A stretch of DNA of 52,150 bases. Source: a virus. The notes below the pieces were generated by a model. The model was not told the origin of the DNA and did not search any database. It saw only the letters and a program-made list of their open reading frames with translations. The position numbers and the translations under genes were made by a program. Shown here piece after piece: positions 1 to 52,150 of this stretch (position 1 is its first letter; each line of letters begins with the position of its first letter). The DNA is taken from the IMG/VR virus record IMGVR_UViG_3300024979_000007, positions 1-52,150 of that record. One strand, 5' to 3'.

Positions 1-188
1 GGCTCTGGCAAGACATACGGAAGTTGTATGCGGGTCTTTAACCAGATCTGTGAACAGAAGCCCAACAGAAACGGGATCCGTAAAAGCCGCTGGATAGCGG
101 TACGAAATACATATTCCGATCTTGAATTGACCACGATGAAAGATTGGAAGGACTTATACCACAGCGATGACATGCCGGCGCTTGGCCG
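1..188. repeat. Left copy of 188-bp terminal direct repeat
   Basis: Bases 1-188 recur at 51963-52150 with a single difference: T at 128 against C at 52090. The repeat lies wholly inside the terminase large subunit gene, so it marks where a circular or circularly permuted genome was opened rather than a functional end. The mismatch changes codon 127-129 from TTG (Leu) to TCG (Ser). An exact assembler overlap would not contain a mismatch, so the copies probably come from different molecules or variants. Confidence 0.95.
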
Positions 189-1404
189 GTTTGTTCACGA
201 CTCACCGCCAACGCACTATCTGGACTTTGATCTGGAAGATGGCACGCGGGTCATTGCTGAGGTGGTCTTTCTGGCGCTGGACAAGCCGCAGCATGTGAAA
301 AAGCTGCGCGGTTTGCAGGCAACAGGCTTTTGGCTCAACGAAATGAAAGAGTTGCCAAAGGCCATCGTCGATATGTGCGACTTGCGGCATGGCCGGTACC
401 CATCCAAAGCAGATGGCGGCGCCAGCTGGCACGGCATGATTGGCGACACCAACGCCCCGGATGATGATCACTGGTACTACAAACTTGCTGAAGAGGTGAA
501 GCCGTCTGGCTGGACCTTCTTGCGTCAGCCTGGCGGTGTTGTCCGGAAGGTTTTGGCAGGCGGCAAGTATGTCTGGGTTGCCAATCCGAAAGCGGAAAAC
601 TTAGGCAACCTGCCCGGTGGCAGCGCTTATTACGTGAATGGTCTGGCCGGTAAGGCTGATGACTGGATCCGCGTAAACCTTGCCAATGAATATGGGGCTG
701 TTGTCTCCGGCAAGCCGATTTACTCCGGCAGCTGGGACGAATCCAAACACCTGAGCAAGTTCAACCTGCTGCCAGTGCCACGGGTCAAAAAGCTATTGCT
801 CGGGTTCGACTTCGGACGCACGCCGGCCTGCATTATCGGCCAGCTGATGCCGTCTGGAAAACTGCGGGTTATCGAAGAACTTGTGGCTACCGGTATGGGT
901 ATTCGCAAGTTTATGGATGAAGTCGTGCTTCCTACGATGGAGGAACGATACAGCGCCTTTTCAGGCAAACAAATTGAAGCCTACTGCGATCCGGCTGGCA
1001 TTGCCAAATCAGGCAACGACGAGAACAGCCCGATAGGCATCCTCTGGGATGAATACAACATCGCAGCATGGCCAACATCGACCAACCAGCCATTAAAGCG
1101 CTGGGAGGCAGTCAATTACTTCTTGCTCGGCAATATCGATGGCAGTCCGGCTTTTGAGCTGAACCAGTCATGCAAGGTGCTGCGCAAAGGATTTAACGGC
1201 GGGTACGCATTCCGCCGGATCAATGTCAGTGGTGAGCGCTACGCAGACGCCGCTGACAAGAACGCATATTCACACCCACACGATGCACTGCAGTACCTGG
1301 CGCTTGGCGCGCAGGGCGAGGCTGATTATTCGTGGCGGGCCAAAGAAGGCAATGCCGGTTCAACCGCATATGTCGGCGCAGCTGATAGCACTACAGGGTA
1401 CTAA
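1..1404 (+). CDS. terL: Terminase large subunit, C-terminal 467 residues (gene split by the window ends)
   Basis: This is the ATPase-nuclease that drives DNA into the prohead. The gene starts at GTG 51858 and continues across the circle join, giving about 502 residues. The Walker A motif GPLGSGKT spans the join. A Walker-B-like segment FWLNEMKE follows near 330-350. The RNase H-like nuclease acidic residues are in GFDFGRT (about 808), AYCDPAG (about 980) and HPHDALQY (about 1280). The size and motif order are normal for TerL. The next gene, portal, begins 2 nt after the stop. The Leu codon at 127 is Ser in the second copy of this stretch, next to the conserved TTMKDW segment. Identification is firm; only the opening point of the sequence is artificial. 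Confidence 0.96.
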   Translation, partial: GSGKTYGSCMRVFNQICEQKPNRNGIRKSRWIAVRNTYSDLELTTMKDWKDLYHSDDMPALGRFVHDSPPTHYLDFDLEDGTRVIAEVVFLALDKPQHVKKLRGLQATGFWLNEMKELPKAIVDMCDLRHGRYPSKADGGASWHGMIGDTNAPDDDHWYYKLAEEVKPSGWTFLRQPGGVVRKVLAGGKYVWVANPKAENLGNLPGGSAYYVNGLAGKADDWIRVNLANEYGAVVSGKPIYSGSWDESKHLSKFNLLPVPRVKKLLLGFDFGRTPACIIGQLMPSGKLRVIEELVATGMGIRKFMDEVVLPTMEERYSAFSGKQIEAYCDPAGIAKSGNDENSPIGILWDEYNIAAWPTSTNQPLKRWEAVNYFLLGNIDGSPAFELNQSCKVLRKGFNGGYAFRRINVSGERYADAADKNAYSHPHDALQYLALGAQGEADYSWRAKEGNAGSTAYVGAADSTTGY

Positions 1405-1406
1405 GC

Positions 1407-3620
1407 GTGAGCGAAACCAAAACGCCAACACTGATCCAGAAAAACGAATATCCGCACGAGTACCGTGAAGATCGGAATCTGGACATCCTGGCTCAGCACA
1501 TCGAATCAACGCTGGTTGATGCCATGAATGGCCGTGGCGTGATTGATGATCGCATGGTGCAAGACCTTCGGCTTTATACCGGCATTTACGAGCCCGATGT
1601 CGACGATAAGCTGACTAAATCCAAACGCTCAAAAGTCTTTATCAAAATGACTCGGGCAAAAGCGGATGCCGCCATTAGCCAGCTCGATGACATGCTGCAT
1701 CCGAACACCGATAAGAACTGGGGTATTAAAATTACGCCGGTTCCGGAACTGTCTGAGCTTCTGGACTCAACTGAGGAAGCTGAAGCCAGCGGGCAGAAAT
1801 ATGTCCACGAAGACGGCAAGCCAGTCACCAAAGGCGACATCGCAAAGCGCCAGCTGCAGATCATGCAGGACGCATGCGCGGCGATGGAAAAAGAGATCCA
1901 TGACCAGCTGACTGAATGCCGATACAGCGCATCTGCTCGCGTGGCTATCAGCGATGCATGCATTGTCGGGACTGGCATTCTCAAAGGCCCGGTGATTAGC
2001 CGCAAAATGGATCTGGCCTTTGTTAATAAGGACGGCCAGTACGTTCAGGAAGAAAAAGAGTCTTTTGTTCCCATCGTTGAAGTGGTACGGCCATGGGATT
2101 TCTACCCTGATCCATCTGCCGCGACTATCGAAGAAGCAGACTACGTGTTTGAACGCCGGTATATGAGCAAGCGGCAGCTGCGTGCATTGGCTAAGCGCAG
2201 AGGCTTTTCACCGGAGAACGTGGAACGCGCCATCGAGTTATCGCCTCAGCAAACACAGCACAAAGCATCATTCCAAGATGATGTGCGTAAGCTCGCCGGC
2301 ATGAATGATTCGCTCAACGATAGCCGGTACGAAACGTGGGAATACCACGGCCCGATCCGCGTCAGTGTGCTGATTGAGCTTGGTCTGGTTGATAAGCCTG
2401 AAAGCAGTGAAGATGCGGTCAAGTTAGAAAATCAGGAAGTTGATGCCATCGTGTTCTATTGCGGTGGCGTGGTGCTTGGCGCGAAATCCAGCCTGATTAA
2501 GCATCACAGCGACTATCCATACCGGGTGTTTAACTGGGCCCAGAATGATGCGTGCATCTTCGGCTTTGGCATTCCTCGCATTGTAATTGATGAACAGTCA
2601 GTGCTGAACACTGTCTGGCGCATGATTCTGGATAACGGCGCTGCCACGGCTGGCCCTCAGATTGGCCTGAACAAAAAGTTTGTGAAGCCAATGAATGACG
2701 AATGGACTTTCACGCCATTCAAGATATGGGAAGTCGAAGGCACGGCAACCGATATCAAGCAGGCATTCAGTACCTTCGAAACATCGAGCCACCTGAATGA
2801 ACTGAGCGCCATCTATCAGACTGCTCGCGTGCTGTTTGATGAAGTATCTGGCGTGCCTATGATCCAGCAAGGCGAGCAAGGCCAGAGCACACAGACGCTC
2901 GGCGGCATGTCTATGCTGATGAATGCTGCCAACACAGTACGCCGGCGCCAGGTGCGGATGTGGGATGACTGCATCACCACGCCATTAATCACCGACTTCT
3001 ATCACTTCAACATGCTGTTCAGCAAAAAGAATGAGATCAAAGGTGATTACCAGGTTGATGCCAAAGGTACCAGCGCGCTGCTGGTGAAAGAAACTCAGGC
3101 GCAGGCCATCACCAATCTGATGTCTGTTGCTGGCAGCAATCAAGTATTCCAGCCAGTCCTTGCACTGAAAGCGCCGCAAATCCTGCGGGCTTGGGCGAGA
3201 ACTCAAAGCCTGCCTGAAGACATGCTGCCAACCGACGACGAGCTGAGAAGCTATCAGCAGCGCATTGAAGAACAGCAAAAAGGTCAACCGCAAGATCCGG
3301 CATTGGCTGTTGAGCAGCTTCGTGCGCAGCAACAGCAAGCCAAGTTCCAGCATGAACAGCAGATGGAACAACTGAAACAGCAGAATAGCTGGCAGCAGCT
3401 GCAGTTCGAAGCCGGGCTGAAACTCCAGTTATCTGCAGCGCAAGAGCGCATCGAACTGGCCAGACTGGCGCAGGAAGATAAGCACAACACTGAAAGCCTG
3501 ATGACTGAGCTGAAAAAAGTGCAGGCCGACCACGCAGCCAGCTGGCAGCAGTTTATGGCTGAGGTTCAGATCAAGAAGCAAGCGGGCCTCACCGCCAACT
3601 TCGGGCTGGATCCAGCATGA
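1407..3620 (+). CDS. Portal protein
   Basis: A 737-residue protein directly after TerL. Position, length and composition fit the large portal proteins of podoviruses, which form the dodecameric ring at the head vertex through which DNA passes and to which the tail is fixed. The middle contains the typical alternation of short strands and helices. The last 130 residues (about 600-737) are very rich in Gln, Glu and Lys and should form a long coiled coil, perhaps the barrel that reaches into the head. The start is GTG at 1407, 2 nt after the terL stop. The stop overlaps the next small gene as ATGA. The portal assignment rests on context and general resemblance, not on a single diagnostic motif. 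Confidence 0.88.
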   Translation: MSETKTPTLIQKNEYPHEYREDRNLDILAQHIESTLVDAMNGRGVIDDRMVQDLRLYTGIYEPDVDDKLTKSKRSKVFIKMTRAKADAAISQLDDMLHPNTDKNWGIKITPVPELSELLDSTEEAEASGQKYVHEDGKPVTKGDIAKRQLQIMQDACAAMEKEIHDQLTECRYSASARVAISDACIVGTGILKGPVISRKMDLAFVNKDGQYVQEEKESFVPIVEVVRPWDFYPDPSAATIEEADYVFERRYMSKRQLRALAKRRGFSPENVERAIELSPQQTQHKASFQDDVRKLAGMNDSLNDSRYETWEYHGPIRVSVLIELGLVDKPESSEDAVKLENQEVDAIVFYCGGVVLGAKSSLIKHHSDYPYRVFNWAQNDACIFGFGIPRIVIDEQSVLNTVWRMILDNGAATAGPQIGLNKKFVKPMNDEWTFTPFKIWEVEGTATDIKQAFSTFETSSHLNELSAIYQTARVLFDEVSGVPMIQQGEQGQSTQTLGGMSMLMNAANTVRRRQVRMWDDCITTPLITDFYHFNMLFSKKNEIKGDYQVDAKGTSALLVKETQAQAITNLMSVAGSNQVFQPVLALKAPQILRAWARTQSLPEDMLPTDDELRSYQQRIEEQQKGQPQDPALAVEQLRAQQQQAKFQHEQQMEQLKQQNSWQQLQFEAGLKLQLSAAQERIELARLAQEDKHNTESLMTELKKVQADHAASWQQFMAEVQIKKQAGLTANFGLDPA

Positions 3621-3796
3621 GGCTTGGCACAGAGCATTTAGCTGCATTCATCCAGTTGCTGCAGCAGGACCGCACCAAGCTGCTCGATGAACTGGTACAG
3701 GACACAAGCCCAGAGCAAACCGCCAATATTCGCGGCCGCATTCATCAGATAGACGACATCATCCGGCTTTATCCAGACCGGATTAAACAACAGTAA
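3617..3796 (+). CDS. Small protein of 59 residues coupled to portal
   Basis: The ATG overlaps the portal stop (ATGA), so translation is probably coupled. The product begins MRLGTEHLAAF and ends PDRIKQQ. It is highly helical and charged, with no Cys, signal peptide or membrane segment. Short helical proteins in this slot are common in podovirus packaging and head operons, but I know of no assigned function. A GCAA-loop hairpin and a terminator follow directly, so it is the last gene of the terminase-portal transcript segment. Confidence 0.7.
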   Translation: MRLGTEHLAAFIQLLQQDRTKLLDELVQDTSPEQTANIRGRIHQIDDIIRLYPDRIKQQ

Positions 3797-3803
3797 CCGA
3801 ATT

Positions 3804-3852
3804 CAAGGGGCAACCCTTGCTAACGAACCCGCGCTCAGTCGCGGGTTTTTTT
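3804..3852 (+). terminator. GCAA-tetraloop hairpin plus intrinsic terminator
   Basis: CAAGGG (3804-3809), loop GCAA, CCCTTG (3814-3819) forms a 6-bp GNRA-capped hairpin. It is followed by ACCCGCG (3827-3833), a 6-nt loop, CGCGGGT (3840-3846) and a run of seven T. The second element is a textbook Rho-independent terminator between the portal group and the scaffold-capsid group. It probably tunes the transcript ratio of the two groups. Confidence 0.85.
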
Positions 3853-3885
3853 ATGACTGCAGGAAGCACTCACCAGGAAACACCG

Positions 3886-4776
3886 ATGACTGAGCAAGTA
3901 AATAACGAACTCTCAGATGACTTCTCACAAGCCTTTGCTGACTCCTTAGACTCGGCAGCTTCGGAAGCGCAAGAGTTCACCGCAGAATCTTTTACTGGAC
4001 AGACCGGGGAAGTCACCACTGAACAAGTGAACGAGCCAGCTCAACAACCTGATGCGCAGCAGGATGAGCAGCAAGATCCGTGGGCAGTCGTGCCGGAATC
4101 GCTCCGAAACCAGTATCAGCAACTGCAAGCTAACCACCAAAGACTTGAGGCCGACCACCGCGCAAACTCAGAGCGGGTGCAGGCTTTGAACCGGAAAACT
4201 ACTGAGCTTCAACAGGCACTGGCAGCAAGAGAAGCGGCTGGTGGCAAGCAGAGCACAGCGCCGGGAACACCAAGTGCAGACGACCTTGAAGGCATGTCCT
4301 TTGAAGAAGTTGAGCAGGAGTTTCCTGAACTGGCCAAGTTCATCAAAGCGCAAGTCTCCGCAGCCGTCACGCCGATTCAACAGCAGCTGGCACCTGTGCA
4401 ACAGCTCGTTAGTGAGCGGCAGCAAGCCGTACAAGAGCAGGTCATTCAGCAAGAGTTGGGGCGACTTGCACAAGTCCATCCTGACTTTAAAGAAGTGGCA
4501 TCGAGTCCTGACTTCGACGATTGGGTAAAAGCCCAGCCGCCAATGGTCCAGCAACTGCGAAGCAGCTTTAACGCTGATGACAATGCAGCACTTCTCACCC
4601 TGTTCAAAACCAGCACCGGTCGCGTGACCGCGCCGGCATCCCCTCAAGCACCACAAACCAACCGTCTTGCAGACCATGTGACAACAGAGCGCAAAGGAAC
4701 CGGCACACCAACTGCCGTGCGGCGCACTGATGACAACTTTGAAGACGCATTCGATTTACACATCAAGCGCCGGTAA
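3886..4776 (+). CDS. Capsid scaffolding protein
   Basis: A 296-residue acidic, Gln- and Ala-rich, mostly helical protein placed just before the major capsid gene, the standard position for scaffold. The N-terminal 60 residues are strongly acidic, a long coiled-coil region spans about 75-115 and again 170-215, and the C-terminus is basic (DLHIKRR), as in scaffolds whose basic tail binds the capsid protein. ATG 3886 is chosen because AGGAAA lies 7 nt upstream. An in-frame ATG at 3856 and other upstream starts fall at or in the terminator and are unlikely. It is expected inside proheads and lost before or during packaging. Confidence 0.85.
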   Translation: MTEQVNNELSDDFSQAFADSLDSAASEAQEFTAESFTGQTGEVTTEQVNEPAQQPDAQQDEQQDPWAVVPESLRNQYQQLQANHQRLEADHRANSERVQALNRKTTELQQALAAREAAGGKQSTAPGTPSADDLEGMSFEEVEQEFPELAKFIKAQVSAAVTPIQQQLAPVQQLVSERQQAVQEQVIQQELGRLAQVHPDFKEVASSPDFDDWVKAQPPMVQQLRSSFNADDNAALLTLFKTSTGRVTAPASPQAPQTNRLADHVTTERKGTGTPTAVRRTDDNFEDAFDLHIKRR

Positions 4777-4796
4777 AGGTGCGCAGGAGCTAAATT

Positions 4797-5831
4797 ATGG
4801 CTAACAATTTCGGTGATATTTCACTGGGCAACGCCGCAAAGGCGATGACCGAAGCATTACAGCATGCAGCGCCAATTCTGGTGCTGAGCAAACTGGCAAA
4901 ATCGCTGTGGATTGGTTTTAACGAAACCAAAGTCGCACGCTTTCGCCGGATCATCCCGCTGCCGCTGAAAACAACAGCAATGACTGAAGGCGTGACCTCA
5001 CCAGGCACCGACTTCCGTTACGAAAACGTCGAAGTGTCACTAATCCAATTGGGTGACTACATGCCAACAACTGATGTGCTGCTGGACTTGCACGATCAGC
5101 CAGTCGGTAAAGATATGTGGACCGCAGCGTCAGAGCAGGCGGCGCAATCTATCGAGCAGTGGATCTGGACAACAATCACAGCAGGTATGTCAGTTCACTA
5201 CGCAAACAGTGTGGCGGGTCGCTCATCTGTTGTCGGCTTCCTGAACAAATCAAACCAGCAAATCATCACGCGCACTCTGGCTCGCAACAAGGCCAAAAAG
5301 CTGCGAAAAATGCTGGCTGGTTCACCAGACCACAACACTTCACCAATCGAAGCGGCTTACATCTGTGTGACTCACACCGATATGGCGCCGTCTATCCGGG
5401 CAATGGAAGGCTTTACGCCAGTGGCTGAATACGGCCAGCGCCAGCCAATTTGTGATGAAGAGCTGGGCTCAGTGGATGATGTTCGCTACATCGTTACACC
5501 TTGGGCTATGCCTGTCGCAAACGCCGGTGGCGCGAAGGGTTCAGGCGCAACTGAGTGTATCTCTACTGGTGGTACTGCTGCTGACGTTTACCCAGCCATG
5601 TACTTTGGTGAAGATTCCTTTGGCGCGCTGTCTATCAAAGCTGGCAAGCAGGGCGGCAAGATGGTCCCATCTGCTGGCTCAATCACTCCGCAGGTCGTCA
5701 ACCCGAAAGCATCTGCATCTGACCCACTGGGCCAGCGCGGATCTATCGGCTGGAAGTGCTACTTCCAAGCAAAGATCCTGAACGAAAGCTGGATTATCCG
5801 CGGCGAGTTTGCTGCTCCGAAAAATCCTTAA
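4797..5831 (+). CDS. Major capsid protein, N4-gp56 family
   Basis: A 344-residue protein preceded by a strong AGGAG site. It resembles the N4-gp56 capsid family: an early Gly/Ala-rich helix, a SEQAAQSIEQWIWTT-type helix at about 112-126, a VTHTDMAPSIRAM segment near 200, and the characteristic late stretch VYPAMYFGEDSFG near 262-274 followed by a basic, Gly-rich loop. Known members form the icosahedral shell in the HK97 fold. The scaffold gene precedes it and a strong terminator follows, which suits the high and separate expression of a shell protein. Confidence 0.93.
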   Translation: MANNFGDISLGNAAKAMTEALQHAAPILVLSKLAKSLWIGFNETKVARFRRIIPLPLKTTAMTEGVTSPGTDFRYENVEVSLIQLGDYMPTTDVLLDLHDQPVGKDMWTAASEQAAQSIEQWIWTTITAGMSVHYANSVAGRSSVVGFLNKSNQQIITRTLARNKAKKLRKMLAGSPDHNTSPIEAAYICVTHTDMAPSIRAMEGFTPVAEYGQRQPICDEELGSVDDVRYIVTPWAMPVANAGGAKGSGATECISTGGTAADVYPAMYFGEDSFGALSIKAGKQGGKMVPSAGSITPQVVNPKASASDPLGQRGSIGWKCYFQAKILNESWIIRGEFAAPKNP

Positions 5832-5852
5832 TCCTTAACCAACCGAACTAAC

Positions 5853-5880
5853 GGGCTGCATTTGCGGCCCTTTTTCTTTT
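5853..5880 (+). terminator. Intrinsic terminator after the capsid gene
   Basis: GGGCTGC (5853-5859), loop ATTT, GCGGCCC (5864-5870) gives a 7-bp stem with one T-G pair, followed by TTTTTCTTTT. It lies 22 nt after the capsid stop. Confidence 0.88.
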
Positions 5881-5898
5881 TAAAACTGGGGAAAGAAG

Positions 5899-6390
5899 AT
5901 GAGTCAACCAACCTACCAAGGCAGCACTGCTGCTGACCTGATTGCATTTGCTAAAGAGAACGGTGTTGAGTTGCCAGAAGGCACCAGCAAAAACGACGCA
6001 TGGAAAGCGGTGAAAGAAATCCTCGCTGATCTGGGCGAAAAAGTCTCTGAAGATAACGAACATGACAACCAACCTGAAGCGCCAGCAGCCACAACGACTG
6101 CTTCGGTCACTCAGAGCGCAAAGGCCAAAAGCAAAGATCCAACGCATTACACAATCAGCATTTCAAAACCGACTGATGTTAAACAGCCAGACCTGGTGAT
6201 TTGCGCCAACGGCACGAACTACCAAATTCACTTTGGCAAGCAAGTCAAAGTTCCTGCCGTGGTCGTCAACATCCTTAAAGATGCAGTTGAGCGCAAACCA
6301 GCGCACCGCGACATGGAAACCAACGAATGGGTCGAAGAGTCTTTCGAGCCTCGTTACAGCTTCGCGATCCACCAAGAACACTTCCAATAA
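5899..6390 (+). CDS. Putative head-associated protein with HeH/LEM-like N-terminus
   Basis: 163 residues with a good GGGGAAAGAAG ribosome site. Residues 10-45 (ADLIAFAKENGVELPEG and the following helix) resemble a small helix-extended-helix module. Residues 50-85 form an acidic, Thr/Ala-rich linker. Residues 88-163 form a compact beta-rich domain. Placement directly after the capsid suggests a head decoration or completion protein. The function is inferred only from position. Confidence 0.6.
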   Translation: MSQPTYQGSTAADLIAFAKENGVELPEGTSKNDAWKAVKEILADLGEKVSEDNEHDNQPEAPAATTTASVTQSAKAKSKDPTHYTISISKPTDVKQPDLVICANGTNYQIHFGKQVKVPAVVVNILKDAVERKPAHRDMETNEWVEESFEPRYSFAIHQEHFQ

Positions 6391-6405
6391 TTCCCGGTAC
6401 CGCGC

Positions 6406-7047
6406 ATGACATTCCTTGAACTGTGCCGGCGCGTCCGGCTGGACTCTGGTATTTCCGGTGATATTGCATCCGTGGTGAACCAGCAGGGCATTTTGCTCAA
6501 GCTGGTTACGTGGGTGCAGCAGGCGGAATACGACATCGTGACCGGCCGCAAGGACTGGTTATTCATGCGCGCCAAGGCAAGTGCAGTGCTGCAGGCTGGC
6601 AAGGTGGAATACCTGCCAGCCGAGCTTGGCATGCAGCCATTTGCCAGCATCAGCAAAGTCTATGTGGACCGGCAACCGCTGGTGTCATGCGACTTCGACT
6701 ATCTGGATGATCAGCATCTGAAAAATGGCGGCGCACCGGAAGGCACGCCTCGCGCATTTGCTATCACGCCAGATGGCACAGTGCTTTTTGATAACAAGCC
6801 GGCACAGGCTTTGCCGGTTGATATCCGATACAACCGCGCAGCGGTTCGGATGACGATCAACACTGCACAGTCGCCAATTCCTGCAGAGCATGAAGAGGTG
6901 ATCATCCAGGCCGCGCTGATGAACTACGCACGGCACGAGCAGGATGAGTTTCTGCTGCGGGATTCGACTATTGCCTATGAGCGGCACTTTTCGGACCTGT
7001 GCAACAAGCAGCTGCCAAAGGTCAGCGTTATAGGCTGGGGTGGCTGA
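6406..7047 (+). CDS. Head-tail connector/adaptor protein
   Basis: 213 residues. The N-terminal helices begin TFLELCRRVRLDSGISG, followed by WVQQAEYDIVTGRKDWLF, a pattern typical of the adaptor proteins that follow the capsid gene in podoviruses and dock beneath the portal. The middle is beta-rich, and the C-terminal helices (EEVIIQAALMNYARHEQDE) complete the module. The stop overlaps the next ATG as TGATG. Identification is by this pattern and gene order. Confidence 0.72.
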   Translation: MTFLELCRRVRLDSGISGDIASVVNQQGILLKLVTWVQQAEYDIVTGRKDWLFMRAKASAVLQAGKVEYLPAELGMQPFASISKVYVDRQPLVSCDFDYLDDQHLKNGGAPEGTPRAFAITPDGTVLFDNKPAQALPVDIRYNRAAVRMTINTAQSPIPAEHEEVIIQAALMNYARHEQDEFLLRDSTIAYERHFSDLCNKQLPKVSVIGWGG

Positions 7048-8657
7048 TGGCCAGCAACACCCGAGTCGGCAAGGTCATTTTAAAAGGTGGCCTGAATCTG
7101 GCTGCATCTGTGCTGGAGTTAGATCCGGGCGAGTGTACGCAGCTCAACAACTACGAAGTGAACACACTGGGTCGGTACCAGCGCTGCCTCGGGTTCGAGC
7201 GCTTTGACGGCAAAACGGCGCCATCGTCGGTACTGCCAGTCAATTTGCCGGGCTACCCGTTTGCGGATGATGAAAGCGAGGCGCTGGCCATCACATCGCA
7301 GCAGGAGGTATTGCGAAGTCTAATTCTGCCGGTGCCAGGCTCTGGCCGCATATTAGGCGGCTTTGTTTTTGCCGGTGTGGTGTACGCCTTTCGTAACAAC
7401 GCAGACGGCACTACAGCCAATTTGTGGCGCGCAAGCACTGGCGGCTGGCAACCGGTATCGACTCCGGCGCTGTTGCCCAATGGCCGATATCAAACCGTCC
7501 TGACGAACTTCACCGGCTCTGCAGGTACCAAAGAAATCATTGGCGTGGATGGGGTCAATAAGGCATTCCGGTTTAACGGAACCACTTTTACCCAACTCAC
7601 CGGACCTATCACGCCTGATGCGCCGGTTTATGCCGAAGTGCTGCCGAGTCAGGTATTGCTGCTGGCCTATCGTAAAGGCTCACTGGTATTCAGCGCTGTA
7701 GGCGACCCAACAAAGTGGAGCCCAGTCGACGGCGGCGGTGAAATCGCGGTAGCTGATGAAATCACCGGGCTTGCAGTGCAGCCGGATAACAGCTGCGCAG
7801 TATTCTGTCGCAATCGGACTTATGTCCTGTACGGCAAAACCAAAGCTGACTTTAACCTGACCACTTTGAGCAGTAGCACCGGCGCCATTCCTAACAGCAT
7901 TCAGAACATCAATGACAGCGTGTATCTGGATGACCGCGGCATGACGCGCCTCAATCGCGTACAGCAGTTCGGCAACTTCGATATGGCAACCATCAGCCAA
8001 AAGGTTGAACCACTGCTAAAACGCTACGCCGGCCGCATTACGGCGAGTTTTGTCATTAAACAGAAAAACCAGTACCGGCTTTGTTTCGATGACAGCACCG
8101 GCATTGTGGTGACGTTCTTTGGTGCCGAAGTCGCAGGCTTTAGTACCTTCAGCTTTGGCCATGTGATCCGCTGCGCATTCAGCGCTGAAGATGACTCTGG
8201 TCGTGAAGTGGTGTTTTTTGCCGGTGACGATGGCTATCTGTATCAGGCCGAGCGTGGCTTTAGCCATGACGGCGATGAATACCAATCGACCATGCGCCCG
8301 GCATTCAACCACGTAGGTAGTCCAGATACAAAAAAACGCTGGAAAAAAGCGGTGATGGAAGTCGATACGCCAAGCAGCACGCCGCTATCAGTCACACCTG
8401 ACTTTGACTATTCATCACCGGACACACCAGCGGACAGAACCCAGTACATCACAGCCACTGGCGGTGGCGGCTACTGGGATGCAAGCGCATGGGATAGCTT
8501 CAGCTGGTCTGCAGCCAGCACTTTTACCGCAGACATCTACATCGATGGCGTGGCACGCAATATGTGCCTGGTCGTGAACTGCCGCTCAAAGTCAGCACCG
8601 CCGCACGTTCTTAACTCGTTTCTTTACCACTACAGCCCGCTAAGCCTTCGGAGATAA
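7047..8657 (+). CDS. Tail/neck structural protein
   Basis: 536 residues, translationally coupled to the adaptor gene (TGATG). It is almost entirely beta-strand with many short Gly-Asp turns, consistent with a propeller or nozzle-like tail protein. The opening (GGLNLAASVLELDPGECTQLNNY) resembles the start of podovirus nozzle or stabilisation proteins that read 'NNYEVNTLGRYQRCLG'-type segments. A role in closing the neck and building the short tail is inferred from order and fold. An upstream in-frame start at 6999 would extend into the adaptor gene and has no better ribosome site. Confidence 0.68.
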   Translation: MASNTRVGKVILKGGLNLAASVLELDPGECTQLNNYEVNTLGRYQRCLGFERFDGKTAPSSVLPVNLPGYPFADDESEALAITSQQEVLRSLILPVPGSGRILGGFVFAGVVYAFRNNADGTTANLWRASTGGWQPVSTPALLPNGRYQTVLTNFTGSAGTKEIIGVDGVNKAFRFNGTTFTQLTGPITPDAPVYAEVLPSQVLLLAYRKGSLVFSAVGDPTKWSPVDGGGEIAVADEITGLAVQPDNSCAVFCRNRTYVLYGKTKADFNLTTLSSSTGAIPNSIQNINDSVYLDDRGMTRLNRVQQFGNFDMATISQKVEPLLKRYAGRITASFVIKQKNQYRLCFDDSTGIVVTFFGAEVAGFSTFSFGHVIRCAFSAEDDSGREVVFFAGDDGYLYQAERGFSHDGDEYQSTMRPAFNHVGSPDTKKRWKKAVMEVDTPSSTPLSVTPDFDYSSPDTPADRTQYITATGGGGYWDASAWDSFSWSAASTFTADIYIDGVARNMCLVVNCRSKSAPPHVLNSFLYHYSPLSLRR

Positions 8658-8660
8658 AGC

Positions 8661-9347
8661 ATGCTTAACCTGTGGAAACACACCAATCTGTTCGAGGCCG
8701 GCACTACGGTTCGGGCTGACCACGCAAACTTTAAGCTCGATGGTATTCAAGCCAGCTTTGACCAAATCTCAGAGTACCTGAATGGCAAGATGATCAACCT
8801 GCCTGCATCGTTTGCTGGCAACGCATACATTCCAAACAAGACGCTGGCTAACAGCATCCTTTGGTTCAACCTTTCCGGCGACATCGATGTGTATTCGATG
8901 GCTACTTTTGAGCAGAAAGTTGCGGACACTGCAAGCAATGCAGCGTCAGCGCTCGATAGCAAAAACAAAGCAGCAACCAGTGAGGGTAATGCCCGACAAT
9001 CTGAACTTAATGCCGCTTCATCAGCAGAGATTGCGCAAGGCGCAGCAGTCACGGTGGCAGGCGCGGCATTCTTTGCGGGCCTCTGGAATGCCGGCACTGG
9101 CATTTTCCCAGCACCGCCAGGCTCTGGTGGCTCCAGTATGTGGCAAGCCAACAGCAATGGCACCGGCGCAACCGCAGCCATCAAGGCAGGTGACTTAATT
9201 GTTTGGGACATCATTGCCAGCACCTATCGGCACTTCGCTGGCGCTGACCGGGTTATAGCACTCGAAACGCAGGTGAACACCATCAATACATCACTGACAA
9301 CCGCCATTAACAACACCGCATCACTCGCAATTGCAGGGCTTCGCTAA
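8661..9347 (+). CDS. Tail fibre/appendage N-terminal-type protein
   Basis: 228 residues starting MLNLWKHTNLFEAGTTVRADHAN, with ribosome site CGGAGA. The N-terminal 75 residues look like a virion-attachment domain. Residues about 90-140 form an Ala/Ser/Asn-rich helix typical of trimeric fibre shafts, and Gly-rich loops (PPGSGGSSMWQ) follow. It lies first in a run of fibre-like genes. It may anchor the following proteins to the tail. Assignment is tentative. Confidence 0.6.
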   Translation: MLNLWKHTNLFEAGTTVRADHANFKLDGIQASFDQISEYLNGKMINLPASFAGNAYIPNKTLANSILWFNLSGDIDVYSMATFEQKVADTASNAASALDSKNKAATSEGNARQSELNAASSAEIAQGAAVTVAGAAFFAGLWNAGTGIFPAPPGSGGSSMWQANSNGTGATAAIKAGDLIVWDIIASTYRHFAGADRVIALETQVNTINTSLTTAINNTASLAIAGLR

Positions 9348-11347
9348 TGATTAACTCCAATTTAAAAACGCAGGTGCAAGCGCGGATCAACGCTATCACA
9401 ACCAGTACAACACTGGCTGAACTGCTGCGGATCCGGCAAGCAGCCAAAGGCTTGAACTGCGATGAAACGCTGCTCAATAACGAAGTAACCGCAAAGCTCA
9501 ATGTCCTGTCTGGCGCTACTTCATTGGATGATCTGGTGGCTGCTGGTGTTCTGACAGATAGCCCATCTAAGGTGCTGCATTATCAGGCGCCGCATGCGGT
9601 TATGCCTGGCGATGAATTATGGATTGATGGCTTAGGCTTGGTCACAGACCGGCAATACCCGTACAGCGCAGTCGCTTCTGCCGTCGAGGTCATGGGCTAT
9701 CCCGGCCAGGCTAATACGTTTATTACCAGCAGTTTCAGAACTGGCTATGTACGTCAGACAGGCGCTGAGTCTACGTTTCTAATTGCTTTATCTGACGGCA
9801 ATTGGCTGCTTGGGATTGGCTCACCAGTCGATGCACCACAATCGCAATACGGCTTTAAGCTCTACGTGCTATCTGCCGGCCGCGATAAAATCCTGACAAG
9901 CACAACGGTTGAGCTGAAGCTATCTGGTAGCTTCGATAGCATGTATTCGTATACGGTTGGTATTCGCGAAATCAGCACAAATGTGTTTCGTGTTTACTAC
10001 ACCCAGGCAGCAAGCGGTTCAACCAACCCAACATCATTAGCGTTCCACACGCTGACATACAACACCGGCAGCAAAGCCATTACTGGCGCTGCAGGCTCGG
10101 TAGTACACACTCTGGGAAGTGGGGACTTTAACGCCTCGCGAGCAGCTCGCCGCCACAACCAAGGTCAGCGTTGGCAGGTCATCGGCAGCTCCAGTGATAA
10201 CCTGCTTTGCCTTGATATGCAAAACGGCACTATCACGAACTATTCAGGCCCGGGGCTTGGCGGCTTCCCTGAAACCGAATTTGATGAATCAACCGCTGGC
10301 AATGAATGGGCTGTTGTATCAAGTAGCGGCGGCGTCAGACAGCTTGCCAAGGCGGGTACTTCAACAACTAAAGCGCTTCCGTCCAACCTGGTATCAGATG
10401 GCTGCTTCGGTGTCGGCTGGAGCATTCGCATGCTTGAGCCGCGGAGATTCTTGGCCAAACGCGCCAATGCCGGCGTCTGCATAATGAAGGTCGTAGCTTT
10501 CGATGCTGCATATGACACCGCAACGATCTGGGCATTGGATGCCGCCCATCCTGATACCGCAAGCAGTTATATCGGGGCCGTGTTTAAGCGCACTGATGGC
10601 TTATACATTGTCGAGAATTTTGCTGTAGGCCCAAGCGCATTCTACTGGGATGGCGCAAGTGCGCCGACCAACTACCGGACTCACCGTAAGACATTCCGAA
10701 ACATTGGTGATGTGAAAGCGGGAAGTATTCAGTCAACCGATAAAATTGCCCGCAGCGCTTACACAGAATCAAGCAACTCGGCAGGCACGATTGCAAGAAG
10801 CACTGCGATCATCAGCATGAATGCGGGTGTCGCACTGTCTTGGGCGCCAGCAAAAATTGGCAGAGTCCTAACCAACACGGCAGCGGCATCACTTGCTGAA
10901 GTCGAGCTGTACGATAACAGCCGCTATATCGGTGATGATCTTCGCACCGGCGCAGACTCACCAACCGCGCAGATGGTGACAACAAAGCTGGCTCTCGATT
11001 TGTCATCAGCAAAATTTGCGGTCTGGTCGTCAAGCGGCTCGATCGATGAAGGTGATTTTGTTTCTGGTCATGCGACGGAATACGACGAGCTTAAAAACGC
11101 CGGTGCAACAGTAAGCCTTGGGAGCGGCGCAGCCGTGGCGTTTGATGGAGGCAAGTCTGTCTATGCGTCTGCCGGCCGCACCGCAGATACTGGCCGTTCA
11201 GCATCACTGCTAACCCTGCACACATTCTCCCGGTTCAATGACTTTCAAGGGAGCCCGGCAACTGGCTGTATTTATCGCGCAAAGAGCAATAAACCGTTTG
11301 TACTGTTCGTGTCTGGGCAATCATCAAACATCGCGGAGGGTGAATGA
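9347..11347 (+). CDS. Large beta-rich tail protein, possible tail fibre or propeller
   Basis: 666 residues; the ATG overlaps the previous stop (TAATG). A short helical N-terminus (residues 1-60) precedes some 500 residues of regular beta repeats with VSDGCFGVGWSIRML-like and YIGAVFKRTDGLYIV-like strands, suggesting a beta-propeller. The C-terminal quarter is rich in Ala and Ser. The next ATG overlaps the stop. It is likely a receptor-contacting or fibre-support protein, but no enzymatic motif is seen. Confidence 0.6.
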   Translation: MINSNLKTQVQARINAITTSTTLAELLRIRQAAKGLNCDETLLNNEVTAKLNVLSGATSLDDLVAAGVLTDSPSKVLHYQAPHAVMPGDELWIDGLGLVTDRQYPYSAVASAVEVMGYPGQANTFITSSFRTGYVRQTGAESTFLIALSDGNWLLGIGSPVDAPQSQYGFKLYVLSAGRDKILTSTTVELKLSGSFDSMYSYTVGIREISTNVFRVYYTQAASGSTNPTSLAFHTLTYNTGSKAITGAAGSVVHTLGSGDFNASRAARRHNQGQRWQVIGSSSDNLLCLDMQNGTITNYSGPGLGGFPETEFDESTAGNEWAVVSSSGGVRQLAKAGTSTTKALPSNLVSDGCFGVGWSIRMLEPRRFLAKRANAGVCIMKVVAFDAAYDTATIWALDAAHPDTASSYIGAVFKRTDGLYIVENFAVGPSAFYWDGASAPTNYRTHRKTFRNIGDVKAGSIQSTDKIARSAYTESSNSAGTIARSTAIISMNAGVALSWAPAKIGRVLTNTAAASLAEVELYDNSRYIGDDLRTGADSPTAQMVTTKLALDLSSAKFAVWSSSGSIDEGDFVSGHATEYDELKNAGATVSLGSGAAVAFDGGKSVYASAGRTADTGRSASLLTLHTFSRFNDFQGSPATGCIYRAKSNKPFVLFVSGQSSNIAEGE

Positions 11348-11781
11348 AACCTTTAACTCCGGTGAGCGCTACACCATCTAGCGCACCGCCACCAGTATTC
11401 ACTTACGCCAATCAGGCGGTAAGTATCAACGGACAGAGCCGGCAATTTACGCCGGCTTTTTTCCTTCATGAGGATGACCTGATCCGGATTGAAGCTGACC
11501 TGATGGATAAGGACGGTCAGGGTAATTCGTTTGTGGTGCCATTTAGCACGCCACATGAAATTACTGCACCGGTTGTTCCACACGCGCAAGGGAAGCCGTT
11601 TGGTAATGATAAATACTTCAGGACTGAAATCACTGCAGGCCATGTCGTGATGCAGGGCAGGCTGCCATCCGGAGACTGGAAGCTGCTGGCTGATCGCATC
11701 AATCAATCTCTAAAAGAGATCAAAGCCAATTTTGAAGTCTCACTTTCGCCAATCACGTTCTTTGTGAGCACTCCCATATGA
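11344..11781 (+). CDS. Hypothetical tail-region protein, 145 residues
   Basis: Coupled by overlap to both neighbours (ATGA at 11344 and 11778). The N-terminal 25 residues are Pro/Ser-rich, followed by beta-strands and a helix near 115-130 (LADRINQSLKEIKANFEV). No recognised family. Its position between a large tail protein and a papain-like enzyme gene suggests a small virion component. Confidence 0.6.
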   Translation: MKPLTPVSATPSSAPPPVFTYANQAVSINGQSRQFTPAFFLHEDDLIRIEADLMDKDGQGNSFVVPFSTPHEITAPVVPHAQGKPFGNDKYFRTEITAGHVVMQGRLPSGDWKLLADRINQSLKEIKANFEVSLSPITFFVSTPI

Positions 11782-12251
11782 TCAAGAGCCCAATCATCCA
11801 GCAGTACGTGCCGGTGATTTATGCCGGCTCATTAAAACCTATCTCACTGGCCATTATGGTAGCTGACCGCATCTGGTTCAGCCATGCAGCTTTTGATTGC
11901 GGTGACCATGTGTTGGAAGCCCGCGGCGGTCATGGCGTTGTCGAAACACCGATAGAGGAATTCTTGCTGCGCTATGGCTGGATTAGGCGCGGCCGTTATC
12001 CAACTGCTGTACATCCAGATGATTGCATGGCCAAAGCACGCAGCTTGATTGGTTTTGACTACGACGAACAACAGATATTCCGCATGGCTGTTGGCAATGA
12101 AACAGAAGTTGATTTGGAGCCTAACAAGCTCATTTGCACTGAGTACATTGCCACGTGCACCCAAACACCGAACCCGGCTTATTGGCACCGCTATCGCATT
12201 CGTGATGCCTATCGCCACACCATTTTTGAAGCAAGGAATCCGCATGGCTAA
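11778..12251 (+). CDS. Permuted papain-like (NlpC/P60-YiiX-type) hydrolase, putative
   Basis: 157 residues. The order of active-site candidates is that of circularly permuted papain-like enzymes: a His early (SHAAFDCGDHVLEARGG, His36) with a following Gly-Val, and a Cys late in LICTEYIA (Cys120). In that superfamily the pair cleaves amide or ester bonds in cell-wall peptides or lipids. Lying among tail genes, it could open the wall during entry. An alternative is a structural relic of the fold. A second Cys (Cys41) is close to the His and should not be mistaken for the nucleophile. Confidence 0.55.
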   Translation: MIKSPIIQQYVPVIYAGSLKPISLAIMVADRIWFSHAAFDCGDHVLEARGGHGVVETPIEEFLLRYGWIRRGRYPTAVHPDDCMAKARSLIGFDYDEQQIFRMAVGNETEVDLEPNKLICTEYIATCTQTPNPAYWHRYRIRDAYRHTIFEARNPHG

Positions 12252-13662
12252 CTGGCTCAATGTGGAAATCAATCAGTGGACTGATGTTTTTGCAGCGCTC
12301 GACATTACTCCCGGTCTTGCACTGATGTTGCAGAACATTGGGCAATCCAGACTGGCCTTTGCCATCAGTGATGTTTCGCCGCCTGAAGGGCAGATAGACC
12401 TGATCGCAAAGGTTGACGACATCATTGAAGTCAAGGCTGGTGCAGCTGGGCTCTGGGTTAAACAGTACCAGGGCAACAAGGGTGAAGGCTTGCTGGTAGG
12501 CCGCACAAAAACAGACTTTAGCAAACTACGGCCATATACCGGGCTTGATCAAGTCTCTGTATCTGGCGGCACCGGGGGAGGTGGAACCGTGACAAGCCAT
12601 AGCAGCTTGACCGAGTTAGACGCAGATGATCACCTGCAGTATTTCAACCAGGCGCGCGGGGATGTTCGTTACCTTCGAAAAGGGAACACCGTACCGGCCG
12701 ACATCACTGGTCTAAGTGATCTGCTCACAACGCTGACCAACGCTGTCGACGCCCGGGTGATTAAGGTTGTCGGTAAAGGTTTATCTGCCAATGATTTTAC
12801 TGACCTACTGTTGGCCAAGCTCAATAGCTTGCCCTCCGGTAGTGCCGGCAAGGTGAGCTGGGCGGATATCGTGGGTTTCACGCTGCCTGCCCACAACCAC
12901 AATATTGCAGAAGTCTCAGGGCTTCAGGCTGCTCTGGATGGGAAGGTGAATGTTCAAGCTGGCAAGGGGTTATCGACCAACGACTACACCACTGCTGAAA
13001 AGAACAAGCTAGCCAGTATCGAAGGGAGCCATTACCGCGGGGTTTATGCAACGTTAAGCGCATTGCAAAGCGCCGTCACAACGCCAGTTGCAGGTGATTA
13101 TGCTGATGTCGATGCGGGGGCCAGCACTGCTGTGTCCCGCTTCATCTGGGATGCATCAGACAGTAACTGGGTGCAGCAAGTGGCAAGTGGCGGCTCGATG
13201 ACCGGCGCACAGATTAAAACTGCGCTGTTCGCCGAGGCCGATACCAATAACTTCAGCAATAGCTACAAAGCCAAGGTTGATGGTATTGCCACTGGCGCGA
13301 CCGCTAACGCATCTGATGCTCAGCTCAGGGATAGAAGCACTCACACTGGGACGCAGGCGATTAGCACTGTATCTGGATTGCAAACTGCTCTTGATGGCAA
13401 AGCAGGCACATCTGCGGCCACCACATCAACGCCGGGCCTTATGTCTGGTGCTGATAAGACCAAGCTGGAAGGAATAACGTCCGGAGCTACAGCAAACGCC
13501 ACAGATGCGCAACTGCGCGACCGTTCAACACATACCGGCACCCAAGCCATTTCCACTGTCTCAGGACTTCAAACAGCCTTGGATGGCAAGCAAAAAACAA
13601 TTACACAGAGCGCCACTCAGCCCGCATCGCCGCAGGTTGGTGATTTGTGGATCCAGACTTAG
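12244..13662 (+). CDS. Tail fibre protein with collar repeats
   Basis: 472 residues; ATG 12244 overlaps the previous gene by 8 nt. The N-terminal 110 residues form a globular attachment domain. The remainder is a chain of phage fibre repeats of the HTGTQAISTVSGLQTALDGK type, interleaved with TTAEKNKLASIEG and GADKTKLEGI spacers. Such repeats trimerise into a shaft. Two copies (13294-13401 and 13483-13590) match in 35 of 36 residues but in only 8 of 36 codons. The C-terminus ends in a short QVGDLWIQT module. An upstream in-frame start at 12049 lies inside the hydrolase gene and is rejected. Confidence 0.82.
   Translation: MANWLNVEINQWTDVFAALDITPGLALMLQNIGQSRLAFAISDVSPPEGQIDLIAKVDDIIEVKAGAAGLWVKQYQGNKGEGLLVGRTKTDFSKLRPYTGLDQVSVSGGTGGGGTVTSHSSLTELDADDHLQYFNQARGDVRYLRKGNTVPADITGLSDLLTTLTNAVDARVIKVVGKGLSANDFTDLLLAKLNSLPSGSAGKVSWADIVGFTLPAHNHNIAEVSGLQAALDGKVNVQAGKGLSTNDYTTAEKNKLASIEGSHYRGVYATLSALQSAVTTPVAGDYADVDAGASTAVSRFIWDASDSNWVQQVASGGSMTGAQIKTALFAEADTNNFSNSYKAKVDGIATGATANASDAQLRDRSTHTGTQAISTVSGLQTALDGKAGTSAATTSTPGLMSGADKTKLEGITSGATANATDAQLRDRSTHTGTQAISTVSGLQTALDGKQKTITQSATQPASPQVGDLWIQT
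13294..13590 (+). repeat. Codon-diversified duplicated fibre repeat
   Basis: Two 108-nt units, 13294-13401 and 13483-13590, in the same frame and 189 nt apart. Codon by codon, 8 are identical, 27 are synonymous but different, and 1 changes Ser to Thr. The protein repeat is thus kept while DNA identity is almost erased, which would prevent recombination between the copies. Confidence 0.9.
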
Positions 13663-13670
13663 GAGCTTTT

Positions 13671-14366
13671 ATGAGTTTGCATACGGAATTATCAAAAGCT
13701 GAATATGGTGGGCTTAATAACGAGCAGGCTCTTGCTGCCCTACAAGCCGTTACAGTCACCGAAGGTAACCTGATCCCTGCAACGACCATTAATCAATTGT
13801 TTGCATCGTTGGACCTGACCGGTTTTATTCAGGATATTGCAGCAGATCACCAGCATACGTTCAGACATAAGATGGCATCCGTGATTTTATCTATTGGCGG
13901 TGATCATCCATTCAATTTCATTGAAGGCACTACGGCTGGCGAAGGAAACCTTTCCATGCTTAACGCCATGATTGCACAGCTACCTGAACTCTCAGCGCAG
14001 CTTTCGCAGTTCAAAGCCATAGTCCATGCAATGGCAAATAGAAGACGGCCATTCGCCGGGGTAACTCTGGCTGACGTGATCAAAGCCCGCGCGGTCCAGC
14101 TAGATGGTCAATGGCACGAAATCGAAGCAACCAGCAATCGTCAGTTTGTAGTTCGCTTGATGTCGGCGCCTCCAGAGCCAACATCTATCATTGTGCAGGC
14201 GCAGGACCAGTATGGCGACGGTGTATCTGATTGGTATCACGCCACCGCAATTCACGGTATCAATGGTGCACGCGAACACCAAGCACCGCTTCCGTATAAT
14301 GGTTATCCGCGCAAACTGCGTTGGAAGTGTGATTATCAATTGAACTTTGCAGTGAGCCTGCGCTAA
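13671..14366 (+). CDS. Hypothetical tail-region protein, 231 residues
   Basis: ATG 13671 has AGGAG 6 nt upstream and is preferred over the start at 13647, which lies in the fibre gene. The N-terminus is helical (SKAEYGGLNNEQALAALQA), and the C-terminal half is beta-rich with a LPYNGYPRKLRWKCDYQL end. The opening resembles small proteins found beside fibre genes. It may be a fibre chaperone or a fibre tip component. The function is unknown. Confidence 0.6.
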   Translation: MSLHTELSKAEYGGLNNEQALAALQAVTVTEGNLIPATTINQLFASLDLTGFIQDIAADHQHTFRHKMASVILSIGGDHPFNFIEGTTAGEGNLSMLNAMIAQLPELSAQLSQFKAIVHAMANRRRPFAGVTLADVIKARAVQLDGQWHEIEATSNRQFVVRLMSAPPEPTSIIVQAQDQYGDGVSDWYHATAIHGINGAREHQAPLPYNGYPRKLRWKCDYQLNFAVSLR

Positions 14367-15118
14367 TGCCAAATGCAATGTCGACAGTCGGTCAGGGCAG
14401 TTCTGTATATCTGACGATGCCCGCTTGCTCAATCAATGCTGGTGCCAATACAGATATCAGCGGTATTGAATTCGACATTAAGCCGATAGGCGGAAACGCT
14501 GCTGGTTTTTTTAATATCGCTGGGATTAGCGGGAACAACACCACGGCGTTACGAATCGAGGTTGCTACGGGTACGCTGCAATGGCGATACAGCGGGACAG
14601 TTTACTTGTCTAGTGCTGCCGGCGCGGCCCCGATGAATGAGCGGGCAAAATACGGCGCAGAATTCGACGAATCGACAACATCCCTATACCTCACCAAAAA
14701 TGGGGCACGGATCGCCGGCCCGTATGTCGCCGCAGCGAATTCGTTAACAACAAATATCGCATGGAATCAGATTGGCAGAGTTGGTACATCGTCACCTTCG
14801 CCACAAACATTTGAGCTTTATGGTGTTCGCACTTACGGCGGCAATGCTACATACCAAGCACCGTGGGACGAGACCGGTGCCAGCGGCAGCGGGGTGAACT
14901 GGGTGGATGATAGCGCAACCCGAAACCTGACAATTACTTCATATACTGGCGCAATGGATAGTTGGTGGTTCTTTTATTCTGGCTCGTCACCCGGTACACA
15001 AATCAAGCTTTTCGACGGCGCAGCATTTGTTTCAAAATCCTTGAAACGATGGGACGGTTCAGCGTTCACAGACATCACAGTGAAACGATGGAATGGCACT
15101 GCGTTTATCGACCTGTAA
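14366..15118 (+). CDS. Putative receptor-binding protein with LamG-like domain
   Basis: 250 residues. Residues 1-175 read as a jelly-roll of the concanavalin/LamG type (LRIEVATGTLQWRYSGTVYL, then AWNQIGRVG and FELYGVRTYGG). The end carries three short tandem units, LFDGAAFVSK, RWDGSAFTDI and RWNGTAFIDL. This is a motif often found at the tips of phage fibres. Its place at the end of the fibre group supports sugar recognition on the host surface. No catalytic residues are apparent. Confidence 0.65.
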   Translation: MPNAMSTVGQGSSVYLTMPACSINAGANTDISGIEFDIKPIGGNAAGFFNIAGISGNNTTALRIEVATGTLQWRYSGTVYLSSAAGAAPMNERAKYGAEFDESTTSLYLTKNGARIAGPYVAAANSLTTNIAWNQIGRVGTSSPSPQTFELYGVRTYGGNATYQAPWDETGASGSGVNWVDDSATRNLTITSYTGAMDSWWFFYSGSSPGTQIKLFDGAAFVSKSLKRWDGSAFTDITVKRWNGTAFIDL

Positions 15119-15121
15119 TGG

Positions 15122-15149
15122 TTGAACAAAGGCGCAGATAGCTTATTAT
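15122..15149 (+). promoter_or_regulatory. Candidate sigma70-type promoter for the ejection-protein group
   Basis: TTGAAC (15122-15127), 16-nt spacer, TATTAT (15144-15149), in the only sizeable gap (94 bp) of this block. The next gene starts at 15213 with GAGGTAATAAAACC before the ATG. The same -35/-10 spacing and -10 sequence occur in the candidate late promoter at 48939. Confidence 0.5.
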
Positions 15150-15212
15150 CTACACATACTGCACGACCCCTTGCCCAAGCCTTTTTCAGCAATCAGCTGA
15201 GGTAATAAAACC

Positions 15213-16724
15213 ATGTCAACCAATCTAACCAGCCCGGTGAAAGCCGCGGTTGATATCGCCTATTTGCCGCCAGAAAAGGCGGGTAACAAACGGATCTTTC
15301 CAGCACCGGCTGATGGTGCGCCGGTTCAGCGTATGCAGCCTGTAACTGCGTTGGAGCAATCTGGCCAAACTGTTCAGGGGAAGCCTTCAAACACAGCACC
15401 CGAATACTCACAGGGCGCATCGGCCTCGGTGCTGCCTGGTGATGAGAATCCGGATAAGCCTGGTGGCGGTTTTAATGGCGGATTATTGCGGCTGGCCCAA
15501 CAACAACAGGCAGCTGGTGGTGCGCAGATAGCAGTGCCAACTCAGGCTGCGGTCCAGCCGGTGCCACCCATCCAACAAACGACCGCTACGCCGGCACAGG
15601 CTGCGGCAACGACAGGTGCTGTGACACCGCCAGTGTTTGAGTACAAGCCGGTAGGTGCTGATTTACTGAAGAATGCCCCGGCAATGACCGTGCCCACTGC
15701 TGCAACAGTACAAGGCACTTTTACGAAGGACGGTTATGCCGGCGTTCAGGGCAATACAAATTTCAGCTATAAGCCGGGCGCGGATTCACTGGTTGAAAAT
15801 CGCATTACTGGTTTGCTGGATCCAAACAGCGCCATTATGCGCAAAGCCAAGGCCGAAGCCGATCAATACGCAGCCACCCGTGGCCTGCAATCGTCCAGTA
15901 TTGGTGGTGAAATTGCGCTATCTACGATGGTGGATAAAGCGATGCCGATCGCGACGCAAGATGCAAACACCTACAACCAGGCCCAGCAGCTTGGCTGGCA
16001 GCAGTCATGGCAATCCGGCGAAAACAATTTGGGCCGCACGCATGACGCCTCAATGGCGGATAAGCAGGGCCAGTACCAGACCAACCTTCAGAACACTCAG
16101 ATCGCAGCGAGCGCTGCAGAGAATGCCGCGAATCGTCAAATGCAGGCTGAGTTGCAAAAGCTACAGTACGCACAACAGGCAGGCTTGCTGGATGCTCAAG
16201 GCTTGCAGCGAATGCAGGAACTGAACTTCCAAGTGCAGAGCAATACTTATCAGCAGGAGCGTGGCGCGCAGCTGCAAACCGAGCGCGACAAGTTGCTGCA
16301 GGATATGTCTAACCAGACCATCGACAAGCAGTATCTGCAGCAGCTTCAGTTGACTCGAGTGCAATATGATCAGCAGGACAAGCAGTTCACGGCTCAATTA
16401 ACTGCTGATTCGCAGGTCAGATATCGCAATGCCGTTGAAACAGCCTACAACAACTATCTGGCTCAAGTTGGTGCCATTCAGGCAGATCCAAACATGACTG
16501 CCGAACAGAAGGCCGCAGGCGCTGCTTACATGCAGCAGCAGCTGGATGCACACCGCAAGTCGCTGGAAACGCTATACGCCGTGATTGGCGCGCCAGCCAC
16601 CGGTACTGGTTCAACGACGAACCCACCAACCGGCACCAGCAATCCAACCAATCCACCAATGACCACGAACCCGGTCAACGGCGGCAGCACTGGCGGCTGG
16701 AAAAATGGAACCCAAGAACCATGA
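15213..16724 (+). CDS. Probable virion/ejection protein, Gln-rich
   Basis: 503 residues. The N-terminal 160 residues are Pro/Ala/Gln-rich and probably disordered. Residues about 200-440 are a long helical, Gln-rich region (NRQMQAELQKLQYAQQ and similar). The C-terminus is a Thr/Pro/Gly tail. This composition recurs among internal or ejected proteins of podoviruses. It begins a set of five coupled genes that leads to the giant polyvalent gene. Its role is inferred from context. Confidence 0.55.
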   Translation: MSTNLTSPVKAAVDIAYLPPEKAGNKRIFPAPADGAPVQRMQPVTALEQSGQTVQGKPSNTAPEYSQGASASVLPGDENPDKPGGGFNGGLLRLAQQQQAAGGAQIAVPTQAAVQPVPPIQQTTATPAQAAATTGAVTPPVFEYKPVGADLLKNAPAMTVPTAATVQGTFTKDGYAGVQGNTNFSYKPGADSLVENRITGLLDPNSAIMRKAKAEADQYAATRGLQSSSIGGEIALSTMVDKAMPIATQDANTYNQAQQLGWQQSWQSGENNLGRTHDASMADKQGQYQTNLQNTQIAASAAENAANRQMQAELQKLQYAQQAGLLDAQGLQRMQELNFQVQSNTYQQERGAQLQTERDKLLQDMSNQTIDKQYLQQLQLTRVQYDQQDKQFTAQLTADSQVRYRNAVETAYNNYLAQVGAIQADPNMTAEQKAAGAAYMQQQLDAHRKSLETLYAVIGAPATGTGSTTNPPTGTSNPTNPPMTTNPVNGGSTGGWKNGTQEP

Positions 16725-17179
16725 TCCGCTTTGGTACGCACGCTGACATCCCTGCGATGCTGGCGATTGGCAAGCAGGTGATTGCACAAGCTAAGACCCT
16801 GAGTTGTGAGCTAGATCCAGAGCTTGCAGCCAAAACCATCCGGCAAGCGCTCAATCACCGAAAGCATGCTGTATTTATCGCAGAGAAAGCCGGCCATGTT
16901 GTCGGCTTTTTTATTGCCATGCAGGACCAGTTCTGGTTCAGCAAAACCCACTACGCAACTGATTTAGCGTTTTGTGTCTCGCCGGAGCACCGGGACCAAG
17001 CCGTCTGGCTTTTACGCCGGTTTATCCGCTGGTGCCAGGCAAATGGGATTGCGCATATTCAGCTGGGTCTGAGTACGGGCCTCGACACCGAAGGCCGCAC
17101 CGGCCAGCTCTATGAGACGCATGGCCTGAAGGCAGTCGGCGGTATCTATTCAACAACATTCGATTCGGAGGCCACATGA
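16721..17179 (+). CDS. GNAT-family acetyltransferase
   Basis: 152 residues. It opens MIRFGTHADIPAMLAIGKQV, the usual GNAT first strand and helix. The core HAVFIAEKAGHVVGFFIAMQ beta pair (about 50-68), the acetyl-CoA loop region FCVSPEHRDQAVWLLRRFI (about 86-104) and the C-terminal YETHGLKAVGGIYSTTF strand follow. GNAT genes in this position are common in short-tailed phages, but their substrate is not known. Start and stop overlap both neighbours, so it is part of a virion-gene operon and may be packaged or modify a virion protein. Confidence 0.8.
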   Translation: MIRFGTHADIPAMLAIGKQVIAQAKTLSCELDPELAAKTIRQALNHRKHAVFIAEKAGHVVGFFIAMQDQFWFSKTHYATDLAFCVSPEHRDQAVWLLRRFIRWCQANGIAHIQLGLSTGLDTEGRTGQLYETHGLKAVGGIYSTTFDSEAT

Positions 17180-17970
17180 GCGGTCTGGTCAAAGGCGTGA
17201 AAAAAGTATTTAAGGCTGTGGTGCCTATTAAAGCCGTGGCAAACGTGGTGAAAAAAGTCGTGAAGTCCAAAGTGTTTAAAGTCGTTGCTATCGCAGCGCT
17301 GGCTTACTTTGGCGGCGCCGCAGTGATGTCGATGGCCGGTGGCGGCACGGCAGGTGCTGGCATTGGCTCAGCCTGGGGAGGCATTCAGGGGGCCGGTAGT
17401 GCACTTGCGTCCGGAAATATTGGCGGGGCGTTTTCGGCGCTCAGTAACGGATTCACTGCAGCAGGCGCAACACAAGCAACAACCTTTGCAGGTGGCCAAG
17501 CAGCTGCACAAGCTGCCATCTCCGGTCAAACCGCGGCGATTGGTGCGACACCAGGCGCTTACACTGGCAAAGCCATGGAAACGTTCGTGGCTAACGGCGG
17601 TAACGCAATTCAGGCCGCAACGCCTGTTGCAGCGCAGACAGCGACCACAGCCACCAGTACACCAGGTTTACTTGCGAACATCGGTGACGCCAGTAAAGCC
17701 GCATTGATCACCAGCGGCGTGAATATGGCCGGTCAAATGGTTCAAGGCTACGCCCAGCAAAAACAAGCAGAAGAGCAGGCCGCAAACCGCGATTACTTTG
17801 GCGTTAATGGCAAAGGCCAGAAGACGACACTGCCCGGCGTTGGCTTGTTGGATCCGTCCAACATCATGCCGCAAAACCCAGTGCCACAGCTGCAGCCTAT
17901 CAAGTCACTCGATGACCTGATTGCCAAACAGCAGCAAACCGTCAACACCTACCAAAAGTGGAGCGTATAA
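17176..17970 (+). CDS. Putative ejection/membrane-active protein
   Basis: 264 residues. A very basic amphipathic N-terminus (GLVKGVKKVFKAVV, then KKVVKSKVFKVV) runs into a hydrophobic helix (VAIAALAYFGGAAVMSMAGG, about 37-56) and a long Gly/Ala-rich section, followed by a Gln-rich C-terminal helix. This resembles podovirus internal proteins that insert into the host envelope to make a DNA channel. That role is an inference from composition and neighbours. Confidence 0.6.
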   Translation: MSGLVKGVKKVFKAVVPIKAVANVVKKVVKSKVFKVVAIAALAYFGGAAVMSMAGGGTAGAGIGSAWGGIQGAGSALASGNIGGAFSALSNGFTAAGATQATTFAGGQAAAQAAISGQTAAIGATPGAYTGKAMETFVANGGNAIQAATPVAAQTATTATSTPGLLANIGDASKAALITSGVNMAGQMVQGYAQQKQAEEQAANRDYFGVNGKGQKTTLPGVGLLDPSNIMPQNPVPQLQPIKSLDDLIAKQQQTVNTYQKWSV

Positions 17971-17973
17971 GCC

Positions 17974-18474
17974 GTGGAAGAAACGATGCAACAAGGTGAG
18001 GTGCAGGCGACACCAGAAGAAGAGGCGCAACTGGAACAGGGTTTCGATGCTGCCCTCAAGGTGATCCACGCACCAGGTAAAGCCGGTGACAACATCGCGA
18101 GCATGGTGCTAGATGCTCAGCAGGTGCAACAGGGTATCGGTCAGGCTGTGGCCACTGTGCTTATCACCGTCGAAAAGCAAATGCAGTTGACTGACGATGT
18201 GAAGCTGGCGCTGGCTGAGCGGATCACTGATGAACTGGTGGCTCTGGCGATTCAAGCCGGGGCAGTGGCAGAAGATGAAGTGACAGACCAGATGACAGAT
18301 GCACTGGCTAGTCATGCGATGAGCACTTATCTGGCGATGAAAGAGAGTCTCGGAGAGCTGGACAAAGATGAGTTATCCGCCAATGTGCAGGAAGCTCAGG
18401 CGTTTATGAGCCAGCAACAAAAACCAGCAGCACCGGCACAGTCTGGCGGCTTGCTGCAGCGCGCGCGGGGGTAA
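17974..18474 (+). CDS. Hypothetical acidic helical protein
   Basis: 166 residues from GTG 17974; an in-frame ATG at 17986 is a possible alternative start. It is acidic and helical, with no signal or membrane segment and no known family. It sits 3 nt after the previous gene and 2 nt before the next, within the probable ejection-protein group. It may be a small virion or assembly protein. Confidence 0.6.
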   Translation: MEETMQQGEVQATPEEEAQLEQGFDAALKVIHAPGKAGDNIASMVLDAQQVQQGIGQAVATVLITVEKQMQLTDDVKLALAERITDELVALAIQAGAVAEDEVTDQMTDALASHAMSTYLAMKESLGELDKDELSANVQEAQAFMSQQQKPAAPAQSGGLLQRARG

Positions 18475-18476
18475 TC

Positions 18477-19445
18477 ATGGCAGGTTATGGTTTATTGGCT
18501 GGCTTCGGCCGCGGCCTGAGTCAAGGGGCTGAGCTGTTGAATCGTGGGATGGCTGAGGACCGTGAAGTTGAGCGGCAGCGTTTGCGCGAAGAATCAATGA
18601 ATGCACGCTGGAAGCGGCAAGAAGAGCGTGAGGATGCTCGTTACAGTGACGAGAAGAAATACCGGGACGAGCGCATCAAGGTCGAGGATAAACGCTATAA
18701 CGACCAAAAAGCTGCACAGTCAGCTGCGACCACGCAGGCGCAGAACAACGCTGACCGGTCGTATAACCTGCAGGAACGCCAGATGACCTCGCAGGAAGAG
18801 GCTCGGCGAGTTCAGCGCATCGAAGAAACACTGGGTCGGATCCAGACCAAGTTTTCCCGCGAAGGCGAGCAGATTGACCGGAAGTATGACCGGCTGATTG
18901 ATCAGGCCGCTCCAGAAGACAAGCAAGCACTATACGAGCAGCGTGACCGTGAGCATGCTGCGCTTGGTTCTAAGCTTGAGGGAGAAATGCTGCCCGCCCT
19001 CAAGTCATTCGGCGACGGGCTGAAAGGCACCTCGTATGCTTCATACATTGATGTGCTTGCTGAAATGAATAGACAAAAAACGGGACCAGAACCATTGAGC
19101 CAACAGACCGAACCGGCGGCATTTAACCGTGGCGCTGCAGTTGGCACTGTGTTGCAGCAGCCCGGTGGCCAAGCCTCACCGGTCAATGCAGCTGGCGCAA
19201 CAACAACGCCGGGGCTTTTAAATCCCGGATTCTTCAACGGGTTTAAAGACAGTGCGCACGGCGACATCAACCCGCTGCAGATTGACGAAACCAACATCAC
19301 GCCCGCTCAGCTCGCTACGACTCGCACCGGCCAGGCGCTGGGTTATTTCCCTGGCAAGTTTGTTGACGCGGTTCAGCAGGTTGGGCAGGTCGCACAGCCT
19401 GCTTGGAATTACCTCAACAATCCAATGAATCAAGGTCGCAAATAA
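18477..19445 (+). CDS. Probable internal virion protein with charged coiled coil
   Basis: 322 residues. After MAGYGLLAGFGRGLSQGAELL, residues about 25-175 are an extremely charged Arg/Glu/Asp coiled coil. The remainder is Pro/Gly/Ala-rich with a short helix at the end. The first segment resembles the starts of other podovirus internal proteins. Its stop codon lies in the loop of a terminator. Confidence 0.55.
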   Translation: MAGYGLLAGFGRGLSQGAELLNRGMAEDREVERQRLREESMNARWKRQEEREDARYSDEKKYRDERIKVEDKRYNDQKAAQSAATTQAQNNADRSYNLQERQMTSQEEARRVQRIEETLGRIQTKFSREGEQIDRKYDRLIDQAAPEDKQALYEQRDREHAALGSKLEGEMLPALKSFGDGLKGTSYASYIDVLAEMNRQKTGPEPLSQQTEPAAFNRGAAVGTVLQQPGGQASPVNAAGATTTPGLLNPGFFNGFKDSAHGDINPLQIDETNITPAQLATTRTGQALGYFPGKFVDAVQQVGQVAQPAWNYLNNPMNQGRK

Positions 19446-19460
19446 GCGGCCTTTTTCTTT
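19434..19460 (+). terminator. Terminator overlapping a stop codon
   Basis: GGTCGC (19434-19439), loop of six, GCGGCC (19446-19451), then TTTTTCTTTT. The 6-bp stem includes one T-G pair, and the upstream gene's stop codon is in the loop. It separates the ejection group from the giant gene, which has its own AGGAA ribosome site. Confidence 0.75.
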
Positions 19461-19485
19461 TCTGCACCTGTAAACAGGAATAAAC

Positions 19486-22400
19486 ATGGCACTGAATTTT
19501 TACCAGTACACAAAATCAGCTGATAAGTACGGCGCGGTCGCACAGCCGGAACCTGTTAAGCCATCGGAGCCCGGCTTGCTCAGCAATATGGGCCGCAGTG
19601 CCGCATCAGGCGCTTTGTCTGGTGTCGGTGGTATCTTTGATTTTGTTGGTGCTGACGGCATAGCCAAACAGTTCTATGGCTGGTCTGACGATGCTCGACA
19701 AAGCATGTCAGTTGAAGCTCAAGCGGATCTGGCAAAGCCGTTTTTTACCGAGAGTGACCAAGGCGAAATTCAGCTGGGCGACGGGCTCACCGATTTAGAT
19801 ACCTGGCTGCTGACCATGGCCAACGTGGCCGGCCAATTTGCACCAACTGCAATTCCTGGTGCGGGCCTTGCCAATGCCGCAACCAAAGCGCTGAAGCTCG
19901 GCGAAACCGGCGCCAAAATTGCGACAGCTGCTGGTATGGGTGCAACTGGCGGTGCATCGGCAACCGGTCAGGGGATGGAGCAGGCGCGCCAAGAATGGCT
20001 GCAGATGCCGGATGAGCTCAAGCTGCAATCTGACCTATTCAAAAACACTATCCGCGAAATGAAGCAGGCCAAGCCTGAGTTGGATGGCGAAGCTCTTTGG
20101 ACTGCGGCTGAAGATAACGTGGCTGAACGTCTGGCTTCTGAAGTTCAGACAGATCCAAAAGTGCTGCTGGCTAACTTTGCCGGATCAGCGATTGCAGATC
20201 CAATTATTGGCCGGGCATTGACCGGCGCTCGCCTGGCGAAGTCTGGCGCATTCCGCTCAGCCGCTAAAGGCTTTGCGATTGAAGGTGGCACGGAGGCAGG
20301 TCAGGCGGCTGTTCAGGAGTACGGCATCAATCAGGCTCTGTCTCAGGTTGATGGTCGTGATCCAATGGACGGAGTTGCCATTGCCGCACTCAATGAAGGT
20401 GTCGCAGGCGGTACGCTCGGCGCTGCAGCCGGTGGCGTCGGTGGTTTGCTGAACCGCAAACAAGCAGAGCCGGTTAAAGATCCAGAAGCTGACGCTATCC
20501 GCGATAAAAACCCAGACTTAGCCAGCGCATTCGATGGAATGGCGCAGTCAGCAGCACAGCGCGAATCTGATTTGCAAAGCATCATCGGCGGCATGCCAGC
20601 AATCAGCCAACCAGCACTTGAAGGTGAGTTGCTGGATCCGGAGCAGGCCGCAGGCCCGAACTACAACCCGAACCAAATCGGCATGCAGGCGCGCATCGGT
20701 GGCCCTACAGTCCCGCGCATTACTCAGAAAGATGTCATCTTTGCTGCCGATGGCCGCACTGAAGCTGAACGCAATCCTGCAATGGAAGGTGAGTGGTTAA
20801 GCCCGGAGCAACGAGCAGCCAATGCAGCTGCAGGCTTTATTGAAAATGCACCGATTGATCTGGAATCTGAGCAGGTCAAACAAGCAAAGGCCGAAATGGA
20901 GCGGATGCGAAACCAGCCGCGGCAGATCGCAGACAAAAACATCATCTTTGCTGGTGATGGCCGGCCGCAGCAGGCAACGCAGGAATTTACCGACAACCTG
21001 CATAGCCAGGCTAATGAAGCGGCATCAGTCCCGCGCCTGCCACAAAAGGACATCATTTTCGCCGGTGATCAATCCGGCGTTCGCGTCAAAGGCAACGGGC
21101 AGGTATATCTATCACCGCGCGAAGCCATGACCAGCAAGCAGGCCCGCGCAATGAAGCGCAGCGGCACACCAGTTGAGGCTGTACCTTTCGGTGATGGTTG
21201 GGGCTGGCGAGTAAAAGAATCGCAGCCAGAGCAAGTTGTTCAGCCAGTTGAGCCAGCACCAATTCAGCTGATGAAAAGCGGCAGGCCATTTAGCACAGAA
21301 GCCATGATGCTCAAGAGTGTCAGCTACAAGGAAGCAGCCTCCACGGGCGCTGAGCTGGAACCAGTCAAAGTCGAAGGTGGCTTTGGTTTTCGCGTGAAAG
21401 CCCCGAGTATTTCTGATCCTGCCCCGCAAAATGCACCGGAAGTGCAGGCGCGGCCAGCTATTGATGGTCGACCAACTGGCAAAGCATCCGTTGCTACAAC
21501 GCCAGCCGGTCGTGATATCGATGTTGAATACCAGGTCGTTGAAGCGAACTCGCTGATCACTTCTAATCTGGAAGATGGCCGGAGCAATCCGGATTTTCCA
21601 CCAGAGCTTCAGCCGCGTGACCGCAGTCGTGCAGCAAGTATGGATCAGATCAACCGTATCGCCGGTGCGGTAAATCCGCGCCTGCTGGCTGAAAGCCCGA
21701 CGACTTCGGACGGCGCGCCAATCATTTCAGCAGATGGCATTGTGGAATCTGGCAATGGCCGCAGCTTAGGTATTCGAAAAGCATACCGCCAGGGTGGTGC
21801 AGAAGGTTACCGGCAATGGCTGAGTGAAAACGGCTACAACGTCGATGGCATGAAACAGCCGGTGCTGGTTCGCGTCCGCCGGACTGAGCTGTCACCAGAG
21901 GACCGGCTGGCATACATCAAAGAATCAAACCAGCGCACCACTTTGGAAATGTCTGCCACTGAGCAGGCTGCATCGGATGCGTCGAAGATGTCAGGCGTGG
22001 TTGCCGACTACATAGGCGGCGAAATCACATCTGCTGAAAACCGGAGCTTTGTGCGTAAGTTCATGCAGAACGTAGCCGGCGAAGCCGAGCGCGGTGGTCT
22101 GATGGACTCAAGCGGCGTGCTGTCACAAAATGGCCGGCGCCGGATTGAGGCAGCTCTGCTGTCTGCGGCTTACGGTGATGATGGTATCGTGGCTGAAGTG
22201 TTTGAAAGCGGCGATACGGATATCAAAGCAATCGGCGGTGCACTGCTTGATGCTGCCGGCAAGTGGGCTCAGATGCGAAATGCTGGGCGCGATGGCATGA
22301 TTGCCGATGGTATGGATGTTACCCCGTTCCTGCTGGAAGCAGTGAATCTGATCCGGCGTGCTCGGGGTGAGGGCAAGGCGCTGATTGAACTGGTCAGCAC

Positions 22401-25400
22401 TGATGACATATTTAGCGGTTCACTCCCTGATGCAACTCGCGCCTGGTTGTCTATCTTTTATCGTGGCGATACGCTGTCACGCGCTCGCGGTCGTGATAAG
22501 GTTGCAGAGTATTTAATTGGCTATGCAAATGAAGCATTAAAAACACAGCCTGGTGATGGGCTTTTCGGTGACGTTGTAACGTCAGATCAAGTAATGGGAG
22601 CGCTTAATGAGCGAATCACAAACCAAGAAGGCAGCGGCGCCCAGCAAGGCGGATTGTTCACCACTGGCAATGCAGGTAATGGTGAAACTGGGCCGAGAAC
22701 GAGCCGAGAAGGACAAGGATCCAGTGCTGAACGCTCTAATGGACCAGATCGAGAGCAACCAGAAAAGCCCGCAGTAAACGCTGAACCCACTACCCAGACC
22801 CCGGCCGATGCCGGGGTTTCTGTTTCTGAGCCTTTGGAACGTATCGACGACTTTGGCGAGAAGCTTGGTGGTGCTCGCAAAGATGTTTGGGCCGGCTTCT
22901 CTGAGGCGGTAAGCGGCGAAGTTGATACAAGAGAGCTGCCGCTGTCTAAATCATTCCCTGAGCCAGACTATGTGAAGATGGCTGCTGATGGCGTATCAAT
23001 GGAAACGCTGGCCATCATCGCAGCTATGCGCTCTGAAATTCCAGCTAAGCCGCGTGTCTCGTACAAAGTCAGGCGCTGGGCTGAGAAAGTTGATGTATTG
23101 CGTAACTTTGCCCGGGATCTGATTAGCGGCGAACTGACGCCGGACCAAGTGATTGCTGCTATGTTCAAAAGTGGCGGCGAACTTCAGGCGATGGCTGATG
23201 CTATCCCTGCAATCGCTCAGGCCAATCCTGAAACTATCAAGTTTGCTGCAAAGTACCGGCTTGGCTCAGGTTCGTTCAGCATGTTTCGCGGTCAGGAATA
23301 TCGACCATCAAAGACCTTTTACTACCCACAAAATGGCGGCACAGAAATTCTTGATTTGGCCAGCCCAGATAAGCAGGGCGCGCTGGATAACTTGGTGAAA
23401 CTGATCAAGGCAGAAGCCGCGGCGAATCCTGAAACTGCCGGGCAAAAGCAAAGCAAGATTTCAATCTACACCGACCGCTCTACGAAGCAAATCTACCTTG
23501 GATGGGCGGGTGGCAGCGGCGTGCTGCGGATCCAAGATTTCGCTACCGTCAACGAAGCACGCGAATATCTAAAATCCAACCGTGCTGATGTGGAAGCCAA
23601 GCTGAAGCAACTTAAGCAAGTGCCTGAGATGCGCCGGCCAGAGAACAGGAAGCGGGTCGGGCCTCCGCGCTTTGCAGGCAGTATCACGCCAGCAATTTTT
23701 GCAGATACCTTTGGTTTCAGAGGCGTTGAGTTTGGTAATTGGGTAGAGCAGGGGAAGCGGCAGCGAGATCTTAACGAAGCCTATGATGCGCTCATGGATC
23801 TTGCCGATGTACTTGGCGTCCCGCCAAAAGCACTGGCTTTAAATGGCGAGCTTGGCATGGCATTCGGTGCTCGCGGAAAAGGCGCTGCAACAACTATCAA
23901 AGCTGCTGCTCACTACGAGCCGTCTTATGTGGCAATCAATTTAACCAAAGAGTCAGGGGCCGGTTCGCTGGCACATGAATGGTGGCACGCGGTTGATAAC
24001 TACTTTGCGCGACTGTCTGGTAATCCAAACAGCTTTGTGACCGAAGGCGGCAACATCCGTGGTGGTGACTTGCGGCAAGAAGTGCGCGATGCTTTCACAG
24101 CACTCATTTTGGCTATTCGAAAAACCAAGATGTTTCAGCGTGCATCAACGCTTGATTCGCGGCGTAGTAAGCCTTACTGGTCGTCAGAAATCGAAGCATC
24201 AGCCAGATCCTTTGAAACATTCATCATTACAGAACTGGAAGCTAAAGGGTTTAGCAATGACTACCTGGCAAACGTAGTTGATCCGGAAGTGTGGGGCGCA
24301 GTCGAATCAGCAGAGCAGACTTACCCGTACCCAACCAAGTCTGAGCAGGAGATCATCAATCCAGCTTTCAGGGCATTCTTTGATACGTTGCAGACCAAAG
24401 AAACTGATAAAGGCGTGATGCTTTTCAGTAAATCCGTCAGCAAAGCTGATGCTGAGCAATATCGGATTGAACTTGCAGACAGTTTGCGATCTTTGAAATC
24501 AAATGTTCCTGTGATTCGCATCGGGAAAACGCCAGACATACTCATTAGACTTGGTGTTCCTGAATTGGATTTAGGGATTTGGCGTGACACTGTTAGGAAG
24601 GCGACTAACGGTATAAAACATTCAGTGTCGATGAAAGATATTGAATTACTGCCAGAGCATCTGAGCGATCCGGTCGCTGTCTTTAAATCGAAAAGTCACG
24701 GAAAAGTGATACTAATTGATGCCGTCGATTCGAATGGAGATCCGGTAGTAGCGGCTATCCATTTAGAGCAGAAGGAGGGGCGGCAATTAGTCATTAATCG
24801 AGTTGCAAGTATTTATGGGAAAGAGAATGCAGCAACTGCATTGGCAGGATTTGAGCTTGAGTACATTGATAAAAACAAAAACCCCGAGCTGGTACGGCAT
24901 CTTGGTCTAATTCCAAGGAGCGGTTCACCTTCACGGGGTTCTGGCGAAAATGTACTCACCAAGGACGATCTTGTCAAGGAAAACCCTGACATCCAGTTCA
25001 CTCAACAAAACACCATCAAAGCAAAGCCGGCGCGCGGCGTGAATGCCAAACTGGCTAAGCAGATGGTGTCCAGCATTATGAAGCGCTTGAATGGTGCGGC
25101 CGGCATTAAAGTTGTCGTGCTGGAGACTCAAGCTGAAGCCGAGAAGCTGTGGCAAATGTCGCTGTCTGGTGACCTGGTACGTGGCGCCTACAACCGTGCA
25201 ACCAATACCGCCTATGTGATTGCCGAAAACGTGAAGTCACTGGATGAATTGCGGGAAGTGCTGGCGCACGAAGTCATTGGCCATGGTGGCCTGCAGAATG
25301 TGATCAGCAAAGCCGATTACACCGCATTCATTGACCGCCTGAAACAGACTCGGAACAACCGAGCCTTTGCAAAGCAGTGGGCTCAGATTGATAACGACTA

Positions 25401-28257
25401 TGACGGATTCAGCGAAAACGACAAAGCCGAGGAACTGTTCGCCTACTTTGTTCAGAACAAGCCAGTCACCGGCCCAGTGAAGTTCTGGTGGAATGCACTC
25501 AAACGGTTCCTGCACAAAGCCTTGGTTAAGGCCGGTCTGGCGAAAGCTGGTGATCCGGATGTTGAGGCTATGCAGGATATGCTGGAGTCGATTCGTGCCG
25601 GCTTTATGTTTAGCCGCGCCGTTACCGTGACTGGGGCTGACTCCGAGTTGGCATTCAGCAAAACCCGCACCACAGAACAGGCCGATGCACTGGGCAAACT
25701 GGGGCTTGGTGAAGAGGCTGCAGAAACTGTGGCCGAGCAAGCTAAGCGCCGAGCCAATGAAACTGTCGACACGCTGAAAAGCAGCTCATTCTGGAAGCGG
25801 TTGAATGAAGGTATCTTCGATGGCCTGTATGGTATTAAGCAGGCTGAAGAAGCTGCAGGCATCACGGATCCAAACAAACAAGGCTATGTGTCTGCCCGGC
25901 TGGCGTCTGGCCTGTCCGATATCCTGCACGGTGTTTTCCACTATGGCGCGCCAGTTTGGAAAGATGGCGTTGTGCAGCGCAAAGCTGATACCAAAGGCTT
26001 GTTGGAAGTATTCGGCATGCTGGGCGATGACCTGAACGAATGGCTGGCATGGATGGGCGCCAATCGAGCAGAGCGCTTAATGGCTGAAGGCCGCGAGAAC
26101 AATCTGAGTCAGGCTGACATTGACGAACTCAAAGCAATGGCGGCTGGCAAAGAGGCGTTGTTTGAGCAGGTCCGGCAGGAATACAACAAGATCAATAGCT
26201 CCATCATTGACCTGGCTGAAGAGGTTGGGCTGTTAAGCGCGGAGCAGCGCGGTGATTTTGATGAAGAGTGGTACGTGCCGTTTTTCCGCAACATGGAAGA
26301 AGAAGTGGATCCGGAAATGTCCGGCATTGCCGCTATGGTCCATGGCCCGCGCAGCCGCAAGGGCATTGCGGGTCAATCCGCGCAAATCAAAGAGCTGAAG
26401 GGCGGGCGCCAGTCCACGAAAGACTTGCTGGAGAACATCATCCATCGCCAGTCAACCATGATTGATGCTGCCATCAAGAATAAAGCCATGGCCGAAGTGG
26501 TGAGCAATCTGGAAGGCACGCCATTCATGCAGGCAGTTGATAGCCCGGACATTGCAGCGCTGAGCCAGACCGAGCTGAACTTGCTGCAGAAAGTGAAGGT
26601 TATGCGTAACGGCAAAGCTGAGGCGTACACAGTCACGGATCCGGCACTGCTGCGTGGTCTGCTGCAAATCCACACCATTGGCAACCAATCGCTGTTCAAC
26701 CGCATGGCCCGCAGTGCAAAGCGGTTCCTGACCGCTGGTATCACTTTGAGCCCTGATTTCATCATCAAGAACTTTGTGCGCGATGCGGCACATGCCTGGA
26801 TGATCAACAAAGACGGTTTCCGGTTTGGCGCTGACTCAGTGGCCGGCCTTCGCAAAGCATTCGCTGAAGATGAAGCATACCGGGATCTGATTTTCTCGGG
26901 TGCTGCATTCCAAGGCGGCTACGTCCATGGGGCAGATCCGGAAGCTGCAGCGCAGCAGGTTCGCCGGGCACTTCGCAGTAAAGGTCTGGGCGAGGCTGAT
27001 ATCCAGTCATACATGGAAAGTCTGATCACAAAAGGTGGTCAGCTGCTGGAAGCGTACCGCACTGCGTCAGATAAGGTGGAGAACGCCAACCGGTTGAGCA
27101 CCTATGAAGCAGCGTTGGCCGGTGGCAAGTCTCGCCGGCAGGCTGCGTATGAGGCGAAAGACCTGATGGATTATTCGCTCAAAGGCAACTTTGCGCTGAT
27201 CGGCACCATGATTGATATGCTGCCTTTCTTCAATGCCCGGCTGCAGGGTATGAGCAAACTGGTCCGCGCTATGAAAGCCGGTGAAGGTGACCGCGTATTG
27301 AAAGTGCTGAGTGCCAATTTGGCAATGAAGGGCTTGAAGGTTGCCGCATTCAGCCTGGCACTTGCCGCGATGAATGACGACGACGAGCGCTATCAGGAAT
27401 TGCCGGACTGGGATAAGGACGCAAACTGGCACTTCTTTATTGGTGATGAACACTTCCGGATCCCGAAACCTTTCGAGCTGGGCATTCTGTTCGGCACCAT
27501 GCCTGAGCGGATGTTCCACTATGCGGCCGGCAGTCAGCCAGGCGGTGACTTGGGCAAAGCCGCAGCGCACGCCGTGTGGAATACGCTGGCACTGAACCCA
27601 ATCCCTCAGCTGGCGCTGCCGGTTGTTGAAGTGATGACGAACAAGTCATTCTTTAAAGGCAGTCAGATTGAAGGTATGGGCGATGCACAGCGCAAACCAG
27701 AGGACCGGTATAACGCCTACACCAGCGAAACCGCGAAACAAATTGGCGCGGCGTTTGGTGTAAGCCCGAAAATGGTTGAGCACTTGATCCTTGGCTACAC
27801 CGGCACCCTGGGTGGATATGTGCTGGGCATGTCCGACATTGCTGCGCGGCAGATGCTGGGCATTGAAGCTGCTGATACACCAATCAGTCGCTATCCGGTG
27901 ATCAAGGCGTTCTATCAGGGGGATGCACCGAAAACCGCAACCAAGTTCCAAGACGAGTTTTACAAGGCTCTGGAGGACGCCGCTGAAGCGCATGGCAGTT
28001 ATAAGCGCGCGGTCGAAGAGGGTGATGTGGTACGCCAGCAAGATCTGAAAGAATCAGAGTCACAAGCATTGGGCGCCCGGGTTGCGCTGAACCGGATCCA
28101 ACGTCGACTGAGTGAGCTGAACAAGCAGGCTGAGCTGGTGAACAATAATCAGAGTCTGAGCGGTGCGCAAAAACGGCAGAAGTTGGACGATATTACCAAG
28201 CGGAAAAACGAGCTGTATCAAAACGCCTATCTGCGTCATAAGCTGGGTGAGTGGTGA
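19486..28257 (+). CDS. Giant polyvalent protein (2,923 residues)
   Basis: One uninterrupted frame, about 17% of the genome. Residues 1-330 are Gly/Ala-rich with membrane-active-looking segments. Three spaced copies of a QKD-IFA-D unit follow (about 410, 482, 518), and two GDGWGWRVK-like units (about 570-650). A DdrB/ParB-like domain covers about 675-1025 (ESGNGRSLGIRKAY near 755). A DDFGEKLGGARKDVW segment lies near 1125. The LPD1-like zincin motif HEWWH is at 1497-1501. A MuF-C-like region spans about 1680-1810. A second zinc motif, HEVIGH, is at 1928-1933. LPD38-like sequence fills about 2400-2740, and a coiled coil ends the protein. Known polyvalent proteins enter the host with the DNA and act against host functions. 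Individual activities here are inferred. Confidence 0.85.
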   Translation: MALNFYQYTKSADKYGAVAQPEPVKPSEPGLLSNMGRSAASGALSGVGGIFDFVGADGIAKQFYGWSDDARQSMSVEAQADLAKPFFTESDQGEIQLGDGLTDLDTWLLTMANVAGQFAPTAIPGAGLANAATKALKLGETGAKIATAAGMGATGGASATGQGMEQARQEWLQMPDELKLQSDLFKNTIREMKQAKPELDGEALWTAAEDNVAERLASEVQTDPKVLLANFAGSAIADPIIGRALTGARLAKSGAFRSAAKGFAIEGGTEAGQAAVQEYGINQALSQVDGRDPMDGVAIAALNEGVAGGTLGAAAGGVGGLLNRKQAEPVKDPEADAIRDKNPDLASAFDGMAQSAAQRESDLQSIIGGMPAISQPALEGELLDPEQAAGPNYNPNQIGMQARIGGPTVPRITQKDVIFAADGRTEAERNPAMEGEWLSPEQRAANAAAGFIENAPIDLESEQVKQAKAEMERMRNQPRQIADKNIIFAGDGRPQQATQEFTDNLHSQANEAASVPRLPQKDIIFAGDQSGVRVKGNGQVYLSPREAMTSKQARAMKRSGTPVEAVPFGDGWGWRVKESQPEQVVQPVEPAPIQLMKSGRPFSTEAMMLKSVSYKEAASTGAELEPVKVEGGFGFRVKAPSISDPAPQNAPEVQARPAIDGRPTGKASVATTPAGRDIDVEYQVVEANSLITSNLEDGRSNPDFPPELQPRDRSRAASMDQINRIAGAVNPRLLAESPTTSDGAPIISADGIVESGNGRSLGIRKAYRQGGAEGYRQWLSENGYNVDGMKQPVLVRVRRTELSPEDRLAYIKESNQRTTLEMSATEQAASDASKMSGVVADYIGGEITSAENRSFVRKFMQNVAGEAERGGLMDSSGVLSQNGRRRIEAALLSAAYGDDGIVAEVFESGDTDIKAIGGALLDAAGKWAQMRNAGRDGMIADGMDVTPFLLEAVNLIRRARGEGKALIELVSTDDIFSGSLPDATRAWLSIFYRGDTLSRARGRDKVAEYLIGYANEALKTQPGDGLFGDVVTSDQVMGALNERITNQEGSGAQQGGLFTTGNAGNGETGPRTSREGQGSSAERSNGPDREQPEKPAVNAEPTTQTPADAGVSVSEPLERIDDFGEKLGGARKDVWAGFSEAVSGEVDTRELPLSKSFPEPDYVKMAADGVSMETLAIIAAMRSEIPAKPRVSYKVRRWAEKVDVLRNFARDLISGELTPDQVIAAMFKSGGELQAMADAIPAIAQANPETIKFAAKYRLGSGSFSMFRGQEYRPSKTFYYPQNGGTEILDLASPDKQGALDNLVKLIKAEAAANPETAGQKQSKISIYTDRSTKQIYLGWAGGSGVLRIQDFATVNEAREYLKSNRADVEAKLKQLKQVPEMRRPENRKRVGPPRFAGSITPAIFADTFGFRGVEFGNWVEQGKRQRDLNEAYDALMDLADVLGVPPKALALNGELGMAFGARGKGAATTIKAAAHYEPSYVAINLTKESGAGSLAHEWWHAVDNYFARLSGNPNSFVTEGGNIRGGDLRQEVRDAFTALILAIRKTKMFQRASTLDSRRSKPYWSSEIEASARSFETFIITELEAKGFSNDYLANVVDPEVWGAVESAEQTYPYPTKSEQEIINPAFRAFFDTLQTKETDKGVMLFSKSVSKADAEQYRIELADSLRSLKSNVPVIRIGKTPDILIRLGVPELDLGIWRDTVRKATNGIKHSVSMKDIELLPEHLSDPVAVFKSKSHGKVILIDAVDSNGDPVVAAIHLEQKEGRQLVINRVASIYGKENAATALAGFELEYIDKNKNPELVRHLGLIPRSGSPSRGSGENVLTKDDLVKENPDIQFTQQNTIKAKPARGVNAKLAKQMVSSIMKRLNGAAGIKVVVLETQAEAEKLWQMSLSGDLVRGAYNRATNTAYVIAENVKSLDELREVLAHEVIGHGGLQNVISKADYTAFIDRLKQTRNNRAFAKQWAQIDNDYDGFSENDKAEELFAYFVQNKPVTGPVKFWWNALKRFLHKALVKAGLAKAGDPDVEAMQDMLESIRAGFMFSRAVTVTGADSELAFSKTRTTEQADALGKLGLGEEAAETVAEQAKRRANETVDTLKSSSFWKRLNEGIFDGLYGIKQAEEAAGITDPNKQGYVSARLASGLSDILHGVFHYGAPVWKDGVVQRKADTKGLLEVFGMLGDDLNEWLAWMGANRAERLMAEGRENNLSQADIDELKAMAAGKEALFEQVRQEYNKINSSIIDLAEEVGLLSAEQRGDFDEEWYVPFFRNMEEEVDPEMSGIAAMVHGPRSRKGIAGQSAQIKELKGGRQSTKDLLENIIHRQSTMIDAAIKNKAMAEVVSNLEGTPFMQAVDSPDIAALSQTELNLLQKVKVMRNGKAEAYTVTDPALLRGLLQIHTIGNQSLFNRMARSAKRFLTAGITLSPDFIIKNFVRDAAHAWMINKDGFRFGADSVAGLRKAFAEDEAYRDLIFSGAAFQGGYVHGADPEAAAQQVRRALRSKGLGEADIQSYMESLITKGGQLLEAYRTASDKVENANRLSTYEAALAGGKSRRQAAYEAKDLMDYSLKGNFALIGTMIDMLPFFNARLQGMSKLVRAMKAGEGDRVLKVLSANLAMKGLKVAAFSLALAAMNDDDERYQELPDWDKDANWHFFIGDEHFRIPKPFELGILFGTMPERMFHYAAGSQPGGDLGKAAAHAVWNTLALNPIPQLALPVVEVMTNKSFFKGSQIEGMGDAQRKPEDRYNAYTSETAKQIGAAFGVSPKMVEHLILGYTGTLGGYVLGMSDIAARQMLGIEAADTPISRYPVIKAFYQGDAPKTATKFQDEFYKALEDAAEAHGSYKRAVEEGDVVRQQDLKESESQALGARVALNRIQRRLSELNKQAELVNNNQSLSGAQKRQKLDDITKRKNELYQNAYLRHKLGEW

Positions 28258-28536
28258 TCACCCAGCAATAATAAGTACAACCATTCCAATCAGGCCAGAC
28301 AGTAGGAATAGGTTTTCCGCCTGCTCGCGCTGCCTTGCCCCTTTCTTCCCGCCCCAATCCCCAAACCCGATATATAGCCCAATCCCAATAAGCGGCATGC
28401 CAATCAACCAGGTCAGGTTCTGGCCGGCAGCGAATCCGCCGATCACTAAAAAAAGCATAATGATAATGTGCATCGTGAACCCATCCGAAAAACACTGGTC
28501 ATTAAACATACCTATGCCGTGACTAAGTTCAACCAC
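28258..28536 (-). CDS. Small membrane protein, convergent with the giant gene
   Basis: Up to 92 residues, with its stop directly abutting the stop of the giant gene. The hydrophobic segments are MHIIIMLFLVIGGFAAG, LTWLIGMPLIGIGLYIGF and LFLLSGLIGMVVLIIAG, separated by a basic loop, giving two or three membrane spans. The start is uncertain: GTG 28536, ATG 28509 and ATG 28473 are all in frame and none has a strong ribosome site. It may be a superinfection-exclusion type protein expressed from the prophage. No family recognised. Confidence 0.5.
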   Translation of the reverse strand: MVELSHGIGMFNDQCFSDGFTMHIIIMLFLVIGGFAAGQNLTWLIGMPLIGIGLYIGFGDWGGKKGARQREQAENLFLLSGLIGMVVLIIAG

Positions 28537-28690
28537 CCTGAGTGACTGAATTATAAATTTCCACCGACAGTACTGGTCAGGCTAAAATGATCGCAATGCT
28601 TAGGGGGTACTTTTCGCTTTGATTACATACTGGTGTACATAAAAGCGAATTGGCTTAGATCTTTCTCATAAAAAACTAATGGAATCAATC

Positions 28691-28759
28691 ATGTCTGAGA
28701 ACTGGCAAGAATTTACCGAAGGAAGCCTTGCTGCGATTTCAGAACATTTCACGCTATAA
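28691..28759 (+). CDS. Possible 22-residue peptide or gene remnant
   Basis: ATG 28691 encodes a 22-residue peptide starting MSENWQEF and ending ISEHFTL, with an in-frame ATG 12 nt upstream. The frame stays open back to 28643. A strong terminator begins 12 nt after the stop. It could be a leader peptide, a tiny protein, or a 3' end of a host gene carried beside attP. The ribosome site is weak. Confidence 0.3.
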   Translation: MSENWQEFTEGSLAAISEHFTL

Positions 28760-28770
28760 CATCCAGTTTC

Positions 28771-28796
28771 GCGGATCCTTCCAAGGGTCCGCTTTT
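28771..28796 (+). terminator. Intrinsic terminator before the integrase
   Basis: GCGGATCC (28771-28778), loop TTCCAA, GGGTCCGC (28785-28792), then TTTT. The 8-bp stem has one T-G pair. It would stop transcripts coming from the late block before they reach the integrase. Confidence 0.75.
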
Positions 28797-28887
28797 CCAA
28801 CCACTTAGCCTCATCAGTTTCATTCAAAACATTTCACATCGTTTCAGATAGTGACTGCAGAAATGTGTACATCCTTGATTGCAGAAT

Positions 28888-28896
28888 TGCTATATT
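28888..28896 (+). promoter_or_regulatory. Extended -10 promoter for the integrase
   Basis: TGCTATATT at 28888-28896 is an extended -10 element; there is no good -35. The predicted start near 28903 falls in the second palindromic GTGTACA unit (CTGTGTACAG, 28904-28913), so integrase or a regulator bound there would block transcription. Confidence 0.5.
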
Positions 28897-28927
28897 CTGG
28901 ACACTGTGTACAGAATGAGTTTTCAAA

Positions 28928-30166
28928 ATGTCACTTTCAGACAGTTGGCTGAAATCGGCGCACGGCAAAGAGTGCGACAAACCCTACGAAAAAACAGACC
29001 GCGATGGCCTGAGTGTGCGTGTATCGGCCAAAGGCAAAATTGTCTTTCAGATGCGCTTTCGTTACCTTGGCAAAATGCAGCGCTGTGACATCGGCACCTA
29101 TCCACTTATCTCTCTAAAGACTGCCCGGGAAGAATGCCTGAGGTATCGTGCTGCTTTAGAGAAGGGCGATGATCCACGGATAGTAAAAGCGGTTGAACGA
29201 ATGGAGCGGCAAAACGCCGGCACAGTCACAGAACTGTTTGAGCAGTGGTATAAATCTGATGTCGAGGGGCATAACGCTCAGGCTGCAAAGCTGTGGAGTT
29301 CTATCGACAAGCACCTATTGCCAACACTCGGGCATCTACCGGCCCAACAGATAACATTGCACCACTGGCTGGGCGTGATCGAACCGCTGGCCAAAAAGAC
29401 TCCTGCAATGTCGGCTCGTCTGCTTCGGCTGACCAAGCAAATGATGCGCTGGGCGGTGAAGCGTAACCTGCTGGAATCAAACCCGCTGAGTGACTTCACC
29501 AGTGTTGACCTCAACATTAAGCGCAGTGTTGGTGAGCGGATCTTAAGTGATGATGATCTGCGCCGCTTATATGAGTACATCGAGACCAATCAGCAGGCAG
29601 AGCCAAAGAACCTGGCCTTTATCCAGCTATGCCTTCTATATGGATGCCGGAACGGCGAGCTGCGTAAAGCCAAGGTGGCTGACTTCGATTTTAAAAACCG
29701 GATCTGGACCATTCCGGCAGAGAACCGGAAAACCAACAAAACCGGCAAGCCACTGCTGCGCCCAATCCCGCCAGAGTTTGACGACCTGATCAAGCAGCTG
29801 ATTGCATTGGCGCCGGGCGAATACCTAATCCCAGTGCGAGACAAAGACGAGCCACTAACCAGCAGTGCATCTGTCAGTTTGCCATATAAGGTGATGAACT
29901 GGTTTCAGCGCCGGCAGAGTATCAGCATGGAGCATTGGTCAATGCATGACTTGCGCCGAACAGCGCGGACGCACTTTAGCGGCCTGACCGAACCCCACAT
30001 TGCTGAGATTATGCTGGATCACAAACTGCCTGGTGTCTGGCAGGTTTACGATAAGCATGATTATCTGGAACAACAGATGCGGGCCTACCAGGCATGGCAC
30101 AGAAAGCTGATGATCATCATTGGCAAGGCTGAAGCTGATAACGTGGTTGAGATGAAGCGGGGGTGA
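28928..30166 (+). CDS. int: Tyrosine-family integrase
   Basis: 412 residues. Residues 1-90 match the DUF4102 arm-binding domain (DRDGLSVRVSAKGKIVFQMR, then CDIGTYPLISLKTAREE). A core-binding domain spans about 95-185, and the catalytic domain about 195-390. The catalytic residues visible are Arg241 in GCRNGEL, His340 and Arg343 in MHDLRRTART, His365 in MLDHKLPG and the nucleophile Tyr374 in VYDKHDY. Site-specific insertion and, with an excisionase, excision are expected. The 61-residue HTH gene at 35661 is the best excisionase candidate. The gene lies far from the immunity region and is followed directly by a membrane cargo gene. Confidence 0.95.
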   Translation: MSLSDSWLKSAHGKECDKPYEKTDRDGLSVRVSAKGKIVFQMRFRYLGKMQRCDIGTYPLISLKTAREECLRYRAALEKGDDPRIVKAVERMERQNAGTVTELFEQWYKSDVEGHNAQAAKLWSSIDKHLLPTLGHLPAQQITLHHWLGVIEPLAKKTPAMSARLLRLTKQMMRWAVKRNLLESNPLSDFTSVDLNIKRSVGERILSDDDLRRLYEYIETNQQAEPKNLAFIQLCLLYGCRNGELRKAKVADFDFKNRIWTIPAENRKTNKTGKPLLRPIPPEFDDLIKQLIALAPGEYLIPVRDKDEPLTSSASVSLPYKVMNWFQRRQSISMEHWSMHDLRRTARTHFSGLTEPHIAEIMLDHKLPGVWQVYDKHDYLEQQMRAYQAWHRKLMIIIGKAEADNVVEMKRG

Positions 30167-30169
30167 TTT

Positions 30170-30862
30170 ATGCGTAATTTAGGTCTATTGGATAAGTCAC
30201 CACAGGTTGCCAGCGCGTTGATAACTATTAGTCTTTTCACCTCTGTCAGTTTCGATTACGCACTTTTTAAAGTCTTGGGAATTTCAATCTCGCAGATGCC
30301 ATTCAAATTAGAAGATCATATTAAATCGTGCGTTGATGTTTTTGCTTTTGTTTTTTCAGTATTTATCATGATTCAAATCACTAATTTTTTGCCGTTAAAA
30401 GGAAGCCCAAAAGCTATGTTGGCAAGCCCGTCAGAGAAACTGAAAAGTTTTAGTTTCCTCCCGTACTTTCTGTTGGGTTTATTTGCGATTCCTCTATACG
30501 GAGCGCTTCAAGTGCCATTTGGTTCGCAGTCTGTGATGCTTTATGCAATGAGTGCTATGGGGTTATATTTTTTCTTAACTATGACTTTCTTTAGTCACTT
30601 ATATAAGGTTGCTGGGGACAATGCTAAACATATAATTTTCCTGATTTTTGCCTTGATGGCTGTGCCAGCTGCTGGGTTTATAAAGGGCGTATTTATTAGG
30701 GATGGGGTTGGATCGAAGGTACATTTTAAGGATGACTCAACATCACAAGGTTATCTTTTAATAAAGGCTACAACAGATTACTTTGTAATGTGGGATACAA
30801 CAAAATCAGAAGTGATTCTGAAAAAGAGGGACAGTGCAGATACTGTCAGGATAGTTAACTGA
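30170..30862 (+). CDS. Multi-span membrane protein, putative lysogenic cargo
   Basis: 230 residues, starting 3 nt after int, and visibly AT-richer than its neighbours. About five hydrophobic segments are seen (near 17-38, 52-75, 98-118, 128-150 and 155-175). A C-terminal soluble tail of about 55 residues with strand-like sequence (GYLLIKATTDYFVMWD) follows. No family is recognised. Base composition and position beside the integrase suggest a recently gained gene. Roles such as superinfection exclusion or defence are possible but unproven. Confidence 0.65.
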   Translation: MRNLGLLDKSPQVASALITISLFTSVSFDYALFKVLGISISQMPFKLEDHIKSCVDVFAFVFSVFIMIQITNFLPLKGSPKAMLASPSEKLKSFSFLPYFLLGLFAIPLYGALQVPFGSQSVMLYAMSAMGLYFFLTMTFFSHLYKVAGDNAKHIIFLIFALMAVPAAGFIKGVFIRDGVGSKVHFKDDSTSQGYLLIKATTDYFVMWDTTKSEVILKKRDSADTVRIVN

Positions 30863-31428
30863 GCCGACCTTCCAGCCGGCGCGTCGATATCGAGTCACGG
30901 CATGCCGCGCTGTAATCGCTAGGCGGGATCGGCTTTCACGGTGCCGCCTCATATTTCCGTGAAAACTCACTGCGGTTTTGCAGTCCTGCAGTTGACTGTT
31001 TCGTGTGGGTGCGTGGCTAAGTTATGAGTTAAACCTTTGCCAAGGGTAACTACGCGCTGCCATACGGCCAACTCCGCGCTAAGTCTCATTCAGAGTAATG
31101 AACTGCCAGCATTGGTTACTGGATAACGCTTGCCACCATTACTCTGGATTTCAGGTCCAGATGGTACGTTCAGCTCATTGGCTTTGGTGTCTGCCTCTGC
31201 CGCATCAGCCCGAAGCGCTTAACTGTTGGGGCCATTTTGCGCGACGCGGTTAGTACAAACACCAAACCAATAAACTGAGAGAGCCACCCCGTTGACTATG
31301 CCTCGTAAACTTAATTCAACGGGATGGAGTATTAAACTGGCCCCGCAGCCACCGATTTGAAGTTCGTTATGCTTTCAGCCTGGGCAAACCCTAAAACGTA
31401 CAACGTGTTTAAAGTTTCGGCTGCGGGG
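30862..31428. ncRNA. Candidate large structured RNA (strand undecided)
   Basis: No plausible gene lies between 30863 and 31466. The stretch holds successive, non-overlapping helices: AGCCGA/TCGGCT (30862-30867 with 30929-30934); TTTCACGG/CCGTGAAA (30934-30941 with 30957-30964); ACTGC/GCAGT (30969-30973 with 30980-30984); a hairpin at 31028-31050; a perfect 10-bp stem 31091-31100 with 31137-31146; a 13-bp stem with one bulged C, 31177-31190 with 31259-31271; an 11-bp stem with one mismatch, 31284-31295 with 31316-31327; and a perfect 10-bp stem CCCCGCAGCC/GGCTGCGGGG, 31341-31350 with 31419-31428. Long phage RNAs such as GOLLD and ROOL show this kind of layout; I cannot match it to either. G-U evidence for the strand is mixed. 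Confidence 0.6.
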
Positions 31429-31466
31429 TGTCGTTTATTTTGCCTGTGTTTTTTCTAAGTTCAATA
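30863..31466. other. Gene-free region of 604 bp
   Basis: Lies between a rightward membrane gene and the leftward ssb. It contains no supported gene and no tRNA. Its main content is the series of inverted repeats described under the structured-RNA entry. After the last stem, T-rich sequence follows at 31430-31454, which could end a rightward transcript. Two perfect 10-bp palindromes, TCGATATCGA (30884-30893) and CGGCATGCCG (30898-30907), lie in the first helix domain. Confidence 0.8.
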
Positions 31467-32018
31467 TCAGATACAGTGCAAAATGCGCTTACATTGCAGA
31501 CCGATCGGAGCGAACGGAATATCGTCGTCAAAATCAATCGGCGGTGCCATCGGGCCTCCGGGCATTTGGTTCTGAGCTGGCGTTGGTGCCGGGCGCTGGT
31601 TATAGCCGCCTTGTTGTGGAGCTGGCCGCGCCGGTGCTGGCCGGTTCTGGCCTGCTTGTGGTTGTGGTACGCCGTTGTTACTGACACCATCCAACATCTG
31701 CAGCTCGTTGGCGATAATCTCAGTGGTGTAACGCTCGACGCCTTGATTGTCCTGCCACTTGCGAGTGCGCAGACGGCCTTCGATATAAACCTTGCTGCCT
31801 TTCTTTAGGTACTCACCAGCGATTTCAGCCAGACGCTGGTAGATCACTACGCGATGCCATTCGGTTTGTTCCTTCTTCTCATTGGTCTGTTTGTCAGTCC
31901 AACTCTCTGAAGTGGCAATGGTGATATTGGCGATGGCGCCGCCGGTGCCGTTATAACGCACCTCCGGATCCGCGCCTAAATTGCCGATCAAAATGACTTT
32001 GTTGATGCCTCTGGCCAT
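31467..32018 (-). CDS. ssb: Single-stranded DNA-binding protein
   Basis: 183 residues. The OB-fold is clear: [20 protein letters not shown], then [29 protein letters not shown] and [16 protein letters not shown], ending near residue 112. A Gln/Pro-rich linker leads to the acidic tip DFDDDIPF at about 162-169. Unlike most bacterial SSBs, the tip is not terminal: a further 14 residues ([14 protein letters not shown]) follow. The terminal Phe carboxylate normally docks to partner proteins, so this tail may alter partner choice. It is the last gene of the leftward recombination operon, 4 nt after a 51-residue gene, with TAAGGA as ribosome site. Confidence 0.93.
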
Positions 32019-32022
32019 ATCC

Positions 32023-32178
32023 TTACTCCCAATCCACTACGTCATAACAGCCGATCACAACCATCCAGCCATTCTTGATCCGCTGCCATAGCGTTGTGCA
32101 GTTCTCTGCGCGCGCTGGCTTGTTGTCTTTGCGTCGGGTTAAGTCCCAGTTTTTGATTTGTTGCGCTGTGTATCTCAT
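32023..32178 (-). CDS. Small protein of 51 residues upstream of ssb
   Basis: Starts at ATG 32178, overlapping the stop of the preceding gene as ATGA, and ends 4 nt before the ssb start. It opens [18 protein letters not shown] and ends GCYDVVDWE. It is basic and aromatic, with Trp-rich [12 protein letters not shown] in the middle. Tight coupling on both sides supports a real gene. No known family. Confidence 0.65.
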
Positions 32179-32456
32179 GCTTCCCTCGTTAGTTTCAGTT
32201 GTTCATTGGTGACATTGGCTGACTCTCGCCAGTCGCCGGTTCTTGTGTGCAGGTATTCTGCGTAATGGCCCGGGCCTTTGCGGTAAACAAACCGGCCAAT
32301 TTGCACTGTGCCGTAGTGTTCGCCGGTGTTGCCGTTATGGCCTATTGGATCAATGCGCTCCAGCTCCATCTTCCTGGGTAAACCTTGCCAGCAATCGACG
32401 TTAGTAGGCCCATCGAACCAGCATTTGCAGTCTGGGTATGTGCAGTGCTTATCCAT
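32175..32456 (-). CDS. Hypothetical Cys-containing protein, 93 residues
   Basis: The N-terminal cluster CTYPDCKCWF...C could bind zinc. The rest is mixed, with an RFVYRKGPGHYAEYLHTRTG segment near 52-72. ATG 32456 overlaps the upstream stop (TGATG) and its own stop overlaps the next start. It belongs to the leftward early operon. Function unknown. Confidence 0.6.
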   Translation of the reverse strand: MDKHCTYPDCKCWFDGPTNVDCWQGLPRKMELERIDPIGHNGNTGEHYGTVQIGRFVYRKGPGHYAEYLHTRTGDWRESANVTNEQLKLTREA

Positions 32457-32668
32457 CACTCAATCACCCACATCCAAACGCATCCGCAGTACCAGGCCAC
32501 TGTCAGCAGCCAGCCAAAGTCACTATAGGTCCACGGATTGAGCAGGCTCAGGTCGATGCCGCGAAACAGAACCCACTTTGTGACGATAAGCAGAACGTGC
32601 AGCCCGGCACCGACGCCGAGCCACACCAGCCAGCGGAGCTGGCCGTATTGGGAGAATAGGGCAGTCAT
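32456..32668 (-). CDS. Small membrane protein, 70 residues
   Basis: ATG 32668 has AGGAGG upstream and overlaps the methyltransferase stop. Two hydrophobic spans are visible: WLVWLGVGAGLHVLLIVTKW (about 12-31) and FGWLLTVAWYCGCVWMWVIE at the end. No family recognised. Its place in the early operon suggests an accessory early function. Confidence 0.6.
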   Translation of the reverse strand: MTALFSQYGQLRWLVWLGVGAGLHVLLIVTKWVLFRGIDLSLLNPWTYSDFGWLLTVAWYCGCVWMWVIE

Positions 32669-34320
32669 GCTGCCTCCTGTTCGCGTGTACAAAGTTCTGG
32701 TAAGTTCGCCCGCACCAATGCTTCTGCAAGTGGTGGTGATACTGAGTTTCCGCACCGGCCAACCTGCGATGCTTTTGACATAGGTTTGCCTGATGCGTCC
32801 CGGTCTATGATGTAGTCATCTGGGAAGCCTTGAGCTTTGAACAGCTCATGTGGCTGCAGCATGCGCATGCCGATGTCTACAATCACATGGTCAACGCCAT
32901 TCACGGTGACTAGGCCAAAGCGGTCGCGGCCAGTGATTGTGTGCAATGGGTCTTTCAGTTCGCAGCCGTCTTGCTCGTTGCCGTAATACTTAAGCAAAAA
33001 TGCCCGAACTTCTCCGACATGATTGCCACCGGCGGTAATCGTTGGCATCGGTTCAGTTACTGGCTGACCGTCTTGGCAGGTGCCGCGCAGCTTCACCAAG
33101 TGGCTGGTGATCAGAGCTTGTGTATTTGCTGTGCCAAGGCGTTTCTGCTTTCCGCCTGCAGTTATTGTGTGAACAGGTGAGTCCAGCTCATAGCCAACTG
33201 AGCCGGTCCTGAATTTCGTCATGAATGCAGCTACCAATTGAGACTTGCCGCCACCTCCTGCGGTAATTGTGGCGCTGGGCTCGTCGGCACCATGACCAAT
33301 GGATTTGCCGAACTGCCGGGCAATGACCGGAGCAACTACTGCAAAATGACCGCCTTTCACCTGGGCACAGATGGTGCGCAGCGGTTCATCAGCTGCCATA
33401 TTGCGCTGATTGCTAGCGTTGGCATGCTCAGTGATGAATGGGGTGAACCGGCCTTCGACAATAAACGGTTTATCTGACTCGATGACGTAACGCACCAGGC
33501 CTTTCGCGATCCGCTTCATGGTTGCGTCTGCCAGCGGTTTTTTGCGGCCGAAAATGCTCGGGCAAGGGATAGACCAGTCGATGCACTCAGCTGCTGTGCG
33601 GTACGGCTGCAACAGGCCAGATTTAACCTCTTTGCTATCCGGTTTGCCGTGCGTTGGCTTTGGCCACACAACCGGCCGACCGTCACACCGGGCAACCATA
33701 AACAGGCGCTTGCGGATAGTCGGCGCGCCATAGTCGCAGGCCCGCAGTTCGCGCCATTCAACTTTGTAGCCCAGCCCCTTAATCAGTGGTGCCGGATCTG
33801 TGATGCCTAACACTTCGCAGCACTCGGCCAGTGCCGGATGATCTGCAGCAATGCCGGTGCTCAGTATTGCTACGAATGCTTTGAAGGTTTCGCCTTTGCG
33901 GTCAGGGCAAGGGAAGTGATTGCCTTCCTCATCGGCAACCAGCGGTCCCCAAGTCTGATACTCTTCGACGTTTTCCAGCATTAGCGCTTTAGGCCGGACC
34001 TTTAACGCCCAGCGCACAGCAATCCAGCCAAGGCCGCGGATAAACTTACTGACCGGCTTCGAGCCTTTCGCTTTGCTGAAGTGAGTGCAGTCTGGTGACA
34101 GCCAGCACAGGTCAACTGGCCGACCAGCTGTTGCTTGCAGCGGATCCACATCAAACACTGATTCGCAGTAGTGCAGGGTGCCCGGGTGATTCGCTGTGTG
34201 CATGGCGATAGCATCCGGATCATGGTTGATTGCTATATCAACTGAGCGGCCGATAGCCATTTCAATACCAGTGGATGCGCCGCCACCGCCGGCAAAGTTA
34301 TCAATGATTAAGCTGCGCAT
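32665..34320 (-). CDS. DNA cytosine-5 methyltransferase
   Basis: 551 residues from ATG 34320, which has GAGGAAA upstream; a longer start at 34431 would run into dam. Motif I is DNFAGGGGAS (7-16). Motif IV is SPDCTHF with catalytic Cys78, having Asp where Pro is usual (PPC). Motif VI is LENVEEY (115-121) and motif VIII APTIRKRLFMV. The long middle holds the target-recognition region with Thr-Ile-Thr-Ala-Gly repeats. Motifs IX and X are LQPHELFKAQGFP and GRCGNSVSPPL. The enzyme would transfer a methyl group to cytosine C5, probably shielding phage DNA from restriction. It overlaps the adenine methyltransferase gene upstream. No cognate restriction gene is seen. Confidence 0.93.
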   Translation of the reverse strand: MRSLIIDNFAGGGGASTGIEMAIGRSVDIAINHDPDAIAMHTANHPGTLHYCESVFDVDPLQATAGRPVDLCWLSPDCTHFSKAKGSKPVSKFIRGLGWIAVRWALKVRPKALMLENVEEYQTWGPLVADEEGNHFPCPDRKGETFKAFVAILSTGIAADHPALAECCEVLGITDPAPLIKGLGYKVEWRELRACDYGAPTIRKRLFMVARCDGRPVVWPKPTHGKPDSKEVKSGLLQPYRTAAECIDWSIPCPSIFGRKKPLADATMKRIAKGLVRYVIESDKPFIVEGRFTPFITEHANASNQRNMAADEPLRTICAQVKGGHFAVVAPVIARQFGKSIGHGADEPSATITAGGGGKSQLVAAFMTKFRTGSVGYELDSPVHTITAGGKQKRLGTANTQALITSHLVKLRGTCQDGQPVTEPMPTITAGGNHVGEVRAFLLKYYGNEQDGCELKDPLHTITGRDRFGLVTVNGVDHVIVDIGMRMLQPHELFKAQGFPDDYIIDRDASGKPMSKASQVGRCGNSVSPPLAEALVRANLPELCTREQEAA

Positions 34321-35099
34321 GGTTTGCTTTCCTCGCTTCTCATTTTGTCTGAGATCATCATCTTGATGTGCTGGCCGGTTTTGAATTTGGCGTCCGGCAT
34401 AGTTAGCAATAGCCGGTTTGCCGATCCACAAAGCCGCTCGCGAAATTCTGGTGCAGCGCTGTAATGCAGATCTGCTAGTGCCTGGTCGACCATGTTGGTT
34501 ACTTCAAAAGGCCATTTGTGGGCGATTTCTGGTGATGCCTGAATCACCGGCTCAGCTGGTTTTTCTGGTTCTGCGGCCGGCTGTTGCGCCAATACCTCAC
34601 GGCCTTTGGCTATCAGCTCATCGCGCTGCACATGGCTCACCACTGGCGCGGTGCGGCCGAACGGATGCCAGATTAAAAACATGCTGCCTTTGTTGTTGCC
34701 GGCAGCTGGTTTGCCGGTTTGTGGATCCAAAAAGCTGATGCGGCCACCGACGATAAAGCGCACTTCCTGACAGGTTTTAATAGCCTCGGCATACCAGCCA
34801 ACACTGGTATCTGCCATGACCAGCATCACGCAGCCGATGCCTCTTTCTTTCGATTCAATAGCTGCCTTTCTAACCCAAGGGCCAATGTCAGAGTACGGGG
34901 GATTGCACCAGGCATAGGTGTTGAAAAAACCTTTGTTTTCACCAATCCAATAACACATATGCAAGGCATCAACTTCCTCACAGATGTAGCGCTCACAAAG
35001 CGCATTCTCTGCACTGGCAGCAACATCGATGCTGAAATCAAACTCCGCGTCCAGAGCTGCGAACAGCTCCGGGGGAGTGCGGTAGGCGTCACGGTTCAT
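34308..35099 (-). CDS. dam: Phage-type DNA N6-adenine methyltransferase
   Basis: 263 residues. The N-terminus YRTPPELFAALDAEFDFSIDVAA is typical of the phage Dam family, the catalytic motif is NPPY at 66-69, and GRISFLDPQTGKPAAGN-like sequence lies near 135-150. A Pro/Ala/Glu linker (about 190-205) leads to an extra C-terminal helical domain absent from the shortest members. It adds methyl groups to adenine N6, protecting DNA from restriction or timing replication. It is coupled at both ends to neighbours in the leftward operon. Confidence 0.92.
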   Translation of the reverse strand: MNRDAYRTPPELFAALDAEFDFSIDVAASAENALCERYICEEVDALHMCYWIGENKGFFNTYAWCNPPYSDIGPWVRKAAIESKERGIGCVMLVMADTSVGWYAEAIKTCQEVRFIVGGRISFLDPQTGKPAAGNNKGSMFLIWHPFGRTAPVVSHVQRDELIAKGREVLAQQPAAEPEKPAEPVIQASPEIAHKWPFEVTNMVDQALADLHYSAAPEFRERLCGSANRLLLTMPDAKFKTGQHIKMMISDKMRSEESKPCAA

Positions 35100-35368
35100 G
35101 CTGCCACCTCGTCCAATAAAACAAAGTGCTCGTCGTTGAAAACCTCGTACAGCATCCAGTCATCGACTAATTCGACTTCCACATAGAGAGCAGTGTTTGG
35201 GTTTTCAACATCGATGAAGCAGTTATCCTGTGCCACTACGACACCAACCTGTGGCACGGCGCCGGTAGCTGATATGCCCGCATTCACCACCACTTGCCGG
35301 CCAATCAGGCCGGCAGCAGTGTGAAGTTCAACGGCCTCGTGGCCTGTTAAGGTTTTGCCGGTGATCAT
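35096..35368 (-). CDS. Hypothetical early protein, 90 residues
   Basis: A mostly beta-strand protein with an acidic C-terminus (DDWMLYEVFNDEHFVLLDEV). Its start and stop overlap neighbours by 4 nt, showing it is translated as part of the operon. No recognised domain. Confidence 0.65.
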   Translation of the reverse strand: MITGKTLTGHEAVELHTAAGLIGRQVVVNAGISATGAVPQVGVVVAQDNCFIDVENPNTALYVEVELVDDWMLYEVFNDEHFVLLDEVAA

Positions 35369-35664
35369 GCCGCCTCCCGCCGCTCTAACCGCACAGCCAG
35401 CTGCGGATAGTGTTGAAGGATGTCGTTCATGCGCACTGCGAATTCAAAAGCAATGTCGTAGTGGCGCACGAAACGGTTTTTCTGGTTTGGGCCTACCGGC
35501 AGTAGCCATGCCCCTTCAACTTCACAGAAGGGGATGATAGCCATGCCGACTTTGATCGGGCTTCTGAATCGCAGCGCCAGTTGGCGCCGCTCTTCTTTGC
35601 TCAGTTCGAACTCTGTTGGCGCCGGCTTTTTGTTCTGGTGCCAACCGGCTTTCGTGCTGCTCAT
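35365..35664 (-). CDS. Hypothetical early protein, 99 residues
   Basis: A basic N-terminus (STKAGWHQNKKPAP) is followed by a helix ELSKEERRQLALRFRS and a mixed domain with RFVRHYDIAFEFAVRMNDIL. It is coupled by 4-nt overlaps to both neighbours. It may bind nucleic acid, judging only by charge. Confidence 0.65.
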   Translation of the reverse strand: MSSTKAGWHQNKKPAPTEFELSKEERRQLALRFRSPIKVGMAIIPFCEVEGAWLLPVGPNQKNRFVRHYDIAFEFAVRMNDILQHYPQLAVRLERREAA

Positions 35665-35846
35665 GCGGCCTCCTGAGTCGGTGCATTTACATTGGCCAGG
35701 CGCTGCAGGTCAGCGACTGAATACTTCGGGGTCTTAAACTGAGGCAGGGCTTGCACCCGGCCTTCGTTCCGCCACCGCCACAGCGTGATGCTGGAAACGC
35801 CCAACATCTCCGCTGCCTTCTTTTGATTGAGGATGAGTGCTGACAT
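35661..35846 (-). CDS. HTH protein, AlpA/excisionase-like
   Basis: 61 residues from ATG 35846 (GGAG 7 nt upstream). The core NQKKAAEMLGVSSITLWRWR, then YSVADLQRL, is the small winged-helix pattern of AlpA/MerR-type excisionases and regulators. It may act as Xis for the integrase at 28928 or regulate the early operon. The longer frame back to 35888 overlaps the upstream gene and is unlikely. Confidence 0.75.
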   Translation of the reverse strand: MSALILNQKKAAEMLGVSSITLWRWRNEGRVQALPQFKTPKYSVADLQRLANVNAPTQEAA

Positions 35847-35847
35847 G

Positions 35848-50464: not shown

Positions 50465-50952
50465 TGCGTTCATACTTTAAGTCCGGCCTGCTGGCCGCAA
50501 TCTGTTTATCCGTTCTGGCCCTTGGTGGCTTTGCTGCACATCAGTCGATTGAGCTGACACAAGCTCAGGCTGCGATTGAAGCCAAAGACATCACCATCAA
50601 AACCCAATCCGACTCGCTGACCGAACTGGCAGCAACCGTCGATACGCTGTCCGGTCAGGTCGATGACCTGGTAACGCAGGCCGAACTGGTGGCCGCTCTC
50701 AATGCAGAGCACGAGCAAAACAAACAGGTGATTGCCGACACAGGCAACGACTGGCTGAACAACTCCAACAAACTGCAGGTATCCGAACATGAAACCACGC
50801 GAACTTGGGCTGCTATGCCTTTGCCTGATGATGCTCGCCGGATGCTCATCGACGCCAGCACCAGTGGTCAAAACAGTCACAGTAAGCAAACCAGTATTCG
50901 TCCTGCCACCTTCAAACATGATGGCTACTGGTTGCCCGCTACGGCCATTTAA
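50464..50952 (+). CDS. Inner-membrane spanin, Rz-like
   Basis: 162 residues from ATG 50464, overlapping the endolysin stop. One N-terminal membrane span (LLAAICLSVLALGGFAA) precedes a long coiled-coil periplasmic part. It would fuse inner and outer membranes together with the lipoprotein encoded in another frame inside this gene (50789 on). A longer frame back to 50308 overlaps endolysin and is rejected. Confidence 0.88.
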   Translation: MRSYFKSGLLAAICLSVLALGGFAAHQSIELTQAQAAIEAKDITIKTQSDSLTELAATVDTLSGQVDDLVTQAELVAALNAEHEQNKQVIADTGNDWLNNSNKLQVSEHETTRTWAAMPLPDDARRMLIDASTSGQNSHSKQTSIRPATFKHDGYWLPATAI

Positions 50953-51097
50953 CGGCACCACAAATCTGGACCATCACCGGTACACCCTTCAGCTCATCAC
51001 GGACATCAAACTATGCAATCTGGAATCCGAGCGGTATCGCAAGTGGCGGAGCACTCAGGTATGCATGAAGGAACCAGGCTTATGTCTGAAAAAGTAA
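50789..51097 (+). CDS. Outer-membrane spanin lipoprotein, Rz1-like
   Basis: 102 residues, starting inside Rz in a different frame. The signal peptide ends in the lipobox LAGC, with lipidated Cys19 followed by Ser-Ser-Thr-Pro-Ala-Pro. A Pro-rich region then leads to a short C-terminal domain. This embedded arrangement is typical of spanin pairs. Confidence 0.88.
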   Translation: MKPRELGLLCLCLMMLAGCSSTPAPVVKTVTVSKPVFVLPPSNMMATGCPLRPFNGTTNLDHHRYTLQLITDIKLCNLESERYRKWRSTQVCMKEPGLCLKK

Positions 51098-51297
51098 CAG
51101 CCAGTGGCTCTTACATTACAGCTGGGGCAACTACCGGCGTCGGCCTGCTCAGTCTGTCTGAGTGGGCTGTCGTAATCGGCATTCTGGCCACAATTGCGAC
51201 TTTCGCTTTGAACTACGTGGTGCAGGTCCGGAAGTTGAAAATGGATGAGCGTGAGCACGAAGCTCGGATGAAGCAGTACGAGACTGAGGCTGACTGA
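51082..51297 (+). CDS. Holin, single-span type
   Basis: 71 residues from ATG 51082 (AGGAACC upstream). A small hydrophilic start is followed by one strong membrane span (EWAVVIGILATIATFALNYV, about 27-46) and a highly charged tail (KLKMDEREHEARMKQYETEA). It should control the time of lysis. It overlaps the end of Rz1 by 16 nt, and its stop overlaps the terminase start. Lying after rather than before the endolysin is a less common order. Confidence 0.75.
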   Translation: MSEKVTASGSYITAGATTGVGLLSLSEWAVVIGILATIATFALNYVVQVRKLKMDEREHEARMKQYETEAD

Positions 51298-51851
51298 TGA
51301 CAGGTGCAGTAACTGCCTTTGGTGAAGATGGAAATCTCACAGCCAAAGAGGCTTTGTTTGTTCATCACTACGTGACCAACGGTTACAACGCCGCAGCCGC
51401 AGCCAGATCTGCAGGCTTTGCTGAATCATCCGCCAATACACAAGGCGCGAAGCTAGTCGCTAAGCCCAGAGTTAAAGCGGCCATCGATGCACTGATAGCG
51501 CCAACACTCAAAAAACTGAATGTCACCAAAGACCGGATCATCGAAGAGCTGGCCCTGATTGCATTCTCTGATATCGGCGAGGCATTCAATGCCAACGGTG
51601 ATTTGCTGCCAATCCACGACATGCCAGAAAGCATCCGCCGGGCGTTATCCGGTATCGATGTCGACATGCTGTTTGAAGGTCGCGGCGAAGATAAAGAACA
51701 CGTTGGCTTCACCAAAAAAATCCGCACCTGGGAAAAGACAAAAGCCATCGAGCTGCTCGGCAAACATCTGAAGATGTGGACCGACAAGATTGAGATTAAC
51801 GAGCGGCCAAAAGTCGTAGTCCGGGACTTCACCGGCGGAAATAAGGACTGA
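51297..51851 (+). CDS. terS: Terminase small subunit, Terminase_2 type
   Basis: 184 residues. The N-terminal HTH pattern LTAKEALFVHHYVTNGYNAA, then ARSAGFAESSANTQGAKLVA, is typical of this family, which binds the packaging site. The middle helices (KKLNVTKDRIIEELALIAFS) form the oligomer ring, and KAIELLGKHLKMW follows. The ATG overlaps the holin stop and the stop is 6 nt before the terL start. Confidence 0.93.
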   Translation: MTGAVTAFGEDGNLTAKEALFVHHYVTNGYNAAAAARSAGFAESSANTQGAKLVAKPRVKAAIDALIAPTLKKLNVTKDRIIEELALIAFSDIGEAFNANGDLLPIHDMPESIRRALSGIDVDMLFEGRGEDKEHVGFTKKIRTWEKTKAIELLGKHLKMWTDKIEINERPKVVVRDFTGGNKD

Positions 51852-51857
51852 TGCAGT

Positions 51858-52150
51858 GTGTCAGAGCAAACTGAAATTCGGTTTGAGATCCGCGCGCAAG
51901 GTGCGGTTCTCGCTGAATACATGCGCTGCAGGACTCGCGTTACTTGCATCATGGGCCCGCTCGGCTCTGGCAAGACATACGGAAGTTGTATGCGGGTCTT
52001 TAACCAGATCTGTGAACAGAAGCCCAACAGAAACGGGATCCGTAAAAGCCGCTGGATAGCGGTACGAAATACATATTCCGATCTTGAATCGACCACGATG
52101 AAAGATTGGAAGGACTTATACCACAGCGATGACATGCCGGCGCTTGGCCG
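51858..52150 (+). CDS. terL: Terminase large subunit, N-terminal part (continues at base 1)
   Basis: GTG 51858 is chosen because AAGGA lies about 10 nt upstream and an ATG at 51851 in another frame stops at once. The frame reads SEQTEIRFEIRAQGAVLAEY and reaches the Walker A motif GPLGSGKT near 51951-51974. It then joins base 1 (51963) in the same frame. Only the copy here carries Ser at the 52090 codon. Confidence 0.93.
   Translation, partial: MSEQTEIRFEIRAQGAVLAEYMRCRTRVTCIMGPLGSGKTYGSCMRVFNQICEQKPNRNGIRKSRWIAVRNTYSDLESTTMKDWKDLYHSDDMPALG
51963..52150. repeat. Right copy of the 188-bp terminal direct repeat
   Basis: Identical to 1-188 but for C at 52090 (T at 128). The complete genome is therefore 1-51962 as a circle. 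Confidence 0.95.

Follow-up and report, generated by a model that had tools for sequence, protein, structure and literature searches.

What is encoded in the gap beside the integrase gene of this phage, and on which strand? The DNA analyzed here, hereafter the window, is a stretch of 52,150 nucleotides from the viral record IMGVR_UViG_3300024979_000007. Its gap at 30863-31466, between a plus-strand open reading frame (ORF) at 30170-30862 and the minus-strand ssb gene at 31467-32018, contains no ORF-supported gene. The neighboring genes are as follows.

28928-30166: int, upstream of the plus-strand ORF at 30170-30862.
30170-30862, plus strand: ORF of 230 aa, a membrane protein judging by its hydropathy peaks, convergent with the RNA described below; its stop codon abuts the RNA's terminal hairpin, P4.
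31467-32018, minus strand: ssb (PF00436, E 8e-40), directly upstream of the RNA and co-directional with it.

The 230-aa ORF matched no family in Pfam, PHROGs or PADLOC. Farther away, 19486-28257 is a single tail-region ORF of 2923 aa, the first 838 aa of which are without a functional PHROG assignment.

Folding, strand and extent of the gap RNA

A sequence-only reading of the window had described the gap as gene-free and filled with helices, and this description was borne out. Two perfect 10-bp stems are present (31091-31100/31137-31146 and 31341-31350/31419-31428), together with several 8-bp stems and longer arms of 13 bp (one), 12 bp (one) and 11 bp (two), in each of which about one pair is mismatched. 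Shuffled sequences did not yield equally many stems: compared with the two perfect stems of at least 10 bp with loops of up to 120 nt in the gap, 300 dinucleotide shuffles had a mean of 0.05, and none of them reached two. The gap folded with z-scores of -3.85 to -4.32 on the minus strand and -2.03 to -2.23 on the plus strand, as determined by two shuffle methods. For the 5' part alone, the values were -4.39 (minus) and -1.66 (plus), and the ssb gene, analyzed as a control, had a z-score of +0.42.

The RNA gene is on the minus strand, because G-U pairs outnumber A-C mismatches by 95 to 13 across the family presented below; about 42 of the 95 represent one pair in P4. Covariation across the family is consistent only if G-U pairs are read from the minus strand, as exemplified by that near-invariant P4 pair. 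The strand, which the earlier reading had left open, is thus resolved by the fold z-scores and the family G-U pairs, and plus is not favored. That reading had also stressed the setting beside the integrase. Although int is indeed one ORF away, its proximity is incidental: the neighbor on the RNA's own strand is ssb, both in the window and in L002 (loci compared in this study carry handles of this form), and independently in L137.

We infer the following limits for the whole gene on the basis of the minus-strand fold (z about -4), the homologous gap of L002 and covariation in the 3' domain.

30830-31440, minus strand: putative whole RNA gene, starting near 31440, a short way past the ssb stop codon, and finishing at the terminator-like hairpin.
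30830-30847, minus strand: terminator-like hairpin, GACAGUAUCUGCACUGUC + CCUCUUUUU, 15 nt after P4; one such hairpin was found where 1.0 is expected by chance.

A terminator-like hairpin occupies the same place in L002 as that at 30847-30830 in the window. Consensus scans detected no sigma-70-like promoter in the gap of either the window or L002, and cotranscription of the window RNA with ssb is possible.

A pseudoknotted core shared with lambda 6S RNA

The part of the gap RNA that is conserved most widely is its 3' end, which has the following elements.

30862-30970, minus strand: conserved 3' core, lambda 6S-like, about 108 nt, consisting of stem A with a pseudoknot, the P3 hairpin and the P4 hairpin.
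30934-30964, minus strand: stem A, UUUCACGG (30964-30957) paired with CCGUGAAA (30941-30934), with a loop containing GAGGCGGCA.
30921-30949, minus strand: H-type pseudoknot, in which AGGCGG of the stem A loop (30949-30944) pairs with CCGCCU (30926-30921).
30884-30919, minus strand: P3, a two-part hairpin with an internal loop; its outer helix in the window is CGAU/AUCG.
30863-30880, minus strand: P4, the terminal hairpin, GCCGGC (UGGAAG) GUCGGC, with a pair that is near-invariantly G-U in the family.

Phage and plasmid sequences gave no match when searched directly with the gap by blastn, and an integrase-based search confirmed no relatives. An ssb search identified L002, whose ssb is 84% identical to that of the window; beyond L002, an exact pattern for the 5' stem matched only unrelated coding or terminator sequence and was abandoned. 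A second, distant contig, L003, has only a 35-nt stretch in common. There, the loop letters GAGGCGGCA and GATCCCGCCTAG are kept, and the surrounding stem is wholly different yet still complementary. Used as a DNA pattern, this motif led to more viral contigs and two Providencia genomes. A covariance model, R1, was built from five pattern-derived members and recovered the rest; among 395 genomes of the order of Providencia, it also detected eight more without having been given the exact motif. Whole-genome scans with R1 gave matches in one of 369 genomes of the class and nine of 395 of the order of Providencia.

With another pattern, this one built around the 3' hairpin, and a second model, R2, the family grew to 49 members, 43 of them distinct. 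Covariance-model matches to the 49 places had E-values of 1e-19 to 1e-28, which are rough owing to a short calibration. R2 does not match everything, because three of the 52 sources searched (L082, L151 and L158) gave no match. Pattern matches in L099, L101 and most of L111-L133 were discarded by eye as lacking the fold. Scanning whole genomes of the phylum, R2 matched four of 398, two of them weakly; these weak matches (G1106:C1:1082714-1082796, L183, 28 bits; G937:C3:84808-84906, L184, 23.8 bits) may be distant members or chance. Carriers of the core include enterics as well as metagenomic phages of far higher GC content (L148, GC 0.73).

The window core scored 102.6 bits with R1 and 85.1 bits with R2; having been in both training sets, it does not provide independent scores, but many other members do. 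Among the 43 distinct sequences, 94.6% of cells pair, and 24 of the 30 core pairs show compensatory, double-sided changes. These include all eight pairs of stem A, all five in each of the outer and inner helices of P3, and four of six in P4, whose consensus is a C(UGRRAG)G hairpin with one pair being G-U in 42 of the 43 sequences. The covariation score was 0.618, as compared with 0.151 in shuffles, none of which matched the observed value, and at most 0.100 when partners were slid. Given that the family alignment was itself fitted to the structure, we added anchor-only tests, in which the permutations take no account of sequence relatedness. The P4 arms were 0.90 complementary vs 0.55 when permuted (0 of 10000 permutations), and stem A had a mean of 8.6 bp vs 5.3 (0 of 5000).

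The pseudoknot AGGCGG/CCGCCU is paired in 100% of the 43 sequences, with four of its six pairs invariant, and this motif was, in whole or in part, a requirement of the pattern searches. Independent support for it comes from L140, which was found by the model alone and in which two pairs change together, from A-U to G-C and from G-C to A-U; statistically, the pseudoknot pairs are supported by few changes. The most conserved letters of the core lie in the pseudoknot and in loops within the compact fold. Two further candidates were rejected. Visual inspection of lambda and Providencia suggested a conserved hairpin 5' of stem A, but its best stem, at 7.5 bp, hardly exceeded the 7.1 bp of shuffles. 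A protein-coding reading of the core, starting at the AUG in AAUGAGGCGGCA, failed as well: several members have no AUG, and the frame does not persist.

Blastn with one family member, L150, matched lambda at 44586-44721 as well as HK446, IME10, Kapi1 and others. R2 gave 72.7 bits on lambda 44609-44714, although lambda was outside its training set, 65 bits in Salmonella phage SI8 and 85 bits in Escherichia phage Chuche. The lambda core falls inside the 194-nt transcript at 44587-44780, which is known as lambda 6S RNA, the PR'-tR' transcript (J02459 44587-44780) starting at PR' at 44587. Of 5,426 complete E. coli genomes, 411 carried the lambda-type sequence. Lambda 6S RNA is a decades-old finding and is often regarded as a by-product of Q regulation. 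It has been classified as an Hfq-dependent sRNA, and a 2025 review reported its function as unexplored (PMC12197685). Our search of the open-access literature found no description of a conserved family of lambda 6S-like RNAs.

Both RNAs have a 3' core composed of stem A with the GAGGCGGC loop, its CCGCCU partner, P3 and P4; a terminator follows in lambda and a terminator-like site in the window. Lambda 6S RNA lies directly after Q and, at 194 nt, has only a short 5' part, whereas the window RNA lies after ssb, has a composite 5' part that brings it to about 600 nt and is 16 kb away from Q. We are nearly certain that the two belong to one RNA family. The window RNA is a member of this lambda 6S-like family, as defined here, and not "6S RNA" itself, because it follows ssb and the window's Q-like gene has no RNA beside it. 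Lambda orf-64 (L171 772-966, corresponding to lambda 44621-44815) is annotated across the structured 6S core, and as a gene it appears doubtful because conservation across the core is of structure.

Comparison with known families used cmscan with 4227 Rfam families, which gave no match in the whole window at the gathering score and nothing meaningful in the gap to E 10. On the relatives' loci, Rfam 15 detected only tRNA, C4 and isrK, all elsewhere in the loci, and the lambda 6S region gave no match. The proposal of the sequence-only reading that the gap harbors a divergent GOLLD or ROOL was not sustained, since cmscan found neither at these thresholds. Its other suggestion, a new class, is right in that the family is absent from Rfam, but the prototype transcript was already known as lambda 6S RNA. 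Its broader view of a large structured phage RNA gained comparative support from the 49 members with compensatory changes and from the homologous long form in a related phage, and the covariation that it had proposed to look for in homologs is present. The helices that it listed exist as stems, but some are mutually alternative, and in 30970-30862, the segment with the best support, the fold involves a pseudoknot missing from that list.

Putative exchangeable modules in the 5' part

The window has about 470 nt of extra folded RNA 5' of the core, in which three modules can be distinguished.

31331-31437, minus strand: P1, the 5' domain, closed by CCCCGCAGCC / GGCUGCGGGG plus AAACG/AGUUU, with a perfect 10-bp stem.
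31284-31327, minus strand: hairpin forming the second, variable module, CCAUCCCGUUGA / UCAACGGGGUGG (inverted repeat I2).
31171-31277, minus strand: H3, a long helix whose arms, CAGUUUAUUGGUUUGGUGUUUG / CAGACACCAAAGCCAAUGAGCUG, are conserved and enclose a hypervariable insert.

For most of this 5' part, L002 is the one close relative, in addition to scattered module matches. The homologous gap of L002, also downstream of ssb, spans about 720 nt and has a folding z-score of -3.39 on the minus strand vs -0.93 on the plus strand; a two-sequence RNAalifold consensus of the window and L002 did not discriminate between strands. The first 138 nt or so are 99% identical in the two phages, as is P1, which hence carries no covariation information, and identity is 93.6% over 188 nt close to the 3' end. 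Between these regions, only the two arms of one long helix are related, and the hairpin at 31284-31327 is replaced in L002 by an unrelated insert. At 31088-31149, L002 is without the CCAGAGTAATGG arm of the 10-bp stem 31091-31100/31137-31146; an alternative hairpin in this segment, ACUCUG/CGGAGU, is compensated as GCUCCG/CGGAGC in L002.

We found nine instances of H3 in eight sources. Their inserts range from 36 to 75 nt and differ in both length and sequence, a common 10-mer occurring in only one of 36 insert pairs. A search with shorter arms revealed an additional H3 in L205, and a second copy in L208 displays compensatory changes in its arms. H3 units occur together with the 6S-like core in L203 and L208 and next to tRNA genes in L207 and L210. 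H3 gives the impression of an RNA cassette that is exchangeable in its own right. Units with the arms CAGTTTATTGGTTTGGTG / CACCAAANCCAATGAGCTG are present at one to two per contig in the window, L201, L202, L203, L204, L205, L207 and L208. We also considered a three-strand switch, in which CCAAUGAGCUG would pair with either the 5' CAGUUUAUUGG or the 3' CAGYUCAUU; this arrangement exists in only five of the nine H3 instances and remains a lead.

L003 represents an independent long form: it folds with a z-score of -3.2 over 708 nt and has a promoter-like site at 2916-2943. Since H3 recurs with different inserts and the L003 long form is independent, the sequences suggest a picture of a fixed 3' core combined with exchangeable 5' modules. 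A second kind of unit in the style of H3, with a variable interior between CACAACTG and CAGTTGTGGTGAA, is located directly 3' of the core or, in L105, upstream of it.

CACAACTG...CAGTTGTGGTGAA units: L094 at 2541 (minus-strand coordinates), L105 at 1396, L136 at 1609, L138, L161 at 3295, L168 at 8096, and L169.

Genomic contexts and proposed function

In lambdoid and Providencia-type phages, the RNA is found with Q on one side and the late terminator on the other, regardless of the Q family. The core follows Q genes of PF03589/phrog_127 in lambda, L150 and L155, of PF06323/phrog_304 in L166, and of phrog_753 in L097, L108, L147 and L149. It follows ssb, with no Q adjacent, in the window, L002 and the unrelated L137. 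In other members, likewise with no Q adjacent, it comes after S24 or HTH (CI-like) repressors (L094, L098, L104, L136 and L140; farther away in L138), near or before tRNAs (L003, L102, L104 and L168), or, in Chuche, between a partition gene and a DUF3800 gene. Several members have terminators or convergent genes directly 3' of the RNA. The window does encode a Q-like protein.

47395-47970, plus strand: Q-like antiterminator gene (phrog_127, E 9e-12), with a C-terminal match to the lambda Q family.

With filters off, R2 gave no match better than E 0.21 at 47300-50000, beside this gene. Because the Q-like gene has no RNA copy nearby, the RNA is separable from Q.

The region 3' of the RNA appears to accommodate accessory genes. 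Membrane-protein genes converge on the 3' end in L142 (SieB-like, 800-1438) and the window (30170-30862), and DUF3800 genes (PADLOC candidate PDC-M04A) converge on and abut it in L164 (3477-4343) and L176 (1568-2374), which are unrelated phages. Weinberg and colleagues reportedly described DUF3800-associated RNA motifs in 2017. The cores of L164 and Chuche resemble these in directly abutting a convergent DUF3800 gene; unlike them, the family has no Rfam match, and most 6S-like members have no DUF3800 neighbor.

Our preferred interpretation, which we regard as likely, is that the gap encodes a phage non-coding RNA of about 600 nt on the minus strand, with a core homologous to lambda 6S RNA and exchangeable 5' modules, that probably acts in trans. 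Provided that it and lambda 6S RNA form one family, action in trans is reasonably probable. The sequence comparisons demonstrate the family membership, the core's strand and fold, and its separation from Q, whereas its expression, its action in trans, its partner and the part played by the 5' modules are proposals. The stand-alone transcript would end at the terminator directly after P4, and its core may dock on a host factor such as an RNA-binding protein, the ribosome or RNA polymerase, with the 5' part presenting the closed 5' domain, the hairpin and H3 as exchangeable modules. In lambda, the same core is made from PR' as long as Q is lacking, which is the situation in lysogens. In the window phage, the RNA, uncoupled from Q and placed after ssb, would be either cotranscribed with ssb or expressed from an unrecognized promoter of its own. 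Action in trans is suggested by the terminator-like hairpins that follow the core, by its unrelated contexts, and by the nearest characterized PR'-tR' product, which is trans-acting: lysogens of Stx phages make the PR'-tR' transcript constitutively, and the trans-acting sRNA StxS derives from it (PMC7873438). StxS shares the PR'-tR' position class and illustrates that such transcripts can act in trans in lysogens (PMC7873438), but it is a 74-nt processed Hfq sRNA and is likened to the window RNA by genomic position alone.

Against this interpretation, the scans of the window and L002 recognized no sigma-70-like promoter for the RNA, and most members from known phages are located at PR', as expected of a cis element, and a cis role at PR' for the Q-adjacent members is the main rival. 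The RNA would then be a leader acting while nascent, modifying RNA polymerase or tuning Q antitermination, with the window carrying a displaced copy that acts on genes downstream. The constant placement between Q and the late terminator across Q families fits such a role. In the window, however, the transcript would end at the terminator-like site, and if it continued it would run antisense into the membrane-protein ORF and int; the window Q gene is without such an element beside it, and in several members terminators or convergent genes come at once. Lambda Q acts at promoter-proximal DNA of PR' and is not known to require the rest of the leader. The put antitermination RNAs of HK022, which act in cis, are likewise structured phage leaders, but they consist of two plain hairpins without a pseudoknot, unlike the window core, which has no Rfam match to any antitermination RNA. 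On balance, we consider a cis leader rather improbable. An ordinary Hfq-dependent base-pairing sRNA, in which structure would only protect and function would reside in phage-specific seeds as in StxS, is unlikely in our estimation but conceivable for all members. Lambda 6S RNA was recovered as Hfq-dependent (PMC12197685), and stx1B and rpoS are base-pairing targets of StxS, which comes from the corresponding PR'-tR' position (PMC7873438). Yet conservation of letters peaks in the pseudoknot and the loops of the compact fold rather than in a single-stranded seed, and the core is kept from enterics to L148 with its GC of 0.73, where host targets would differ. Because the conserved letters lie inside the compact fold, a protein, ribosome or polymerase partner is favored over simple base pairing.

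The remaining two explanations fare worse. A large ornate RNA of the GOLLD/ROOL kind, forming RNA-only particles, would agree with the size, the strong fold energy, several tRNA neighbors and the layout of a constant 3' and a variable 5' part, a division also reported for GOLLD (PMC12286853). GOLLD and ROOL are indeed large phage RNAs that are often near tRNA genes, but their folds differ from that of the window RNA, which no covariance model in Rfam matches, and the 6S-like core also exists alone in RNAs of about 150-200 nt in lambda and Providencia, far below the known cage size; we judge this explanation quite improbable. A DNA-level element, either attP or an inverted-repeat-rich recombination site, could account for an integrase one ORF away and for the exchange of modules around the RNA between phages. 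It would not account for compensatory changes with G-U on one strand only or for members far from any integrase; for 30862-30970 it is largely refuted, and overall we give it hardly any credence.

A structured, probably trans-acting RNA with a 6S-like core remains our reading of the gap. At the level of the family, we propose tentatively, as a possibility that may well need revision, that these RNAs constitute a hitherto unrecognized phage-wide family, of which lambda 6S RNA is the best-known member, with a fixed pseudoknotted core and exchangeable 5' modules. They would reside beside different superinfection- or defense-type genes and, in lysogeny or early in infection, would target a conserved host machine in trans. 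That the fold is kept by compensatory change under three Q families and away from Q implies that the RNA itself is under selection. The long form in the window adds modular RNA with hypervariable inserts, and the defined core of pseudoknot, P3 and P4 can be mutated in the best-known phage, which makes the long-standing question of 6S RNA directly testable.
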